Below, piece after piece: positions 1 to 64,000 of a stretch of DNA of 64,000 bases. A program made the translations under genes and the position numbers. Source of the DNA: Lutimonas halocynthiae (GTDB taxonomy: Bacteria > Bacteroidota > Bacteroidia > Flavobacteriales > Flavobacteriaceae); contig NZ_JAUFQO010000002.1 in assembly GCF_030409835.1 (NCBI RefSeq), forward strand, positions 1-64,000, given 5' to 3'. A model generated the notes under the pieces. The model did no database searches and was not told the DNA's origin. It worked only from the letters and a program-made list of their open reading frames with translations. Every line of letters starts with the position of its first letter. Within the stretch, counting starts at the first letter, position 1.

Positions 1-1
1 A

Positions 2-631
2 GGTGCTACAACACAGAGTATTACGGTAAGTCCTAGTTCAACAAGGGATTATACTGTTACAGCGACCATAAATGGTTGTGAAGATACTGATAGTGTTAGA
101 GTAACAGTAAATACAAATGATATTTCGGCACCCACTGAAACTATTGCGAACGCAGGTGAACCTATGACTATTTGTTTAGGAGAATCAATAACCCTAACTG
201 GGAGTGGCGGTAATACTTTTAGATGGGATACAGGAGAAACTAGTCAGATGATTACTGTAAGTCCAAAGAGGACTACTACTTATACATTAGAAGTTACTAA
301 TCAAGGTTTAACAAGCGTTGATACTGTAATTATAACAGTCGAAAATTGCTCAAATGATATATCAGAGGAAACTTCTATGAATTCTAGTATTTCTGTTTAT
401 CCGAATCCTTCTTCAGGAGTTTTAAATATCAAAATTGATAATCTTGAAGAAAATTCAGAACTATTGATTAATGATATGAAAGGGAGTATTATTTATATGG
501 ATGATTTGAATTTATCAAAATTTAATACTATTACAAAACAAATAGATTTATCTCGATATAGTAAAGGAATTTATTTTGTGCGTTTTAATAATTCTCGACA
601 ACAAATAATTAAGAAATTCATACTTATTTAG
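2..631 (+). CDS. C-terminal part of a T9SS-sorted surface protein with Ig/PKD-like repeats
   Basis: The frame is already open at the window edge, so the N-terminus is missing; 209 residues are visible. Two similar beta-sandwich repeats can be read, each built on ITVSP followed by YTVT or YTLEV and a V.ITV strand, which resembles Ig- or PKD-like modules of Bacteroidota adhesins. The last ~75 residues start with SVYPNPSSGVLNI and end with GIYFVRF and KKFILI. This is a type A Por secretion sorting domain, so the protein should be exported by T9SS and attached to, or released from, the surface. Binding target unknown. Confidence 0.85.
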   Translation, partial: GATTQSITVSPSSTRDYTVTATINGCEDTDSVRVTVNTNDISAPTETIANAGEPMTICLGESITLTGSGGNTFRWDTGETSQMITVSPKRTTTYTLEVTNQGLTSVDTVIITVENCSNDISEETSMNSSISVYPNPSSGVLNIKIDNLEENSELLINDMKGSIIYMDDLNLSKFNTITKQIDLSRYSKGIYFVRFNNSRQQIIKKFILI

Positions 632-1263
632 CTTAAGTGCGTAGATTTTTCTTCTAATCTTTTAGAAACTAACCTCCAATCTTCGTTTTTTTTGAAAATT
701 TCATACTTATTCAGATGGACTTTAACCTTTTAAAGAAACTGAGACATCATGCTGCATAAGTTTGTCATTCTTTTTTGCAAAGAAGTGTTTTGATACAAGA
801 ATTTCCTTTCTTCTTAGCCCTTAAATAAAGGTTATTTCAAAAACCATATTTCTATAAATATATCAGTTATCTATGGCTAAATAACTAAAACATCTGGCGT
901 ATTATTGAATACATAATGTTTATTAATTAGTTGCCGCTGATCATTGCAGGAAGCCGACAATCCATAAATATAGATTTTAGAAATAATAACATTTGAAAAT
1001 ATATTTGAGAATCTTTGAGAATTTGTAATATCATTGCTAACCGTAAATTAGTGCCCTAGAAAACCTATTATAATTTCATCAAAAGGTTAGTTATTCTCAT
1101 AATCAATAATTGTACTAAAACTCTGTAGATAAGTCTTAATGTAATGTGGCTTTTCAGAATTTAGTTGCATCATTATAATATTCAAGGCAAACATATGATA
1201 ACATTTTCGTCATATTCGACTAAGGTATACGTACGAGTTGTAATGAAAAGTAATTCGAAACAT
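632..1263. other. AT-rich non-coding gap
   Basis: About 630 bases between two convergent genes. I see no long frame, RNA gene or strong hairpin. Composition is very AT-rich, as in the rest of the polysaccharide locus. Confidence 0.5.
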
Positions 1264-2238
1264 TTAATATCTACTTTTTTTATTAACCAAAATTCGATAA
1301 GCCATAATTAATAATTCTATTATTATTAAATTAAAATATGAAAATTCGCCATTGTATTGAATTTTTTTTCCGCGTGTCCCTTTCTTGAAATTGTATATTC
1401 CATTTTTTTCTGAATTTGAAACTGGAATCCGGCACAAATCAAAAAACTCAAAATTTTCTGATTTAAGACAATTTACCACATAATCCACTAAAAAATGGGA
1501 GCCAAATCGAGTTTTAGCTTCTGGAGAATTTGCTGCAATAACAAATGTAGAATAAGGTTTGTTGGTATGAATTATTACAACAGAAATCGGTCCAAATTCA
1601 GGGCTTATCGCCATGAAAGTTCGGTAGTCATTAGATAAAACTAGTGATTCTAAAGATTTAGTATTGTGATGTTTGAGCTTTTTAGAGTCTGCCATTTTAG
1701 CTATCAGCATAATAATTTGAGACAAATTATTAGTACTAAAATCAGTTATTTCAAAGGCATTTAGTTCATTTTTGAATCCTTTTCTAATATTTCCTTTCCA
1801 ATTATTGTCATATTGAATTTTTTTATTTAAATCTATTTCAATCGAAAGATTGGAGTTAAACGAGCCTAAAGGCCTTCTAAAGCCAGCTAATTTGAGGCCT
1901 ATTTCAAAAATTATATTGTACTTATTATCGCTGAATATTTCGACTCCTAAATACCCTAAATTCTTCAAGTGAGAATAGCAAGATTCGATTTTTTTCTCAC
2001 TAATACATGAATCAAAACATTCTCCCTGAATCGTAAAAATTTTTCCTCTTATTATAGGTACCTTATTTAAAACACCCCAAAATGCAATTTGTGTATTCTC
2101 TAAGGAATCAACAAAAAATAGAATTTCCTTATTTAATTGAAGAACATAATTATACCATCCATGAGATTGTTGATATGGGATCTTAGTAAATGTTTGTTGA
2201 ATTTTAAAAAATTCATTCGAATCATGAATTAGTATCAT
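1264..2238 (-). CDS. FemAB/GNAT-fold transferase
   Basis: 324 residues with no signal peptide. Near residues 280-300 the sequence IYNFKKGTRGKKIQYNGEF carries the F-K-x-G-x-x-G signature of the FemAB/CelD-like acyltransferase superfamily. That superfamily has a double GNAT fold and includes peptidoglycan-bridge aminoacyltransferases and enzymes of exopolysaccharide clusters. A hydrophobic stretch follows near residues 303-317 and could sit on the membrane. The position at the end of a glycan locus suggests transfer of an amino acid or acyl group to a sugar; acceptor and donor cannot be told from sequence. Confidence 0.65.
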   Translation of the reverse strand: MILIHDSNEFFKIQQTFTKIPYQQSHGWYNYVLQLNKEILFFVDSLENTQIAFWGVLNKVPIIRGKIFTIQGECFDSCISEKKIESCYSHLKNLGYLGVEIFSDNKYNIIFEIGLKLAGFRRPLGSFNSNLSIEIDLNKKIQYDNNWKGNIRKGFKNELNAFEITDFSTNNLSQIIMLIAKMADSKKLKHHNTKSLESLVLSNDYRTFMAISPEFGPISVVIIHTNKPYSTFVIAANSPEAKTRFGSHFLVDYVVNCLKSENFEFFDLCRIPVSNSEKNGIYNFKKGTRGKKIQYNGEFSYFNLIIIELLIMAYRILVNKKSRY

Positions 2239-2474
2239 GCTTAATTATGAGGGGATTTAACTTAATTTATATCTGATGTAAAATACAAAATTCAATTAAT
2301 TTAATCACATTGTTCTGCCGAAATTTATTCTTAAAAAATATTCATTGTTTTATTAAGTTTGACGGTAAACTAACTGGATTTTGTATTTTTAAATTATCTT
2401 ATCTTCGGAAAATGATATGCCTGGATTAATTGAAATAATTGATGTCGCAAAATACAATGAATATGTATGAAAAA

Positions 2475-4130
2475 ATGAAAATTGGTTTAATTGTGGATGG
2501 GCTCGAAATTTCTAATTGGGCTTACGAAATGATCCAAATTTTGAATAATAGTAATTATTCGAAGGTCGTACTTATTGTTAGGAAAGATTATATAGATGAA
2601 CAGAAACCCACATTTTTCTCCAAACTAAATAAATTAAGAAAACAATTTGTTTTAATAATTTATTCAAAATTTGAATCAATATTTTATAGATTTAAGCGTG
2701 ATGCAATGGAGCTTAAAAATTTAAGTGATATTAATAATTGTTCAAGTATTTCAATAAGATTGAAGAAAAGTGAATATACAGATTTTTTTAATGAAAAGGA
2801 TTCAAATCGAATAATGCCGTATGATTTGGATATACTGTTGAATTTGAGTCAAAATGATAGTCGAGGTGAAATAGTTAAATCTGCTAAATATGGTGTTTGG
2901 ACTTTATGTTTTGGTACACAAGGAGTTTATGGAAGTGGATTAATTGGAGTTTGGGAAGTAATAAAAAATAAGGATGTGTCGATCGTTTATTTAAAGCTGA
3001 ATAGGGATACTAAGGATAGAGAGCTCTTATTGTTTAAATCATTCTCTTCAACTGATTCGAAAAGCTTTAGAAAAAACGCGAACAATATTTTATGGAAAAC
3101 GAAAAATATTATTCCAAGAAAGATACAAGAGTTATATATTAAAGGTGGCAAAGAATTTTTTCAAAGAGTACATAAAAATAATAAATTACCAATATTTGTT
3201 TTTGATAAAAATCCTAATTCACCATCTAACATTCAAATGCTGAAGTTTATTATTTCAAAGTATTCAATGTACTTGATAGGGAAGATCAGATTAAAACTCT
3301 ATTTTAAACAATGGATTCTACTGGTTAAATTTAATGAAACTAATTTAATTTCAAATTCATTTTTTAATTTTAAAAGACTTATCCCTCCGAAAGATCGATT
3401 TTGGGCTGACCCTTTTATTTTAGAAAGACAAAATAGTTATTTTATCTTTTTTGAAGAATTAATCTATAGTGAAGATAAAGGTAAAATTAGTGTTATAGAA
3501 ATGAATTCAAATGGTATCGTTAAAGAGCCGGTCGTCGTCCTTGAAAGAAATTATCATTTATCATACCCATTTTTAATAGAATATTGTGAAGAATTGTATA
3601 TGATACCGGAAACGGCAGAGAACAATTCAATTGAGATATATAAATGTATAGATTTTCCTGTTAGTTGGAAGTTGCAAAAAGTATTATTTAAGAATATTAA
3701 GGCTGTAGACACGACAGTATTTAGGCATGATAATGTTTATTGGTTATTTACAAATATTAAGGAAGATTCTGGTGCATCTCAACATGATGAGCTCTTTCTT
3801 TTTTACTCAGACAAATTATTAACTGAAAACTGGGTGCCTCACCCAATGAACCCAATTGTTTCTGATGTAAGGTTTGCAAGACCCGCAGGGAATATATTTT
3901 GTTTTGAGGATAGAATTTTTAGACCTTCTCAAAATTGCGCCAAACATTATGGTCACGGAATTGAAGTAAGAGAAGTTATTGAGTTAACTAAAACTTCTTA
4001 TTCAGAAAAAAATGCCCAATCAATTTATCCGAATTGGAATGATGACTTGACATCTACTCATACTCTAAACTGGTCCAATAAATTGACTGTTATTGATGCA
4101 ATGATTATTAGAAGAAAGACTATGTTTTAA
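2475..4130 (+). CDS. GINT1-like glycan enzyme with formyltransferase-like N-terminus and beta-propeller-like C-terminus
   Basis: The N-terminal third begins MKIGLIVDGLEISNW and includes YDLDILLNLSQ and a conserved GVWTLCFG segment, resembling the formyltransferase-like domain found in some polysaccharide clusters. The C-terminal half starts at DRFWADPFIL and includes EE and YPFLIEYCEELYMIPET, repeated W/F-rich strands like the propeller of the glucosamine inositolphosphorylceramide transferase 1 (GINT1) N-terminal domain. Several starts are possible (TTG 2439, ATG 2442, 2457, 2463, 2475); I chose 2475 because MKIGLIVDG fits the usual start of the family. Likely a sugar-modifying enzyme of the locus. 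Exact reaction unknown. Confidence 0.65.
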   Translation: MKIGLIVDGLEISNWAYEMIQILNNSNYSKVVLIVRKDYIDEQKPTFFSKLNKLRKQFVLIIYSKFESIFYRFKRDAMELKNLSDINNCSSISIRLKKSEYTDFFNEKDSNRIMPYDLDILLNLSQNDSRGEIVKSAKYGVWTLCFGTQGVYGSGLIGVWEVIKNKDVSIVYLKLNRDTKDRELLLFKSFSSTDSKSFRKNANNILWKTKNIIPRKIQELYIKGGKEFFQRVHKNNKLPIFVFDKNPNSPSNIQMLKFIISKYSMYLIGKIRLKLYFKQWILLVKFNETNLISNSFFNFKRLIPPKDRFWADPFILERQNSYFIFFEELIYSEDKGKISVIEMNSNGIVKEPVVVLERNYHLSYPFLIEYCEELYMIPETAENNSIEIYKCIDFPVSWKLQKVLFKNIKAVDTTVFRHDNVYWLFTNIKEDSGASQHDELFLFYSDKLLTENWVPHPMNPIVSDVRFARPAGNIFCFEDRIFRPSQNCAKHYGHGIEVREVIELTKTSYSEKNAQSIYPNWNDDLTSTHTLNWSNKLTVIDAMIIRRKTMF

Positions 4131-4207
4131 GTCTAGGTTAATTTGATTTATTGATTTCAATTTCGTAAATTTTCATGCAACAATGGAGACAATTTTAAAT
4201 AGAAAAA

Positions 4208-5659
4208 ATGTTATTCAACTCACTTGATTTCGCTATTTTTTTACCAATAGTCTTTGTACTGTATTGGTTTGTGACAAACAAGAATCTGAAGCTTCAGAAT
4301 TTGTTGATTGTTGTGGCGAGTTATGTTTTCTATGGATGGTGGGATTGGCGTTTTTTATCCTTGATCTTATTCAGTACACTTGTAGATTATACGGTAGGTA
4401 GGAAGCTAAGAGATGAGAATGATAGTTCAAGAAGGCTTTTATTACTATGGACAAGTATTATAGTGAACCTCGGATTTTTAGGATTTTTCAAGTACTATAA
4501 CTTCTTTCTTGATAATTTTATTGAGGCTTTTAGTTTCTTCGGATATGCCTTCAAGGCAGGAAGTCTTCAAATAATCTTACCTGTAGGTATTAGTTTTTAT
4601 ACTTTCCAAACACTTAGTTATACCATAGATGTCTATAAAAAGAAATTAGAGCCAACCAAAGATTTTATTGCCTTTGCTGCTTTCGTAAGCTTTTTCCCAC
4701 AATTGGTTGCTGGGCCCATTGAGAGAGCGACGAATCTTTTACCACAGTTTTATAAGAAGAGAACCTTTGATTCTAATAAGGCCATCGATGGTTTGAAACA
4801 AATCTTATGGGGATTGTTTAAAAAGGTGGTTATTGCTGATAATGCAGCACAGTTTGCCAATGAGATATTTAATAATTCAGGCGATTACTCTGGAAGCACC
4901 TTGTTCTTAGGAGCCTTGTTTTTTGCATTTCAAATTTATGGTGATTTTTCAGGATATTCTGATATTGCTATTGGAACGTCAAGACTCTTCGGTTTTAATT
5001 TAATGAAGAACTTTGCTTTTCCGTATTTCTCAAGAGACATTGCGGAATTCTGGCGCCGATGGCATATTTCATTATCCACCTGGTTCAGAGATTATTTGTA
5101 TATTCCATTAGGAGGTAGTAGAGGAGGATTGTCGATGAAAATCCGAAATACATTTATCATATTCGTCGTTAGTGGTTTTTGGCATGGAGCTAACTGGACA
5201 TTTATTGTTTGGGGAGTTTTGAACGCCTTGTATTTTTTACCATTATTGCTGGCTAAGAAAAACCGTCAAAACATAACCATTGTAGCACAAGGAAAACTAT
5301 TCCCTGGAATCAAGGATTTATTGATGATGGGAAGCACATTTTTTCTGACTCTAATTGCCTGGGTATTTTTTAGAGCAGAAGATATGTCTCACGCGATGGG
5401 CTATTTGTCAGGTGTTTTCTCCAAATCTATATTGAGTGTACCTGAATTTGAAGGAAGAGAAAGTGCAGCGGTAACGCTTATGGTCATTGTATTTTTTGTA
5501 TTTATAGAATGGTTAGGAAGATCTAATGAATATGCTATTGAACGTTTAGGCTCAAAATGGCCTAAAATATTGAGATGGTCATGGTATGCGCTTATCATAT
5601 TTTTAATAGGTATCCTTGCTCAAACTGAGGAGACACCTTTTATATATTTTCAATTTTAG
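4208..5659 (+). CDS. MBOAT-family O-acyltransferase (AlgI-like)
   Basis: 483 residues with about ten hydrophobic segments. Family marks are visible: an N-terminal YVFYGWWDWRF stretch, GISFYTFQTLSYTIDVY, FFPQLVAGPIERA, FRDYLYIPLGG and the active-site region SGFWHGANWTFIVWG with the invariant histidine. Such proteins move acetyl groups across the inner membrane for O-acetylation of alginate, peptidoglycan or exopolysaccharide. The next gene starts 3 bases after the stop and encodes an SGNH-like partner, the usual two-component arrangement (AlgI/AlgX, PatA/PatB). The acceptor here is probably the glycan made by this locus. Confidence 0.93.
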   Translation: MLFNSLDFAIFLPIVFVLYWFVTNKNLKLQNLLIVVASYVFYGWWDWRFLSLILFSTLVDYTVGRKLRDENDSSRRLLLLWTSIIVNLGFLGFFKYYNFFLDNFIEAFSFFGYAFKAGSLQIILPVGISFYTFQTLSYTIDVYKKKLEPTKDFIAFAAFVSFFPQLVAGPIERATNLLPQFYKKRTFDSNKAIDGLKQILWGLFKKVVIADNAAQFANEIFNNSGDYSGSTLFLGALFFAFQIYGDFSGYSDIAIGTSRLFGFNLMKNFAFPYFSRDIAEFWRRWHISLSTWFRDYLYIPLGGSRGGLSMKIRNTFIIFVVSGFWHGANWTFIVWGVLNALYFLPLLLAKKNRQNITIVAQGKLFPGIKDLLMMGSTFFLTLIAWVFFRAEDMSHAMGYLSGVFSKSILSVPEFEGRESAAVTLMVIVFFVFIEWLGRSNEYAIERLGSKWPKILRWSWYALIIFLIGILAQTEETPFIYFQF

Positions 5660-5662
5660 AAC

Positions 5663-6598
5663 ATGAGAAATTTTTTAATATCCTTTTTTAAGTTTGTTCT
5701 TTTCGCAGGTGTGTTTTATATATTGATGATCATACTTTGGGGAGAATTTTCGCCTATAAGAGGTAATTTAATTTATAAGTTAGGTGCAGGAGGGCATGCA
5801 TTTACTAGGCTAAAAGAGGTGAAGCAGGCAAAAAATATTGATATTTTGTTCTTAGGGTCTTCTCATACTTTTAGAGGATTTGATACCAGAATATTCAATA
5901 AAAAATATAATTCTTTTAATTTAGGAACTAATTCTCAGACTCCTATTCAAACAGAGTATTTGTTAAATAGACATTTAGACTCATTAAATCCAAAAATAAT
6001 ATTTTTGGAAATATGCCCATTAATTCTCTCCTCAGACGGTATAGAATCAACGTTGGAGATATTGTCAAACGTAACTATTGATCCTAAGATAACTGAATTT
6101 GTTTTTGAACAGAATCATTTAAAAGTGTATAACACATATTTTTATGCCGTTTTCAATGATTTTGTTTTAAACAGAGTGAATAATTTTTCAGAAAAAAATA
6201 AAGTAGGTAATAGCATTTATATAAAAAATGGATTTGAAGAGTCGGAGCTAAAAAATTATAAAAAGATGTATTTTCAGCCTTCAAAATGGCATTATTCAAA
6301 AAAACAATTTATGTCCCTAGAAAGGATTCTGAATTTAGCCAGAGAGAAAAATATACAAATTATTTTAGTTCAGGCTCCGGTAACCTCTGATTACTATAAT
6401 TCCATTCGAAATAACAATGAATTTGATTTCGAATTAAGTAAATATGGTAAATATTATAATTTTAATGAAATTTTAGAGTTAAATGATACTATCCATTTTT
6501 TAGATTATCATCATTTGAACCAAGGAGGGGTTGAATCTTTTAATAATCAAATCCTGAAAATATTGGAAGAATTGGAGGTTTCTAATAACTTGAATTAA
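5663..6598 (+). CDS. SGNH-like O-acetyltransferase partner of the MBOAT protein
   Basis: 311 residues with one N-terminal membrane segment (about residues 5-26). Block I appears as DILFLGSSHTFRGFD, with the serine in GSSH, and the C-terminal DYHHLNQGG gives the Asp-x-x-His pair of an SGNH catalytic triad. The protein is probably anchored in the inner membrane facing the periplasm, where it would transfer acetyl from the MBOAT channel to the polysaccharide. Translational coupling with the MBOAT gene is likely from the 3-base spacing. No recognised family name; function inferred from motifs and context. Confidence 0.75.
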   Translation: MRNFLISFFKFVLFAGVFYILMIILWGEFSPIRGNLIYKLGAGGHAFTRLKEVKQAKNIDILFLGSSHTFRGFDTRIFNKKYNSFNLGTNSQTPIQTEYLLNRHLDSLNPKIIFLEICPLILSSDGIESTLEILSNVTIDPKITEFVFEQNHLKVYNTYFYAVFNDFVLNRVNNFSEKNKVGNSIYIKNGFEESELKNYKKMYFQPSKWHYSKKQFMSLERILNLAREKNIQIILVQAPVTSDYYNSIRNNNEFDFELSKYGKYYNFNEILELNDTIHFLDYHHLNQGGVESFNNQILKILEELEVSNNLN

Positions 6599-6907
6599 GA
6601 AGATTGGAATAGAATATCTACTTTTAGGGATTTTAATTTCTTTTTTTTCAATATTCGGCCTGTAATTTTAATCACTATTAAAAAAGAATAAAGAATAATT
6701 TTCCTCAACACTATATTTGTGTCAATAGCGAAACATTTTTTATTGCATTATGAATTGAAATCATTAATTGATGAAGTGTTATCTAGATATTAATTTTTGA
6801 AAAACACCATCATAAGAAGGTTATAAAAAAGAAAAAATAAAGCGGTTTGGTCAACGGTCTAATTACAATAAGCAATTAATACAAATTTTTATAATTCAAG
6901 AATTGAT
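6599..6907. other. non-coding gap between convergent genes
   Basis: About 310 AT-rich bases separating the plus-strand acetylation pair from the minus-strand GNAT gene. I found no strong hairpin, tRNA or conserved motif. Confidence 0.4.
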
Positions 6908-7534
6908 TTATTCATATTTTCGAATCAAAAAATTCCATTTATATTTATTAAACACTTCAATATAAACTCTTAATGCCATATGCCTAGAATTTAATTTTTT
7001 TTTAAATTTTATTGAAGGGGTATTAAAATAATCTGAAAAACTATAGAATTCATTAATGCCCATGTTCATCAATAATAAATATGCTTTAAACCTGAGGTAA
7101 GGCGCCAAATTTTTCCCTCTATACTTTTCAATAGTTTTCATTCCAATCAAAAATGCCTGGTTTTTTTTTAAACTAATGCATTCCGTTCTTTCAGAAACTT
7201 TGGAAAGTTCAATCCACATAAATGTTGAGTAATATGAACCATTGATAAGCCCAACGCACATTTGACCATCATTAAGTCGTTTTATTTTTTCATTTTCATT
7301 TAAAATATATCCCTTTTTACTAAGTTGTAAAATATCAAATTCATCAAATATTCTGAATTTATAATTTGATTTTATATCTCTTATAACAGGTTCTTTACAT
7401 TCAGTATCAAATTCTTTTTCTAAGTAATAAGGTGAAATTTCAATCCCTAATTTTTTACATTGATATAAAATACTATACAGAACTGTTCCGTATTGAAAAT
7501 ATTTGGAATATTTATTAATTAACCTAGATTTCAT
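6908..7534 (-). CDS. GNAT-like acyltransferase
   Basis: 208 residues, basic and without a signal peptide. The middle part has the GNAT core pattern: beta-strand YSTFMWIEL, then LIGMKTIEKYRGKNLAPYLRFKAYLLL, in which YRGKNLA fits the acetyl-CoA loop Q/R-x-x-G-x-G/A (motif A), then a later strand and helix. Its ATG starts 3 bases after the stop of the beta-keto acid cleavage enzyme gene, so the two are probably translated together. The acceptor may be an amino sugar of the surface glycan. Assignment rests on motif A and context only. Confidence 0.6.
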   Translation of the reverse strand: MKSRLINKYSKYFQYGTVLYSILYQCKKLGIEISPYYLEKEFDTECKEPVIRDIKSNYKFRIFDEFDILQLSKKGYILNENEKIKRLNDGQMCVGLINGSYYSTFMWIELSKVSERTECISLKKNQAFLIGMKTIEKYRGKNLAPYLRFKAYLLLMNMGINEFYSFSDYFNTPSIKFKKKLNSRHMALRVYIEVFNKYKWNFLIRKYE

Positions 7535-7537
7535 TCT

Positions 7538-8407
7538 TTAATTATCAATAAGGCCATACTTACCGTTGCCTGGTTTCAATTTCATAATATTTCTAAATTC
7601 TGATGAGCTCATAATTTCTCGTGAATTTGCTTTTGCAATTATATGTATGCGTTCTATTAAATCCACATTAGTTGCAAGTTTAGTTCTATTGTGATCATAC
7701 CAGATATTGTCCTCTAAACCAACTCGTACGCCCCCTCCAATAGCAATAGATATTGAATTCATTTTTAGTTGATTATCTCCAATTCCAGCTAAACTCCAAA
7801 TAGAATTTTTGGGTAAGTCGTTAATCATAAGCCCTGAGTGCAATAAATCAGCTTGAGCTCCAGCAATATTTCCTAAAAGAAGATTAAAATAAAAAGGAGG
7901 TTTTATTAATTCTTTTTTTTCCAAATATTTTGAAAAATTAATCATCCCAGAATCAAAAGCTTCTAATTCTGGTAAGATTCCTTTTTCTTTCATAATACTC
8001 GCTAAATTAACAATCATATCAGGAGAATTAACACTTGCAACTCGATTAAAATTTAAAGAGCTTAATGTTAAACTACCCATGTCAGGTTTAAGATTTCCTT
8101 CCAAATTTAATGGATCTGCTCTTAAATGTAGTTCACTAAAATTTCTTCCACTTAAGGAAACACATATAACAAGGTCAGGAACGTATTTACGAATTCCTTC
8201 AATTATTTCTCCATAAATTTCTTTTTTGTAGGTAGGCACTCCTGATTCCAATTCTCTTGCATGCAAATGAACTTTTGTTATCCCTAACTCACATGCTTTA
8301 TGCACATCTTCAATTATTTCTGAGCTGTCTATTGGTACATGGGGAGTCATTTTTTTTGTTGGAATCATTCCGGTAGGAGTAAAATCTATGATTAATTTGT
8401 TGTTCAT
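7538..8407 (-). CDS. beta-keto acid cleavage enzyme (BKACE, DUF849; Kce-like)
   Basis: 289 residues, close to the family length. Kce-type enzymes use zinc to cleave a beta-keto acid with acetyl-CoA, giving acetoacetate and a CoA ester. The zinc site is readable: KVHLHARE supplies two histidines and GGGVRVGLEDN supplies the glutamate with the neighbouring arginine and aspartate. PELEAFDSGM and FNLLLGN are further conserved blocks. Lysine-fermentation enzymes belong here, but the family is broad. No other lysine fermentation gene is present; the enzyme is instead paired with a GNAT inside a glycan locus, which suggests it makes an acyl-CoA donor. Confidence 0.85.
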   Translation of the reverse strand: MNNKLIIDFTPTGMIPTKKMTPHVPIDSSEIIEDVHKACELGITKVHLHARELESGVPTYKKEIYGEIIEGIRKYVPDLVICVSLSGRNFSELHLRADPLNLEGNLKPDMGSLTLSSLNFNRVASVNSPDMIVNLASIMKEKGILPELEAFDSGMINFSKYLEKKELIKPPFYFNLLLGNIAGAQADLLHSGLMINDLPKNSIWSLAGIGDNQLKMNSISIAIGGGVRVGLEDNIWYDHNRTKLATNVDLIERIHIIAKANSREIMSSSEFRNIMKLKPGNGKYGLIDN

Positions 8408-8696
8408 ATTAATGTAATTAAAAAATGAAAGTTTGAATTAATGAATATTTTTATATTCACACCGTATTTTTGTTTTCATTAAATGCACCTATATCATTTG
8501 TTTCCTATTTATAGCTGCATGAATAATGATGAATTTTAAAATCAAATGATTAAAGCCGATAGATACCTAAATTTTAATCAATAAACTGTACAGGATGGTG
8601 TTTTAGTTTTTCATGAATATCGTCATTCATAAAAAGACAGTGTAAATAATTACGACAGAGAATATTTAAACATTATTCCCTTAAAATCGACTAATA

Positions 8697-8732
8697 ATAG
8701 AGAGACGAATATTTTAAGATTCATCTCTCTAT
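8697..8732 (-). terminator. hairpin after the lipoprotein gene
   Basis: Arms 8697-8710 and 8719-8732 pair over 14 positions around an 8-base loop. The only imperfect position is a G-U wobble in minus-strand RNA but an A-C mismatch in plus-strand RNA, which points to use on the minus strand. It lies 11 bases downstream of the lipoprotein stop. The U-tract is weak. The rest of 8408-8696 shows nothing recognisable. Confidence 0.6.
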
Positions 8733-8742
8733 TTGATAAATG

Positions 8743-9369
8743 TTAATTTTCGCAGATTACAGCATGTGGAATAAGCCAAACACCATCACCATCCTTATCT
8801 TCAGCAACAAATTCTTTAGAAAAGGTTTCAACACCTGGATCAAATTCACGAGTAAATCCAAATTGACCAGGAGCTATTGTAGTCGGTACGGCGTCATTAG
8901 CATAAATGTGTATTTCTTTAATTGAGTAGCCTTCAAAAACGCTGTAAGTAACAATTAGGCCGGAATCATCTATTCGCTTGACATTAACATTTCCTACCAA
9001 AGTTCCTTTGTTTGTATCATTTTTACCTGCCCCAGACCATAATTCAAAATTAAATCCGTAAGTAGCATTATTATGGCCATCTGGAATATTAATGGCCCAA
9101 CCCCATCTATTTTGAGTCAATCCTAAGGAGGCAAGTTGCTCCGGATTTGCATTTCTGTTAGAGGCGAAAACATAACCTACCCATTCACATACTTGGTGCC
9201 ATTTAGCAAAAGCTGTTTCACAACCTTCATCATCAGTATCTGATGTTTCAGTAGATTGCATTTTTTCTGTAGGTCTTTTCTCAGCTTCGCTGATGTCTAA
9301 AGAGTCTTTGTTACAGGCACTTATTACAACAAAAAGTAACATGGCCGCTAGAATTTTGAGGGGATTCAT
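8743..9369 (-). CDS. unknown lipoprotein
   Basis: 208 residues. A signal peptide and lipobox (LLFVVISAC, lipidated Cys near residue 19) predict attachment to the outer membrane or surface. After a short Ser/Thr/Asp-rich linker comes a beta-rich domain with WGWAINIPDGHN, GFNFELWSGAGKND and IKEIHIYANDAVPTTIAPGQFG. The last part resembles segments seen in extracellular Bacteroidota proteins, but I cannot name the family. Single gene with its own hairpin terminator, between the glycan genes and a tRNA. Confidence 0.75.
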   Translation of the reverse strand: MNPLKILAAMLLFVVISACNKDSLDISEAEKRPTEKMQSTETSDTDDEGCETAFAKWHQVCEWVGYVFASNRNANPEQLASLGLTQNRWGWAINIPDGHNNATYGFNFELWSGAGKNDTNKGTLVGNVNVKRIDDSGLIVTYSVFEGYSIKEIHIYANDAVPTTIAPGQFGFTREFDPGVETFSKEFVAEDKDGDGVWLIPHAVICEN

Positions 9370-9661
9370 AGTAGATAAAATTTAATTTATTAATAAATAT
9401 TTAAGCCACATTAATGGTTCAAATCAAAATAAAAATATTTTTAACAATTTTTTTCAATCAAATCCTCATAGCAGTGGAAAAACAAAAGTATGTTTTTTTT
9501 TTTAAATATCAAAGTAAACCCGTAAAGACTTAATAATCAATTAAAAAAAGACCCAACTTTTTGTAGCTGTCTGTATTTTATCCCTTTCAAATTGTTAGGA
9601 AATATTGTTGTGAACAAATTAGGTGTTAAGATGTTAACATCTATACCTGTTCATATCTTTT

Positions 9662-9693
9662 TTTGGTGTTTACATTGGTTTGTGATATTTTTA
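9662..9693 (+). promoter_or_regulatory. Bacteroidota-type promoter of the tRNA-Cys-like gene
   Basis: TTTG at 9662-9665 and TATTTTTA at 9686-9693 are separated by 20 bases. This fits the TTTG-N19-21-TAnnTTTG consensus with one deviation in the last base. Transcription would begin only a few bases before the tRNA at 9703. Confidence 0.4.
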
Positions 9694-9702
9694 CATTTAA
9701 AT

Positions 9703-9773
9703 GGCGTTGTGGCCGAGAGGATAGGCATTACTCCGCAAGAGTATTTACAGTGGTTCGAATCCATTTTACGCCT
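9703..9773 (+). tRNA. divergent or degenerate tRNA-Cys (GCA)
   Basis: The 71 bases fold as a cloverleaf: acceptor GGCGTTG/TTACGCC, D-arm GCC/GGC, anticodon stem TTACT/AGTAT, a 4-base variable loop, T-stem AGTGG/CCATT with loop TTCGAAT, and discriminator U as in tRNA-Cys. Faults are a U-U mismatch and a terminal G-U in the acceptor stem, a U-U at the top of the anticodon stem, and loop CCGCAAG, which puts C rather than the near-universal U at position 33 before GCA. No CCA is encoded in place. A promoter and a terminator flank it, so it may still be transcribed. It could be a tRNA pseudogene. Confidence 0.65.
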
Positions 9774-9781
9774 CATTTCAT

Positions 9782-9817
9782 AAAAAAATCAGAAAACAAA
9801 TTTCTGATTTTTTTTTT
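9782..9817 (+). terminator. intrinsic terminator of the tRNA-Cys-like gene
   Basis: Arms 9782-9795 and 9801-9814 are a perfect 14-bp inverted repeat around a 5-base loop, and the 3' side runs into a T-tract reaching 9817. It begins 8 bases after the tRNA. Confidence 0.8.
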
Positions 9818-9827
9818 AATATAAACT

Positions 9828-9925
9828 TACCAGATACCTTTAGCTTTTCTCACATTAATTCAGCGTTATCTTTAAATATCAAATATTGTACTTTCTTTCA
9901 TTTTACGATATCTGAATAGGATGTT
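9828..9925 (-). pseudogene. decayed 3' end of a second DUF2797 gene
   Basis: On the plus strand, 9849-9921 aligns with 11752-11825 inside the intact DUF2797 gene; by eye about three quarters of the positions match with few gaps. Read on the minus strand it gives KVQYLIFKDNAELM, then a stop, then EKLKVSGKFI, against GQYLIFEDSTVFNVRNWEGY in the intact protein. The frame is broken and upstream similarity fades after about 100 bases. This is a relic of a duplication, with the intact copy 1.8 kb away in the same orientation. The following 9926-10156 shows no gene. Confidence 0.7.
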
Positions 9926-10156
9926 TTTTATATCCCTTTACTCTCTTTTATTCTAAATATAGTTCTAAAATTAGGGCAAAGATTAAATTAAAAAAAACAA
10001 ATTTAAATTTGGAAGAGAAGACTTACTTATATACTTTTGGAACACAGGCGCTATTGTTAGGTCTAATATTAAAAGCTTAATTTGTCAAGATCAAACATTT
10101 TCACTTATCTGTACGAATAGCAATATTAAACATGCTTAGTAAATACTAAATAGCAA

Positions 10157-11545
10157 ATGACAAAAAAAAAAGAAATTCTTATTATAGGTGCAGGACCAAG
10201 TGGCTTATCTGCAGCCTTGGAATTAGCCAAAACAGGTCATAAGATTATACTTATAGAAAAAGCAAAATGTCCAGGAGGTTTAATGCGAAATATTAACCAT
10301 GGTGATTTTAATGTCGATCTTGGTCGCAAAGAATTATATACTAGGATCCAAAAAGTAAATGATTTTTGGGAGGAATTGCTTCATGATGATTATATAAAAT
10401 ATGAGCATAGAGTAGGAATTTTATATAAAAATAAAATTCTTGAATCATCTATTCTTTATAAGGGCCGTTTAAAAGGGCTTTCTCTTATTCAGTTTCTTAA
10501 ATGCCTTATCAGTTTCGTAAAAGAGAAAATATCAAATAGAAAAGTTTCTAATTATCGAGATTTTGCCTATAAAAATTCGGGTGTTCTATTCACAGAGATA
10601 TTTACCAAAGGATTTCATGAAAAATTTGTTGGTAGACTCTGGAAGGATTTACCTATTCCCGATAAAACAGCTAGGGAGATTGATAATCGTTCCACTGTTT
10701 CTTTGTTTCAATATTTTTTTTTAAAAAAATTTGAAACAAAAGCATCTCGGATCGAATGGAGGCATCCCAAATATGGAGCGGGCCAAATAACGAATCTAAT
10801 TATTGAAAAATTAAATAACTTAAATGTAAATGTTCATTATGAATCAAATTTAAGTGGTGTAAAAATTATTGACAATAGTATCTCTTTGGTTACAATTGAA
10901 TTAAAAGGTGTAAAAAAAGAATTGAAGCCAGACTATGTAATAAGCAGCATACCTCCGGAGTTTTCTGGAAATATTTTTTTGAATTTAGATTATGCAAAAA
11001 CCCAGGTAAAGACAAGCATGAATAGAGGTGCTATTTTAGTTTACTTATTTCTAGATGAGTCGTCTAAATTTAATCATTGTTGGGTTAATGTTTCTGATCA
11101 AAATAGCAAAATTGGAAGGATTGTTAACTATTCTAATTTTGGTGGAGGAATGGTGCCTAAGTTTAAAACCTGTCTTTGTTTAGAGTATTTTCTGTTTAAT
11201 AAGGACCCTCTTTTTGATTTGCCAAAGCAAGAGCTTCTTGAAATGGCATTGACCGAGCTAACAAAGGCTCACTTAATAAATCGGGAAAATCTTCAATATC
11301 ATATGATATTTAAACTTCCAAATACTAATCCTGCCGTTGATTGGAAGGATTACTTAAATGAACCTCATAAGGTGGAATTATACAAAAAACTTAAGGAAAT
11401 TAAAAACCTTTACAATGTAAATAGAGCAGGAACAGATCGAGCTACTCACGCTGGTTTAGAAGCGGCAGCCGCGATTAAATTTGGTTCTAAAGAACTTTTT
11501 GAGAAGTATACTGATCCTCGACAGAAAGAACCTTGGAATCATTAG
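10157..11545 (+). CDS. FAD-dependent oxidoreductase, amine oxidase / protoporphyrinogen oxidase-like
   Basis: 462 residues. An N-terminal dinucleotide fold is clear: ILIIGAGPSGLSAALELA with the FAD-binding G-x-G-x-x-G, then an acidic strand end (LIEK) and PGGLMRN. The C-terminal NRAGTDRATHAGLEAAAAIK is the second FAD contact typical of the amine-oxidase/PPOX/UDP-galactopyranose mutase group. Paralogs of this kind occur in polysaccharide loci and are often loosely annotated as protoporphyrinogen oxidase; a sugar-modifying role is likely from position. It stands alone between the DUF2797 relic and the intact DUF2797 gene, convergent with the latter. Confidence 0.75.
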   Translation: MTKKKEILIIGAGPSGLSAALELAKTGHKIILIEKAKCPGGLMRNINHGDFNVDLGRKELYTRIQKVNDFWEELLHDDYIKYEHRVGILYKNKILESSILYKGRLKGLSLIQFLKCLISFVKEKISNRKVSNYRDFAYKNSGVLFTEIFTKGFHEKFVGRLWKDLPIPDKTAREIDNRSTVSLFQYFFLKKFETKASRIEWRHPKYGAGQITNLIIEKLNNLNVNVHYESNLSGVKIIDNSISLVTIELKGVKKELKPDYVISSIPPEFSGNIFLNLDYAKTQVKTSMNRGAILVYLFLDESSKFNHCWVNVSDQNSKIGRIVNYSNFGGGMVPKFKTCLCLEYFLFNKDPLFDLPKQELLEMALTELTKAHLINRENLQYHMIFKLPNTNPAVDWKDYLNEPHKVELYKKLKEIKNLYNVNRAGTDRATHAGLEAAAAIKFGSKELFEKYTDPRQKEPWNH

Positions 11546-11708
11546 CTTTTTAATGTTTTCAAATTTCATCAATTATAATATTGACCCAAATATATATAGG
11601 CTTAAATAGTCTATCCCATTTTATTATTCAAATATTACTAGAATTGAAGAAATGAGTAACAGGGTTTATTGATTGTGGGATAGATGGAATTATGTTCAGT
11701 TTTCTAGA

Positions 11709-12506
11709 TTAACAAGATACCCCAATCTCCACAACATACCCCTCCCAATTCCTCACATTAAAAACAGTGCTATCTTCAAAGATCAAATACTGTCCTTTTA
11801 CACCTTTTAAAACTCCTGAATAGGAAGGTGTTTTATCAAGATTCAGGCTTTTTACTTTTACCGGAAATTGTTCCACAGGAAAGGAGATAGGTGTTTCTTT
11901 ATTATTTTCAATCAAATAGGGCTTTGCTTCTTCAGGGACATATTGAAATAATTTATCTCTTTCTTCAGCCAGATCAACATCTTCAATATTATTGGTGAGC
12001 ATTTTACGCCAGTTGGTTTTATCCGCCACATAGTCTTTGAGTGCGACTTCAGTAATTCCTGCTAAATAACGATTAGGTACTTCAACAATTTCAATAGCTT
12101 CATGAGCCCCTTGATCGATCCAACGTGTTGGGATTTGCGCTTTTCTCGTCACACCCACTTTTACATTAGAACTATTGGCCAAATAAACAACATGAGGTTG
12201 CAATTGCGCCTTCTTTTCAAACTCCAGGTCTCTATCCTCTATATCCAAATGTGCCTTGCTTAATTCGGGCCTCATGATCCAATCCCCGGCATTGGGTGTT
12301 TTGTAAAAATCTTCATAGCAATAGCCTTGCCTAAAGATCTTCTTATTCTCTCCACAAGCCAAACACTGATATTTTACAAAATCTATTGAAATGGTTTTGT
12401 TGATCAGTTGATTCATGTTTATATAATCATCACCCATATCGAGATAGTAATTTACTGGAGATGTGAATTCAGTTTGCATTTTTTTTAAGACACCGGAATA
12501 TTTCAT
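11709..12506 (-). CDS. DUF2797 family protein
   Basis: 265 residues, matching the DUF2797 layout: N-terminal beta-rich part, a Cys cluster around YQCLACGEN and GYCYEDF (residues ~47-70) that may hold a metal, and a core VVYLANSSNVKVGVTRKAQIPTRWIDQGA that resembles a GIY-YIG-like fold (VKVGVT and R-W). Function is not established. The gene probably marks the return to core chromosome next to the glycan locus. A decayed copy of its 3' end lies at 9828-9925. Confidence 0.85.
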   Translation of the reverse strand: MKYSGVLKKMQTEFTSPVNYYLDMGDDYINMNQLINKTISIDFVKYQCLACGENKKIFRQGYCYEDFYKTPNAGDWIMRPELSKAHLDIEDRDLEFEKKAQLQPHVVYLANSSNVKVGVTRKAQIPTRWIDQGAHEAIEIVEVPNRYLAGITEVALKDYVADKTNWRKMLTNNIEDVDLAEERDKLFQYVPEEAKPYLIENNKETPISFPVEQFPVKVKSLNLDKTPSYSGVLKGVKGQYLIFEDSTVFNVRNWEGYVVEIGVSC

Positions 12507-12576
12507 AGTTTGATATTTTACTAAAATTCTTCATAAAGTAAAACCAAATTTATGAATTTAAGTATAGTTATGTGTT

Positions 12577-12611
12577 ATTGATTGGAGATTGAAGATTTTT
12601 GATTTGGGATT
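12577..12611 (-). repeat. left inverted copy of the ATTGGAGATTGAAGATT repeat
   Basis: The segment contains ATTGGAGATTGAAGATTT followed by TTGAT. About 27 of 30 bases match the reverse complement of 13066-13095. It lies 60 bases before the four-helix-bundle gene, forming the left flank. A related copy occurs at 20515-20557. Confidence 0.7.
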
Positions 12612-12673
12612 TTAGAAGTTTTATAAAGATGTTGACATAAAATTCATGGAGGAACAAAGTACTAAACATCTAC

Positions 12674-13027
12674 ATGAATAGAAATGATTTAGAGACAAGG
12701 CTGATCGAGTTTTCAGTTGTAATAATTAAATTATCTCGGAAAATGCGGAAATCATATGCAGCCAGAAATTTATCTTCTCAACTCATACGATCAGGAACAT
12801 CTGTTTCACTTAATTATGGTGAAGCCCAAAGTGGAGAATCCAGAAAAGATTTTATTCACAAATTAAAAATTATTTTAAAGGAACTTCGAGAATCATATAT
12901 CTGTCTAAGAATTATTCAAAAAACACAATTATGTTCTGATGTAAAAGAATTGGAGATCATCAAAACTGAAAACAATGAGCTAATATCCATTTTCGTTAAA
13001 AGCATAACTACAGCTTCTAAAAATTAG
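12674..13027 (+). CDS. four helix bundle protein, S23/IVP family
   Basis: 117 residues, the usual length of the family originally found in 23S rRNA intervening sequences. Conserved marks: SRKMRKSYAARNLSSQLIRSGTSVSLNYGEAQ (written in part; residues 21-52) with the S/G-x-S-V-x-x-N-Y-x-E-A core, then KIILKELRESYICLRI. Members form homopentamers of helical bundles and are related to Avd of diversity-generating retroelements; most stand-alone ones have no known job. The gene is a single transcription unit inside an inverted repeat and sits against the direction of its neighbours, which suggests insertion as a unit. Confidence 0.9.
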   Translation: MNRNDLETRLIEFSVVIIKLSRKMRKSYAARNLSSQLIRSGTSVSLNYGEAQSGESRKDFIHKLKIILKELRESYICLRIIQKTQLCSDVKELEIIKTENNELISIFVKSITTASKN

Positions 13028-13063
13028 TCGATAATCAAATAAGGAGTAATTTTCCAACAATCT

Positions 13064-13105
13064 TGATCTCCAATCAAAAATCTTCAATCTCCAATCTTCA
13101 ATCCA
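13064..13105 (+). repeat. right inverted copy of the ATTGGAGATTGAAGATT repeat
   Basis: TCTCCAATC and TCTTCAATC alternate here; the reverse complement of 13066-13095 matches 12581-12610. Together the two copies bracket the four-helix-bundle gene, 37 bases after its stop on this side. Confidence 0.7.
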
Positions 13106-13111
13106 AAGTTT

Positions 13112-13423
13112 CTATTTATTGAATTTACCCAGTTTTCGAGAAATATAATAGCTCATGGATCCAAGTATACCGCCTAAACTAGTAAAAATTAAATCTAGTT
13201 TATCACGATCTCCTCGAAGGTAGGGGTCAATTAATTCTTTTGCTAGCCCAATAAAGGAAGAGGTTACTATCCCAAAGAATAAAGCGACCCAAATAATATG
13301 GGTCTTTTTAAAAACGAAATACGAAACGATGGCTCCAATTAGTATTCCACCTATAAAATGTTCGACATAGCCATTACGAGTAACTTGCAAAAAAGATTCA
13401 ATTTTTCGAATTAGATCAATCAT
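13112..13423 (-). CDS. small membrane protein, VanZ-like
   Basis: 103 residues with three hydrophobic segments (about 20-38, 44-62, 78-95). The order H-F-x-G-G-I-L-x-G, a polar K-E-x-x-D stretch (GLAKELIDP) and D-x-x-x-T-x-x-G-G-x-x-G resembles VanZ-like proteins. Last gene of a minus-strand run after purK (18 bases between them). Function unknown. Confidence 0.7.
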   Translation of the reverse strand: MIDLIRKIESFLQVTRNGYVEHFIGGILIGAIVSYFVFKKTHIIWVALFFGIVTSSFIGLAKELIDPYLRGDRDKLDLIFTSLGGILGSMSYYISRKLGKFNK

Positions 13424-13441
13424 AAAATAATTAAAAATATT

Positions 13442-14590
13442 TTAGGAGGGTTTCGCCACAACCCGAATCGTCTCCTTCACCTTCTCCGCAATCTTCCTCG
13501 CTTCATCAAGGTCTTCATTAACAATAGTAACATGCCCCATTTTCCTAAACGGTCGGGTTTCTTTCTTGCCATAAATGTGTGGTGTCACCCCATCAATGCC
13601 TAGAATTTCTTCCATGTTTTCATAGACAACCGGGCCTGAATGGCCTTCTTCACCTACCAGGTTTACCATGATGCCGGCAACTTTGTTGTCTGTATTTCCT
13701 AAAGGAAGGTTTAAAATTGAACGTAAATGTTGTTCAAACTGACTCGTATAAGAAGCTTCGATGCTATAATGACCGCTATTATGGGTTCTTGGTGCTACTT
13801 CATTGACTAGAATTTGATCATCCTCTGTCTGAAACATTTCAACTGCTAATAAGCCAACAATGCCCAACTTATCTGCTACGTTTAAAGCGATTTCTCTTGC
13901 TTTTTCAGCCACATGTTTTTCTATTCTTGCAGGGCAAAGTACGTATTCCACTTGATTTGCAGTAGGATGAAATTCCATTTCTACAACAGGATAGGTTTTG
14001 ATGTCGCCTTTTTCATTTCGAGCCACGATGACAGCCAATTCATTTTTGAATGGGATCAATTTCTCGGTGATGCAATCTACTTCAGGGAGTCCTTTTAGAT
14101 CGCTAACAGATCTGATTACTTTTACTCCAGTGCCATCATAACCGAATTGGGCCGATTTCCAAACAAAAGGAAAATCGGTATTCGTATCCATTTCACTAAT
14201 GGCATTAAATCGATGATAAGGTGCGGTAGGAATATGATGTGCCTGGAAAAAATCTTTTTGTCTTCCTTTATGTTGTATAATCTCTAAAACAGCTGGTTGA
14301 GGATAAATAGCAAGGCCTTCTTTTTCGAGTTGTTTCAGAGCCTCGATGTTTACATGTTCGATTTCGATTGTTAAAAGGTCCACTTTTTTACCAAAATCAT
14401 AGACGGTTTGATAATCCATTAAGCTGCCCTGGTAAAATTCATTGCAAATCTGTGAACATGGCGCATTTATGTCACCATCAAGAATGGCTGTGTAGACATC
14501 ATATTTTTGTGTTTCTGTCAATAACATGCGTCCTAATTGTCCACCACCAAGTACGCCGAGTTTGAAATTAGAGGAAAAGTAATTTTTCAC
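13442..14590 (-). CDS. purK: 5-(carboxyamino)imidazole ribonucleotide synthase
   Basis: 382 residues, normal for PurK. It carries the N-terminal GVLGGGQLGRMLLTE, the ATP-grasp domain with FPFVWKSAQFGYDGTGV and the catalytic LVNEVAPRTHNSGHYSIEA block. The enzyme makes N5-CAIR from AIR, bicarbonate and ATP in purine synthesis. The start codon is GTG; the N-terminal motif leaves little room for another. The gene follows the Rieske-like lipoprotein gene by 15 bases and precedes the VanZ-like gene. Confidence 0.97.
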   Translation of the reverse strand: MKNYFSSNFKLGVLGGGQLGRMLLTETQKYDVYTAILDGDINAPCSQICNEFYQGSLMDYQTVYDFGKKVDLLTIEIEHVNIEALKQLEKEGLAIYPQPAVLEIIQHKGRQKDFFQAHHIPTAPYHRFNAISEMDTNTDFPFVWKSAQFGYDGTGVKVIRSVSDLKGLPEVDCITEKLIPFKNELAVIVARNEKGDIKTYPVVEMEFHPTANQVEYVLCPARIEKHVAEKAREIALNVADKLGIVGLLAVEMFQTEDDQILVNEVAPRTHNSGHYSIEASYTSQFEQHLRSILNLPLGNTDNKVAGIMVNLVGEEGHSGPVVYENMEEILGIDGVTPHIYGKKETRPFRKMGHVTIVNEDLDEARKIAEKVKETIRVVAKPS

Positions 14591-14605
14591 TGTAAAGAGT
14601 AGGTA

Positions 14606-15031
14606 TTAAAAGTTGGTTATTTGTAGGGTATTTGGTCCGGTATTGAGCACCCTGTATTGCCTTGCAGCATAATTCACACCATCTGTCAAAGGAGCTCCAT
14701 TAAGGATGTTAAATACACTACCATCACAAGGGCATTCCATGGTTAAGCCATTTTTGACTGACATTCTTGAGCAAGGCTGTGGGCTAAGATGCGGAGCGCT
14801 TCTTTCAAAAGCTATAAAAGTATCAATCCCATAATGATAAATGATGATACCGCTTATTCCGTCAGAGGTATAGGCCCATCCTCCAACTACCTGAAGATCA
14901 ATAAATTCAGGATTATTTAAAAATACGGTTTTATTCACCTGAACCTCTGGTAAAAGATCTCTAAATTCATCTCCATCGTCATTACAAGCAAGCAAGGTGA
15001 ATAATATTAAAAGTGTCAAAAGTTTTTTCAC
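14606..15031 (-). CDS. lipoprotein with a degenerate Rieske-like domain
   Basis: About 141 residues when started at GTG 15031 (VKKLLTLLILFTLLAC), which gives a proper signal peptide and lipobox. The frame continues upstream to 15157, but that region holds the greA promoter. The C-terminal half resembles a Rieske fold: box 1 reads APHLSPQPC where C-T-H-L-G-C is expected, and box 2 reads CPCDGSVFN where C-P-C-H-G-S is expected. So one Cys and one His ligand are replaced (Ala, Asp) while the second cysteines that form the Rieske disulfide remain. A 2Fe-2S cluster is unlikely. Upstream of purK, probably co-transcribed. Confidence 0.75.
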   Translation of the reverse strand: MKKLLTLLILFTLLACNDDGDEFRDLLPEVQVNKTVFLNNPEFIDLQVVGGWAYTSDGISGIIIYHYGIDTFIAFERSAPHLSPQPCSRMSVKNGLTMECPCDGSVFNILNGAPLTDGVNYAARQYRVLNTGPNTLQITNF

Positions 15032-15127
15032 TGTCAAAAATTTTTCGCAAGGTACAAATAAATTACGTTTGGGTATGACGACTTTCAATGTCATTATCGC
15101 ATGTTTTTGGCTATTTTTTCGTACCTT

Positions 15128-15160
15128 TTTGTCGAAATAAAATAGAAATTGGTACATTTG
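15128..15160 (+). promoter_or_regulatory. promoter of greA
   Basis: TTTG (15128-15131), 21-base spacer, TACATTTG (15153-15160): a full match to the Bacteroidota TTTG / TAnnTTTG pattern. It predicts a leader of about 90 bases before the greA ATG, and it argues against an upstream start for the divergent lipoprotein. Confidence 0.65.
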
Positions 15161-15256
15161 TACTTAGATCTCATACCAAGCACTTTGGTTGTGGGATTTT
15201 TTGTCTTTATATGTATTAGTAACAATCCAAGGATTTTAATATAAAAATTGTTGAAA

Positions 15257-15730
15257 ATGAGTGACGTATCCTATTATACTGCCGAAGGTTTGAAGAAGTT
15301 AAGAGATGAATTGGAGCATTTGGAACATACTGAACGTCCAAGAGTGACCCAGGAAATCTCTGATGCCAGAGATAAAGGGGATTTGAGTGAGAATGCTGAA
15401 TATCATGCTGCTAAAGAAGAGCAGTCTATGTTGGAATATAAAATAGCCCAATTGAAAGATACGCTTTCTAAAGCCAGATTGATAGATGAATCTTTACTTG
15501 ATACATCTAAGGTATTGGCCTTGTCAATAGTAAAGATCAAGAATATCGATAATAAGATGGAATTTGAATACACTTTGGTCGCTGATGCCGTGTCTGATCT
15601 GTCTCAAGGAAAATTATCAGTAAGCTCACCTATTGGTAAGGGTTTACTCGGTAAAGAAGTAGGGGATATTACAGAAATTCAGGTGCCCAACGGAATCATG
15701 AAATTTGAGATTCTTAGTATTTCAAGATAA
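15257..15730 (+). CDS. greA: transcription elongation factor GreA
   Basis: 157 residues from ATG 15257; TTG codons just upstream are in frame but MSDVSYYTAEGLKKL is the usual start. The N-terminal coiled coil includes DARDKGDLSENAEYHAAKE with the acidic tip residues (D and E of the GDLSENAEY block) that reach the RNA polymerase active site and stimulate cleavage of backtracked transcripts. The C-terminal FKBP-like domain ends in SSPIGKGLLGKEVGD. Followed 33 bases later by the HIT gene. Confidence 0.97.
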   Translation: MSDVSYYTAEGLKKLRDELEHLEHTERPRVTQEISDARDKGDLSENAEYHAAKEEQSMLEYKIAQLKDTLSKARLIDESLLDTSKVLALSIVKIKNIDNKMEFEYTLVADAVSDLSQGKLSVSSPIGKGLLGKEVGDITEIQVPNGIMKFEILSISR

Positions 15731-15763
15731 GCTTCTTATATTCGTATCATATAAATCAAAAGT

Positions 15764-16159
15764 ATGGCCAGTATATTCACAAAAATAATTCAAGGAGATA
15801 TTCCAAGTTACAAAGTTGCTGAGAATGATCTTTATTTCGCTTTTTTAGACATTAGCCCGAATTCAAAAGGACATACGCTTGTGGTGCCGAAAAAAGAAGA
15901 TAACCGCTTGTTCCATCTGAGCGAAGATGAATATCTTAATCTCATGCGCTTTTCGTATAAAGTGGCCAAAGCTATCGAAAGGGCAGTACCCTGTGAAAGA
16001 GTTGGGATGAGTGTTATCGGACTGGAAGTACCTCATATACATGTGCACTTGATTCCACTTCATACCATGGATGATGCTAATTTTTCTAAGAAAGAGGAAT
16101 TAACTCCGGAGTTGTTTAAGGAGATTGCTAGTGAGATTAGTAGGAATATGGTGTATTAG
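15764..16159 (+). CDS. HIT family nucleotide hydrolase
   Basis: 131 residues. FTKIIQGDIPSYKV and FAFLDISPNSKGHTLVVPKK are typical N-terminal blocks, and HIHVHLIPL is the histidine triad H-x-H-x-H with the nucleophilic central histidine. HIT proteins of the HINT branch cleave AMP-lysine or adenosine phosphoramidates. The gene sits in the core order greA-HIT-histidine kinase that I recall from related flavobacteria. Confidence 0.93.
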   Translation: MASIFTKIIQGDIPSYKVAENDLYFAFLDISPNSKGHTLVVPKKEDNRLFHLSEDEYLNLMRFSYKVAKAIERAVPCERVGMSVIGLEVPHIHVHLIPLHTMDDANFSKKEELTPELFKEIASEISRNMVY

Positions 16160-16763
16160 GTTTATTTTTTTTGAATTAGGATTGTAGTAGACCACCTTTT
16201 ACATAATGATCTTTTCTGTTCATTTTTTTTGCTTCTCCAAAAAAAACGAACCAAAAAAAAGGAGCCTTTTGCGAGGTGTTTTTAAGCTTTTCTGCCGAAC
16301 GCTTAAAACCGTTTAAAAAACGCTAAATTTTTTCCAAGGCTTCAAAAACTTTTAACGCTTTTTTCAAACTACACTGACGCAAAAGATTCGATATAATTAT
16401 CGTTTTTGGATCGAAGATAGTTTTTTTGACCTTTCTGACCTCTTTGAATTCTCGTTTTAGCTTCCGAATTATTTTAGAAGAGAGAAGCAGCAGCCAAAAA
16501 GTGAAACGGCTAAGGCTGCGGAGGAAAAATAATGAGGTAAAGCTACAGAGAAATCGAAGATTCAGCGGAGCTAATTAAAAGTAGTCTTGAAATCGAAGAT
16601 TCATGAATCCTTTGAAAGCAAATAGATTCCTGAGTAATTTTTCGTTCTTTTGTTTCAAGACAAAAGGACAAATAAGATTTATTGAAAAAGAATTATGAAA
16701 ACTACACTGACGCAATAGATTCGATATAATTAATAATAGCTGATTCAAAGAACACTCTTAAAT
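16160..16763. repeat. repeat-rich non-coding block with a 34-bp direct repeat
   Basis: No gene seen in about 600 bases. 16366-16399 and 16699-16732 are direct copies differing at one of 34 positions (core ACTACACTGACGCAA then GATTCGATATAATTA). Between them are short echoes of TCGAAGAT and a small hairpin CTTTTGTTTCAAGACAAAAG. The left part has GCTTCTCC followed by A-runs and GAACC, of the type I recall as dispersed repeats in Bacteroidota. Probably accumulated repeat debris. Confidence 0.6.
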
Positions 16764-16790
16764 CCTGCCTCGCCGGCAGGCGGGTCCAAT
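16764..16790 (-). repeat. 27-bp REP-like palindromic repeat, copy 1
   Basis: GC-rich in an AT-rich context, with core CCTGCCTCGCCGGCAGGCGG. Its reverse complement is identical to 20281-20307 over all 27 bases. The right end touches the stop codon of the histidine kinase gene. Confidence 0.8.
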
Positions 16791-17992
16791 CAACTTTTCT
16801 CTTCTTCTGAAACTTTAAGCTGAATCAAAAACGTCGTCCCAACACCAATCTCTGATTTCTTAACATAAATGCGTCCTTTGTGGTAATCACTAATGATTCT
16901 CTTGGTAAGTGATAGTCCGAGACCCCAGCCTCGTTTTTTAGTAGTGTAGCCAGGTTCGAATATTTTTTTCTGTAAGCGTTTTGGGATACCTTTTCCTGTA
17001 TCCGATATGGTGATGATGGCATTTGAGTTTTCCTGAACTACATTGATATCAATTTTACCTTTTCCTTGCATGGCGTCAATGGCGTTTTTGACCAAATTTT
17101 CTATTACCCAGCTGTAGAGCTGCAGGTTAAGATCTACATAAATAGGCTTGTCATTTTCTGTGTTGAATGTAAATTCTATTTGTTTAAAGCTTCGAGATCG
17201 GATGTAATCAAATGCGGTATCTGTCTCTTTAACGATATCATGTTGTGTCAGTTTGGGTATAGAACCAATCTTAGAGAAACGATCAGCAATGGTATTTAAA
17301 CGATCAACATCTTTTTCGATTTCCTTTACGGTATCTTCTTCCACTTCTTCCATCCGAAGTAATTCGACCCAACCCAACAGTGAAGAAAGCGGTGTGCCAA
17401 TTTGATGCGCCGTTTCTTTAGCCATACCAGCCCACAATTTGTTCTGCTCAGCTATCTTATTCGATTTAAAGGCGAGGTAGATAATTGTTCCGAATAGAAA
17501 TAAAATCAGTAATAAGGCAAAAGGATAATACTGTAGTCTGTTTAATAAGTCAGAATCTCGGTAGTATATTTTTTGAGTGATATTAACGTTGTCGAGTTGA
17601 AAGTTCACCACCAATGGTTCGTTTTCTTCCATCATGATCTGAAGCTGACGGCTCAGGTATAACCTGTCATCAACATCTAATTTGGTAAATCCTTTATTGT
17701 TTTCAACATCCAGATTCGCCCAGCGGTTAATGTCTCCGTTTTCATAGGTAATGATCATTGGGATGCTCCTGTTACTTTGAATGATCTTCTGTTCTAAAGA
17801 AACATCGATATCCAAATCAGGGGTGTTGAAATTCTCATAAGCCGTAGCCAAGACTTCCATCTTAATACGCTCTTCGCTCTTGAATTTTCTGAAAAATTGA
17901 TTCGTATTCCATAAAATGGAAGAAACAATTAAAAAAGACGCCAAGATAAGCGCCCACTTGATAAGAGTTTTACTGCTAGGGAGGTGAATCAT
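16790..17992 (-). CDS. orphan membrane sensor histidine kinase
   Basis: 400 residues from ATG 17992. TM1 near 14-32, a periplasmic sensor segment of about 110 residues, TM2 near 155-173, then the dimerisation helix with phospho-accepting His in KETAHQIGTPLSSLLGW, N-box ENLVKNAIDAM, G1 ISDTGKGIPKRL, F-box KKIFEPGYTTK and G2 GWGLGLSLTKRI. It should autophosphorylate in response to an envelope signal. No response regulator gene is adjacent, so the partner is elsewhere. Transcribed away from the flavin reductase gene with about 100 bases between them. Confidence 0.92.
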   Translation of the reverse strand: MIHLPSSKTLIKWALILASFLIVSSILWNTNQFFRKFKSEERIKMEVLATAYENFNTPDLDIDVSLEQKIIQSNRSIPMIITYENGDINRWANLDVENNKGFTKLDVDDRLYLSRQLQIMMEENEPLVVNFQLDNVNITQKIYYRDSDLLNRLQYYPFALLLILFLFGTIIYLAFKSNKIAEQNKLWAGMAKETAHQIGTPLSSLLGWVELLRMEEVEEDTVKEIEKDVDRLNTIADRFSKIGSIPKLTQHDIVKETDTAFDYIRSRSFKQIEFTFNTENDKPIYVDLNLQLYSWVIENLVKNAIDAMQGKGKIDINVVQENSNAIITISDTGKGIPKRLQKKIFEPGYTTKKRGWGLGLSLTKRIISDYHKGRIYVKKSEIGVGTTFLIQLKVSEEEKS

Positions 17993-18092
17993 TGAGAGCA
18001 AATATATAATATTCTAGAATTATAACTTAATATTAGTAAGCATATTATGTGTAAAAAAAAATATGGCTATTTTTGTTAAAAAATAAGCCCAA

Positions 18093-18950
18093 TTGTTAAC
18101 AATTCACCCCAAAGACACCCCGACAGCCAAGCTACATGGCTATTTATTATCCGCTGTAGCGCCTAGACCAATCGCATTGGCAAGTACTATTGATAAAGAT
18201 GGTAAACCAAATGTTTCTCCTTTTAGCTTTTTTAATGTGTTTAGCGCGAACCCACCTGTGCTGATTTTTTCTCCAGCCAGAAGGGTAAGAGACAATACAA
18301 CAAAACACACTTTGGAAAATGCAAAAGCAACAAAAGAAGTGGTGATCAATGTTGTGAATCATGATATTGTTCATCAAACTTCATTATCGAGTACTGAATA
18401 TGGGCAAGGTGTAAATGAATTTGAAAAAGCGGGCTTTAGCATGCTAGCCTCAGAGAAGGTTACACCTTTTAGAGTGAAGGAATCTCCTGTTCAGTTTGAG
18501 TGTAAAGTTTTAGAGATTAAAGAACTTGGAAATCAGGGAGGCGCCGGTAATCTGATTATTTGTGAGGTGGTTTGCATGCATATTGATGAATCAATTCTCG
18601 ATGAAAATGGAAATATTGATCAGGTAAAACTCGATTTAGTGGCCAGAGCCGGCGGGAGTTTTTATAGCAGGGCTAAGGATTCATTTTTTGAAATTCCGAA
18701 ACCTATTCTCCAAAAGGGTATTGGTGTAGACGCTTTACCTGCAGCGGTGAGAAATAGCAATGTGCTAACAGGAAATAACCTGGGTCAACTTGCAAATGTT
18801 GAGTTGCTGCCAAAAGAGAGCGATGTTAATAAGTTTATGCAAGACAATCCTCAATATATGGCCTCAAAAATAAATGAAAAGCATAAATTTGCTCAAGAGT
18901 TCTTACAAAAGAATGATGTAGAAGGTGCCTGGAAGGTACTTTTAAGTTGA
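18093..18950 (+). CDS. flavin reductase-like (FMN-binding split-barrel) protein
   Basis: 285 residues. The start is TTG: an in-frame stop at 18084 leaves no other choice, and MLTIHPKDTPTAKLHGYLL matches the usual family start. Conserved PRPIALASTIDKDGKPNVSPFSFF (read in part), NPPVLIFSP and NVVNHD are the split-barrel FMN site. Members are found as NADH:flavin oxidoreductase components or unknown flavoproteins. Part of a conserved core order with DUF3127 next. Confidence 0.88.
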   Translation: MLTIHPKDTPTAKLHGYLLSAVAPRPIALASTIDKDGKPNVSPFSFFNVFSANPPVLIFSPARRVRDNTTKHTLENAKATKEVVINVVNHDIVHQTSLSSTEYGQGVNEFEKAGFSMLASEKVTPFRVKESPVQFECKVLEIKELGNQGGAGNLIICEVVCMHIDESILDENGNIDQVKLDLVARAGGSFYSRAKDSFFEIPKPILQKGIGVDALPAAVRNSNVLTGNNLGQLANVELLPKESDVNKFMQDNPQYMASKINEKHKFAQEFLQKNDVEGAWKVLLS

Positions 18951-18974
18951 ATAAAAAAAGAAGACAATTAAGAA

Positions 18975-19346
18975 ATGGAAGTAACTGGAAAAATCAAAAA
19001 GATTGACGAAACCAAAACATTTGGTAACAACGGATTTAGAAAAAGAGAATTGGTAATTACTACTGATGAACAATATCCTCAAATGTTAATGATCGAATTT
19101 GTACAAGATAAATGTGATCTATTGAATAGTTTTAAAGAAGGTGAAGAGATTAAAGTAAGTATTAATCTTAGAGGTAGAGAGTGGATCAATCCTGAAGGGG
19201 AAGCTAAATATTTCAATTCTATCCAAGGATGGAGAGTTGAGAAAGTTCAAGCTGGAGCGCCAGGTGCCGTGCCACCAATGGATGCTGCAAGTTTTGCACC
19301 TGCAACAAGTGTAGACGAAAATGAGCCAGACGATCTTCCTTTTTAG
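18975..19346 (+). CDS. DUF3127 protein (SSB-like)
   Basis: 123 residues. MEVTGKIKKIDETKTFGNNGF, KRELVITTDEQYPQ and the GREWINPEGEAKYFNSIQGW block are the DUF3127 pattern. The fold is predicted to be OB-like, and the acidic tail ending DENEPDDLPF closely resembles the C-terminal tip of single-stranded DNA-binding proteins. This suggests docking to SSB-interacting enzymes, although DNA binding has not been seen here. Follows the flavin reductase by 24 bases and ends in a strong terminator. Confidence 0.9.
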   Translation: MEVTGKIKKIDETKTFGNNGFRKRELVITTDEQYPQMLMIEFVQDKCDLLNSFKEGEEIKVSINLRGREWINPEGEAKYFNSIQGWRVEKVQAGAPGAVPPMDAASFAPATSVDENEPDDLPF

Positions 19347-19370
19347 AGTTAGAAAGTTTTTAAAATAAAT

Positions 19371-19410
19371 AAAAACCATCAATCGTCAGATTGGTGGTTT
19401 TTGTATTTTT
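19371..19410 (+). terminator. terminator after the DUF3127 gene
   Basis: Arms 19371-19384 and 19389-19402 pair over 14 bp with one G-U and loop GTCA, followed by a T-rich tail. It lies 25 bases after the stop. Confidence 0.85.
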
Positions 19411-19586
19411 ATACCAGGATTATATAATAGAACTTTGTTATGAGGTTGAAACCACAATAAAATATGACTTTTTAGTAGTTTATGCATAGCATCGTTATGG
19501 TTAAACTTCAAAAAGTAATGAAATGGTATATTTTACAATGGTTTCAAGACGTAATAAATTTTCTATTGCATAAAACGGGTTAAAGT

Positions 19587-20228
19587 ATGGTATTGTTAGG
19601 TAAAGAGTTGGTTTTTCCTCCTGTTGAGATGGCTAGTGTCGAAGGCATACTTGCTTTTGGCGGAGACCTTCGGCCTGAAAGATTGATTTTGGCTTATCAA
19701 AACGGAATCTTTCCCTGGTATAACGAAGGGGAACCTATTATTTGGTATTGTCCGGAAGAGCGTATGGTTTTATTTCCTCAAGAACTGAGGATATCAAAAA
19801 GCATGCGTCAGCTTATGCGAAACAATACTTTCAGGATAACAACCAATACTGCTTTTGAACAAGTGATTTCTCAATGTCAAAATAGTCCAAGGAAAGACCA
19901 ATTAGGCACTTGGATTACTGATGATATGAAACAAGCCTATTTAAAATTACACGAGCTCGGATTCGCCAAATCCGTTGAAGTATGGCAAGATGATCAATTA
20001 GTTGGTGGCTTATATGGGATTGATTTAGGCCATGTTTTTTGCGGAGAAAGCATGTTTAGCAAAGAGAGCAATACCTCTAAATTAGCCTTTATCCATTTGG
20101 TTCAGGAACTTCAAAAGAAAGATTATAAACTCATCGATTGCCAGGTCTATAATGAGCACCTTGAAAGTCTTGGGGCCAGGGAAATTCCGAGGAGTGAGTT
20201 TATGGGTTTTTTAAGGGTTAAGGATTAA
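19587..20228 (+). CDS. aat: leucyl/phenylalanyl-tRNA-protein transferase
   Basis: 213 residues, normal length. LAFGGDLRPERLILAYQNGIFPWY, WYCPEERMVLFP, GTWITDDMKQAYLKLHELGFAKSVEVW and GVFCGESMF-like block (HVFCGESMFSKESNTSK) are all family signatures; the pieces are quoted only in part. The enzyme attaches Leu or Phe to N-terminal Lys/Arg and so feeds proteins to ClpS/ClpAP, as the N-end rule adaptor step. Confidence 0.96.
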   Translation: MVLLGKELVFPPVEMASVEGILAFGGDLRPERLILAYQNGIFPWYNEGEPIIWYCPEERMVLFPQELRISKSMRQLMRNNTFRITTNTAFEQVISQCQNSPRKDQLGTWITDDMKQAYLKLHELGFAKSVEVWQDDQLVGGLYGIDLGHVFCGESMFSKESNTSKLAFIHLVQELQKKDYKLIDCQVYNEHLESLGAREIPRSEFMGFLRVKD

Positions 20229-20514
20229 GGACTAAGTGTTAAGTGTTAAGTTTTAAGTGAGAAGGGGTAAGGGATTTAAGATTGGACCCGCCTGCCGGCG
20301 AGGCAGGGATTGGTGAATTTGTAGCTCCCCTCTCGAGAGGGGTTGGTTCGACTTTAGGAGAACCGGGGTGTGTAAGTAGATTTTTTTGAATGAACTTAGG
20401 ATAACCAAGAGAAAATAAAGAATTTCAGGGCCGATGAAAGGAATGATTTGGTTTTATATATATTAGATTTATAAATAGTTCAAAAGTGGTCAGTACTATT
20501 TAGGCATCGACACT
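20229..20514. repeat. intergenic repeat cluster with REP-like palindromes
   Basis: Three things lie here. 20226-20260 has tandem TTAAGTG-type repeats. 20281-20307 is the second, inverted copy of the 27-bp REP-like element at 16764-16790. 20327-20342 is the perfect palindrome CCCCTCTCGAGAGGGG, followed by GGTT and later GGGGTGTGT, a type I recall as dispersed in Bacteroidota. No gene is visible. Confidence 0.7.
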
Positions 20515-20557
20515 TCAAAAATCTGAAATCTTCAATCTTCAATCTCCAATCAAAAAA
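20515..20557 (+). repeat. third copy of the S23-associated repeat
   Basis: TCTTCAATCTTCAATCTCCA with a following ATCAAAAA matches the right flank of the four-helix-bundle gene (13064-13105) in the same orientation. No four-helix-bundle gene is near this copy. Confidence 0.65.
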
Positions 20558-20584
20558 CTATATTTGTTGCTGTAAACAAAAGTT

Positions 20585-20911
20585 ATGGACATAAAGAATG
20601 CACAACTCGCAGTTGATGAATGGATCAAGACTCATGGAGTTCGGTACTTCAATGAATTAACCAACATGGCCCAACTCACTGAAGAAGTGGGCGAGGTGGC
20701 TCGAATCATTGCAAGGCGCTATGGAGAACAAAGTGAGAAAGAAAGTGATAAAAACAAGGATTTAGGAGAGGAGCTAGCGGATGTTATGTTTGTCGTGCTG
20801 TGTTTAGCCAACCAGACGGGTATAGATCTTCAGGATGCATTTGATAAAAAACTTGATCTGAAGACAAAGAGAGACCATGATAGACATCATAATAATGATA
20901 AATTAAAATAG
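20585..20911 (+). CDS. MazG-like nucleotide pyrophosphohydrolase
   Basis: 108 residues. The all-alpha NTP-PPase pattern is clear: LTEEVGEVARIIARRYGEQ with E-x-x-E, then LGEELADVMFVVLCLANQTGIDL with E-x-x-D, the four acidic metal ligands. The C-terminus KRDHDRHHNN is typical of this short branch. It would hydrolyse non-canonical NTPs to NMP and pyrophosphate. Two bases separate it from the next small gene. Confidence 0.9.
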   Translation: MDIKNAQLAVDEWIKTHGVRYFNELTNMAQLTEEVGEVARIIARRYGEQSEKESDKNKDLGEELADVMFVVLCLANQTGIDLQDAFDKKLDLKTKRDHDRHHNNDKLK

Positions 20912-20912
20912 A

Positions 20913-21149
20913 ATGAAAAAGAGTTTTAAGGATCTTACCTTTCTTCAAACATTTTTAGCCATTGCAGTTCTTTTTTTAGTGATTGTGATACTAATAGAGT
21001 TTTTGTACGGCCTCACTAGCTTGACTTTTGAGGAGGCTATTGCAGGTTTAAGCAACCCTAAATACTTGATTAGAAAATTAGTAGGATCAGTAATATACGC
21101 ATTGATCATGACATTCTATTTTAAGCGAAAGCGAAAAAAAACAGCATAA
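20913..21149 (+). CDS. small two-helix membrane protein
   Basis: 78 residues with hydrophobic segments near 12-32 and 52-70 and a basic KRKRKKTA tail. Located tightly between the MazG-like gene and aroA, so part of one operon. No family recognised. Confidence 0.7.
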   Translation: MKKSFKDLTFLQTFLAIAVLFLVIVILIEFLYGLTSLTFEEAIAGLSNPKYLIRKLVGSVIYALIMTFYFKRKRKKTA

Positions 21150-21150
21150 A

Positions 21151-22356
21151 TTGATTAAGAAATTAGCCCATCATAAAGGAAATATTTCGGGAGAGATATT
21201 TGTTTCCGGTTCGAAAAGTGAATCCAATAGATTACTTATACTGCAGCGTTCATTTGCAGATTTGACCTTAAAGAATTTATCAAATTCTGATGATACCAAG
21301 TACCTTGGAAAGGCCTTGACTGGAGAAAGTGAGATTGTTGACATCAGCCATGCAGGAACCGCCATGAGATTCTTAACGGCTTATTTTGCTGCCAAAGAGG
21401 GTAGAGAAGTTGTCTTAACGGGTTCTCATCGAATGCAAAACAGACCTATAAGTATCCTGGTGGATGCTTTGAGATCTCTGGGTGCGGATATATCCTATAA
21501 AGATAAAGAAGGTTACCCACCACTTATCATAAAAGGAAAAGAGTTGGTTAAATCAGAGGTGGCTATTCAGGGAAATGTAAGTAGTCAATATATTTCTGCT
21601 TTATTACTGATGGCGCCGGGTTTAAAAAATGGATTGAAGGTTCAGTTGCTTGGTGAAGTGACTTCAGTACCATATATCAACATGACCTTAGCCTTATTAA
21701 AAGAGCTGGGTGTAGCATATAGTTGGAACGGCAATTCAATAAAAATTAACCCTTTAAAATCTATGGCTAAGGCTGAAATGACAGTCGAATCTGATTGGAG
21801 TTCAGCATCTTATTTTTATAGCCTTGTGGCCTTAAGTAATGAGGGTGAAGTAACGTTGCATTCATATAAAGAGAATAGTTTGCAGGGAGATAGCTCATTG
21901 GTTGAGACTTATAAGCATTTTGGAGTAAGCACCCAATTTGACAAGGATAAAATCACTTTACGTAAAGTTGATCACAAGGTTGAGCCACTTCGATTAGATT
22001 TAAGTGATTCACCAGATTTGGCACAAACCATAGCTGTTACTTGCTTTGGTTTAGGCATAGCCTGTGACCTAACAGGTCTTCATACTTTAAAAATTAAAGA
22101 AACCGACCGATTAGTAGCACTGGAACAGGAATTGACTAAATTAGGTGCTGCTATTACAGTTACAGATAAAAGCTTGCACTTAGCAACTGGTAATAAGATT
22201 AACAAAGACGTATTAATTGAAACTTACGATGACCATAGAATGGCTATGGCTTTTGCGCCTTTGGCTTTAAAATTGCCTATTCAGATTGATGACGCCGAGG
22301 TGGTAACAAAATCATATACCGATTTCTGGGCTGATTTTGAATCGGTGCTAGTCTAG
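21151..22356 (+). CDS. aroA: 3-phosphoshikimate 1-carboxyvinyltransferase (EPSP synthase)
   Basis: 401 residues. GSKSESNRLLIL binds the substrate, HAGTAMRFLTAYFA and LTGSHRMQNRPISILVDALR are the PEP/phosphate contacts, SDWSSASYF, SDSPDLAQTIAV and LKIKETDRLVAL follow, and YDDHRMAMAFAPLAL lies near the C-terminus. It joins shikimate-3-phosphate and PEP in the chorismate pathway. Start is TTG, one base after the previous stop; the short N-terminus is common in this phylum. Confidence 0.96.
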   Translation: MIKKLAHHKGNISGEIFVSGSKSESNRLLILQRSFADLTLKNLSNSDDTKYLGKALTGESEIVDISHAGTAMRFLTAYFAAKEGREVVLTGSHRMQNRPISILVDALRSLGADISYKDKEGYPPLIIKGKELVKSEVAIQGNVSSQYISALLLMAPGLKNGLKVQLLGEVTSVPYINMTLALLKELGVAYSWNGNSIKINPLKSMAKAEMTVESDWSSASYFYSLVALSNEGEVTLHSYKENSLQGDSSLVETYKHFGVSTQFDKDKITLRKVDHKVEPLRLDLSDSPDLAQTIAVTCFGLGIACDLTGLHTLKIKETDRLVALEQELTKLGAAITVTDKSLHLATGNKINKDVLIETYDDHRMAMAFAPLALKLPIQIDDAEVVTKSYTDFWADFESVLV

Positions 22357-22358
22357 CG

Positions 22359-22425
22359 AGGTGATCGGAGCTGAGGTGATGGGAAGTGAGGTGATCGGAG
22401 GTGAGCACCTCAGCTCCGATCACCT
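22359..22425 (+). repeat. 20-bp-arm hairpin after aroA
   Basis: Arm AGGTGATCGGAGCTGAGGTG (22359-22378) pairs perfectly with 22406-22425. The 27-base loop contains another GAGGTGATCGGAGGTGAG half-unit. It begins 2 bases after the aroA stop and has no T-tract. A sibling hairpin with one compensated base-pair change lies right after the AraC gene at 27877-27930. Confidence 0.85.
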
Positions 22426-22448
22426 GAGTTCCTAGAAAATTAGTTTTG

Positions 22449-22489
22449 ACCCCTTCACTTAAGTGAGGGGCTCACTTAAGTGAAGGGGT
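22449..22489 (+). repeat. 19-bp-arm hairpin before mscS
   Basis: Arms 22449-22467 and 22471-22489 pair perfectly over 19 bp around loop GGG. Each arm contains the palindrome CACTTAAGTG, so several alternative foldings exist. It ends 16 bases before the mscS ATG and would lie in its leader. No T-tract on either side. Confidence 0.8.
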
Positions 22490-22505
22490 GACAAAAAACA
22501 GCATT

Positions 22506-23336
22506 ATGGAAAACATACAACAGTTTTTAGAATTTGAATTACTGCACAGTGGCACCTATGTGATCTCGGTGTTTACAATCGTCAGAATCTTATTGATAAT
22601 AATTATTTCAAGCATTCTGTTGTGGGTCATCAGGAAAACTCTGATGAGAAAGAATATATTTCAGAGCCTTGATACTGGAACCGCCTATGCCATTTATCAG
22701 ATTGTCAAATATTTTATTTGGGTAATCGCATTTGGATTAATTCTTGAAACTATTGGTATAAGAGTTACCGTTTTGATAGCGGGTTCTGCTGCCTTATTAG
22801 TGGGTGTTGGTTTGGGCTTGCAACAAACCTTTAACGATGTGATTTCTGGAGTAATTCTGTTATCTGAAAGATCCATCAAAATTGACGATATACTTGAGAT
22901 TGACGGAGATATTGTAAAGATACAGGACATTGGGCTGAGAACTTCAAAAGGGCTGAATCGCGATCAGATTTCGATCATCATTCCAAACTCTTTGATCACC
23001 ACCAACAAAGTGATCAATTGGAGTCACCAAACCAAACACAATCGTTTTAGGATCAGTATAGGAGTTTCTTATGAATCTGACGTTGACTTGGTAACAGAAG
23101 TACTTAAAAAATGTGCCCTGGAAAATGAACATGTCGATAAGAGAGACGGGGTTGAAGTACAACTGTTAGATTTTGCAGATTCTTCGCTGAATTTTCAACT
23201 GTTATTTTATAGTGATGAAATTTTCAGGATAGAAAAGATCAAAAGCGATATCAGAAAGGTCATTGTTCGGAAGTTTCATGAGAACAATATTATTATTCCG
23301 TTTCCACAAAGGGACCTTCACATTAAAAAAAGTTAA
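22506..23336 (+). CDS. small-conductance mechanosensitive channel
   Basis: 276 residues from ATG 22506 (MENIQQFLEFELL); an in-frame GTG at 22488 overlaps the hairpin and is less likely. Three membrane helices, then the pore helix with the Gly/Ala pattern SAALLVGVGLGLQQTFNDVISG, the beta domain DILEIDGDIVKIQDIGLRTS and the C-terminal alpha/beta domain ending IPFPQRDLHI. This is the MscS layout: a tension-gated channel that relieves osmotic downshock. Confidence 0.93.
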   Translation: MENIQQFLEFELLHSGTYVISVFTIVRILLIIIISSILLWVIRKTLMRKNIFQSLDTGTAYAIYQIVKYFIWVIAFGLILETIGIRVTVLIAGSAALLVGVGLGLQQTFNDVISGVILLSERSIKIDDILEIDGDIVKIQDIGLRTSKGLNRDQISIIIPNSLITTNKVINWSHQTKHNRFRISIGVSYESDVDLVTEVLKKCALENEHVDKRDGVEVQLLDFADSSLNFQLLFYSDEIFRIEKIKSDIRKVIVRKFHENNIIIPFPQRDLHIKKS

Positions 23337-23346
23337 TATTTTTAAA

Positions 23347-24141
23347 TTATAGGATACCTGGAACTGAACCTCCATCAACCTTAATAGCGGCTCCATTTGT
23401 TGCAGCACTTAAAGGGCTTGATAAAAATAAGGCCATGTCAGCTATTTCCTTGGGTTGGGCGAAGCGTTGAAGCAACGAACTGTTCCGATCAGTTTTGAAA
23501 AAATTCTCAGCGACCTGTGCTTCTGTTTTACCATCTTTACTTGCCTGATCTTTTAAAAACTCAACAGCTCCTTCGGTTAAAGTAGAACCTGGAAGAAGCG
23601 AATTAACTGTTACTTTAGTCCCTTTTGTGGTTTGTGCAAGACCTCTTGACAAGCTAAGCAAAGCAGTTTTAGTAGTGCTGTATGCAATAAGATCGGCAGG
23701 TACCAATTGGGCACACTCACTGGAAACAAATAGTATTCTGCCCCAGTTTTGAGCAATCATTTTAGGTAAAAAGAACCTTGATAATTGAACCGAACTCATG
23801 ACGTTGACCTGAAACATTTCGTGCCAGTCAGTATCTGTTGTTTCCTCAAAAAGTTTAGAAGCAAAAATGCCAACATTATTTATCAGGATATCAATTTGCG
23901 GGATGGCTTCTTGAATAATTTCAATAGCATTTGAGTCTTTAAAATTAGCTGCGATACCTGAAACGTTAGCATTTGAAACTGATGCTTTTAACTTATCAAT
24001 GGCATTGTCAACCGAATTTTGAGTACGCCCGTTAATGAAGACATGAGCTCCTTCTTTCAAGAACCCTTCTGCCATGGCAAAGCCAATACCAGAAGTTGAT
24101 CCAGTTATGAATACTGTTTTATGTTGAAGTTCTAATTCCAT
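23347..24141 (-). CDS. short-chain dehydrogenase/reductase
   Basis: 264 residues from ATG 24141. TGSTSGIGFAMA binds the nucleotide, NNVGIF is the NNAG-equivalent, and VSSECAQ plus YSTTKTALLSLSRG give the catalytic Ser and Tyr-x-x-x-Lys. The tail VDGGSVPGIL is typical. The ATG lies one base before the symporter stop, so the two are one operon with the dioxygenase. Likely oxidises or reduces an alcohol/ketone of the imported compound. Confidence 0.93.
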   Translation of the reverse strand: MELELQHKTVFITGSTSGIGFAMAEGFLKEGAHVFINGRTQNSVDNAIDKLKASVSNANVSGIAANFKDSNAIEIIQEAIPQIDILINNVGIFASKLFEETTDTDWHEMFQVNVMSSVQLSRFFLPKMIAQNWGRILFVSSECAQLVPADLIAYSTTKTALLSLSRGLAQTTKGTKVTVNSLLPGSTLTEGAVEFLKDQASKDGKTEAQVAENFFKTDRNSSLLQRFAQPKEIADMALFLSSPLSAATNGAAIKVDGGSVPGIL

Positions 24142-24142
24142 T

Positions 24143-25831
24143 TTATGAGATAATTCCAATTGGGCTAAAAAGTATCCAAAGGGTTAAAACACAAGCGATC
24201 AATAACACAGTGAGAAGTGCATCAGTTGACCATGTGATTTTAAAGTTTAATTCTTCTTTTTTAAACGTAACAAGCTCTAATAATTCGGCCTTTTTTGGTA
24301 TTCCAAGCTTACTAAAAAGCATCAGTACTGCAACACTAAATACAAACAGAATGATGGCATAGTGTAGAAAGTTTATATCGAGCATGATTTGAATAAGACT
24401 GTCTTGTTCGAGTATGATAATTCCTTCTTTACTCAAATATTCAGTCACAAGTCTGAACATTCCAAGAGCAAAACCAGACCATAATGCAATAATGGCTCCT
24501 GTAGCATTGATCCATTTAAAGAAAAGACCAAACAAGAATACCGCGGCAATAGGAGGCGAGATATAGGCCTGAACACTTTGCAAATAATGAAAGAGCCCGC
24601 CACCCATTAGGGTTTTCATAAAAGGAATCCATAAAAAACTGGCAATAACAAGTACTAAGGTAGCCAGTTGGCCTACCCAAACTAGTTCTTTTTCACTGGC
24701 CTGCGGTTTCCATTGCTTGTAAAAATCAAAAGTGATTAGGGTAGAAGATGAATTAAAAGCAGAAGACAAAGAACTCATCAAGGCAGCCAATAATCCAGAA
24801 ATGGCAAGTCCTTTTAAACCGATGGGTAAAAAGCCAGTGATCATGGCAGGTAAAGCCTGATCAGGATTGTCTAGAGAAAAATTAAGCATTCCTTTTTGGG
24901 CCAATGCATAAGCGATGACTCCTGGAATAAAAAATATAAATACAGGAAGCAACTTTAAAAATCCAGCAAATAAGGTTCCCCTTCGGGCATTACTGATGTC
25001 TTTAGCGGATAAGGTTCTTTGTACGATGAACTGATCGGTACACCAGTACCATACACCTAAAATAGGAGCGCCAAAAAGCATGCCGGTCCAAGGGTAAGAT
25101 GTATCATCTGAAGGTCTCCATAAATTAAAGAATCTTTCTACTGGAGGGTTTTCAGGTTTGCTTGCAGCCTCAGTAAGGGTGTCCATCAAGGCATTCCAGC
25201 CTCCGATCTCCATTAAACCATAATAAGTTACTGCACCCGTTCCGGCCAAGAGAATAAAGGTTTGAATCATATCTGTATAGATGACCGCCTTCAACCCTCC
25301 CAGAACCGTGTAAAAACCGGTAGCAACGATGGTGATAATGGCACCTGTCCAAAAGGAAATACCCATTGTTTCAAAAACTAGGGCTCCCGCAAAAATGATC
25401 AATGAAATTTTGGTGATCACATAAGCCAATACCGAAATTACTGAAAGATAGTTTCTACAAGCTTTTGAATAGCGAATCTCAAGGAATTCAGGCATGGTAT
25501 ATACCCCGGCTCTTAAATAAAAAGGAACAAAAACCCAACCCAACAGGATCAGTATAAGGGCAGCAATGATTTCAAAATTTGCCTGAGGCATTTCGCCCCT
25601 GGCTCCGGCTCCTGATACGCCAATAATGATTTCCGAACCTATATTAGACGAGAATAAGGAGGCTCCTATGACGAACCAACCGGCTGTTTTTCCTGCCAGA
25701 AAATAGTCTTTGGAATCTCTCGGACCTTTGTTTTTTCTGCTTCCTCTAGACACCCACCAGGCGATCCATAATATGATCGCGAAATAAATGAGCACTATAG
25801 ATATATCAATAAAATGTAGGTTACCCAGCAT
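24143..25831 (-). CDS. sodium:solute symporter (SSS family)
   Basis: 562 residues with 13 or more membrane segments. SSNIGSEIIIGVSGAGARGEM near residues 60-80, YTVLGGLKAVIYTD and GLLAALMSSLSSAFNSSSTL are SSS marks, the last including serines that usually bind the second sodium. SGLT-like symporters import sugars, inositols or other organic solutes with sodium. Middle gene of a dioxygenase-symporter-SDR operon. Confidence 0.93.
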   Translation of the reverse strand: MLGNLHFIDISIVLIYFAIILWIAWWVSRGSRKNKGPRDSKDYFLAGKTAGWFVIGASLFSSNIGSEIIIGVSGAGARGEMPQANFEIIAALILILLGWVFVPFYLRAGVYTMPEFLEIRYSKACRNYLSVISVLAYVITKISLIIFAGALVFETMGISFWTGAIITIVATGFYTVLGGLKAVIYTDMIQTFILLAGTGAVTYYGLMEIGGWNALMDTLTEAASKPENPPVERFFNLWRPSDDTSYPWTGMLFGAPILGVWYWCTDQFIVQRTLSAKDISNARRGTLFAGFLKLLPVFIFFIPGVIAYALAQKGMLNFSLDNPDQALPAMITGFLPIGLKGLAISGLLAALMSSLSSAFNSSSTLITFDFYKQWKPQASEKELVWVGQLATLVLVIASFLWIPFMKTLMGGGLFHYLQSVQAYISPPIAAVFLFGLFFKWINATGAIIALWSGFALGMFRLVTEYLSKEGIIILEQDSLIQIMLDINFLHYAIILFVFSVAVLMLFSKLGIPKKAELLELVTFKKEELNFKITWSTDALLTVLLIACVLTLWILFSPIGIIS

Positions 25832-25892
25832 GAATAATTGTTAGAGTTTTGGTCAATGTTATAAATGTAGGGATTATTTACCTAATCTGATT

Positions 25893-26876
25893 TTACCAGT
25901 TTTTTAATCCTAATAACTTCTTGCCTAAGTCATTTAAATCAGCTCGTTCGTATTTGATCTGCTCAAAATTTCTTGGATCTCCGGGAAAAGCATAACCGCT
26001 CGGGGCGATTCTTTTATCCCATGAATTGATACGCCAGTTTCTTAATTCAGTATTGTCTTCTTCTGCTGGCATCATTGAGATATATTGGGCAATTCTAACT
26101 TTGTCTTTGGATAAATTTGGTCTTATCCCATGAGGTTGACAGCTATTAAAAATCAGGAGATCTCCTGCATTGAGTTTGACTTTAACTACATGTTCAGTCA
26201 AATCACTTACATCTGGTTTAAAATGATCGCGGTCTTCAGGTTGACTGAGTTTCCAGGAATCATAATTTCTATATAACCACGGAATGCATTGAAAGCCACC
26301 CATATCTTCATCATTCTGATCGGCCAAAGCCAAAACGCCTTGGACATTTTGTGGTTTGGTTTCAGGATCATAGTCCCAATGAATAAAACCTTTGTATTCA
26401 AACCCAGGTCTTATTGGAAAATTCAGATTTGCTCTGTCAATGGTTGCCCAAAGCTTATCTGTGCCCCATATATCCGTAAAGGCATCATAAACTCTTTGAT
26501 TTTGGCGATTGTTCCAAAGTGCTTGATTATTATAAACTTCCACCATGCCGGTACCAGCTAATTCTTTCATTTCCATTTCTGCTCTGGGAGGAGCATACCA
26601 AGTACTTTGGTCGGTGGCATTTTTTTCTTCAAATTCCCATAGAAATTCAGCCGTTTTGGCTGCCTGTTCCTTTGGGACGGCATTTTTTATAACAACATAG
26701 CCATTCTCAATCCAGAATTTCCAGTCTTCTTCAGTCAGCACTTTAAGTGCCTTTCCGTTAGACCGATCATTTAATTTTAATTCGCTGCTTGTTGCAGTAG
26801 AAGGGTTGCCGGGAATCTCTTTATGATTTTGATTCGGGCTTTCTCTTTCATTTATTTTTTCGTCTTGATAATTCAT
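25893..26876 (-). CDS. phytanoyl-CoA dioxygenase family (PhyH) Fe(II)/2-oxoglutarate oxygenase
   Basis: 327 residues with an uncommon hydrophilic N-terminal extension of about 35 residues. EDWKFWIENGYVVIKNAVP is the usual PhyH start. The iron triad is readable: HWD in FKGFIHWDYDP gives His-x-Asp, and SCQPHGIRPN gives the distal His with the Arg that should hold 2-oxoglutarate. It likely hydroxylates, and perhaps opens, the compound imported by the symporter. First gene of the operon, divergent from an AraC regulator with 156 bases between. Confidence 0.9.
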   Translation of the reverse strand: MNYQDEKINERESPNQNHKEIPGNPSTATSSELKLNDRSNGKALKVLTEEDWKFWIENGYVVIKNAVPKEQAAKTAEFLWEFEEKNATDQSTWYAPPRAEMEMKELAGTGMVEVYNNQALWNNRQNQRVYDAFTDIWGTDKLWATIDRANLNFPIRPGFEYKGFIHWDYDPETKPQNVQGVLALADQNDEDMGGFQCIPWLYRNYDSWKLSQPEDRDHFKPDVSDLTEHVVKVKLNAGDLLIFNSCQPHGIRPNLSKDKVRIAQYISMMPAEEDNTELRNWRINSWDKRIAPSGYAFPGDPRNFEQIKYERADLNDLGKKLLGLKNW

Positions 26877-27032
26877 GATGTTTGTTTTTATATTTCACTT
26901 TAGCCTTAGTCAGTTCAAAGATATACAGCATAAGACACGATCGCTACGCCTATAATGATGTTGATTTGAACAATATTAACAATAATGGGATATATTTAGG
27001 ATGTAAAAGCAAATTATGTCTAAATTTATAAT

Positions 27033-27878
27033 ATGAAAACCGAATTAGAACATATTAATCCCGAACAAGGAAGTTCTTTGAGTTTAATGATCAATCCCGA
27101 CCTGAGCGATTTTTTCTTTTGGCATTTTCATCCGGAGTTTGAATTAGTTTTTATTGAAGGAGCGGATGGCAACAGGCATGTGGGAAATCATAATTCTAGA
27201 TTTAAGGGGAGTGATCTGGTTTTAATAGGATCTTACATTCCACATCTGAATTTTGATTATGGGATCAAGACAGCTTACGAGAAAATTGTAGTTCACATGC
27301 CGCCTGACTTTTTGAAAACTGATTTTGCTACAACGCCGGAGCTTGTATCGATACATCAGTTAATGGAAGATTCTAAGAAAGGAGTCGCTTTTGGAAATGA
27401 TACGAAGTCCAAAATAGGTATGAGACTTAAAAAGCTGGATGACCTCAATAGCTTTGAACAATTTCTTGAGATGATGGATATTTTAAATGTGTTGGCTCAT
27501 GCTAAGGATAAGGAATTCTTGCATTCTTCACCGGTTAAAAACCAGTTTAACACGAAAGACACAGATCGATTAGACCGAATTCATGATTTTATTGATGAAC
27601 ATTATCAGAGAAGAATTGATATTCAGGAAGTTGCGGATTTAAGTCATTTAACAAAACCAGCTTTTTGCCGTTATTTTAAGAAAATAACACGCTTGACTTT
27701 TACTCAATTTGTGAATCATTATCGGATAGACAAGGCTAAAAAACTCTTGCTGTCAGGAAAGAACGTTACCGAAACATGTTTTTCAAGTGGCTTTGAAAGC
27801 TTATCATATTTCAACCGGACTTTTAAGAAGATCACTGGTACTAACCCGATCTCTTTTCGCTCAAGGTATAAAAACTGA
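27033..27878 (+). CDS. AraC-family regulator with cupin sensor domain
   Basis: 281 residues. The N-terminal half has a cupin pattern (FWHFHPEFELVFIEG, then G..LIG.YIPH) that should bind a small ligand; the C-terminal ~100 residues hold two helix-turn-helix motifs (IQEVADLSHLTKPAFCRYFKK and TETCFSSGFESLSYFNRTFK) ending in the family signature. Divergent from the dioxygenase operon, which is its probable target. Its stop codon overlaps the start of a 21-bp hairpin. Confidence 0.92.
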   Translation: MKTELEHINPEQGSSLSLMINPDLSDFFFWHFHPEFELVFIEGADGNRHVGNHNSRFKGSDLVLIGSYIPHLNFDYGIKTAYEKIVVHMPPDFLKTDFATTPELVSIHQLMEDSKKGVAFGNDTKSKIGMRLKKLDDLNSFEQFLEMMDILNVLAHAKDKEFLHSSPVKNQFNTKDTDRLDRIHDFIDEHYQRRIDIQEVADLSHLTKPAFCRYFKKITRLTFTQFVNHYRIDKAKKLLLSGKNVTETCFSSGFESLSYFNRTFKKITGTNPISFRSRYKN

Positions 27879-27930
27879 GGTGATCGGAGGTGAGGTGCTC
27901 ACTTCCGATCACCTCACCTCCGATCACCTC
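27877..27930 (+). repeat. 21-bp-arm hairpin after the AraC gene
   Basis: Arms 27877-27897 and 27910-27930 pair perfectly; the loop is 12 bases. The arm core AGGTGATCGGAGGTGAGGTG differs from the aroA hairpin by a single base, and the opposite arm carries the matching change, so pairing is kept. No T-tract. Confidence 0.85.
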
Positions 27931-27941
27931 GGAACATATCA

Positions 27942-29096
27942 CTAATAATTCTTATAAAACGAAATCAACCTGTTGTGCAGTTGTGCTTGGATAGGTTTAG
28001 TGAATTCTACAAATAGTTGTTGTGGTGGTGCCGGGCTTACTCTTTGGTTATGACAGATGGCTACTTGCTCGTCATTTAAGGCTCTTTCATCACCATTAAA
28101 TTGTCCCCATTCATGGAACCAAACAAATTCTCCTGGTAAATCCTGATAAACGATATCTTTATCATTCATTCCATTTTTAGTGATGGATAGATTCACTAAG
28201 CCTCGAGAGATTACTTCCATTCTATACAGCGCAACTTCGGCGCTTACAGATCCGATCACTTCTTTCTTTCTGCCACTGTCAAGGGTAACCTCACCGATTA
28301 CGACACTATCTCTTTCCATCTTTTCAATGGTTTCTTTGGTATGGGTTTCGCCTACAACAAAATCTTCAAAGTTTACTTCAAGGATTTGATCAGGGTTTTG
28401 AATATTATTATTGGCAGCCTCCTCAGGAGAATAGAATCTAATGAATTCATTATTTTCTATTTGCTGTAAGGTATTCTCTACTTGTTTGTAAAATACATCT
28501 GCACTCACTTCATAGAATCGTGATTGAATTGGTTTTAGATTTGCAACGACATGCAAAATAGACCTGTGATAGGCTTCATCAATTTTTTCTCCAACGTTCC
28601 TGTATCCGGGGATGAATTTATCGGCTTCAAGAAAATAGAAATAAGCTTGTTTCGCATTGTCTCTGCTGCCCATTGACAGTTGATAAAGCCCAGCTTCATA
28701 TTGTTCATCAGCTGCTTGTGGTTTAATCCTGTCTAGCGTTTTATAGTATTTTTTTGGATTTGTAATGACTTGTTGTGCACCAGGTGAGCGTTGTATGCTT
28801 TCATACATGCCGTTTAGTTGCGTGTAGGTTTTTGCTGCCTTTGTAAACTTAAAATCTACATTTGCCTGATCTTCATTTTCAAGTTTATCCATGAAAGTGT
28901 TGATGGCTAAAGGATAAGCATTGGCAAGGGTTTCCTGTGCGTTTTTATTGTTCGGACTTTTGCGTAATTTTTCAACTGAACGCATTACTGCGTCGTAATA
29001 ATTACCGCGGTCATAAGAAGATTTTGCTGAATTACAGGCTACAAATATTGTAACAGTTGTAAGACAAAGAACCAAATATTTTGTAAGGCTTTTCAT
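27942..29096 (-). CDS. TPR-like lipoprotein
   Basis: 384 residues. Signal peptide with lipobox TIFVACNSA (Cys about 21). The following helical repeats (SYDRGNYYDAVMRSVEKL, then NAQETLANAYPLAI and YEAGLYQLSMGSRDNAKQAYFYF) look like TPR-type pairs. The last third is beta-rich with VGETHTKETIEKMERDSVVIGEV. I know similar Flavobacteriia lipoproteins but no assigned function. It stands alone after the outer-membrane protein gene and might use the same transcript, with 132 bases between. Confidence 0.75.
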   Translation of the reverse strand: MKSLTKYLVLCLTTVTIFVACNSAKSSYDRGNYYDAVMRSVEKLRKSPNNKNAQETLANAYPLAINTFMDKLENEDQANVDFKFTKAAKTYTQLNGMYESIQRSPGAQQVITNPKKYYKTLDRIKPQAADEQYEAGLYQLSMGSRDNAKQAYFYFLEADKFIPGYRNVGEKIDEAYHRSILHVVANLKPIQSRFYEVSADVFYKQVENTLQQIENNEFIRFYSPEEAANNNIQNPDQILEVNFEDFVVGETHTKETIEKMERDSVVIGEVTLDSGRKKEVIGSVSAEVALYRMEVISRGLVNLSITKNGMNDKDIVYQDLPGEFVWFHEWGQFNGDERALNDEQVAICHNQRVSPAPPQQLFVEFTKPIQAQLHNRLISFYKNY

Positions 29097-29228
29097 TGTT
29101 TTCGTATTAAAATTGAGTCGTTAATATAGTTGACTAACCTTGTAGATAACGAAATCTGAGCCTGAATATTGAATTAAAACCCTTAAAAAATTGTAGGTAA
29201 AAGTAAAATTCTAATAATTATACTAGAA

Positions 29229-30083
29229 TTAATCTAAAAAAGGATTTTTGATAATTGGAGCAATCTGGATTCGAACATTCCAAATTGTGCCATAATCATC
29301 GGGTTTTATAATGGAATATTGAGGTTCAACTCTGAGTTTCCAGGGCGTGTTACCCCATTTTACTGTTTTAGTAACACCCAGGCCGATTGGTAATGTAACT
29401 TTATTACCAGATGCTGCATTCCAGTCAATAGAAACATTGGGTCCCATACCTATTGACATACCTTTTCCTTTGATCTGTTTACGCAGAATATATTGGATGT
29501 CTGTTTTCGTCACATCTGAGCGATCACTATCTCCTCCTACAGAATTCCAATGTTGGATGATGGTTCCAATGGTCCACTTTTTGGTAATACTCAGCGCCAT
29601 AAGTGCCGGACCCATCTGTATTTTTCCACTTCCTAAGTTTTCCGAAGCGGCCGTAGGGAATGCAAATGTCAATCCTGCCCCCCATATCAAACCATCCTTT
29701 TTATCAGGGCCGTATAATGAAAAAACATTGATATCACCTAAACCTGTTTCTGTACCAGTCTTCTCTCCGTTTGCATCGAATACAGGAGCAGTCACCAACG
29801 GGAATACCGGTCGTACCAATAGCATTTTGGATTTACCAACAGGAACTGGAAGCGAAGGCTGGAAATTAAATACATTAGAGACATGAGTTCCATCAACTAA
29901 ATCACCTGAACTAAAACTCAAGTTTTCCTGAAAGATCATTGACCAAAATCGGGATAAAGGATTTTCAAGCTGCCTGTTAAGGTCATCTATAGAGACTTCT
30001 TCTTCCTTCTCTTGAACCTCATTTTCCTGAGAAAATGAAAAAAAGGGAAGTAATACAAATATGATGAGTACTAGCTTTTTCAT
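29229..30083 (-). CDS. outer-membrane beta-barrel-like protein
   Basis: 284 residues from ATG 30083 (MKKLVLIIFVLLPFFSFSQ, cleaved signal peptide). A coiled Glu-rich linker (VQEKEEEVSIDDLNRQLENP) is followed by alternating beta-strands such as GLIWGAGLTFAFPTAAS and TIGTIIQHWNSVGG, ending in an aromatic-rich strand RIQIAPIIKNPF. Similar proteins are annotated as transporters or neuromedin U-like in Bacteroidota; the true role is unknown. Lies 49 bases after the sulfatase, separated by a strong hairpin. Confidence 0.75.
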   Translation of the reverse strand: MKKLVLIIFVLLPFFSFSQENEVQEKEEEVSIDDLNRQLENPLSRFWSMIFQENLSFSSGDLVDGTHVSNVFNFQPSLPVPVGKSKMLLVRPVFPLVTAPVFDANGEKTGTETGLGDINVFSLYGPDKKDGLIWGAGLTFAFPTAASENLGSGKIQMGPALMALSITKKWTIGTIIQHWNSVGGDSDRSDVTKTDIQYILRKQIKGKGMSIGMGPNVSIDWNAASGNKVTLPIGLGVTKTVKWGNTPWKLRVEPQYSIIKPDDYGTIWNVRIQIAPIIKNPFLD

Positions 30084-30090
30084 AAAAGAA

Positions 30091-30120
30091 AATGGCCTCC
30101 AGATTTCTCTGGAGGCCATT
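30091..30120 (-). terminator. hairpin between sulfatase and outer-membrane protein genes
   Basis: A perfect 13-bp stem (30091-30103 / 30108-30120) with loop of 4 bases. On the minus strand the 3' side continues TTTTCTTTTATG, i.e. a T-rich run that leads straight into the next start codon. It can act as an attenuator that lowers readthrough from sulfatase to the outer-membrane gene. Confidence 0.7.
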
Positions 30121-30132
30121 AAATATTGTTTA

Positions 30133-31758
30133 TTAATACTGTTTATACAATTTTTCCAGGTTTTTTGTTTCTGGTCTTGCATTTGAAACCCCTGTCAATG
30201 CAGGACCATGAGCCTGTAATTCGTCGGGATATTTTTCTTTTAATTCTAAATGACGTGTTCTCATACGAACAAACCCAGAATTAAAGTGCAATAATGGTAC
30301 TTCTAGGCCCTCTTTTTCACGAATATCATTTTGTAAGTCAAAATAATTATCTGTAATCATACCTGGAATACCTTTTGTCCAATCAATTTTATATACACCT
30401 TTTACAGTTGCAGACAAATTTTGGCCATTGTATATATGGACATAATCTCTTCTGCTAAAAGTGTCACCATTCATTAGTAATGAAGTTTGGTCAATTCCAT
30501 CTATAACTCTATCTGTTGGTATGTTTTTTGTTCCATCACCAATACGAGCAAAAGTTGTAAATAAATCTGTTACATGAATAATATCTCCTACAACAGAATT
30601 AGGCTTGATAGTGCCTGGCCACCAAGCAAATGCAGGAACTCGAACACCACCTTCGGTATAATCACCTTTTCCTCCTGTAAATATTGTTTCTACCATTCCT
30701 AATCCAGGTGGTGGATTATGAATCATTGGACCATTATCTGCCATTGCCACTAATAACGTATTTTCTGCAATTCCCAAAGTCTTCAATTCAGCCATCACTT
30801 GCAATATAAATGCATCTACTTTTGTGTAACCGTCACTAAGTAATGATCTACTATTCGTTGTTTTTTGTGGGTTAGCGATAAAAGAGGTCATTTGAGGAGA
30901 ATAATACACGAAAAATGGCTTATCCGTAGTTGCATTTTTTCTAATAAAATCAATAGTTCGCTTTTCACATTCTGCATCTACCTTCATGTAGTCTTCGTGT
31001 GTTGGTAAGCCCCATTCTTTTACTTGTTCGCCTTTTTTCCCATCAAGAGTTAAAATCCATCCTCTTGGAAGGAAATTATCATCTAATTGGTATGGGTTTT
31101 TAGGAAACTGATCTTCCATCACCCCAATAATTGCATTTGCACCCTCGCCGATAGGATTCCATAAACTCAACACTTGGTTATAAGGAGTAAACAGGGCCTC
31201 ATCAAACCCTTGATTTGTCAAATAAGATTCTTCAATATCACCTAAATGTCCTTTTCCGTAGAATGCAGTTGCATAACCTGCATCAGATAAAACTTCTGCT
31301 ATGGTAACTTCTTCAGCGGCTAAACCTCCATTTTCAACAGGAAACCCTGGAATAAACATTCCATTACGATAAGGTTGTCTACCTGTCATTAAAGCCGCTC
31401 TAGTAGGTGTACAGGATGGTTCTGCATACATTCTTGTAAATAAGATCCCTTCTTCTGCCATTTTATTAGCACCTGGTGTATCAAAACCTCTAATTTTATT
31501 AATTGCAGGAATTCCTGCATCACCAAAGGCCATATCATCCCATAAAATATAAACGATATTTGGTGTTTTTCCATGTTTCTTTTTTAATTCGGATAATCTT
31601 TTGTCCAAATCTTTATCTTCAGATGCCCAGCGTTCACCGTTTTGAGCCTCTATCACATAATATTCGGCGTCATGAACAATTTTGTTCTGGGCAGATGCCA
31701 GACCTGCTGACCCAAATAGAAATAAAAAGATTAATAAATAATAGTTATTGTATTTCAT
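30133..31758 (-). CDS. secreted arylsulfatase
   Basis: 541 residues with a signal peptide (ends GLASAQ). TPNIVYILWDDMAFGD gives the first Asp-Asp metal ligands, PSCTPTRAALMTGRQPYRNG the S1 sulfatase signature (C-x-P-x-R, Thr at the fourth place where Ser is usual), GKGHLG the Lys/His block (Gly where Trp is common), and MADNGP the second Asp-Asn. The Cys must be turned into formylglycine by a maturase not present here. Likely acts in the periplasm on sulfated glycans or small sulfate esters. Divergent AraC gene upstream. Confidence 0.94.
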   Translation of the reverse strand: MKYNNYYLLIFLFLFGSAGLASAQNKIVHDAEYYVIEAQNGERWASEDKDLDKRLSELKKKHGKTPNIVYILWDDMAFGDAGIPAINKIRGFDTPGANKMAEEGILFTRMYAEPSCTPTRAALMTGRQPYRNGMFIPGFPVENGGLAAEEVTIAEVLSDAGYATAFYGKGHLGDIEESYLTNQGFDEALFTPYNQVLSLWNPIGEGANAIIGVMEDQFPKNPYQLDDNFLPRGWILTLDGKKGEQVKEWGLPTHEDYMKVDAECEKRTIDFIRKNATTDKPFFVYYSPQMTSFIANPQKTTNSRSLLSDGYTKVDAFILQVMAELKTLGIAENTLLVAMADNGPMIHNPPPGLGMVETIFTGGKGDYTEGGVRVPAFAWWPGTIKPNSVVGDIIHVTDLFTTFARIGDGTKNIPTDRVIDGIDQTSLLMNGDTFSRRDYVHIYNGQNLSATVKGVYKIDWTKGIPGMITDNYFDLQNDIREKEGLEVPLLHFNSGFVRMRTRHLELKEKYPDELQAHGPALTGVSNARPETKNLEKLYKQY

Positions 31759-31910
31759 AATTGAATTATAGTTATTAATTAAAGATTGTTTTTTTGCTAT
31801 TTATACGCATTTAGAACTTCTTAAAGCGAAGGTCTTAAAATAAAGAAAATCTACGAAAGGTCAAAATTAATAATTGTATACCTTTACAAAGGTCAAAAAT
31901 CGGCAATACT

Positions 31911-32837
31911 ATGTCTGAATCCTTTGTTAAACATGAATTTTTATTCAATGATTTTGATGAATATGCAAAATTCATTAGGCAGGCCGATATAGAGCAATCT
32001 CAATTGAGTCAAGGCAGTTTTAATGGTAAATTAAATCACTTGATTCATGGGCCGATCATTATCAGTCACCATCAAATGAATCAAAAGATTTTGCAACGTG
32101 GTGCCGCAATGAAAGGCTATACTACCTTTTTGATACCTGGAAATATGAAGCAGGATTTTATATGGAGAAAAAGTAATCTAAAAGGGAATGTGATTGGAAT
32201 TCTGCATGAAGGTATGGAACATGATTGCGTAACACCCCAGAATTTCGTTGGATATCCTGTCTCAATTGAAAATACGTATCTGGTTAATATTATTCATAAC
32301 TTAGGTTATGCTAAAATCCTTGATCACCTTTATTCGAATGAATCTGTTACAATAGACCAATTCAAGGCACAAAGGCTTCATCGATTGTTATTGAATTGTT
32401 TTAGGGTTGAAAATCAGAACCTTGCCAAGCAATTAGATGATTTACTTGTATTGTTAATTAAATCTCTTCATGAATCAATTGAAAAGAATACTTCGCCAGA
32501 AAAAGTTGGAATTGGTAAAATTAAAACCTTTTCTCAGGCCAGAGATTTTATTCATGCGCATACTGAAAGTACAATTTTGGTTTCTGAATTATGCACTTCT
32601 CTTGGGGTTAGTGAACGAAGCCTGCGATATGCCTTTGAGCTAACATCAGGCTTATCACCAAAAAAGTATATCAATCATTGTAGATTAAACAGAGTAAGGT
32701 CAGACCTTAAATCTGGCGGTTTTGAAAAGATAATCGAGGTAGCGCATCGCTATGGTTATTGGCATACCGGGCAGTTTGCGGCTGATTATTTGAAATTGTT
32801 TGGTGAATTACCTTCCAAAACACTTAAAAATGCTTAG
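31911..32837 (+). CDS. AraC-family regulator
   Basis: 308 residues. The C-terminal DNA-binding domain is readable: VSELCTSLGVSERSLRYAFELTSGLSPKKYINHCRLNRVR (partly quoted) and IIEVAHRYGYWHTGQFAADYLKLFGELPS. The N-terminal domain is not the cupin of the other regulator and has a HQMNQKILQRG strand. This layout is like regulators in the EutR/FeaR-like group. Divergent from the sulfatase gene by about 150 bases, so probably its regulator. Confidence 0.88.
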   Translation: MSESFVKHEFLFNDFDEYAKFIRQADIEQSQLSQGSFNGKLNHLIHGPIIISHHQMNQKILQRGAAMKGYTTFLIPGNMKQDFIWRKSNLKGNVIGILHEGMEHDCVTPQNFVGYPVSIENTYLVNIIHNLGYAKILDHLYSNESVTIDQFKAQRLHRLLLNCFRVENQNLAKQLDDLLVLLIKSLHESIEKNTSPEKVGIGKIKTFSQARDFIHAHTESTILVSELCTSLGVSERSLRYAFELTSGLSPKKYINHCRLNRVRSDLKSGGFEKIIEVAHRYGYWHTGQFAADYLKLFGELPSKTLKNA

Positions 32838-33038
32838 AAAATTGAGCTAAGATAAAAGAGCCTTTTTGTTTAAAAAGCTTGCTGTCTGATCTTTTATGCT
32901 TCAATTCGAGATTAATAAAGGGTGTTGTTCTTACATTTTCAGAAAAGGCCAAGTCTTAAAGTTACTAAAATTTGACGAAATATTCCATAACAAAAGTCAT
33001 TAGAATCAAGCATTTATTCATTTAACTTTAGTTCGTAT

Positions 33039-33064
33039 AAATCTGTATTGACCAATACAGATTT
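33039..33064. promoter_or_regulatory. 11-bp palindrome upstream of the oxidoreductase-cNMP gene
   Basis: AAATCTGTATT (33039-33049) and AATACAGATTT (33054-33064) around GACC, about 80 bases before the start of the fusion gene and 200 bases after the AraC stop. It could be an operator for a dimeric regulator or a weak terminator (TTT follows). The remainder of 32838-33144 shows nothing clear. Confidence 0.5.
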
Positions 33065-33144
33065 TAAGTGACACATAATACATTAAATATTTTAATAACT
33101 GAATATCAGTTCATTGAAATATTTGAATTATTCAACTCACCCCT

Positions 33145-34857
33145 ATGTCCAGTCGATCTAAAATAAAAGTTGCGCTTCAAGACGGGTCAAATATTGCGGT
33201 AATTGGAGGAGGTCCTGCCGGTAGTTTTTTCACTTATTATGCCCTTGAATTTGCCGACAGACTTGATTTAAATATTAACATAGATATTTATGAGGCTAAA
33301 AACTTCACGAGAATAGGAGCTGGGGGTTGTAATCATTGTGGAGGTATCATATCAGAGTCTCTGGTTCAAAAATTATCTACCGACGGTATTATTATTCCTG
33401 CAGAGATTATTCAAAGGGGTATAAATACGTATACGATGCATGTAGAAAAGGGTGATGCTGTGATACAAACACCAAGCAATGAAGACAGGATTGCTTCAGT
33501 ATTTCGTGGATGCGGCCCTAAAGGTTGCCTTGATACTTCTCAACGAAGTTTTGATAATTACTTGCTGGATCTTTGCAGAGAAAAAGGAGTACGGGTTATT
33601 TTAGAAAAAGTTACTGAACTTGAAAGATGTGACGAAGGCATCATTGTAAAATCTAAAAAATTAGAAAATAAGAAATACGATCTTGTAGTTGGGGCTGTTG
33701 GTCTCAACAAAAAGACGCTGAACATGTTTCAGGCAATATCTGAACAGTTCGTTCCACCTCAGGTTACCAGAACTTATATTAGTGAATTTTATTTAGGGCA
33801 GCGTCAGATAGATAAGTATTTTGGGGGCTCAATGCATGTGTTTTTGCTTAACCTGCCCAATATTACTTTTGGTGCCTTGATTCCTAAAAATGACTATGTA
33901 ACGCTGGTATTATTAGGGAAAGATATTAATAAAGAAACTGTCGAAAAGTTTATTACGGCGGAGCAAGTAAAAAAGTGTTTTCCTGAAAATTTCATATTAC
34001 AAGATGCTGCACCTTGCAAGTGTTACCCTTTTATTAATGTTCAAGGAGCCAAACAGCCATTCGATGATAACATTGTATTGATCGGAGATTCTGCGTCTTC
34101 AAAACTTTACAAGAATGGTATTGGAGCCGCTTATATTACGGGGAGAGCAGCGGCAAAAGCTGCCATCTTTGAAGGGATTTCCAAAAATAGTTTTGAAAAA
34201 ATGTATTTGCCAGCATGCAGGAGTCTTGATCGAGATAACCAGATTGGAAAATTGATATTTTTGGTCACAAGGATTATTCAAAGATCTTCTTTATTAAAAA
34301 AAGCAGTTCTTAATGCTGTCTTAAGAGAACAAAAGACAAACAATACTGAAAAATTAATGAGCCTGGCATTGTGGGATACCTTTACCGGAAGTGCTAGTTA
34401 TCGTAATATATTAAAACGTTTTTTTCATCCGGTACTTTTGTTCAATTTGATAAGAGGAGTCTTTTCCAAGCCTTTGAAAACGGCGCATCACCAGCAACAA
34501 GCTAAACATAAAGATTTAGGGCAATTGTATAAAAATGGAGAAGTAATCATTAAACAGGGTACTTCAGGAAATTGTCTTTTCGTAATTCAGGAAGGGAAGG
34601 TAGAGGTGATCAATGAACACAATGGAGAGGATATTAAATTGGCAGAACTGGAAGAAACGGAATTTTTTGGTGAAATGGGTTTGTTTGAAAAAGATGTACG
34701 CTCTTGCACAGTAAGGGCTTTAGGAGATGCCAGGGTGCTCACTATTGATAAAAAAAATTTTTACGAGTCAATTCAAAACGATGCCTCATTGGCCTATAGA
34801 TTGCTTGAAAAAATGTCAAACAGATTACGCGATGCGAATAGGATGATTAATGCTTAA
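33145..34857 (+). CDS. FAD oxidoreductase (geranylgeranyl-reductase-like) fused to a cyclic-nucleotide-binding domain
   Basis: 570 residues. Residues ~16-40 hold NIAVIGGGPAGSFFTYYAL, the FAD fold; GAGGCNHCGG (~57-66) is a C-x-x-C; IVLIGDSASSKLYKNGIGAAY (~310-330) is the second FAD motif of the geranylgeranyl reductase group. After a linker, residues ~455-565 form a CRP-type beta-roll: NGEVIIKQGTSGNCLFVIQEG and the phosphate-binding cassette FFGEMGLFEKDVRSCTVRA with the Gly-Glu and Arg that hold the cyclic phosphate. No DNA-binding helix follows. Reductase activity gated by cAMP is a fair inference; an adenylate cyclase gene lies two genes downstream. Substrate unknown. Confidence 0.85.
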   Translation: MSSRSKIKVALQDGSNIAVIGGGPAGSFFTYYALEFADRLDLNINIDIYEAKNFTRIGAGGCNHCGGIISESLVQKLSTDGIIIPAEIIQRGINTYTMHVEKGDAVIQTPSNEDRIASVFRGCGPKGCLDTSQRSFDNYLLDLCREKGVRVILEKVTELERCDEGIIVKSKKLENKKYDLVVGAVGLNKKTLNMFQAISEQFVPPQVTRTYISEFYLGQRQIDKYFGGSMHVFLLNLPNITFGALIPKNDYVTLVLLGKDINKETVEKFITAEQVKKCFPENFILQDAAPCKCYPFINVQGAKQPFDDNIVLIGDSASSKLYKNGIGAAYITGRAAAKAAIFEGISKNSFEKMYLPACRSLDRDNQIGKLIFLVTRIIQRSSLLKKAVLNAVLREQKTNNTEKLMSLALWDTFTGSASYRNILKRFFHPVLLFNLIRGVFSKPLKTAHHQQQAKHKDLGQLYKNGEVIIKQGTSGNCLFVIQEGKVEVINEHNGEDIKLAELEETEFFGEMGLFEKDVRSCTVRALGDARVLTIDKKNFYESIQNDASLAYRLLEKMSNRLRDANRMINA

Positions 34858-34952
34858 TGGGAATAATATAGAATCAAAAATATAATAGATTTTATCCTTT
34901 GAAAATTATTTATAGACTTTCGGACAATAAAACAGGTGTTTGGTCCTAACTA

Positions 34953-34980
34953 ATAATATTTTACAATGTTAAAATATTAT
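34953..34980. promoter_or_regulatory. AT-rich 11-bp palindrome before the giant protease-like gene
   Basis: ATAATATTTTA and TAAAATATTAT with a 6-base spacer, about 70 bases before the ATG at 35051. It may be an operator or the terminator of the preceding gene (about 95 bases after its stop). Low GC makes chance occurrence possible. Confidence 0.4.
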
Positions 34981-35050
34981 ATTTCATAATCATTTTTAAA
35001 GGTTTTAATGTTTGTGAAATAGCAGGTTTTAATACCTAAACCCCCTAATT

Positions 35051-38000
35051 ATGAAAAAAAATTACTTTTTTACGCAACTTCAAATAGTTTATCATAAGAT
35101 CAAATTCGGATCTCATTATCAAATGATCATTACGTGTCTTGTATTGTTTTGTTTTTCCTTTTCGGGATATGCGCAAAAAGACAAGGCTATTCTCCCTTTG
35201 GTTTGCGTCAAAAAAATGGAAAACGGATTGTACCAGGCAACATTCTCGTACGAGAACCCAACTAAAAAAGAGGTGGTTATTGATGAGAATGGAAGTATCA
35301 TCAAGTCGAATAATGGTAAAAGAGTTGCTAAAGGCCTGAATAAATTCAAACCTGGCGTGAATAAAAAGGCTTTTACAAAAGAATTCGGTGCCGGTGATTT
35401 TATTGTATGGACCATCACCAGCAACGGAAAAACACATGAGGTGGTGGCCAATGTGAATTCGGGCTATTGTGAGCCTGATAAAAATGTTATAGAACCTGTA
35501 ATCGGAAATGGAAAATCATTTGATATTATCGGACAAGAACTGACATCATTATGTGAAGATGTTGCCGGAGAGGCTCCTTCAAATCTTATTTTTCAAATAG
35601 TCGGTGACAAGGTGCTTGTTGAAATAGTGCCAATTTTTAATAAAATGCCTGAAGTAATTGAATTATTACAAGGGCCTCCATTTAATAGGACACCTTCAGA
35701 CTTCCTGTTAAATCTAAATGCCTATAACGGTCTGTCAGCTGTGGATGTTTATATTGAACCGGGAAAATTATTATGCGAACTAAATCTTCATGAGGATATT
35801 ATAAACTTTGCCAGACCGGCATATCCTGCTAAGAATAATACCGGGGGGGTTAAATCTAAGGGAGATGGAGCCCAGACTTCAAATTTGGTGCGTGATTCGT
35901 TCCGCATGAAAAATGCTGATGGAACTTTTGTAACTGTAGACGGGTCTGACATTACTGTTGGTATTTTATCTGATAGTTATAATATGTTTGTCCCGGGAGG
36001 CAATTTAGCTGGTCTTGATATTTCAGCTGGAGAATTACCAGATGATAATGAAGTGGTTGTAGAAGATAGCCGCTTCAAGGCAAGTGATGAAGGAAGAGCT
36101 ATGGCTCAGATAATTCATGACGTGGCGCCTGGAGCCACCCTGAAATTTCATACTGCTACGGCTTCTCCCCGACAATTTGAAGTGGCTTTTGATAAACTGG
36201 CCGCGTATAGTGATATTATCGTAGATGATATTACTTTTATTACAGAACCCTTTTTTGGTGAAGGACGTATTTCTAAAGCAATTCAATCCTTTGTGAATAG
36301 TGCACCTGAGAAATTTCATTTCACTTCAGCAGGAAATTTTGCAAACAAGGGTTATCAAAGTGTTTTTAATCCTACCTCGACGGCACCCGTTACTAATTTT
36401 ATTGACCCCTCATCTACAACTGTGGCGCATGATTTCAATAAAGGTGCGGAAGTTGATTACCTTCAGAAAATCAGCGTAGTAAAAGGTACATATTTAATAG
36501 CTTTGCAATGGCAAGAGCCTGTCGCATCTCAGGATAATAATAATGGAGCCCTTCAAGATCTTGATATATACATCGTTGATGACTTCGGTCGTTTGCTTGT
36601 TGGAAGCAATCGTGTAAATGATGCAGGAGATCCTACAGAGATCATCGTTTTCAGGGCCACGGGATCAGGTGAGGCGAACATTTTAATTACAAACGCGAAC
36701 GGTGCTAATAATCCTAATGTTAATGTGCCCTTCAGGTATATTGCTTTTCGGACAAGTGGTGATGATAATGTGCCGGACGGACTAAAATTTGAAGAGTATT
36801 TTAATGAAGGAATAAACTTTGGAGCACCAACAGTAAGCGGTCATGCCATGACTCCTGAATCTGTTACCGTGGGGGCGGTTGATTATAGATATGCCGACAA
36901 TCCTGTTGCTGAAGGGTTCTCATCCTATGGGGGTCAATTATCTGACAATACTACTGAAGTTAAAATTGACCTTTATGCCCCGGATGGTGGTAACATCGCA
37001 TCCAAATCTGAACCTCGAACTATAGGATTAGGTATAGATGCTCAGTGCGACACTTGTGATAAGGATGGTTTCTTGAATTTTTATGGCACCTCGGCCTCAG
37101 CACCCCATGCGGCGGGAGCAGCGGCATTATTAATGTCAGCGGCAAAATCCTGGTTTCCGGATGGTTTCCCAGCAACGAAGGCTTTAAGTACGTTTAAAGG
37201 AACCGCAACAACTTTTAGTACTCCTGATGGTTCAGGTGGTGCTTTCCTCAATACTTTTGAAGCTTTTAAAAGTATTGCAGCCCCATTACCAAAAATATTG
37301 GGAAAACTAAAATATGATGATGGAGTGACCCCCAGTCAACAGATTTTTGAAGTTTATGTTTATGGAGAATCACTTCCTGTAGACATTAAGAAATTAAAAG
37401 TTTTATTTGACGATAAAGAATTGGAGAATGTTGAATATTTTACAAGGAATGATTCAACTTTTATCTCGGCCACTGTACCTACTTTTTTTGGAAATCCGAA
37501 GTTAGTGATTGTTACAGAAGGGAATACTCCCGGTGGTACTGATGGAGGTGAATCTAACCCGGCCTATTTCTTTGACGACGGTAAAATAGCCTTAAACATT
37601 ATTGCAAACAATGCGACGTTTAAATTTGGACAGGATATCGGACCTTCTTATTACAGGCCCGATAAAACAGACCCAGATTATGTTCCTCCCTTTTTTGTAG
37701 AAGGTCTTCCAGAAGGCGTTACCTACGAGTCACTGGAATTAGAGGATGGTCTTCCACCTGTTGTTTTAAACGATGATGAACTGAACAGATACCTTGGAAA
37801 CGAAGGTAATGGTTATCCAATAGCGGGACTTTATATTATGAAACCCTCTTTTGGAGATGCTGTTTTAAGTGATGTGCAGCAGGAAAAATACCAGATTAAT
37901 TTTATCTCGGGTTATCTCGATGATGAGTTGGGTGAAGTTGGTTATTTGACCATAAATAAAAATGATTTAATTATTAAGCCAAATGTTACTCAGGATTATA

Positions 38001-40717
38001 CCTATGGTGACATCATTGACATTAAAAATAAATATTTATTTGACGACCCGGCAGGAATAAAAAGTCCAGCCGATTTTTACGCTGAAATTGAAGCGGCTCA
38101 TCAAGATGATTTTTATGCTCAAAACACATTGGCCTTAGTCAATAGTTTTAAAGGGCTGGCCAATGGATATGATTATTTAGAACTGTTAAACGGAGGAAGC
38201 TGGATCGCAACTGAAAGAACCATATTTAACAGTTTTAAAGGACTGGCTAATGGAATGGATATTGTAGAATTGGATATCTCTCATTTCACTGATTATATAG
38301 ATGCCAAGGAGGCCCAGGGAGAAACAAACGCATTTAAGGGCCTTGCAAACGCATTTAAGGGCCTTGCAAACGCATTTAAAGGCCTTGCGAATGCTGCGGA
38401 TCTGTTTGATCCTAATGTTGAGGTTTCTTTTGAAAATAGCTTCAAAGGTCTGGCAAATGGCAGTGATCTTGGAGGCGAATCAGATAATAATGATTACTCA
38501 TCGGTATTTGCGATCATTGATGAAACAGATTTTCCTACACAAGAGAACCAGGATGTAGAGATTTCAAGGTTGTATGCCTTGAATCTTATAACAGGATTAG
38601 AGGTCACAAGTGGTACTGATGGTCATTATATTTATCCGGGGGCATTTTTAAATGCCATGGCAGCAAATTTTAATATAACTTATGATTTTGGAGAAATTAC
38701 CATTAAGCCAAAAGATCTTACGGTAAGTATTCCAAACTTCACGATTGAATATGGTGATGCTCTTACAAAAGCGAGACTGTTAGAAGATACCACTGTTTTT
38801 GAAGATTGGGCCTATGGAGAAGATATAGCAACTTATTTTGCTGAAGACGAGCAGCCTTTTGAATTTGTTAAAGATGGTCAACGACCATACAAAATAGGTG
38901 ACCTTAAAGACCTTGGTGAATATGCAATCAAGCTTAAAGCCCTTGATAATTATAATATTGAAACTGTTGGCACTTTAACTATTGCACCTGCTACTTTAAC
39001 CTTTACGGCGGTTTCAGAGACAATTATTTATGGTGAAACTCCTGTAATAGAACCTGAATTTGGCGGGTTTGGTCATGGAGAGTTGAAAGATGTGTTAAAG
39101 GTTAATGGTCAGATACCGTATTATTTCATGAAAGACGGCGCAACATTTACTATGGCGCAGCTAGCAGATATGAATGTTGGAGTTTATGAAATTTTCATTA
39201 AGGATTATCCAAATGATAATTATGTATTTAGCGACACAAAAGTTGTTAGTGACACAAAACTTGGCACTTTAACTATTGCACCTGCTACTTTAACCTTTAC
39301 GGCGGTTTCAGAGACAATTGATTATGGCGAAACTCCTGTAATAGAACCTGAATTTGGCGGGTTTGGTCATGGAGAGTTGAAAGATGTGTTAAAGGTTAAT
39401 GATCAGATACCGTATTATTTCATGAAAGACGGCGCAACATTTACTATGGCGCAGCTAGCAGATATGAATGTTGGAGTTTATGAAATTTTCATTAAGGATT
39501 ATCCAAATGATAATTATGTATTTAACGACACAAAAGTTGTTAGTGACACAAAACTTGGCACTTTAACTATTGCACCTGCTACTTTAACCTTTACGGCGGT
39601 TTCAGAGACAATTGATTATGGCGAAACTCCTGTAATAGAACCTGAATTTGGCGGGTTTGGTCATGGAGAGTTGAAAGATGTGTTAAAGGTTAATGATCAG
39701 ATACCGTATTATTTCATGAAAGACGGCGCAACATTTACTATGGCGCAGCTAGCAGACATGAATGTTGGAGTTTATGAAATTTTCATTAAGGATTATCCAA
39801 ATGATAATTATGTATTTAGCGACACAAAAGTTGTTAGTGACACAAAAATTGGCACTTTAACCATTAATAAGGCTACACTTTCTATAACCATAACTCCGGA
39901 AAAATTGATTATTAACCAAGGTGACATTCCGGACATTACAGCTTCATTTGATGGGTTTGGTCATGGAGAGTCTGAAGATGTTTTGAAAGTTAATGGTCAA
40001 ATACCGTATTATTACCTGAATGGTAACACAATGTATTATTCTACTGATGTACCAGGAGCCTATACAGTGCAAATTACAGCTCCAACTAATTATACAATGG
40101 TATATAGTAATGAGGCCACCTTGCTTATAAATTCAATCGATAACGTAAGAAAAGTACGTACATTTTCAGATTGTGTTAAATATAATGGTCCAGAAGATTA
40201 TACCGTAATATTCCGCTATGAAAATGATAATGACGAAGTTGTATATGTAGCAGTTGGATCGGATAATGAATTAGCTGGAGGCGTTTTGGATGATGGAAGG
40301 CCGCCTGCTTTCTTTATGCCTGGAGGTGGAACTTTTGAAATTCGTTTTAATGGTCAACAATTAACATGGAGTCTTACAACCTTCGGTAGCACTAATAAAT
40401 CTTCAGTTTCATCTGCAAATCAGAGTGATACTGGTGAATGTGGTGCAAAAATAGATGGAGCGTCATATACACTTACACTTTATCCTAATCCGGTTACAGA
40501 TGGTAATTTGACCATTGAACAAAGTATGCCTGAAATTAGTACTGTTTATATATTAGACATGTATGGAAGGGTTTTATACACTGATTATGGTTTTGATGGA
40601 ATTACTAATACGGTAGACATTGATATGTCTGACGGAAATCTTTATCCAAGTGCAATGTATGTTGTAAGAATAGTAAGCCAAGATCAGGTGAGAACCTATA
40701 ACATTATAAAACAATAA
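35051..40717 (+). CDS. giant T9SS-secreted subtilase-fold protein with FKGLAN and MBG repeats
   Basis: 1888 residues. Signal peptide ends near residue 42 (FSGYAQ); a second start at 35123 is possible. Residues ~300-700 form a subtilase-like domain: Asp308 in VGILSDSYN, Glu347 in DEGRAMAQII followed by HDVAPGA where S8 enzymes have His-Gly-Thr, oxyanion Asn429 in TSAGNFAN, and Ser681 in YGTSASAPHAAG. Residues 1033-1136 contain six FKGLAN motifs. MBG (YGX-type) domains fill ~1200-1690, with three almost identical 98-residue units at 1307-1600. The end (LYPNPVTDGNLTI to YNIIKQ) is a type A sorting domain. Probably a long surface fibre with a protease-like head; activity is not certain because of the Glu. 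Confidence 0.88.
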   Translation: MKKNYFFTQLQIVYHKIKFGSHYQMIITCLVLFCFSFSGYAQKDKAILPLVCVKKMENGLYQATFSYENPTKKEVVIDENGSIIKSNNGKRVAKGLNKFKPGVNKKAFTKEFGAGDFIVWTITSNGKTHEVVANVNSGYCEPDKNVIEPVIGNGKSFDIIGQELTSLCEDVAGEAPSNLIFQIVGDKVLVEIVPIFNKMPEVIELLQGPPFNRTPSDFLLNLNAYNGLSAVDVYIEPGKLLCELNLHEDIINFARPAYPAKNNTGGVKSKGDGAQTSNLVRDSFRMKNADGTFVTVDGSDITVGILSDSYNMFVPGGNLAGLDISAGELPDDNEVVVEDSRFKASDEGRAMAQIIHDVAPGATLKFHTATASPRQFEVAFDKLAAYSDIIVDDITFITEPFFGEGRISKAIQSFVNSAPEKFHFTSAGNFANKGYQSVFNPTSTAPVTNFIDPSSTTVAHDFNKGAEVDYLQKISVVKGTYLIALQWQEPVASQDNNNGALQDLDIYIVDDFGRLLVGSNRVNDAGDPTEIIVFRATGSGEANILITNANGANNPNVNVPFRYIAFRTSGDDNVPDGLKFEEYFNEGINFGAPTVSGHAMTPESVTVGAVDYRYADNPVAEGFSSYGGQLSDNTTEVKIDLYAPDGGNIASKSEPRTIGLGIDAQCDTCDKDGFLNFYGTSASAPHAAGAAALLMSAAKSWFPDGFPATKALSTFKGTATTFSTPDGSGGAFLNTFEAFKSIAAPLPKILGKLKYDDGVTPSQQIFEVYVYGESLPVDIKKLKVLFDDKELENVEYFTRNDSTFISATVPTFFGNPKLVIVTEGNTPGGTDGGESNPAYFFDDGKIALNIIANNATFKFGQDIGPSYYRPDKTDPDYVPPFFVEGLPEGVTYESLELEDGLPPVVLNDDELNRYLGNEGNGYPIAGLYIMKPSFGDAVLSDVQQEKYQINFISGYLDDELGEVGYLTINKNDLIIKPNVTQDYTYGDIIDIKNKYLFDDPAGIKSPADFYAEIEAAHQDDFYAQNTLALVNSFKGLANGYDYLELLNGGSWIATERTIFNSFKGLANGMDIVELDISHFTDYIDAKEAQGETNAFKGLANAFKGLANAFKGLANAADLFDPNVEVSFENSFKGLANGSDLGGESDNNDYSSVFAIIDETDFPTQENQDVEISRLYALNLITGLEVTSGTDGHYIYPGAFLNAMAANFNITYDFGEITIKPKDLTVSIPNFTIEYGDALTKARLLEDTTVFEDWAYGEDIATYFAEDEQPFEFVKDGQRPYKIGDLKDLGEYAIKLKALDNYNIETVGTLTIAPATLTFTAVSETIIYGETPVIEPEFGGFGHGELKDVLKVNGQIPYYFMKDGATFTMAQLADMNVGVYEIFIKDYPNDNYVFSDTKVVSDTKLGTLTIAPATLTFTAVSETIDYGETPVIEPEFGGFGHGELKDVLKVNDQIPYYFMKDGATFTMAQLADMNVGVYEIFIKDYPNDNYVFNDTKVVSDTKLGTLTIAPATLTFTAVSETIDYGETPVIEPEFGGFGHGELKDVLKVNDQIPYYFMKDGATFTMAQLADMNVGVYEIFIKDYPNDNYVFSDTKVVSDTKIGTLTINKATLSITITPEKLIINQGDIPDITASFDGFGHGESEDVLKVNGQIPYYYLNGNTMYYSTDVPGAYTVQITAPTNYTMVYSNEATLLINSIDNVRKVRTFSDCVKYNGPEDYTVIFRYENDNDEVVYVAVGSDNELAGGVLDDGRPPAFFMPGGGTFEIRFNGQQLTWSLTTFGSTNKSSVSSANQSDTGECGAKIDGASYTLTLYPNPVTDGNLTIEQSMPEISTVYILDMYGRVLYTDYGFDGITNTVDIDMSDGNLYPSAMYVVRIVSQDQVRTYNIIKQ
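38147..38458 (+). repeat. six FKGLAN motifs, three in 21-bp tandem
   Basis: FKGLAN occurs six times between residues 1033 and 1136 of the giant protein, usually as N-S/A-FKGLAN-G/A. Three copies are directly joined as a 21-bp tandem repeat (38327-38389) with unit AACGCATTTAAGGGCCTTGC plus A; the other three use different codons and are spaced by 25-40 residues. Confidence 0.95.
38969..39850 (+). repeat. three tandem 294-bp MBG-domain repeats
   Basis: Units begin at 38969, 39263 and 39557, each starting GGCACTTTAACTATTGCACC, with a period of exactly 294 bp (98 codons). Differences are only a few bases (for example Ile/Asp before YGETP, Gly/Asp in KVNGQ, Ser/Asn in VFSDT). A fourth, diverged unit follows from 39851. 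The near identity implies recent duplication or ongoing gene conversion. Confidence 0.97.
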
Positions 40718-40726
40718 GAATTATAA

Positions 40727-42685
40727 ATGATCATAAATCATAAAGTATCTTTTGCTGCTGTTTGCCTGTTTTTATTGGCATGCTTGCCAGGTTTCTCACA
40801 AAACGTCAAAATAGACAGCTTAAAAGGCATTGTTGAAACAGGAGCAAAAGATACTGCCATGGTAAATACACTGAATGATTTAAGTGTATTGTTGAGACGG
40901 AATCAAGATGAAGAGGAGGCTATTGAAACCGCGTCCAAAGCTTTGGAACTGGCTACCTCGCTGAATTTTAAGAAAGGAATGGGATATGCCTTAAAGAATT
41001 CAGGTTTGGTATACTATAACAGGGGAGATTATTTGGAGGCCCTTGATGATTGGACAAAATCTCTGGAAATTTTTGAATCGGTGCCCGATACTTTAGGCAT
41101 GGCGAATATTATTAATAATTTGGGAACACTGTATTTTCAGGCAGGAAGCCTTCCCAAGGCACTCGATAATTATTTAAGATCCTTAGGCTTTGCTGAAAAA
41201 GCAAAAGACACCTTTCAAATGACAACAGTTCTATATGGTATTGGGGCTATTTATGGTGAACTTAGGGAATATGACAAGTCTCTGGAATATTTCAATCAGA
41301 TGGGGCGTTATACAGAGAACCTTAACAATAATCAGCTTAGAACTTATTATTTAATGGGATTAGGTGAGGTTTATATGAAAAAAGGAGATTATGAAATGTC
41401 CTTAAAATATTATAAAGAAGCTCTCCCTCTGAACGATGACACACCTGAATATACTCATAATTTGACCATGTTGGGTACTGTTGAACAAAAAATCGGAGAT
41501 ATTGATAAATCGATAGAATATTTGAACTTGGCATATGAATCTGCTAAGGAAAACAAACAACAATGGGAGACAGTACAAACCTTAATACCTTTAGGGAAAT
41601 TATATCAGGATAGTGATTTTTCTAAAGCCATAAATATTTATAAAGAGGCTGAGTCAGTAAGTAAACAAATGGAAACTGACAAATCTCTGGTAGATATTTA
41701 CAAGGGAATGTCTGAAACTTATGCAATTCACGGTCATTTCGATAAAGCTTATCAATACCAGGAATTATATGAAGCCGAGAAAGATTCCTTATTCAATTTA
41801 GAAACTGACGATAAAATAAGAGGCCTTCAATTTGATTTTGATCTTTCTAAAAAAGAAGATGAAATAGGACTGTTAGAAAAAGAGGCAGAAATTCAGGAAT
41901 TTAAAGAAAGAAGACAGAAAAATATGCTCTTTGCTACGGGTATAGCTTTGTTTTTAATTGTTTTACTGGCCATAAGTTTATATAGAAGATATAAATTTAC
42001 TCGGGAAACCAATTTAATCATTGAAAAAGAAAAGGACCGTTCCGAAAAACTGTTGTTAAATATTCTTCCCGAGGAAACCGCCCAGGAATTAAAGGAATTT
42101 GGGAAAGTTAAAGCCAAGCGTTTTGATTCGGTTACTGTACTGTTTACTGATTTTGTTGGTTTTACGGCCTATGCCCAAAACCTTGAGCCTGAAGAACTAG
42201 TGAGTAGCGTTGATTATTATTTTTCTAAGTTTGATGAGATCATGGAGAAGTATGATGTGGAAAAAATAAAAACGATTGGGGATGCCTATATGTGTGTGTC
42301 AGGTTTGCCAGAGCCTGGAGAAAACGATGTTTTTAGAGCTGTGCAGGCCGCTTTTGAGATTGTCGAATTTATCGAAGCGTCAAAGAAAACGAAAATGACT
42401 GACCTTACGCAATTTGATATCAGAATTGGGATCAATACCGGTCCTATTGTTGCTGGTGTTGTAGGGACCAAAAAATTCGCATATGATATTTGGGGTGATA
42501 CCGTAAATGTAGCATCACGAATGGAGTCAAAATCAAAACCTGGTAAAATTAATATCTCTGAAAGTACTTATGAGCTGATCAAAGACCAATACGATTGTGA
42601 ATTTCGTGGCGAGATCGACGTCAAGAACAAAGGGATGATGAAAATGTTTTTTGTGAATACTAAGAAGACGGATCATTTATCTTAA
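40727..42685 (+). CDS. TPR-containing membrane adenylate cyclase (class III)
   Basis: 652 residues. A signal peptide (to about residue 25) and about eight TPR units (for example KGMGYALKNSGLVYYNRGDY) make a periplasmic sensor; one membrane helix lies near 402-422, then a cytoplasmic coiled coil and the class III catalytic domain (~460-648). Metal-binding Asp475 (FTDFVGF) and Asp519 (IGDAYM), base-recognising Lys515 and Asp587 (YDIWGD), and Asn594/Arg598 (NVASRM) are all present. The Lys/Asp pair predicts ATP as substrate. Starts 9 bases after the giant protein gene, so probably one transcript; the TPRs may sense that protein or its export. Confidence 0.93.
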   Translation: MIINHKVSFAAVCLFLLACLPGFSQNVKIDSLKGIVETGAKDTAMVNTLNDLSVLLRRNQDEEEAIETASKALELATSLNFKKGMGYALKNSGLVYYNRGDYLEALDDWTKSLEIFESVPDTLGMANIINNLGTLYFQAGSLPKALDNYLRSLGFAEKAKDTFQMTTVLYGIGAIYGELREYDKSLEYFNQMGRYTENLNNNQLRTYYLMGLGEVYMKKGDYEMSLKYYKEALPLNDDTPEYTHNLTMLGTVEQKIGDIDKSIEYLNLAYESAKENKQQWETVQTLIPLGKLYQDSDFSKAINIYKEAESVSKQMETDKSLVDIYKGMSETYAIHGHFDKAYQYQELYEAEKDSLFNLETDDKIRGLQFDFDLSKKEDEIGLLEKEAEIQEFKERRQKNMLFATGIALFLIVLLAISLYRRYKFTRETNLIIEKEKDRSEKLLLNILPEETAQELKEFGKVKAKRFDSVTVLFTDFVGFTAYAQNLEPEELVSSVDYYFSKFDEIMEKYDVEKIKTIGDAYMCVSGLPEPGENDVFRAVQAAFEIVEFIEASKKTKMTDLTQFDIRIGINTGPIVAGVVGTKKFAYDIWGDTVNVASRMESKSKPGKINISESTYELIKDQYDCEFRGEIDVKNKGMMKMFFVNTKKTDHLS

Positions 42686-42791
42686 AATAAATCGATAACT
42701 TTTCCCGTTACTATAGAAGACCTAATAAAATCATTGAGACACTAATTGAAAAAGTCCGATTATTTATTTAGATCAATATAAAATTTAAATT

Positions 42792-43394
42792 ATGCGTGGT
42801 TACAATAAACTGAGAAAGAAATCCTGGGATTTGTTGCACTCTGAGCTGCCTGTAGAACTTCATTATCACAGCATTCGTCATACAAAAAGTGCCCTTAAAA
42901 ATTGTGAGGAATATATTAGGTATTTCGATATTGACAGCTATCAGGCAAAATTATTGAGAATAAGTATTTTATTGCATGATATTGGTTTTACAGTTTCTGT
43001 AGATGATCATGAGTTGGAAGGAGCAAAGATTGCCAACGAATTGATGACAGAGTTTGACTTTACCAAAAGTGATATAAAGGTGGTTACCCAGCTTATTCTG
43101 GCTACCAAATTACCACAAAAGCCTAAAAATTTATTGGAGCGCATTATTTGTGATGTCGATCTTGATTATTTAGGTAGAAAGGATTTTTATGAGATAAGTG
43201 ATTTGCTATATCAGGAATTACTCGAAAAGTCTGAGTTTTTTGATAAAACCCAGTGGAACAGGATCCAAATAGATTTTTTAGAGAACCATACTTACCATAC
43301 CGAATTCGCAAAAAAAAGAAGGCAAGGATTGAAAGAACAGCGCATAGCAGAATTAAAACACAAGGTTTCCTTTAAGGGTAGAAAAGCAGTTTGA
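42792..43394 (+). CDS. HD-domain phosphohydrolase
   Basis: 200 residues. HYHSIRHT (His26, His30), LLHDIGF (His62-Asp63), DDHELEGA (His73-Glu74) and DVDLDYLG give an HD-superfamily metal site in normal order. The pattern resembles HD proteins next to, or fused to, class III cyclases. Hydrolysis of a cyclic or other phosphoester is likely. It follows the cyclase gene by 106 bases in the same direction, so it is a candidate cAMP phosphodiesterase, though this is inference. The tail is basic (KRRQGLKEQR). Confidence 0.85.
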   Translation: MRGYNKLRKKSWDLLHSELPVELHYHSIRHTKSALKNCEEYIRYFDIDSYQAKLLRISILLHDIGFTVSVDDHELEGAKIANELMTEFDFTKSDIKVVTQLILATKLPQKPKNLLERIICDVDLDYLGRKDFYEISDLLYQELLEKSEFFDKTQWNRIQIDFLENHTYHTEFAKKRRQGLKEQRIAELKHKVSFKGRKAV

Positions 43395-43526
43395 CGGCAA
43401 GTTATATGATATTGGTCACTAAAATGATCGTTAGAATAACTTAAATTTATAATGGTAAAAACTTTTTAGCTCTAACGGAGTTAATAATTTTCACAATCCT
43501 TGTTTAAGCCTTAAAATAATGCTGGG

Positions 43527-43976
43527 ATGAAATCACTCGAAAACAACAATAGTTCTGAACCGGTTTACACACTTGCTGTGGCTTCAAAATTGTCCTTTAC
43601 ACCCGCCCATTCCATCCGGCAATATATTGACAAAGGATTGATCATTCCCTTTAAAACAGAAACGAACCGACATTTGTTTTCTGAGGTAGATATACTCAGG
43701 TTAAAATGTATCAGAAATTATTTACATGATCAGGGTCTGAATGTTGCGGGCATCAATGCCTTGTTTTCAATTATTCCATGTTGGATCATTAGATCATGTG
43801 ACATGGAAGATCGGTTACAATGCGATGCATATACTTCCATTAAAAGCCCTTGTTGGACAGCCTCCAACAAAGGTTTGTTGTGTCGTAATACCGATTGCCG
43901 TACATGTGAAGTGTATAAACTACCTGAAAAATGCTCAGGCCCGAAGCAATTTATCAAAGAAATTACAAATACTTGA
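43527..43976 (+). CDS. MerR-like regulator with Cys-rich C-terminus
   Basis: 149 residues. The N-terminal winged helix is MerR-like: VYTLAVASKLSFTPAHSIRQYI, KGLIIPFKT, NRHLFSEVDILRL. Instead of the usual coiled coil, the C-terminal ~70 residues carry eight cysteines (PCW, SCD, QCD, PCW, LCR, DCR, TCE, KCS), enough for an iron-sulfur or zinc centre. A redox or metal signal is thus likely. Last gene of the same-strand run, 132 bases after the HD gene. Confidence 0.8.
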   Translation: MKSLENNNSSEPVYTLAVASKLSFTPAHSIRQYIDKGLIIPFKTETNRHLFSEVDILRLKCIRNYLHDQGLNVAGINALFSIIPCWIIRSCDMEDRLQCDAYTSIKSPCWTASNKGLLCRNTDCRTCEVYKLPEKCSGPKQFIKEITNT

Positions 43977-44051
43977 TGTAGATGGTTGGGGTCTGGAATT
44001 AAATCTGACCTTCAGCATTATGCTTTTATGGGAATGGTTTAATTAGTCAGC

Positions 44052-47000
44052 CTAAAATGGAAGGCTGGTTATGACTTCATTTTTTCTTCGTATCAAGGTA
44101 GTATCTGCCTTTTTTTGTTGCCTTTCTTTGGTTGAAAACAGGTGTTTGTATTTAGCCTTTGTGACCTTGAAATCCATATCCTCTTCTGTTCCTTTCAAAT
44201 CAATACCTGCTTTAAATGGCATGGGTGATTTTAATATGGATACATGGTAGTCATAGCTCAGATCTAAATTATGATGTCCGCCAATGGCCACTTTATATCG
44301 GTCAACAGTTACCATAGAAGGGAAGATTTCTATCTGTTTGTCTTTAAAGATCATGGCAAATTCTAAGGTGTCGATTTTATTTTTCTCCTTATTTTTAAAA
44401 AATAGCATTTTCGCCATTTTCTCAAAAGTTTTTCCATTTAGCACCACCAGATTCGTACCTGCAACTCTTGCCATAGCATCAATAGATGCCGCACTCATAT
44501 CAAGATTTTTGTCAATGATAGTACTTCCCTTCATTCGTGCATCTACCTTTCCTTCAAAAGAATCGACCATGGGTAATAATGTGTCAAGAACAGGTAATAG
44601 TTCAGTGAGCTTAGATAAATCTATATCAAAAATTTTAAAATCAAAATCAAGGGCCGCAACTCCTGCCTCTTTCGATGTATAGGCAGCTGAAGTGGTCATT
44701 TTGGCCGCCATAGTTGTCATTTGTAAATTAGCCAAATCGATTTTCTGATCTTTAATAGTGATGACACCCACTACATCATCAATGATGAATGTTTTATACT
44801 TCAGCTTCGTAAAACGACTTTTTAGACTTAGATCAAGTTTTTGAGGAACAACAAACGACTTTGGTTGTTCAGCCACTTCTGTTTTATTTGAAGACTTGTC
44901 TTGAGCCAAGATCTCTTCAGTAGATTTTTCAACCGGCTGAGCCCCCTCATTAATAGCTTGAATAAATTCATTGAAATCAATTAAAGATGAATTTACTTCA
45001 AGTTCTCCAATGAACATTTTATCGTCAAAAAAGGCTTCTCCAATTTTATATACTTTCCCGGTAGCTTCAATATCAGATTCACCGATTTCAATTTTTGCAT
45101 GGTCGAGACTGATAACGCCTGGTTTGAATGTAATCTTTGTTTGAGGCATTTTTAACAGCAGCGGAAAAGTAGGGGTATAGGCATATAGTTGGTCAAATGA
45201 AATATGACCATTGACGGGCCAGTTATTGTCAACTCTTATAGAAGTCAATTCATAGGCTCCTTTTGAAATAGCAAAAAAGCGCCCTTTTGATTTAATTCCT
45301 GTCGAATCTATTTGGAAAACAGAATGAATTTTAGGAATCTTCTTATCCAACTTGTAGGGTTCAATACTAATGTTTGCATTGACAAATTTGAGCTGAGCTA
45401 GCAGTGAGTCTCCTAGATTAAGGTTCCCATTTTTAATTAAAACAGTAGCCTTCATAACAGATACTTTAGTTGAATCTTTTATGGCAGTTGAGGCAAATTT
45501 AATATCTAAATGGTCTAAATTTCCACTAGATTTTTTGCCATCCTTGAATTCTAAGTTTTGAATAAGAATTTTACCTCCTATTACCTTTGTCGAGGTCTCA
45601 GTTAATAAGTCGCTGTTCTGATCTTGTTCTAAGTGTATGTTAGCCTTGTCGAGAATAAGTTTAAGGCTATCTGATTCATTATGAAAAATAATCTGATTCA
45701 TGTTCAGTGTTCCGAGCGCCTGTATTTTTCCATAATCCTGATTTCGGATATCATTGATATTAAAAATAGAAGCAATATGAATTTCTCCGGCGCCTGCTAA
45801 ATTTAAACTCTTCTTAAATGGAAAACTTTTCTCCATTGCTTCAAGGTCAATTTTTCCATCGACGCTGATGTCGAGGTCAGCATTATCAAACAAATTTTCT
45901 CCTTTTCCTTTAATGCTTATTTCAGTTCCAACCCCTTTAAGGGTGATATTTTTAATATCAAAATGAGATCCTGTATTAATTTCAGGTGAAATATAAGCGG
46001 CAATATCAGCCTCGATAAGGTCGATTTTGTTAGGCAGATCCTTATAAGAAATGGAGCCATTATTAATTTTAAAATGCGCATTGATAGCCGGAATTACTCC
46101 TTTCTTGTATACGCCTTTTATGTCTGCCATAATCGAAACATCTCCTTCGGCCGTATAATTATCAGTTTTATCAAAAACAGCATCTGGAACTAAATCTATC
46201 AAAGTATTCAAGGTAGGAACCTCCAAATTCAAATGCAAATCAACATCAATTTGTTTTTCATCTCTTTTGGGATACAAAGTTCCTTCCGTAACAAATTGAA
46301 TGTCATTAATACCAACTTTTGCATTTTTCAGATCGATTACTTTAGTGCTGCGATTTACATGAAAATCAGTATTTAGAATCAGACTTAACTGATCTGTATA
46401 GGTATTTCCTTTTTTTCTAAAAATTAAATTATCACTTTGTGTTTGAAGAGCAAGGATGATGTCTTTCTCATTATATTCAGCTGAAAGATCCATGTCAAAG
46501 CCTTGTAATCGTATAAAATTGTCACTGTAGTGGTCATCAAATACAAGGTTTCCGTTAATAATTGAAATTTCTTCCAGGTTGATATTTGCATTGAATTTTT
46601 CCCCTTTAATTTCTTTATCAGGGAGACTGTCTTTTTTTTGATCTTCTTTTAAAATATTCCAGTTGACTTCTCCTTCTTCAGATACATGGGCATAGATGCT
46701 TGGGTTTTCAAATGAAAACTTTGTTACATCGATACTATTGCTAAGAAAGGCAATTGGGTTAACGCTCACTACGCCATAGTCAAAACTGATTAAGGTGTCA
46801 TTTGAGCGTGAATTAGCGCCATGAACGCTGTCATTACTAGGTAGTATAAAACCATTTTCAAGTTCAAGTTTGAAATTAGGAAATGTTTTGAAAAAAGTAA
46901 GTTCAATCGCCTCAATTGAAAGCTCGGCATTGAGATTCTTATTGACGGCTTCAACAACTTTTGGTGTAATTTTTTCAGGCGTGAGTACAAACTGAAAAAC

Positions 47001-47087
47001 AATACCTATTGCAACAGCAAGAAGAAAGACTATAGAAATAATCGTAATTCCTGTTATTTTTAAAATTTTTAAAAGCCTTTGATTCAT
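44052..47087 (-). CDS. AsmA-like envelope protein
   Basis: 1011 residues with one N-terminal membrane helix (about 10-35) and a long periplasmic part. The start (VEAVNKNLNAELSIEAIELTFFKTFPNFKLELENG, read in part), AHVSEEGEVNWNILK and the C-terminal KPMPFKAGIDLKGTEEDMDFKV-like block (actual SPMPFKAGIDLKGT) fit AsmA/DUF3971-type proteins of the repeating-beta-groove superfamily, several of which carry lipids between membranes. Convergent with the MerR gene. The Lys/Arg-rich C-terminus (ERQQKKAD) is odd. Confidence 0.85.
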   Translation of the reverse strand: MNQRLLKILKITGITIISIVFLLAVAIGIVFQFVLTPEKITPKVVEAVNKNLNAELSIEAIELTFFKTFPNFKLELENGFILPSNDSVHGANSRSNDTLISFDYGVVSVNPIAFLSNSIDVTKFSFENPSIYAHVSEEGEVNWNILKEDQKKDSLPDKEIKGEKFNANINLEEISIINGNLVFDDHYSDNFIRLQGFDMDLSAEYNEKDIILALQTQSDNLIFRKKGNTYTDQLSLILNTDFHVNRSTKVIDLKNAKVGINDIQFVTEGTLYPKRDEKQIDVDLHLNLEVPTLNTLIDLVPDAVFDKTDNYTAEGDVSIMADIKGVYKKGVIPAINAHFKINNGSISYKDLPNKIDLIEADIAAYISPEINTGSHFDIKNITLKGVGTEISIKGKGENLFDNADLDISVDGKIDLEAMEKSFPFKKSLNLAGAGEIHIASIFNINDIRNQDYGKIQALGTLNMNQIIFHNESDSLKLILDKANIHLEQDQNSDLLTETSTKVIGGKILIQNLEFKDGKKSSGNLDHLDIKFASTAIKDSTKVSVMKATVLIKNGNLNLGDSLLAQLKFVNANISIEPYKLDKKIPKIHSVFQIDSTGIKSKGRFFAISKGAYELTSIRVDNNWPVNGHISFDQLYAYTPTFPLLLKMPQTKITFKPGVISLDHAKIEIGESDIEATGKVYKIGEAFFDDKMFIGELEVNSSLIDFNEFIQAINEGAQPVEKSTEEILAQDKSSNKTEVAEQPKSFVVPQKLDLSLKSRFTKLKYKTFIIDDVVGVITIKDQKIDLANLQMTTMAAKMTTSAAYTSKEAGVAALDFDFKIFDIDLSKLTELLPVLDTLLPMVDSFEGKVDARMKGSTIIDKNLDMSAASIDAMARVAGTNLVVLNGKTFEKMAKMLFFKNKEKNKIDTLEFAMIFKDKQIEIFPSMVTVDRYKVAIGGHHNLDLSYDYHVSILKSPMPFKAGIDLKGTEEDMDFKVTKAKYKHLFSTKERQQKKADTTLIRRKNEVITSLPF

Positions 47088-47298
47088 GTTTGGTTTGGAT
47101 ATGTCTCTTTCATCTGAAATCTATCAAAAAAAGAGTCTCTAAAATACAAAATAATTGCTTGATAAAGAAAAAGGGGTCTTTGGGTAGTTTCAATGGCCTT
47201 TGGTCCTAAGTGACTGGATTTGCCTTAGTGAATTTCTTATTTTCAATTTCTTAAATAGAAATAATAGTATAATCAAATCAATTTTAAATAAACAATTT

Positions 47299-48174
47299 AT
47301 GAAGACGGCAGTTATTACAGGCGCAAACAGAGGCATAGGACTTGATACGACAATAGGCTTCGCTCGAGCAGGTTACAAAGTGTATGCAACGATGAGAAAC
47401 CCAAAAGGAGCAACAGTATTAAAAGAATTAATCATAGGTGAATCTTTACCCATATCTATGATGCAAATGGATGTTAATGATGATGATTCGGTTATCAATT
47501 GTTTAAATCAGATTCAGGACGAAAGTGGTGCCTTGGATGTTATAGTTAACAATGCTGGTATAGAAAGACATGGCGCTATTGAAGAAATGGATCTTTCTGT
47601 TTTTAGAGATGTCATGGAAACAAATTATTTTGGTGTGATACGTTGTGTGAAAGCCGTATTGCCTTTAATGAGGGAAAACAATAATGGATGCATCATCAAT
47701 ATATCGTCAATATCTGGCCATATTTCGAGCTCCCCTTTAGCTCCTTATGCTTCCTCAAAATTTGCACTTGAGGCTTTTAGTGAAGCTTTGGCTCAGGAAG
47801 TAAAGCCATTTAACATTAGGGTGGGTATTGTTGAACCAGGTATTATCAATACAGATATGGCCAATGATATACAAGATTCTGAACCAAATGTAAATTACCC
47901 GCAAGCTTTGCGATTTGCCGGAATGTTCAGAGCTTCGCTCGAAAACCCGACCTCACCAACTTTGGTAGCTGATACGATTCTAAATATAGTTGAAAGCGGC
48001 ACATGGGATTTAAGGCATCCTGTTGGCCCGGATGCGATTCCTTTTTTAGATTGGAGAGCTTCAATGTCGGATGAACAATGGGTAGATTGGAACGCAGCTC
48101 CAGATGATGTTTGGTATAAAGCAGTTCAGGAAAGTTTTGGACTGGATGCCAGAGAGCAAAGTAAAAAGGTGTAA
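47299..48174 (+). CDS. short-chain dehydrogenase/reductase
   Basis: 291 residues from ATG 47299 (MKTAVITGANRGIGLDTTIGF); upstream frame is not homologous-looking. NNAGIERHG, INISSISG and YASSKFALEAF show the NNAG, Ser and Tyr-x-x-x-Lys of classical SDRs. Unusually long C-terminal part (DWRASMSDEQWVDWN). Substrate unknown. Single gene, convergent with the HExxH protein gene (18 bases between). Confidence 0.93.
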   Translation: MKTAVITGANRGIGLDTTIGFARAGYKVYATMRNPKGATVLKELIIGESLPISMMQMDVNDDDSVINCLNQIQDESGALDVIVNNAGIERHGAIEEMDLSVFRDVMETNYFGVIRCVKAVLPLMRENNNGCIINISSISGHISSSPLAPYASSKFALEAFSEALAQEVKPFNIRVGIVEPGIINTDMANDIQDSEPNVNYPQALRFAGMFRASLENPTSPTLVADTILNIVESGTWDLRHPVGPDAIPFLDWRASMSDEQWVDWNAAPDDVWYKAVQESFGLDAREQSKKV

Positions 48175-48192
48175 TATATTTCTAAAGGCCTT

Positions 48193-49083
48193 TTATTCAG
48201 CATATTCATCGAGGAACCCACTAATTTTTAAGAATGATTTTGCATCATTCATCAGGAGGATCTCCTCGATAGCTTTTTTCTTGTCAGCGTGATTATAAAA
48301 ATAGGACTCGGTTATTTTATAGCCCATCCAATAGCCAAGATCATTTGGCCGATCATCCTTGCCGGAAGTGCCATATAACCAATCGTTATAATTACTTTTA
48401 TGCATGATCTGGACGAATTCTTTGCAGAGCTTCTCTTGGTTCTTTTCTCCATAGGTGAATGCGTCACCGTTTATTTGTTCTCCTGAGATCAACTCGCCAA
48501 TAAAATCGGCACTTCCTTCAATAATACATTGAAATAAAAGATCTTCGTCTTCACCCAGACTCTTCTGTTGGAAGTGAATCAATTCATGGGCTACAAGTCC
48601 AGGTAAGCCATTAAGGTCATTCTGTTTTTCGACTCCCAGAATCACACCAGCCTCTGATACGGTTCCTCCGGAATTATAGCGTCCAACTACAAAATAGATT
48701 GGAGGGAATACAGATTGAGGATACCAATATTTCATAGCAGCATAAATAGAGACAATTCTCTTTCGTTTTGATTCCAGGTCTTTAAGAAGGTTTTTTGATT
48801 TTAAATAGTCACTTTTTCTTGATGCAACCATGTTATAAAGTGAATCAGCATTGATAATCCTATTGTCAATAAAACCTTTTAAGCCCGGGCTGCCCTGATC
48901 AATATATTTCTGAAATGTATTGTTCCCTGTCTGCTCCATTTCATCAAAGGCCGTCCAGAATCGATCAACATCTTCAGTGATGAACTGGGCTTCGAGTGGA
49001 TTGGTTGAGAAGTTTTCCTGTGATTTTAGAGTGGGTGAAAAGATCAAAGCTGCAGCAATTAATACGAATCGTCTTAAAATCAT
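48193..49083 (-). CDS. secreted zinc metallopeptidase-like protein (DUF2268-type)
   Basis: 296 residues with a signal peptide (to about residue 21, LKSQ). VAHELIHFQQ is an HExxH zinc site and EGSADFIGEL downstream gives the third ligand, like the DUF2268/gluzincin group. Upstream YYWYPQ-type aromatic segment (KYWYPQSVFPP) is common in such proteins. Location periplasm or outside; natural substrate unknown. Confidence 0.85.
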   Translation of the reverse strand: MILRRFVLIAAALIFSPTLKSQENFSTNPLEAQFITEDVDRFWTAFDEMEQTGNNTFQKYIDQGSPGLKGFIDNRIINADSLYNMVASRKSDYLKSKNLLKDLESKRKRIVSIYAAMKYWYPQSVFPPIYFVVGRYNSGGTVSEAGVILGVEKQNDLNGLPGLVAHELIHFQQKSLGEDEDLLFQCIIEGSADFIGELISGEQINGDAFTYGEKNQEKLCKEFVQIMHKSNYNDWLYGTSGKDDRPNDLGYWMGYKITESYFYNHADKKKAIEEILLMNDAKSFLKISGFLDEYAE

Positions 49084-49174
49084 AAGGTGGTTAATTATAA
49101 ATGGATGGTAATTTATGTCGAAATAAAGATAGAAAATATCTATTCAAAATGAAACGAGTTTCTAGATTCTGGAA

Positions 49175-49987
49175 TTAAGAAACCTGCTCTGCTTTCATTC
49201 GACTTTTTACTTCAATTTTCTCATTGATTTTTATGTAGAACATTTCTTTTTTCAATTTCGCTTGCTTTGAAAGCGCCTGTAACTTTTTTTCGATCAACTT
49301 TAATCGGAGATCAACCATCATAGATCCGATTAGAGCCCCAATCAAAAAGAAAACAAAAGACATGATAACAATTAAAAACATTTCATCCCAAAGGTCATCT
49401 AAATGGATTATAGAAATTTGATTGCTTTCCGTCCATTCTAAATTTTTCAACACCCTAAAAGGAAAACTAAAATATTCAGTTATGGCAAATTCCATGGTAT
49501 TAAAGTTAGAAGTCATGAATCTAATAGAGAAAAATGCATAGGCGATGATTGAAATGCCAAAGCCTATCATACTCGAATATACTTTTCGATAAGACCACCA
49601 AAGATCCTTTTGAATATATTTTTCGCTTAGCGGTCTCTTTTTAATAAGCCATTTTTTAATACTGAAAATTTCCCTGTATTTTTTTACATAAATTTGGGAA
49701 AAGTAGCTCCAGGATAATATTAAAATTAGGGGTGTAATGACAACAAAAAAAGCGATTACTAATAATAGAAGAACAGTTACGAAATCAACAATGGCATCAT
49801 AATTTAGGTAGGAAAATTTGTCATATTGTAAATCAAGTTTTAAAAAGGAAGGCAAAAAATTCGCGTGATTATCGATTTGTGTTGTAGCTTGATCATCAAA
49901 TGGAATACCTTGATTTGCATATGATTGAGAATAGATATTCTTTGAAGATAGTAAACAGAAAAAAACGAAGACAAAAGCCCACTTCAT
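49175..49987 (-). CDS. unknown membrane protein with signal peptide
   Basis: 270 residues. Signal peptide (MKWAFVFVFFCLLSSKNIYSQ), a short periplasmic part, then four hydrophobic segments (about 67-95, 135-155, 195-225) and a C-terminal coiled coil rich in Lys/Glu (LIEKKLQALSKQAKLKKEM). No family recognised. Single gene. Confidence 0.7.
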   Translation of the reverse strand: MKWAFVFVFFCLLSSKNIYSQSYANQGIPFDDQATTQIDNHANFLPSFLKLDLQYDKFSYLNYDAIVDFVTVLLLLVIAFFVVITPLILILSWSYFSQIYVKKYREIFSIKKWLIKKRPLSEKYIQKDLWWSYRKVYSSMIGFGISIIAYAFFSIRFMTSNFNTMEFAITEYFSFPFRVLKNLEWTESNQISIIHLDDLWDEMFLIVIMSFVFFLIGALIGSMMVDLRLKLIEKKLQALSKQAKLKKEMFYIKINEKIEVKSRMKAEQVS

Positions 49988-50348
49988 AATGTCAGGTTTG
50001 GTTGATTGAAGGTATAATGATTAAGGAGGATAGACAAATGATATAGGACCAACTGCCCGAATTTCTTTGCGAAGGGGCCTGTTTTCTTTTCGAAGGGGAT
50101 AAAATGGAATTTTGATTTTGCTAATAATTTAGGTAAAATGTTGAGAATTAAGTAATTTATCAATTAAATCTGAAATAGTGAAAAGAAAGGATTTTAAGTG
50201 AGTAACCAATTTTAGAGGGGAAAGTATTTTTTTGACATGTTTATGCGCTAAATTCAATAAGATTATGCAAAAAAAACTGTAACTTTAATAGGCGATTTTC
50301 GAACAATGTTTTTTAGGAAATTGATAGAGAAAGTCTAAAATAATCTCC
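49988..50348. other. non-coding region upstream of the amidotransferase
   Basis: About 360 bases between divergent genes. It must hold both promoters, but I see no convincing TAnnTTTG match or hairpin. GAAGGGG repeats twice around 50075-50098. Confidence 0.4.
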
Positions 50349-51215
50349 ATGTGCAGATTTATAGCCTATATCGGTAAACCCATCTTTGCAGATGAATTGC
50401 TTCTTAAGCCAAAGAATTCTCTTATGAAGCAAAGTTATCATGCACTTGAGGCAGAAATGACGGTTAACGGAGATGGATTTGGTATTGGATGGTACAATCA
50501 CTTCAGAAGAAAAGAACCTGCCTTATTCCGATCGATTAGACCCGCCTGGAACGATGAAAATCTGTCCTACAATGCATCCATGATCAAGACAAATTGCCTA
50601 TTGGCCCATATTAGGGCAGCTACTCAAGGTGGCGTGTCGATCCAAAACAGCCACCCGTTTCAATACAAAGAATTTTTAATGATGCAGAACGGGGGCATCC
50701 ACGATTTTGCTAAAATCAAAAAAAAATTGATCAGTCGTTTGGATGACGAGGTTTTTCAATGGATTCAAGGTCAGACGGATACGCAATATATCTTCGCTTT
50801 ATTTATTACTTTTTCAGGAGCGTTAAAAAGGAAAAAAGGTTCTCTTACTTTGGATGATCTTTCCTATTGTTTGTCTCAGACTTTTGCTGAAATAGAAAAG
50901 ATGAAAAAGGAGGAAAAAATGGACGCACCATCACTTTATAATTTGGTATTGACCAATGGAAAGGCCTTAATTGCCACACGATATAGTACGCAACCAGAAG
51001 TTGAAACCAGATCATTGCACATTGCCTCTAATGCAGAGTGTTGTGTGTCAGAAGATGGTGATTTAACCTTTAAACCAATGACTAATAATGAGAATTCAGT
51101 GCTTATTTCTTCTGAAGTATTGAATGACAATAAAGAGTTTTGGCAGGAAGTTCCAGAAAATCATTGTATCATGGTAAAAGAAGACATGAGTGTAGAGATA
51201 AAACCAATAAATTGA
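50349..51215 (+). CDS. class II glutamine amidotransferase (YafJ/EgtC-like)
   Basis: 288 residues starting MCRFIAYIGKP, so Cys2 becomes the N-terminal nucleophile. NGDGFGIGWY, HIRAATQGGVSIQNSHPF and MQNGGIHDF are the glutamine-binding blocks. It should release ammonia from glutamine or hydrolyse a gamma-glutamyl bond; no synthase partner is encoded next to it. EgtC of ergothioneine synthesis is a relative, but egtB/D are not here. Confidence 0.92.
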   Translation: MCRFIAYIGKPIFADELLLKPKNSLMKQSYHALEAEMTVNGDGFGIGWYNHFRRKEPALFRSIRPAWNDENLSYNASMIKTNCLLAHIRAATQGGVSIQNSHPFQYKEFLMMQNGGIHDFAKIKKKLISRLDDEVFQWIQGQTDTQYIFALFITFSGALKRKKGSLTLDDLSYCLSQTFAEIEKMKKEEKMDAPSLYNLVLTNGKALIATRYSTQPEVETRSLHIASNAECCVSEDGDLTFKPMTNNENSVLISSEVLNDNKEFWQEVPENHCIMVKEDMSVEIKPIN

Positions 51216-51319
51216 TTGTCACTTTGATAAATCAAATCATAAAAAATTAGTTAGCGTTTCCTGTTTTTTTAGTATTTTCCATTCTTCATTATCTAAAGAT
51301 ATTTCAAAAAAAATCAAAC

Positions 51320-52822
51320 TTGTCAGGAAATTATATTGCATATCACAAGCTAAGACTGTTCGCAATCGTTTGTAGTTTTTTTTGCTATTCATTGGTACAG
51401 TCACAAAGTGATAATTATTGGTCATGGAATTTTAATACACCTTCAGTACTTCTTGCAGGATCAGTTGTTGGAGGAAATGCAGGTGCTTCTTCTGTTTTTT
51501 ACAATCCTTCTCTAATTGACAATGACAGTATACCGTCGCTTTCTATAAGTGCGAATGTGCTCTCTTTACAATTTTTTAAAGCAAACAATATAGCCGGGGA
51601 AGGAATAGATGCTGATAAGTTTATTTTTAAAGTGCAGCCCAGATTTGTTTCCTATCTTTTCCCTACCAAGAGTGATAAATTTGGAGTGGAAGCTGCAATT
51701 CTGTCGCCGGTATCTGAGGACGTTAATTTTACTGTGCAGCATACAGATGAGATTGATGTTATTCAAAGAACTCTCGGTTTAGAGACTTATGATGGCTATC
51801 TAAAATATTCAAGGAAATATGAAGATATATGGGTTGGCGCAGGTTTTTCTTATGAATTATCCGAAAACTGGTCTATTGGAGCAAGTTCTTTTTTGGCCAT
51901 TAAAACGATGAAATATATTTATCAACAAGATGCGGATGCCTACCAGGAAACAGATTCTGTTAGGGTTAAAGACCAATTTATTGCGAAGTATATTTCAGAA
52001 AATAAATTTAAGGAGGAAATCAAATATTGGGATTTGAGTTTTGTCTTTAAATTGGGAGGAAGGTATAAAACGAGCGATGACCGTTTAAGTATCGGTGCGA
52101 ATATTACTTTACCAAACTTGCACATTTACGGTGAGGGAGATTTAAGAAAATCAGCTGTTCGAAGTAATATTTTTAATAATGATCAAGACCTATTTGTTTC
52201 TAATGAAGCAAGCCTTCAGGCCGAAAGGAAGGTTAGGGCTAATGTGAAAAGCCCTTTTTCATTTGCCTTAGGACTGCAGTATTTTACAAAGAATAAAAAG
52301 AATTTCATTTCTCTTACCAGTGAATATTTTCATGAGATTGACCCTTATTCGGTCGTTTCATTTTCAACACCAAATGATGCTGGAAATATCTATGATAATA
52401 TTTTTGATAACCCAGTCATGTCTTATACCACACAGGCTAAATCAGTAACCAATGTTGGGATTGGCTGGAAGCAATTTATATCACCCAGTTTCTTTTTACT
52501 AGGAGGTTTTAGAACTGATTTTACTGTAGCCGAGATCGATCAAAAAGTAATTTTTGGAGATGAGACTGAGTTAAACAGGATACATTTGGATAAATACCAC
52601 TTTTCAGTAGGGCCTGTATTTTCGATGAAGAATTTCAAAGTCATTACTGGTGTTCAATATACTTATGGAAGGAACAAGAACATGCAACAGATTGTTTCAT
52701 TTACTGATCCCGTAGAGTATATTCCAGCTTTAGACCAATCCCTTTATGGAAGAAAAGACAATTCAGCCAGCGCCAGTCTTAATGAAATTGCATTATTTTT
52801 AGGAGTGACTGTTGGGCTTTAA
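51320..52822 (+). CDS. outer-membrane barrel, OmpP1/FadL-like
   Basis: About 500 residues. A hydrophobic segment ending SLVQSQ near residue 29 is a signal peptide. The start at 51320 is TTG, and no ATG lies before the signal; it is the least certain point. SVVGGNAGASSVFYNPSLI matches the N-terminal hatch of OmpP1/FadL/TodX proteins (G-x-A-G-x-x-x-x-x-Y-N-P). Then come many amphipathic strands and a final aromatic strand (LNEIALFLGVTVGL). Likely uptake of hydrophobic compounds. Confidence 0.8.
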   Translation: MSGNYIAYHKLRLFAIVCSFFCYSLVQSQSDNYWSWNFNTPSVLLAGSVVGGNAGASSVFYNPSLIDNDSIPSLSISANVLSLQFFKANNIAGEGIDADKFIFKVQPRFVSYLFPTKSDKFGVEAAILSPVSEDVNFTVQHTDEIDVIQRTLGLETYDGYLKYSRKYEDIWVGAGFSYELSENWSIGASSFLAIKTMKYIYQQDADAYQETDSVRVKDQFIAKYISENKFKEEIKYWDLSFVFKLGGRYKTSDDRLSIGANITLPNLHIYGEGDLRKSAVRSNIFNNDQDLFVSNEASLQAERKVRANVKSPFSFALGLQYFTKNKKNFISLTSEYFHEIDPYSVVSFSTPNDAGNIYDNIFDNPVMSYTTQAKSVTNVGIGWKQFISPSFFLLGGFRTDFTVAEIDQKVIFGDETELNRIHLDKYHFSVGPVFSMKNFKVITGVQYTYGRNKNMQQIVSFTDPVEYIPALDQSLYGRKDNSASASLNEIALFLGVTVGL

Positions 52823-52903
52823 TAAGCAATGAAGAGGGTAATAATTAACATATTTTTTAGAGTTGAAGCTATTTTTTACCCTCGCTTTCTGACTCAAAAT
52901 CAG

Positions 52904-52911
52904 TACATTTG
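52904..52911 (+). promoter_or_regulatory. -7 element TACATTTG of the glycine-zipper gene
   Basis: Perfect TAnnTTTG 17 bases before the ATG at 52929. The -33 TTTG is not clear (TTTC at 52886-52889). Confidence 0.45.
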
Positions 52912-52928
52912 CAGCAAAATTAAAAGAG

Positions 52929-53423
52929 ATGAAAAAAGTAGTATTAGTTTTAATGTTAGGAGTTTTAGGATTGGGTATGCAAAGCGCATCTGCCCAAAGT
53001 ATGTCGAAAAGTTTAGGACTTCATGTATTTCCTTCCAATGATCAAGATCAAGCGACACAAGAAGCTGATGAAGCTGAATGTTATAAATGGGCGATCAACC
53101 AAACAGGTTATGACCCAATTAACCCAACAGTAGTACAATCTGAACAAGTAGATACATCTGCTGATGGAACCGCTGTTAAGAGCTCTGCTCGATCAGCAGC
53201 TGGTGGTGCTGCAGTTGGTGCCATTGCAGGAGATGCAGGGAAAGGAGCGGCTATAGGAGCCACAGTTGGAGGAGCTCGAGGAATTAGAGCAAAAAAAGGA
53301 GGAGATGCGCAACAGCAACAGGCCAATGATCAGGCTGCGGCAAATGTTAGTGCAGACCTTGCAGCTGATTATAATAAAGCATTTGCAGTTTGTATGGAAG
53401 GCAAAGGATATTCAGTCAAATAA
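52929..53423 (+). CDS. small exported glycine-zipper protein
   Basis: 164 residues. Signal peptide ends MQSASAQ; residues ~85-120 are a glycine zipper (GGAAVGAIAGDAGKGAAIG) as in YMGG/OmpA-like membrane-inserting proteins; then a Gln/Ala-rich linker. Two Cys flank the zipper (AECYKW, FAVCMEGKGY), the second with the CM-x-x-K-GY motif common in such proteins. It probably inserts in the outer membrane; function unknown. Own promoter and terminator. Confidence 0.85.
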   Translation: MKKVVLVLMLGVLGLGMQSASAQSMSKSLGLHVFPSNDQDQATQEADEAECYKWAINQTGYDPINPTVVQSEQVDTSADGTAVKSSARSAAGGAAVGAIAGDAGKGAAIGATVGGARGIRAKKGGDAQQQQANDQAAANVSADLAADYNKAFAVCMEGKGYSVK

Positions 53424-53476
53424 ACATATGCTTCTCAACACTATTTTAAAAGATGTTGTTGTGATGTAGTGATAAC

Positions 53477-53510
53477 AAAAAATCCTCCTTAGAAATAAGG
53501 AGGATTTTTT
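53477..53510. terminator. bidirectional terminator
   Basis: Arms 53477-53491 and 53496-53510, perfect 15 bp with GAAA loop, with A-run on one side and T-run on the other. It serves the glycine-zipper gene and probably the convergent DUF4382 gene. Confidence 0.9.
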
Positions 53511-53532
53511 TATTGTTTTTTCAACGTTTATT

Positions 53533-54378
53533 TTAAAAAACAGGTACTAATAATTCTATAGTTCCTGCATCGGTGGCCTTACCAACAAAAACATTAATTA
53601 TATCGGATTCATAACCAATATAGTTGTTATGTTCAATCTTGATTTTATAATCTCCAGGATCAAGCCCTTGAATAATAAAATCACCATTATCATCGGTTTC
53701 TGTTCCTGTTATATCATCGCCACTCATTGTAATAACCCTAACTACAGCGCCCTCTAATGGAATTGGTTCATTTGTACCATTACTCATAATTGGTTTTGCG
53801 ACCACTTGGCCAAAAATAGATCCGGAATTTACGTCGGCATTAACTCTAATGACGGGCTTTAAATTATACTTACCCGAATTTCCTGCTTTGACAATAGATT
53901 TTTGAACATCCCAATCAAGAATAAACGTATAAGAATATCCAGGTATTAATTCTGTATTGATTTTAAGTTTTAATCCGGATTGCTGCGCACTGGGTGTGTC
54001 GAGGTCGATTACTTCAGCTTCTCCTTCTATAACTAAAGTATTATTATCTCCTAAAACAAGTCTTATTTGTTTTAGCATCCCGGAAGGAATTATTACATCT
54101 GACAATAAAAGTTCATTGCCTGCAATCAGTTCAGTTAAATCAACTTCAATTGGAGTAAAATCTTCAGGTGTAAGACTCGTCCATCCTCCTTCATCTTCTG
54201 TACTGTTGTAGAGAACATCAATGATCTCAACATTTACCTCCTGGTAATCACCAGGAGCATCGACTAACTTTAATTGAAGTCTCGAGGTCTTTTCAAGTTT
54301 TTCAGTTTCATCACTACAGCTTTGGAAGCCTAAAATCGCAAATAGCAATATGGCAACCATTAATACATTATTTTTCAT
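53533..54378 (-). CDS. DUF4382 lipoprotein with carboxypeptidase-regulatory-like domain
   Basis: 281 residues. Lipobox in LGFQSCSDE (Cys about 21). Residues ~30-175 have the DUF4382 pattern (LQLKLVDAPGDYQEVNVEI, ELIPGYSYTFILDWD, VKAGNSGKYNLKPVIRV). Residues ~190-275 resemble a CarboxypepD_reg-like/CNA-B fold (GDFIIQGLDPGDYKIKIEHN). Surface or periplasmic; function unknown. A 35-bp piece of the DUF4382 part is repeated upstream of the next gene. Confidence 0.88.
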   Translation of the reverse strand: MKNNVLMVAILLFAILGFQSCSDETEKLEKTSRLQLKLVDAPGDYQEVNVEIIDVLYNSTEDEGGWTSLTPEDFTPIEVDLTELIAGNELLLSDVIIPSGMLKQIRLVLGDNNTLVIEGEAEVIDLDTPSAQQSGLKLKINTELIPGYSYTFILDWDVQKSIVKAGNSGKYNLKPVIRVNADVNSGSIFGQVVAKPIMSNGTNEPIPLEGAVVRVITMSGDDITGTETDDNGDFIIQGLDPGDYKIKIEHNNYIGYESDIINVFVGKATDAGTIELLVPVF

Positions 54379-54673
54379 AGCATTTAATTTTAAGGTAAAA
54401 CTAGTATTGATTTCTGAGGGAATTCTTAAGATGGGTAAAATCGCATTCTCACTGATTGGAAAATGAGGGTCGGTAATGCAGTTGAATATTTCAGACCAAT
54501 TGCCTTTTAATTCAATTGGGATTATTTTGGAAACTCTTGGAGTTATATGTCACGTTTTTCTAAAGAATAAAATCTTAAAAAATCTAGCGTCATATAGAAA
54601 ATATTTGTCGATTTTTGAGATTTCCAAAAAAGAGGATTACCACAATTGACTGTTTTTGATGGTAAACGAGGAT
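54379..54673. other. non-coding region between divergent genes
   Basis: About 300 bases; no gene, tRNA or strong hairpin seen. It should hold the promoters of the DUF4382 gene and of the small exported protein. Confidence 0.4.
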
Positions 54674-54708
54674 CAGAATTAATACCTGGGTATTCTTATA
54701 CATTTATT
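54674..54708 (+). repeat. 35-bp inverted duplicate of a DUF4382-gene segment
   Basis: The reverse complement of 53920-53954 equals 54674-54708 except at two positions (core CAGAATTAATACCTGG then TATTCTTATAC). The source encodes TELIPGYSYTFI in the lipoprotein; here the copy ends exactly before the ATG of the next gene, so it forms its leader. Confidence 0.9.
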
Positions 54709-55167
54709 ATGAGTAAAAAAATCAGCACAGTATTATTTTTAGTTATTTGCTTGACATCGGTAACGTCATATTCTCAAGATTTTGAGCGTCTGTCTCAAAA
54801 AGAATTCATAACTCCTGAAGATTATAAATATGCAGAATCGGAGGTGTTAAAGTGTTCGGAGTACCTTATAAATAAACCTAGTGATTTGGATACATTGAAT
54901 CGTTTATACGCAGTTTTATACATTGCAAAATGGATGACAGGAACTCCGGATCATAGAATCATATTAAATGTAAGCATAATGAATTTAGGCAAGGAGTATA
55001 GTGATTTTCAATCCATATATGTGGCCTCTCTTGTAAAATATACTTTAGACATTAAGCATGCTGACCTTTCAGCAATTGAACGAAGTAAAGCAGCTAATAA
55101 TCAGTTATTAATGTACTGTTCTAATCCTGAGAATAAGATTTCATTGCCACCAGGACTGAAACTTTAG
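54709..55167 (+). CDS. small exported protein of unknown function
   Basis: 152 residues from ATG 54709. Signal peptide MSKKISTVLFLVICLTSVTSYSQ, then an all-helical body (DYKYAESEVLKCSEYLINKP, AVLYIAKWMTG). A longer frame from 54646 exists but would lack a signal peptide and translate the duplicated fragment. No family recognised. Confidence 0.75.
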   Translation: MSKKISTVLFLVICLTSVTSYSQDFERLSQKEFITPEDYKYAESEVLKCSEYLINKPSDLDTLNRLYAVLYIAKWMTGTPDHRIILNVSIMNLGKEYSDFQSIYVASLVKYTLDIKHADLSAIERSKAANNQLLMYCSNPENKISLPPGLKL

Positions 55168-55344
55168 CCTAATTGACAATATGTTTAAATAGTCATGTTT
55201 TCATCAATTTTCATAATGTGGATAGAAAGCTAAGTCCCTGTCAGTTCAACTTATTGGAACTGGGAGCGAGAATACATGCCATTTATATTATAATGTAAAA
55301 GGCAATAAAACAGACATTATTGCTAGATTTCATACCTTTAGATC

Positions 55345-55806
55345 ATGAGATCAGAATTCATCAAAAAGAGCGGTATTATTCAAAAATGGTTGTGTTTGTG
55401 TTTATTGGTTTATCCCCTGATGATTCAGGCTCAACAAGAGGAGAAGTTTGTTAGTGAAGTAAAGTTAATGAATGTAGTCGAAGTGGAGATCACGCTAAAA
55501 AACAATCTTTACGAAGTTCGTTTTCGAGACATTAAAAAAAAGCGCTTTGCCAGATACAAGACTTTTCATTTTCCTGATGACAAAAAACATTTTTTCAAGC
55601 TGAAGGATGCCGTATTGAGTGGCTTTGATAGTTTACCGGAAGCGCCTCATATTTTAGATTTTACCGAAGAGAAAGTTGAGATACAGTTTAGAAAGTCCTT
55701 TGGAGTAAGCTCATTTAGATTTGTTCTGGTTCAGGGAAAAAAAGACAAACGATACTATTCCTCTTGGTTAGTTAAAGGAAAAGCTGAGAAAATCTTTGGG
55801 ATGTAG
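55345..55806 (+). CDS. small exported protein of unknown function
   Basis: 153 residues. Signal peptide ends near LMIQAQ (about 29). Beta-rich body with VEVEITLKNNLYEVRFRDIKKKRF and a basic C-terminus (KDKRYYSSWLVKGKAEKIFG). No family recognised. Confidence 0.7.
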   Translation: MRSEFIKKSGIIQKWLCLCLLVYPLMIQAQQEEKFVSEVKLMNVVEVEITLKNNLYEVRFRDIKKKRFARYKTFHFPDDKKHFFKLKDAVLSGFDSLPEAPHILDFTEEKVEIQFRKSFGVSSFRFVLVQGKKDKRYYSSWLVKGKAEKIFGM

Positions 55807-55811
55807 CACAT

Positions 55812-56012
55812 GGGAATTAGCTTCGCTGAGTCCCTGTACGTCGAAGTTTGACAAAAGAAACATCCGCTGGGCGTCTGCATTTTTTTGTTTTCTTCCAATA
55901 TTTACAAGTTTGTTGAGAAATGTAGCGGGAATTAGCTTCGCTGAGTCCCTGTCGGGTCAATTAACAAAAAAAGATCCAGCCGCTATGCGTCTGTATTTTT
56001 TTGTTTCCTTCC
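55812..56012. repeat. two imperfect ~85-bp direct repeats
   Basis: Copies 55812-55896 and 55927-56012 both start GGGAATTAGCTTCGCTGAGT and CCCTGT and end GCGTCTG.A then a T-run and TTGTTT.CTTCC. The middles differ more. They lie just downstream of the tRNA-Leu terminator; no coding. Confidence 0.75.
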
Positions 56013-56049
56013 GTTCCCTTATGCGCAAGCGCAACGGTTACGTCAGAAA

Positions 56050-56079
56050 ACAAAAAAACCAGGTTATAAAAACCTGGTC
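56050..56079 (-). terminator. terminator of the tRNA operon
   Basis: On the minus strand ACCAGGTT-loop-AACCTGGT followed by seven T. Ends about 10 bases after tRNA-Leu. Confidence 0.85.
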
Positions 56080-56089
56080 TTCTTTCATG

Positions 56090-56175
56090 TACTCGGAGCG
56101 GGACTTGAACCCGCACGAACATTACTGCTCATTGGATTTTAAGTCCAACGTGTCTACCAATTCCACCATCCGAGC
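56090..56175 (-). tRNA. tRNA-Leu (TAA)
   Basis: 86-nt class II tRNA. Acceptor GCTCGGA/TCCGAGT (first pair G-U), long variable arm, anticodon TAA in loop CTTAAAA, T-loop GGTTCAAGTCC, discriminator A. CCA is not encoded. Confidence 0.95.
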
Positions 56176-56202
56176 ATGTGTTTATTGGTTATAATTAAAG
56201 TG

Positions 56203-56242
56203 GAGCGAAAGACGGGATTTGAACCCCTGCCTGCCGGCAGGC
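56203..56242 (-). pseudogene. tRNA-Gly 3' fragment joined to a REP-like palindrome
   Basis: 56203-56226 is identical to 56310-56333, the T-arm and acceptor 3' strand of the neighbouring tRNA-Gly. After it the match stops and GCCTGCCGGCAGGC (56229-56242) follows, a perfect palindrome related to the 27-bp REP-like elements. Confidence 0.7.
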
Positions 56243-56310
56243 TGGCGCGACTAGGTCGCTACCTTCTTTCAAAGATGAAAATTATTTTAAAAAATCATCT
56301 AAACTCTCAG

Positions 56311-56382
56311 AGCGAAAGACGGGATTTGAACCCGCGACCCCCACCTTGGCAAGGTGGTGCTCTACCACTGAGCTACTTTCGC
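56311..56382 (-). tRNA. tRNA-Gly (GCC)
   Basis: 72 nt. Acceptor GCGAAAG/CTTTCGC, D-arm with AGCTCAGTGGTAGAGC, anticodon GCC in loop TTGCCAA, T-arm CGGGTTCAAATCCCG, discriminator T. Confidence 0.95.
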
Positions 56383-56550
56383 ATTAGTTTTAGTCAATGA
56401 ACGAAGCAATTAAAAATTGCTAACCTAATATTCAAAACGCATCTTCTATTTCTTATTAGGCAGGCGCAAATTTAATATAATTTAATAAATCGCAAAGCTT
56501 TTTGTCCATATTTTTAATATTTTTTTATGCAGTTAATCTTAATTAATGGA

Positions 56551-56558
56551 TATATTTG
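56551..56558 (+). promoter_or_regulatory. -7 element TATATTTG of the cyoE-cox operon
   Basis: Perfect TAnnTTTG 30 bases before the start of cyoE. No clear TTTG at -33; A/T-rich instead. Confidence 0.5.
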
Positions 56559-56588
56559 CACCGATTTTAAAAACAGGCATTTAGCAAC

Positions 56589-57473
56589 TTGGAAGCGGTA
56601 GCAATTAAACATAATGTAATAGGCGATTTAAAAGAACTTACAAAGTTTGGATTATCGCTTAGCGTCGTATTTTCTTCAATCGCCGGATATTTGCTCGCTG
56701 TGGATGTCGTCAGTTTTAAAACTGTTGTGTTACTTTCAATTGGAGGTTACTGCATGGTAGGCGCATCAAACGCTTTTAATCAAATAATTGAGAGAGTTCC
56801 TGATGCGGTAATGAAAAGAACCATGGACCGCCCCATACCAACAGGTCGCATATCAGTTAATACAGCGATGATCATTGCTGTTGGTTTAACCATCACTGGT
56901 CTTGTCATATTGTATAACATCAATGAAAAAACAGCCCTATTCGGAGCTATTTCTATTTTTTTATACACAAGTGCCTATACACCTTTAAAACCTGTAACAC
57001 CACTATCTGTTTTTGTTGGAGCCATTCCAGGCGCTATACCCTTTATGTTAGGATGGGTGGCAGGAACAGGGCAATTCGGAATTGAAGCGGGTATGTTGTT
57101 TATGATTCAGTTTTTTTGGCAGTTTCCTCATTTTTGGGCTATTGGATGGTTACAATTTGATGAGTATAAAAAAGCGGGCTTTAACATGATGCCAACAGGA
57201 GAGAAGAATAAAAAAGCATCAAGGTTGATTCTGATTTATACGGTTTTTATGTTGATTGTTTCAATTTTTCCTGTCTTTAGATATACAGGAAGCCTGTATT
57301 TATTGCCAGTTTCAGCCATTGTTATTTTTGGCTTAGGATTGGTCATGTTATATTTCGGAGTTAAATTACATAAAGAACAATCTGATATAATGGCTAGAAA
57401 GCTCATGCTATCGAGTGTTTTATATATAACTTTGATCCAGATTATTTTTGTCATAGATAAATTTTTACACTAG
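56589..57473 (+). CDS. cyoE: protoheme IX farnesyltransferase
   Basis: 294 residues with about nine membrane helices. NAFNQIIERVPDAVMKRTMDRPIPTGR (read in part) is the first Asp-rich prenyl-diphosphate site N-x-x-x-D-x-x-x-D-x-x-M-x-R-T-x-x-R; YTPLKPVTPLSVFVGAIPGAIP and WQFPHFWAIGW follow. Makes heme O from heme B for the oxidase. Start is TTG (LEAVAIKHN). First gene of the run with the cox genes. Confidence 0.96.
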   Translation: MEAVAIKHNVIGDLKELTKFGLSLSVVFSSIAGYLLAVDVVSFKTVVLLSIGGYCMVGASNAFNQIIERVPDAVMKRTMDRPIPTGRISVNTAMIIAVGLTITGLVILYNINEKTALFGAISIFLYTSAYTPLKPVTPLSVFVGAIPGAIPFMLGWVAGTGQFGIEAGMLFMIQFFWQFPHFWAIGWLQFDEYKKAGFNMMPTGEKNKKASRLILIYTVFMLIVSIFPVFRYTGSLYLLPVSAIVIFGLGLVMLYFGVKLHKEQSDIMARKLMLSSVLYITLIQIIFVIDKFLH

Positions 57474-57480
57474 TTACATA

Positions 57481-58041
57481 ATGGAACAGAAGAAAAAAGA
57501 AAAGACTTTTAAGCAGATGTTATGGATATCTATGATCAGTATGACCATGATGTTCGCGGGTTTGACTAGTGCATATGTAGTGAGTAAAGGTCGTGAAGAC
57601 TGGGTGAGTTTTGTACTTCCCAGTGCGTTTTTCATTAGTACGATACTCATTATTTTGAGTAGTTTGAGTTTTTATATTGCCAAAAGAAACTTATTGGCTG
57701 GAGAGCAAACCAAAACAACGCTATGGTTAGTGGTAACATTGATTTTGGGATTGAGCTTTGTTTTTTATCAGTTCAACGGTTTTAACCAACTGATTGAGGC
57801 TGGTCTTTATACTACTGGAAAGCAAAGTAATGTAGCTTCATCTTTTCTTTATGTGATAACTGGAGCACACTTACTTCACATATTTGCAGGTATTATAGCT
57901 TTGATAACTGTCTTAGTCAGAAATATAACTGGGAAGTATTCAGTAGCAAGTCATTTGGGCTTTTCTTTAGGCTCGATTTTCTGGCATTTTGTTGATGCTT
58001 TGTGGATTTATCTTTTTGTCTTTTTCTATTTTATCGGTTAA
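57481..58041 (+). CDS. heme-copper oxidase subunit III, short form
   Basis: 186 residues, five membrane helices; FKQMLWISMISMTMMFAGLTSAYVV and HLLHIFAGIIALI then FWHFVDALWIYLFVFFYF are typical. Lies 7 bases after cyoE. Proton-pump accessory subunit of cytochrome c oxidase. Confidence 0.92.
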   Translation: MEQKKKEKTFKQMLWISMISMTMMFAGLTSAYVVSKGREDWVSFVLPSAFFISTILIILSSLSFYIAKRNLLAGEQTKTTLWLVVTLILGLSFVFYQFNGFNQLIEAGLYTTGKQSNVASSFLYVITGAHLLHIFAGIIALITVLVRNITGKYSVASHLGFSLGSIFWHFVDALWIYLFVFFYFIG

Positions 58042-58164
58042 ACCCAACATTTTTGCCTTATTGATTCTATTTATCAATAATTTTTATATTTTTGCTGCTT
58101 AGTGTAAAACATGATAAAAGTCAGTTTTATATTATAAAAAAGATCAATTAAATAAACTTTTTAT

Positions 58165-59142
58165 ATGGAGGCAACTGTTGCTGATTCCCCAAAGGGAGGC
58201 GCTTGGAGCGGAGGAGAGAATAAACCTTTCGATTCGAGTTATGGTAAAATGATGATGTGGTTCTTTATCATGTCTGATGCCCTTACATTTTCAGGATTTT
58301 TAGGAGCCTATGGATTTATTCGCTTCAAATATCTTGATTCTTGGCCAATTGCTGATCAGGTATTTACGCATATTCCATTTATACATGGTGATTTTCCAAT
58401 GTACTATGTGGCATTTATGACCTTTGTTTTGATCTTTTCTTCTGTAACGATGGTATTGGCTGTTGACGCAGGAAAGCATATGCAGAAAGGCAAAGTAATT
58501 GTTTATATGGGGCTCACGATTATCGGTGGTTTGATCTTCCTTGGTTCTCAGGCTTGGGAATGGAAGACATTTATCGCTGGTAGCTATGGTGCCGTTCAAT
58601 TACAAGATGGAAAAATTGTTCAGTTTGTTGATGGTTCTGGCCATCAGATTAGCTTAGGGAGTTTTGCATCAGATACGCCAAGCGATAGAATACAACACAA
58701 AAAAGAAAACGGACTCTGGTTTGTTCAAGAATCTTCAATTCCTTCTGTCACGCTTGAACAGGTAAAAGCTGGTTTTGCAGCCAATCCTGACATAAGCATG
58801 CGTACAGAATTGATCAATCTTGAAACAAAAGAGAAGACGATAGTTTCCAGAGATGAAGCGAATAAGTTTCTTGAGAAAGCTACTATGGTAGTTGAAGGAG
58901 CTAATCTAACAGAAAATGAATACGGTAAAACTTTATTCGCCGATTTCTTTTTCTTTATTACTGGGTTTCACGGATTCCACGTTTTTTCTGGAATTTTGAT
59001 CAATGTCATTATCTTTTTTAATGTGATCGTTGGTACCTATGAACGTAGAGGTCATTATGAAATGGTTGAAAAGGTTGGTCTTTACTGGCACTTTGTTGAC
59101 CTTGTTTGGGTATTTGTATTCACATTCTTCTATTTGATATAA
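58165..59142 (+). CDS. heme-copper oxidase subunit III with soluble insertion
   Basis: 325 residues. MMMWFFIMSDALTFSGFLGAYGF near the start, and TGFHGFHVFSGILINVIIFF and YWHFVDLVWVFVFTFFYLI at the end, are subunit III. Between helices, about residues 140-255 form a hydrophilic insertion (QDGKIVQFVDGSGHQISLGS onward) absent in the short paralog. Forms part of the oxidase; the insertion may be in the periplasm and specific for this phylum. Confidence 0.92.
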   Translation: MEATVADSPKGGAWSGGENKPFDSSYGKMMMWFFIMSDALTFSGFLGAYGFIRFKYLDSWPIADQVFTHIPFIHGDFPMYYVAFMTFVLIFSSVTMVLAVDAGKHMQKGKVIVYMGLTIIGGLIFLGSQAWEWKTFIAGSYGAVQLQDGKIVQFVDGSGHQISLGSFASDTPSDRIQHKKENGLWFVQESSIPSVTLEQVKAGFAANPDISMRTELINLETKEKTIVSRDEANKFLEKATMVVEGANLTENEYGKTLFADFFFFITGFHGFHVFSGILINVIIFFNVIVGTYERRGHYEMVEKVGLYWHFVDLVWVFVFTFFYLI

Positions 59143-59158
59143 AAAATTTATTTATAAA

Positions 59159-59506
59159 ATGTCACACGCTAAATCACACACAGCTTTAATTTGGAAAGTA
59201 TTCGCTTTCCTTTCTTTGATCACTATTGTTGAAGTATTTCTTGGAATTGTAAAGCCGCCAGCTTTGAATTTGACTCAGGTTCTGGGGACAAGCATTTTAA
59301 ATTGGATTTTCCTGATTCTTACATTGGTTAAAGCCTATGGGATCGCATGGTATTTCATGCATTTAAAGGATGAGAAAACATGGCTGAGAAGATCAATTGT
59401 TTGGCCGGTAGTATTCTTAATCGCTTATTTGGCTTTTTTCTTGCTTTACGAAGGAGATGCTGCTGGAATCATTGATCAGGAATGGACAAGATGGACTTAT
59501 AACTAA
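59159..59506 (+). CDS. cytochrome c oxidase subunit IV-like
   Basis: 115 residues, three membrane helices. AYGIAWYFMHLKDEKTWLRR is the typical COX4_pro/subunit IV block. Sixteen bases after the second subunit III. Confidence 0.9.
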   Translation: MSHAKSHTALIWKVFAFLSLITIVEVFLGIVKPPALNLTQVLGTSILNWIFLILTLVKAYGIAWYFMHLKDEKTWLRRSIVWPVVFLIAYLAFFLLYEGDAAGIIDQEWTRWTYN

Positions 59507-59572
59507 TCCACATTAAAACGAATCTATTAAGTGTTTTGAGTTTTCAAAACACTTTTTTTATACCTTTACTTT

Positions 59573-60229
59573 ATGGCAAAACCAGGAAAAAATACAATTG
59601 TTCTATCTATCCTGTTTTTCGGGCCTTTATTGTTTTACTTGTTCCTGCTGACGGGTACAAACAATTTTGCAAAATTACCCGTTTTAACACCTAATGTTAG
59701 TGAAATTTCACACTTAACGGAAGAAGATTCTATCCAACTGAAGAACAATATAAGTGTCTTGTGTTTTTTGGGCTCAGATCTTTTAAAACATAAAACAAAT
59801 GCCTTGAATTTAAACGAGAAGATCTACAAGCATTTTTATGGATTTAAAGGCTTTCAATTTATTGTCGTCTTACCTAAAGGGGCAGAGGCCGATGCGATGC
59901 AATTAAAAAAAGAACTTGGAGCAACTTACAATGTTGATAAATGGCGTTTTTTGTTTGGTAGTGAAGAGGAAGTCAAAGAAATATTTGGCAGCCTAAAAAC
60001 TGCATATGAATTAGATGATCACATGTATACGCCTTATGCTTTCATCATTGACAGAGAACTGAATCTGAGAGGCAGAAATGATGAAGAAGCTGCCGAAGAA
60101 GGATTGTTATTTGGTTATAATGCTGAATCAGTGGCAACAGTTCATCAAGAAATGGTTGACGATGTAAAAGTCGTCATGGCCGAATACAGGCTTGCATTGA
60201 AAAAGAATAACAATAAGAGACAGATCTAA
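59573..60229 (+). CDS. conserved protein of the cox operon, thioredoxin-like without cysteines
   Basis: 218 residues, one N-terminal membrane helix (about 10-27). The periplasmic part looks SCO/thioredoxin-like (FQFIVVLP, YTPYAFIIDRELNLRGRND) but has no C-x-x-C or C-x-x-x-C. Only one Cys (SVLCFLG). Found next to SCO in related genomes as I recall; may help copper insertion without redox chemistry. Confidence 0.7.
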   Translation: MAKPGKNTIVLSILFFGPLLFYLFLLTGTNNFAKLPVLTPNVSEISHLTEEDSIQLKNNISVLCFLGSDLLKHKTNALNLNEKIYKHFYGFKGFQFIVVLPKGAEADAMQLKKELGATYNVDKWRFLFGSEEEVKEIFGSLKTAYELDDHMYTPYAFIIDRELNLRGRNDEEAAEEGLLFGYNAESVATVHQEMVDDVKVVMAEYRLALKKNNNKRQI

Positions 60230-60253
60230 AAGGATCTTCTAAGACTCACTAGC

Positions 60254-60892
60254 ATGAAAAAAAATTCTTACGTTGCAATCGCATTTATAGTTTTGGTTTT
60301 TGGTATTTATGCTGTACCTAAAATTGTGGAAAGGGTATTTGGCGGTACAGAATTACTGAAATTTGAAAAAGTACCTCCTTTTGAATTTACAAATCAGGAC
60401 AATCAAATAGTATCAAATAGTAACTTTGAGAACAAGGTATATGTAGTAGAGTTTTTCTTTACTTCATGCCCTACGATTTGCCCTAAAATGAATGAGAACA
60501 TGGTCAAGATTCAAAACGAGTTTTATGGAAATCCTGCCTTTGGGATTGTTTCTGTATCTATAGATCCGGAAAGAGATTCACCAGAAGTTTTAAAAGCCTA
60601 TGCTGCAGAAAAAGGGGCTACCCTAAAGAACTGGCATTTCTTAACTGGAGATAAGGCGGATGTCTATTCATTTTCAAATGATGGTTTCAAATTATATGCC
60701 GGAGAAAATAAAGATGTCGAAGGAGGATTCGAGCACTCAGGATTGTTTGCCCTTATTGATAAAAATGGCTATATCAGGTCTCGGACCGTTGTAAACGGAG
60801 AGATAGAAAATCCAATTAAATTCTATGACGGGCTTGATGAAAAAGAAATTCAATGGCTGAAACAGGACATCAAACTGCTTTTAAAAGAATAG
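60254..60892 (+). CDS. SCO1/SenC copper chaperone
   Basis: 212 residues with one N-terminal membrane anchor. FFTSCPTICPKMNENM holds the copper-binding C-x-x-x-C, VSVSIDPERDSPEVLKAYA follows and the conserved His is in FEHSGLFALID. Delivers copper to the CuA site of cytochrome c oxidase subunit II, or reduces its cysteines. Confidence 0.95.
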   Translation: MKKNSYVAIAFIVLVFGIYAVPKIVERVFGGTELLKFEKVPPFEFTNQDNQIVSNSNFENKVYVVEFFFTSCPTICPKMNENMVKIQNEFYGNPAFGIVSVSIDPERDSPEVLKAYAAEKGATLKNWHFLTGDKADVYSFSNDGFKLYAGENKDVEGGFEHSGLFALIDKNGYIRSRTVVNGEIENPIKFYDGLDEKEIQWLKQDIKLLLKE

Positions 60893-60899
60893 AAAACTG

Positions 60900-61418
60900 A
60901 TGGAAGAATCAAAAAAATATAATCGAATCATTATTGTGTTATCCATTGCTATTCCATTGGTTGTGGCTGTGTTGTTTGGCGTAAAGCTGGATATTGAATT
61001 GCCTGTATTTCTGCCACCCATTTACGCAGGTACTAACGCCATCATGGCTGTCTTATTGATCGTTGCTTTATGGGCTGTAAAAATGAAGAATATTACGCTG
61101 CATAAACGTGTTATGAAAACAGCCATTATATTTTCTGCACTGTTTCTGATTATGTATGTATTGTATCATATGACATCAGACTCTACCTCCTATGGAGGAC
61201 AAGGAGTTTTAAAATATGTATATTTTATAATTTTGATATCGCATATTTTACTGTCAATCATCGTTATCCCTTTTGTCTTAATTACCTATGTAAAGGCCAT
61301 AACAAATGATATAGAAAAGCATAAGAAAATTGCCCGGATTACTTGGCCATTATGGTTTTATGTAACCATTAGTGGGGTAATTGTTTATTTTATGATTTTA
61401 CCCTATTACCAAATATAA
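60900..61418 (+). CDS. DUF420 membrane protein
   Basis: 172 residues, five membrane helices with the conserved His in TLHKRVMKTA and in ILISHILLS, and LPPIYAGTNA; this matches DUF420 (YozB/CtaM-like). Relatives take part in cytochrome oxidase assembly. Begins 7 bases after the SCO stop and ends the operon at a hairpin. Confidence 0.93.
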   Translation: MEESKKYNRIIIVLSIAIPLVVAVLFGVKLDIELPVFLPPIYAGTNAIMAVLLIVALWAVKMKNITLHKRVMKTAIIFSALFLIMYVLYHMTSDSTSYGGQGVLKYVYFIILISHILLSIIVIPFVLITYVKAITNDIEKHKKIARITWPLWFYVTISGVIVYFMILPYYQI

Positions 61419-61448
61419 AACTGCCGAATTTAATAAACCCGGCAGTTT
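61418..61448 (+). terminator. terminator of the cox operon
   Basis: AAACTGCCG (61418-61426) pairs with CGGCAGTTT (61440-61448), 13-base loop, between convergent genes. May serve both strands. Confidence 0.75.
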
Positions 61449-61455
61449 GACATTT

Positions 61456-62244
61456 CTATTTTTTGTGGGTCATGACCAAGGTAGCGAGGTACATAAAACG
61501 ATGATCTCTAGATGCTATTCCTTCGTTGATCTGTTTCATTTGCGCTTCTGTCGGAGCAGGGTTTTCTGCTACTTCAGGCGGATTGAAAAACTGGTTGTAA
61601 TCTTTATACATGTCAACCGTGATGTGCGTTGCGTAAGCATCGCTTCCATAAGGAGACATGAACCTTAAAAGACCCCAGCTTTCTCTAACTCCATTATCAA
61701 CATCTCTCTGATGCATGGGTTTAAAGATTTCTGATTCCATTTTTTCATACTTACTCGCATTACCGGCTGCCACCTTCATCATATTAATGGCAGCAACAGT
61801 TCCTACTGGCATAGTGAAATCACCGGTTGTCACATCAATTTCTTCAAGATAAATACGCACTGCCAAGTCTCTTGACTTTGCGGTCATCTCCATTTTTTTA
61901 TTGAGATCCTCTTCAGACATATCAGGATAGGCTGCTTTTAGAGCGGCATCAAAATCGCCGGCATTAGTCATCATTTTGACCGGATCATTATAAAGATTTA
62001 CTGTAAGATATTGGAAATGCTGGTCTTCACCACCTGGTTGCAATTTCCAAAGATCCCATCCGATAATATCTCCATTCTTAACTCTTTGTTCATGAATTTT
62101 TGCCCAGAACTCTTCGGTTTCTCCATAAGCCGCTTCCTGCTTATTATCTACTTTCATAAACTCGAATACCAGATAAAGTTTTTCCTGTGCAGCCAGTTGA
62201 AATGTCATGAGCATTACAACCGCAATCATCAATAATTTTTTCAT
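61456..62244 (-). CDS. exported protein, probable dimeric alpha-beta barrel-like
   Basis: 262 residues. Signal peptide MKKLLMIAVVMLMTFQLAAQ. Two related halves each begin with a strand and helix (YLVFEFMKVDNKQEAAYGETE and VAAINMMKVAAGNASKYEKMES) and contain W-GL/WDLW strands, suggesting duplicated ferredoxin-like folds. No catalytic motif recognised. Function unknown. Confidence 0.72.
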   Translation of the reverse strand: MKKLLMIAVVMLMTFQLAAQEKLYLVFEFMKVDNKQEAAYGETEEFWAKIHEQRVKNGDIIGWDLWKLQPGGEDQHFQYLTVNLYNDPVKMMTNAGDFDAALKAAYPDMSEEDLNKKMEMTAKSRDLAVRIYLEEIDVTTGDFTMPVGTVAAINMMKVAAGNASKYEKMESEIFKPMHQRDVDNGVRESWGLLRFMSPYGSDAYATHITVDMYKDYNQFFNPPEVAENPAPTEAQMKQINEGIASRDHRFMYLATLVMTHKK

Positions 62245-62404
62245 AATAGTTTGGTTTTAATTAGTACTGTTTTGCTTAAGTTACTAAATAATATTCGCAA
62301 CCAGATAGAAAATTTTGTATATTTAGCTGATATTCAACGACAAAGGTATTTTTAATTGAAAAACTTCAATAATTTTAAAGGGCCTTTATTCTAATTTTTT
62401 ACAA

Positions 62405-64000
62405 ATGAAAACCAAACTGAGCCTATTTATTTTTGTATTATCGAGTTGTGTATTACTCGTCTTTTTATTCAAATCCGGAGCCATAAATGAGGTGCAAGCC
62501 AAAACAAAGGTGGGGATGAAGCCTATTAAATGTACATCGACTAATTTTCTATTAGATGAGATTGATTCAACAAAACAAGTTTCACCACTCTTTAAAAATC
62601 TTGGAGCTCATGAATTTAAAATAAATACAAGTTCATCACAAGCCCAGTTGTTTTTTAATCAAGGCTTAAACCTTGGCTTTGCATTTAACCATGCTGAATC
62701 ACACCGTTCTTTTTTAGAAGCTTCAAGGCTAGACCCTGGATCGGCCATGACTTATTGGGGGCAGGCTTTGGTTTTAGGTCCTAATATTAATGACCAGACA
62801 CCAACTATAGAAAGAAGACAAAAGGCCTATGAAGCGGTTCAGGAGGCTATGGATAAGAGCGTTAATACGAGTAAAAAAGAGAAGGCGCTTATCATTGCCT
62901 TGTCCTCTAGATATAGTCAAGACACGCTTGCAGATTTGAGTGACTTGAATATGGCCTATATGAATGCCATGAGTTCGGTTGCAGCTGATTTCCCAGAGGA
63001 TGCAGATGTTTTAACTTTATATGCCGCTTCAATCATGAATACCGTACCATGGGATTATTGGGACGAAGATGGAAATCCTTCTCCAAATATTCCTGAAGCT
63101 AAAAAAGCCCTTGAGAAAGCAGTCACATTAAACCCTGAACATCCTGGGGCGCATCATTACTATATTCATATGGTTGAATTACCAAAACCTGATCTGGCCG
63201 TTCCAAGCGCCGAAAAATTGATGTACTTAATGCCAGGAGCAGGGCATATGGTTCATATGCCTGGTCATGTGTATATGAGGGTAGGCAGGTATAAAGAGGC
63301 AGTCGAGGTAAATCAAGCCGCTATTTTAGTCGATGAGGATTATATTTCACAATGTTATTCTCAGGGCATGTATCCTTTGGGCTATTATCCGCATAATATC
63401 CATTTTTTATGGTCAGCGGCAAGTATGCTGGGTAATGAGAAATTATCAATTGATGCTGCAAAAAAAACAGCTGAAAAGGTATCACCGAGTTTGCTCGAAG
63501 GTGACAAAGTATTTGAAAATTTGGCTTCCACTCCCTTATTAGCTTATATAAGGTTTGGTAAATGGAACGAAATTCTAACTACTCCAGATCCAGGAGATTC
63601 TTATACTTATCTCAAAATGATTTGGAATTATTCCAGAGGAATAGCTTTTATACGTAAAGGAAATTTGAAGGAAGCACAGGAAGAATTAACAGCACTCGAG
63701 AATAGAGATAAAGAATTGGGTCATGAAAATATTGCCATAGTGGCTTATGAGTCGCTAGCAGGTGAGTTTAAGGCCGCTTCTGGAGATCTCTCTGCAGGCA
63801 TCACTCATTTACAAAATGCGGTAAAGTATGAGGATGAATTACCTTATAACGAACCCGCTGAATGGTATATTCCAACCAGGCAGCAATTAGGAGTCTTATT
63901 ATTGAAAGATGGAAATTTTGTAGAAGCTGAAAAAATCTACAGAGAAGACCTTGACTATTATAGACAAAATGGATGGTCGTTAATGGGTCTTCATGAAAGT
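62405..64000 (+). CDS. TPR-repeat exported protein, 3' end beyond window
   Basis: The frame starts at ATG 62405 (MKTKLSLFIFVLSSCVLLVF) and stays open for 532 codons to the window edge, so the C-terminus is missing. An N-terminal signal or anchor is followed by TPR-type helices: QAQLFFNQGLNLGFAFNHAE, EAKKALEKAVTLNPEHPGAHH and HMPGHVYMRVGRYKEAVEVN. The histidine-rich HYYIHMVE and HMVHMPGHVY segments are notable and recur in this family. Cellular role unknown. Confidence 0.88.
   Translation, partial: MKTKLSLFIFVLSSCVLLVFLFKSGAINEVQAKTKVGMKPIKCTSTNFLLDEIDSTKQVSPLFKNLGAHEFKINTSSSQAQLFFNQGLNLGFAFNHAESHRSFLEASRLDPGSAMTYWGQALVLGPNINDQTPTIERRQKAYEAVQEAMDKSVNTSKKEKALIIALSSRYSQDTLADLSDLNMAYMNAMSSVAADFPEDADVLTLYAASIMNTVPWDYWDEDGNPSPNIPEAKKALEKAVTLNPEHPGAHHYYIHMVELPKPDLAVPSAEKLMYLMPGAGHMVHMPGHVYMRVGRYKEAVEVNQAAILVDEDYISQCYSQGMYPLGYYPHNIHFLWSAASMLGNEKLSIDAAKKTAEKVSPSLLEGDKVFENLASTPLLAYIRFGKWNEILTTPDPGDSYTYLKMIWNYSRGIAFIRKGNLKEAQEELTALENRDKELGHENIAIVAYESLAGEFKAASGDLSAGITHLQNAVKYEDELPYNEPAEWYIPTRQQLGVLLLKDGNFVEAEKIYREDLDYYRQNGWSLMGLHES

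Follow-up and report, generated by a model that had tools for sequence, protein, structure and literature searches.

Five genes on the forward strand of a 64,000-nucleotide stretch of the Lutimonas halocynthiae genome (the whole stretch is referred to as the window below) raise the question of whether they form a cyclic AMP (cAMP) circuit built around a giant secreted protein and, if so, what the cyclase of such a circuit senses. The first-pass annotation of this sequence had proposed that the cyclase makes the signal, an HD protein removes it and an oxidoreductase reads it, with the TPR part of the cyclase sensing the giant protein or its export. All five open reading frames are present on one strand as it had described, and its domain calls were confirmed by Pfam and NCBIfam in all five cases:

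33145..34857, forward strand: FAD oxidoreductase with a cyclic-nucleotide-binding (cNMP) domain, geranylgeranyl-reductase-like, 570 aa (Pfam, NCBIfam)
35051..40717, forward strand: giant secreted protein with signal region, S8/subtilisin-like fold, MBG domains and T9SS type A tail, 1888 aa
40727..42685, forward strand: TPR-membrane class III adenylate cyclase (the sensor), 652 aa
42792..43394, forward strand: HD-domain phosphohydrolase with the H...HD...H...D metal set intact, 200 aa
43527..43976, forward strand: MerR-type regulator with 9 Cys (MerR_1), 149 aa

The intergenic gaps along this run are 193, 9, 106 and 132 bp (5' to 3'), and promoter and terminator scans gave signal no higher than shuffled sequences; a separate promoter may lie within the 193-bp gap between the FAD oxidoreductase and the giant. 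The five-gene neighbourhood does exist elsewhere but is limited to the genus, i.e., the order FAD-giant-cyclase-HD-MerR was found only in the window, in genome G025 and in Lutimonas saemankumensis (L040). The FAD gene lies upstream of the giant in this genus, and no FAD-cNMP protein was found among 395 other Bacteroidota. The MerR gene is likewise confined to the genus in the family sample, and its linkage to the module is weak; most of its nine Cys are in the C-terminal half, and it is possibly a metal or Fe-S binder. The five-gene set is best explained, at about even confidence, as a lineage-specific elaboration of a module that is widespread in Bacteroidota. In the plasmid collection searched, the giant gave partial, weak matches only.

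The giant combines a Peptidase_S8 domain, MBG_2 domains and a T9SS type A sorting tail (Pfam, NCBIfam), the latter scoring 34.7 bits with TIGR04183 against a cut-off of 23, as expected for type IX cargo. Its S8 domain was modelled as a confident subtilisin-like fold (AlphaFold, pLDDT 86.8), and the nearest solved folds are the Csp proteases and pseudoproteases of Clostridia (CspC-CspA, CspB), with which it shares 12-16% identity; the giant differs from these in being a secreted T9SS protein. Ser681 and Asn429 are invariant. The activity of the domain is likely altered or lost, judging from its sequence, because an invariant DEGRAM, overlooked previously, occupies the place expected for the S8 His motif and because G025 has Asn in place of the putative catalytic Asp of LSDSY. 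Further downstream, the MBG region carries a recent expansion:

38967..39865, forward strand: MBG tandem unit, 3.1 copies of a 294-bp unit, 98% identical

The sensor consists of a signal peptide, a periplasmic TPR region (residues ~28-376), a transmembrane segment (399-423) and a cyclase domain (461-644), which is the layout of periplasmic TPR sensors such as FimS; the topology was assigned by the positive-inside rule from the basic residues following the transmembrane segment. The cyclase domain matches Guanylate_cyc (Pfam, E 1e-60), and the solved relatives of the C-terminal part are class III cyclases. It carries the class III adenylate cyclase site (FTDF, KIKTIGD with K515, and D587IWGDTVNVASR), including the metal-Asp and N-x-x-x-R motifs, and the Lys515/Asp587 ATP-type site of the first-pass annotation is thus in place; based on these residues, the protein is predicted to make cAMP.

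To what extent, then, are the giant and the sensor linked outside the window? Within a family sample of 120 genomes besides the window, the giant was present in seven, with a TPR cyclase adjoining it in 7/7 and an HD gene in 5/7. A scan of named genomes returned 80 loci with a giant, from Flavobacteriaceae, Cyclobacteriaceae, Chitinophagaceae, Saprospiraceae, Lewinella relatives, Draconibacterium and others, and a TPR sensor lay at most 1.13 kb from the giant in 70 of the 76 loci with a visible neighbour. The two genes are mostly on the same strand and 3-300 bp apart (3-31 bp in close relatives of the window). Two further pairs are G056 (1.64 kb, with HD and PycTM genes in between) and L075 (a split giant), while no sensor was in view at the remaining four of the 76 (L052, L055, L057, L088); these repeat-bearing giants may be second copies with a distant sensor. 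Loci fetched later showed the pair in 9/9. Chance neighbourhood, for which it could be said that the genome has 11 cyclase-domain matches and some random adjacency is possible, is already refuted for this pair and has a vanishingly small probability, since adjacency of ~92% over several families of the phylum compares with a chance expectation of well under a few percent. The pair is thus conserved as a linked unit, in line with the original proposal. Further, S8-fold relatives without repeats had a TPR sensor neighbour in 0/8 cases in a separate phylum-wide sample; that is, the pairing belongs to the repeat-bearing protein.

The output domain of the giant-linked sensor is mostly a cyclase, and a histidine kinase in Algoriphagus, Aquiflexum, Adhaeribacter, Ilyomonas and others. 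We built an HMM from the TPR region only, trained on giant-linked cyclases, and giant-linked histidine kinases scored 296-426 bits with it vs. at most 192 bits for unlinked kinases. The other cyclases of the window genome scored 83-252 bits, the top truly unlinked sensor 252 bits, and two sensors recorded as not linked, at 384-438 bits, turned out to have a giant 4-5 kb away. In a phylogeny of 84 TPR domains, the detail of which is limited by long branches among unlinked rows, giant linkage changes twice and the output domain ten times, and therefore it is the TPR part that is tied to the giant. In Adhaeribacter (L058:14507-17934), the gene after the giant-linked kinase codes for a protein that joins a receiver-like N-terminus to a cyclase domain, and thus a phosphorelay may lead to cyclase output there.

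The part of the giant that the TPR region could be matched to was unmentioned by the first-pass annotation, namely a short peptide repeated within an MBG-like domain, both in tandem and scattered:

38147..38458, forward strand: FKGLAN repeats, six copies in the MBG-like domain
38147-38164, 38234-38251 and 38333-38350, forward strand: FKGLAN copies 1-3
38354-38371, 38375-38392 and 38441-38458, forward strand: FKGLAN copies 4-6

Where the region is readable, almost all giants have such a peptide-bearing insert in the MBG-like domain, and each has its own peptide of 6-8 residues, in about 5-68 copies and with a species-specific sequence: FKGLAN (window), KFQAVVS, KFRAVVN, KFKAIVS, NGQALGII, GIPLVN, GTALVN, AAALVN, ARALVN, GRTIIN, NGKQAV and others. 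Usually, two variable residues come first, followed by a small residue, a pair of hydrophobic residues and a final Asn. Copies occur in tandem and also singly, at conserved places of the MBG-like domain. The synonymous identity of exact peptide copies was 0.41 vs. 0.36 expected (18,132 codon comparisons), i.e., near random, and therefore selection at the protein level keeps the peptides the same; recent gene conversion at the DNA level was rejected as the source of identical copies on the same grounds. Codon similarity was no greater between orthologous copies than between non-orthologous ones. Among close relatives, seven aligned copies change in concert. For instance, two Aestuariibaculum species with S8 domains 87% identical have FRAVVN in 6/7 copies (L034) vs. 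FQALVS in 7/7 (L035), so that three motif positions differ in essentially all copies. At L034, one copy retains Gln vs. Arg in six, and the Arg codons are several and differing; hence, point changes look likelier than conversion.

It is conceivable that these repeats are structural or self-associating (stacked strands, a fibre or an adhesive surface) and that the sensor answers general export stress. The hexapeptide periodicity seen in many species (GIPLVN, GTALVN) and the identity of the copies, which suits self-packing, would agree with this, as would the prediction of some copies as strands (AlphaFold), but many copies are single and scattered amid unique sequence, and such a role would not be expected to produce the covariation with TPR residues described below. 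We consider this alternative quite unlikely. The repeat domain was modelled with a mean pLDDT of 69.7, with values below 50 in the majority of repeats, and this AlphaFold model matched no known fold; the low confidence counts against the ligand reading proposed below.

On the sensor side, two positions of the TPR region covary with the last residue of the peptide across relatives:

41105..41107, forward strand: TPR residue N127
41216..41218, forward strand: TPR position 164 (Gln here, Arg in most relatives)

N127 and R164 were both intact in 56/58 loci with an Asn/Asp-ending peptide vs. 0/6 with a Ser/Arg-ending one (p 4e-7; the trait was chosen post hoc and the Ser/Arg side consists of six sequences). 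For position 164 alone, Arg was found in 56 of the 58 former loci and a residue other than Arg in 5 of the 6 latter ones (64 loci). Of the 1107 columns scored for association with the final residue of the motif, R164 comes out on top and N127 next; in 400 random tip sets matched for clade composition, no column did as well. Both positions had already been noted among those conserved in linked, not unlinked, sensors. The trait switches five times on the S8 tree, where each of the six Ser/Arg-type sequences has lost R164, N127 or both; five pairs are too few to reach 0.05 by a sign test. A pair of loci, L035 and L041, share FQALVS, while their S8 and cyclase domains each group with other partners; the columns exclusive to the two number 13/350 in the TPR region (clustered in one helix), 0/138 in the cyclase and 5/564 in the S8 domain. 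Loci added later retested the Asn side only, with 7/8 in agreement (L152 has Gln), and an out-of-sample search returned no more Ser/Arg-type motifs with a sensor. The exceptions are the window itself, where a motif that is of the Asn type and otherwise odd (Ala at position 5) goes with Gln 164 and Gly 171, L152 and L065. Whole-domain partial Mantel tests of motif vs. TPR gave p 0.02 in an 11-row subset and p 0.002 in 1/4 full settings, and such tests mostly fail to separate the TPR from the S8 domain. N127 and R164 sit in consecutive TPR helices, and from this we infer that they line the concave TPR groove.

The idea that the TPR part senses the giant gains support from this covariation. Since each species has its own peptide, with a matching sensor nearly always encoded next door, the peptide is probably what the sensor detects. 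Specifically, we propose, with roughly balanced confidence, that the short repeated peptide of the exported giant serves as ligand for a periplasmic TPR receptor that is dedicated to it and is encoded by the gene that follows. The alternative that the giant is an output, with the TPR cyclase or kinase sensing another periplasmic signal and controlling production or export of its co-regulated neighbour, draws on the fact that sensors often adjoin what they regulate and on the example of Porphyromonas gingivalis FimS, a periplasmic-TPR kinase that controls fimbriae and whose signal is unknown (PMC11053733). The pairing, however, tracks the peptide repeats rather than the S8 fold, the TPR type stays locked to the giant while outputs swap, and peptide and TPR residues covary; hence, we regard the output alternative as unlikely but not negligible.

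The downstream side of the circuit can be followed through the neighbours of the pair. In the FAD protein of the window, a GG-reductase-like FAD domain is followed by a cNMP_binding domain (residues 462-545, 4e-22) with a CRP-like FGEMGLFEKDVRSCTV phosphate-binding cassette and matches to the domains of CRP and PKA/PKG. The cassette (FGEMGLF...RS) is that of CRP/PKA-type domains, which are fused to a DNA-binding or kinase-regulatory domain and not, as here, to an FAD oxidoreductase. In Draconibacterium (L066), FAD and cNMP are separate genes downstream of the cyclase in a closely packed giant-cyclase-FAD-cNMP-HD order, and a Bacteroidetes MAG (L049) has giant-cyclase-cNMP-HD. That is, the readers around the same cyclase-HD pair differ, being FAD-cNMP, a lone cNMP protein or PycTM. 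In 26 loci, the HD protein is encoded close to the giant-cyclase pair. Its HD match in the window (E 3e-4) is just under the cut-off, with orthologs over it, and its metal ligands (H26, H30, H62-D63, H73, D121) are invariant in 13 relatives and make up the expected metal site; no solved relative was found by sequence. Cyclase-HD (L128, and similarly L135) and HD-PycTM fusions tie the HD domain to cyclic nucleotides and suggest that the protein cleaves cAMP, although it may hydrolyse another substrate. The window genome has a second HD copy at C16, in a cluster that also includes three TPR cyclases and PycTM; there (L112, 708000-727000), the cyclases lie beside secreted or lipoprotein genes of 165-182 aa without a Pfam match, the products of which may be ligands of the neighbouring cyclases. 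In L121 and L123, an HD domain of this family is fused behind a TPR region of ~500 residues, which is a different protein class. Collectively, the recurring neighbours and fusions provide good evidence for a cyclic-nucleotide circuit, with cAMP no more than a candidate substrate of HD. The cAMP circuit originally proposed is supported insofar as HD and a cyclic-nucleotide receptor recur by the cyclase, also in fusions, but is not supported in its original form, with the full gene set and MerR limited to the genus and a histidine kinase as output in some lineages.

The PycTM neighbours raise the possibility of Pycsar-type anti-phage defence (PycC with PycTM or PycTIR), in which a cyclic nucleotide made upon infection, cCMP or cUMP in Pycsar, acts by opening PycTM or by switching on an effector. 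The cyclase is matched by PycC models of PADLOC (1.8e-14), PycTM models match neighbours in some loci, and both systems have a class III cyclase, but the PycC match reflects the shared catalytic fold only and the window module has neither a PycTM nor a PycTIR effector, PADLOC TIR-effector matches of the FAD protein spanning its cNMP domain only. Unlike Pycsar, the window has a TPR-membrane cyclase, a cNMP-FAD reader, a giant partner and no sign of a defence context, and periplasmic TPR sensing and a T9SS giant are ill-suited to intracellular phage sensing. We consider a defence role very improbable.

Under the peptide-ligand hypothesis, the giant would cross the inner membrane, meet the TPR domain in the periplasm and exit via the type IX system. 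Its repeats would sit in the TPR groove during passage or when export backs up, and this would alter how active the cytoplasmic class III cyclase is, reporting the presence of the giant; activation and inhibition are both possible. The cAMP made by the cyclase would be read by the cNMP domain of the FAD oxidoreductase, gating its redox reaction, while the HD protein would remove or otherwise tune the signal. In other lineages, the same TPR part would drive a histidine kinase, and the signal would be read by PycTM, a membrane protein, or by a stand-alone cNMP protein. The circuit would thus act as an export or self-peptide sensor.

Elements of this model resemble known systems. FimS shares the periplasmic TPR region between two transmembrane segments and the cytoplasmic output, and the FimS model matches the TPR part of the window cyclase (E 5e-25), at a score far below the equivalog cut-off. 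The residues reported as critical for FimS include N180 and N228, and a polypeptide that binds to the TPR motifs is put forward as its ligand (PMC11053733). FimS differs in that neither an identified ligand nor a repeat-bearing giant partner is described for it there, as well as in output, which is a cyclase in the window. The RRNPP receptors (Rap, PlcR, PrgX, NprR) read short extended peptides in a TPR groove with a key Asn anchor (PMC3601992), a likeness that we treat as analogy and not homology: these are cytoplasmic proteins of Firmicutes that bind imported free peptides, whereas the window receptor is periplasmic and membrane-bound, with the TPR part before the transmembrane segment, and the peptide comes in multiple copies inside an exported giant; it is thus not an RRNPP member. 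Among open-licence papers, none was found that describes the giant-sensor pair, or that joins MBG domain, adenylate cyclase and Bacteroidetes, or PycTM with an HD domain. As far as checked, the parts are of known kinds and the pairing of a giant and a sensor through a private repeated peptide is undescribed, and the replacement of scattered short-peptide copies together, without recent DNA homogenisation, is a pattern absent from the literature searched.

Finally, it is tempting to suggest, at somewhat below even confidence, that a multi-copy peptide, a cognate TPR receptor with exchangeable output, residue-by-residue co-evolution and a private species signal make up a new class of envelope signalling. 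It is with the same tentativeness, a little short of an even chance, that we read the peptide copies as being replaced in concert as the receptor changes, in a role of export sensing or self recognition. Sensors with a periplasmic TPR region abound in Bacteroidota, and FimS, whose signal is reported as unknown, is one of them; our results offer a concrete ligand candidate for one large subfamily of these sensors, together with the TPR residues predicted to set its specificity, and a Bacteroidota cyclic-nucleotide circuit for which a candidate stimulus, maker, remover and reader can be named.
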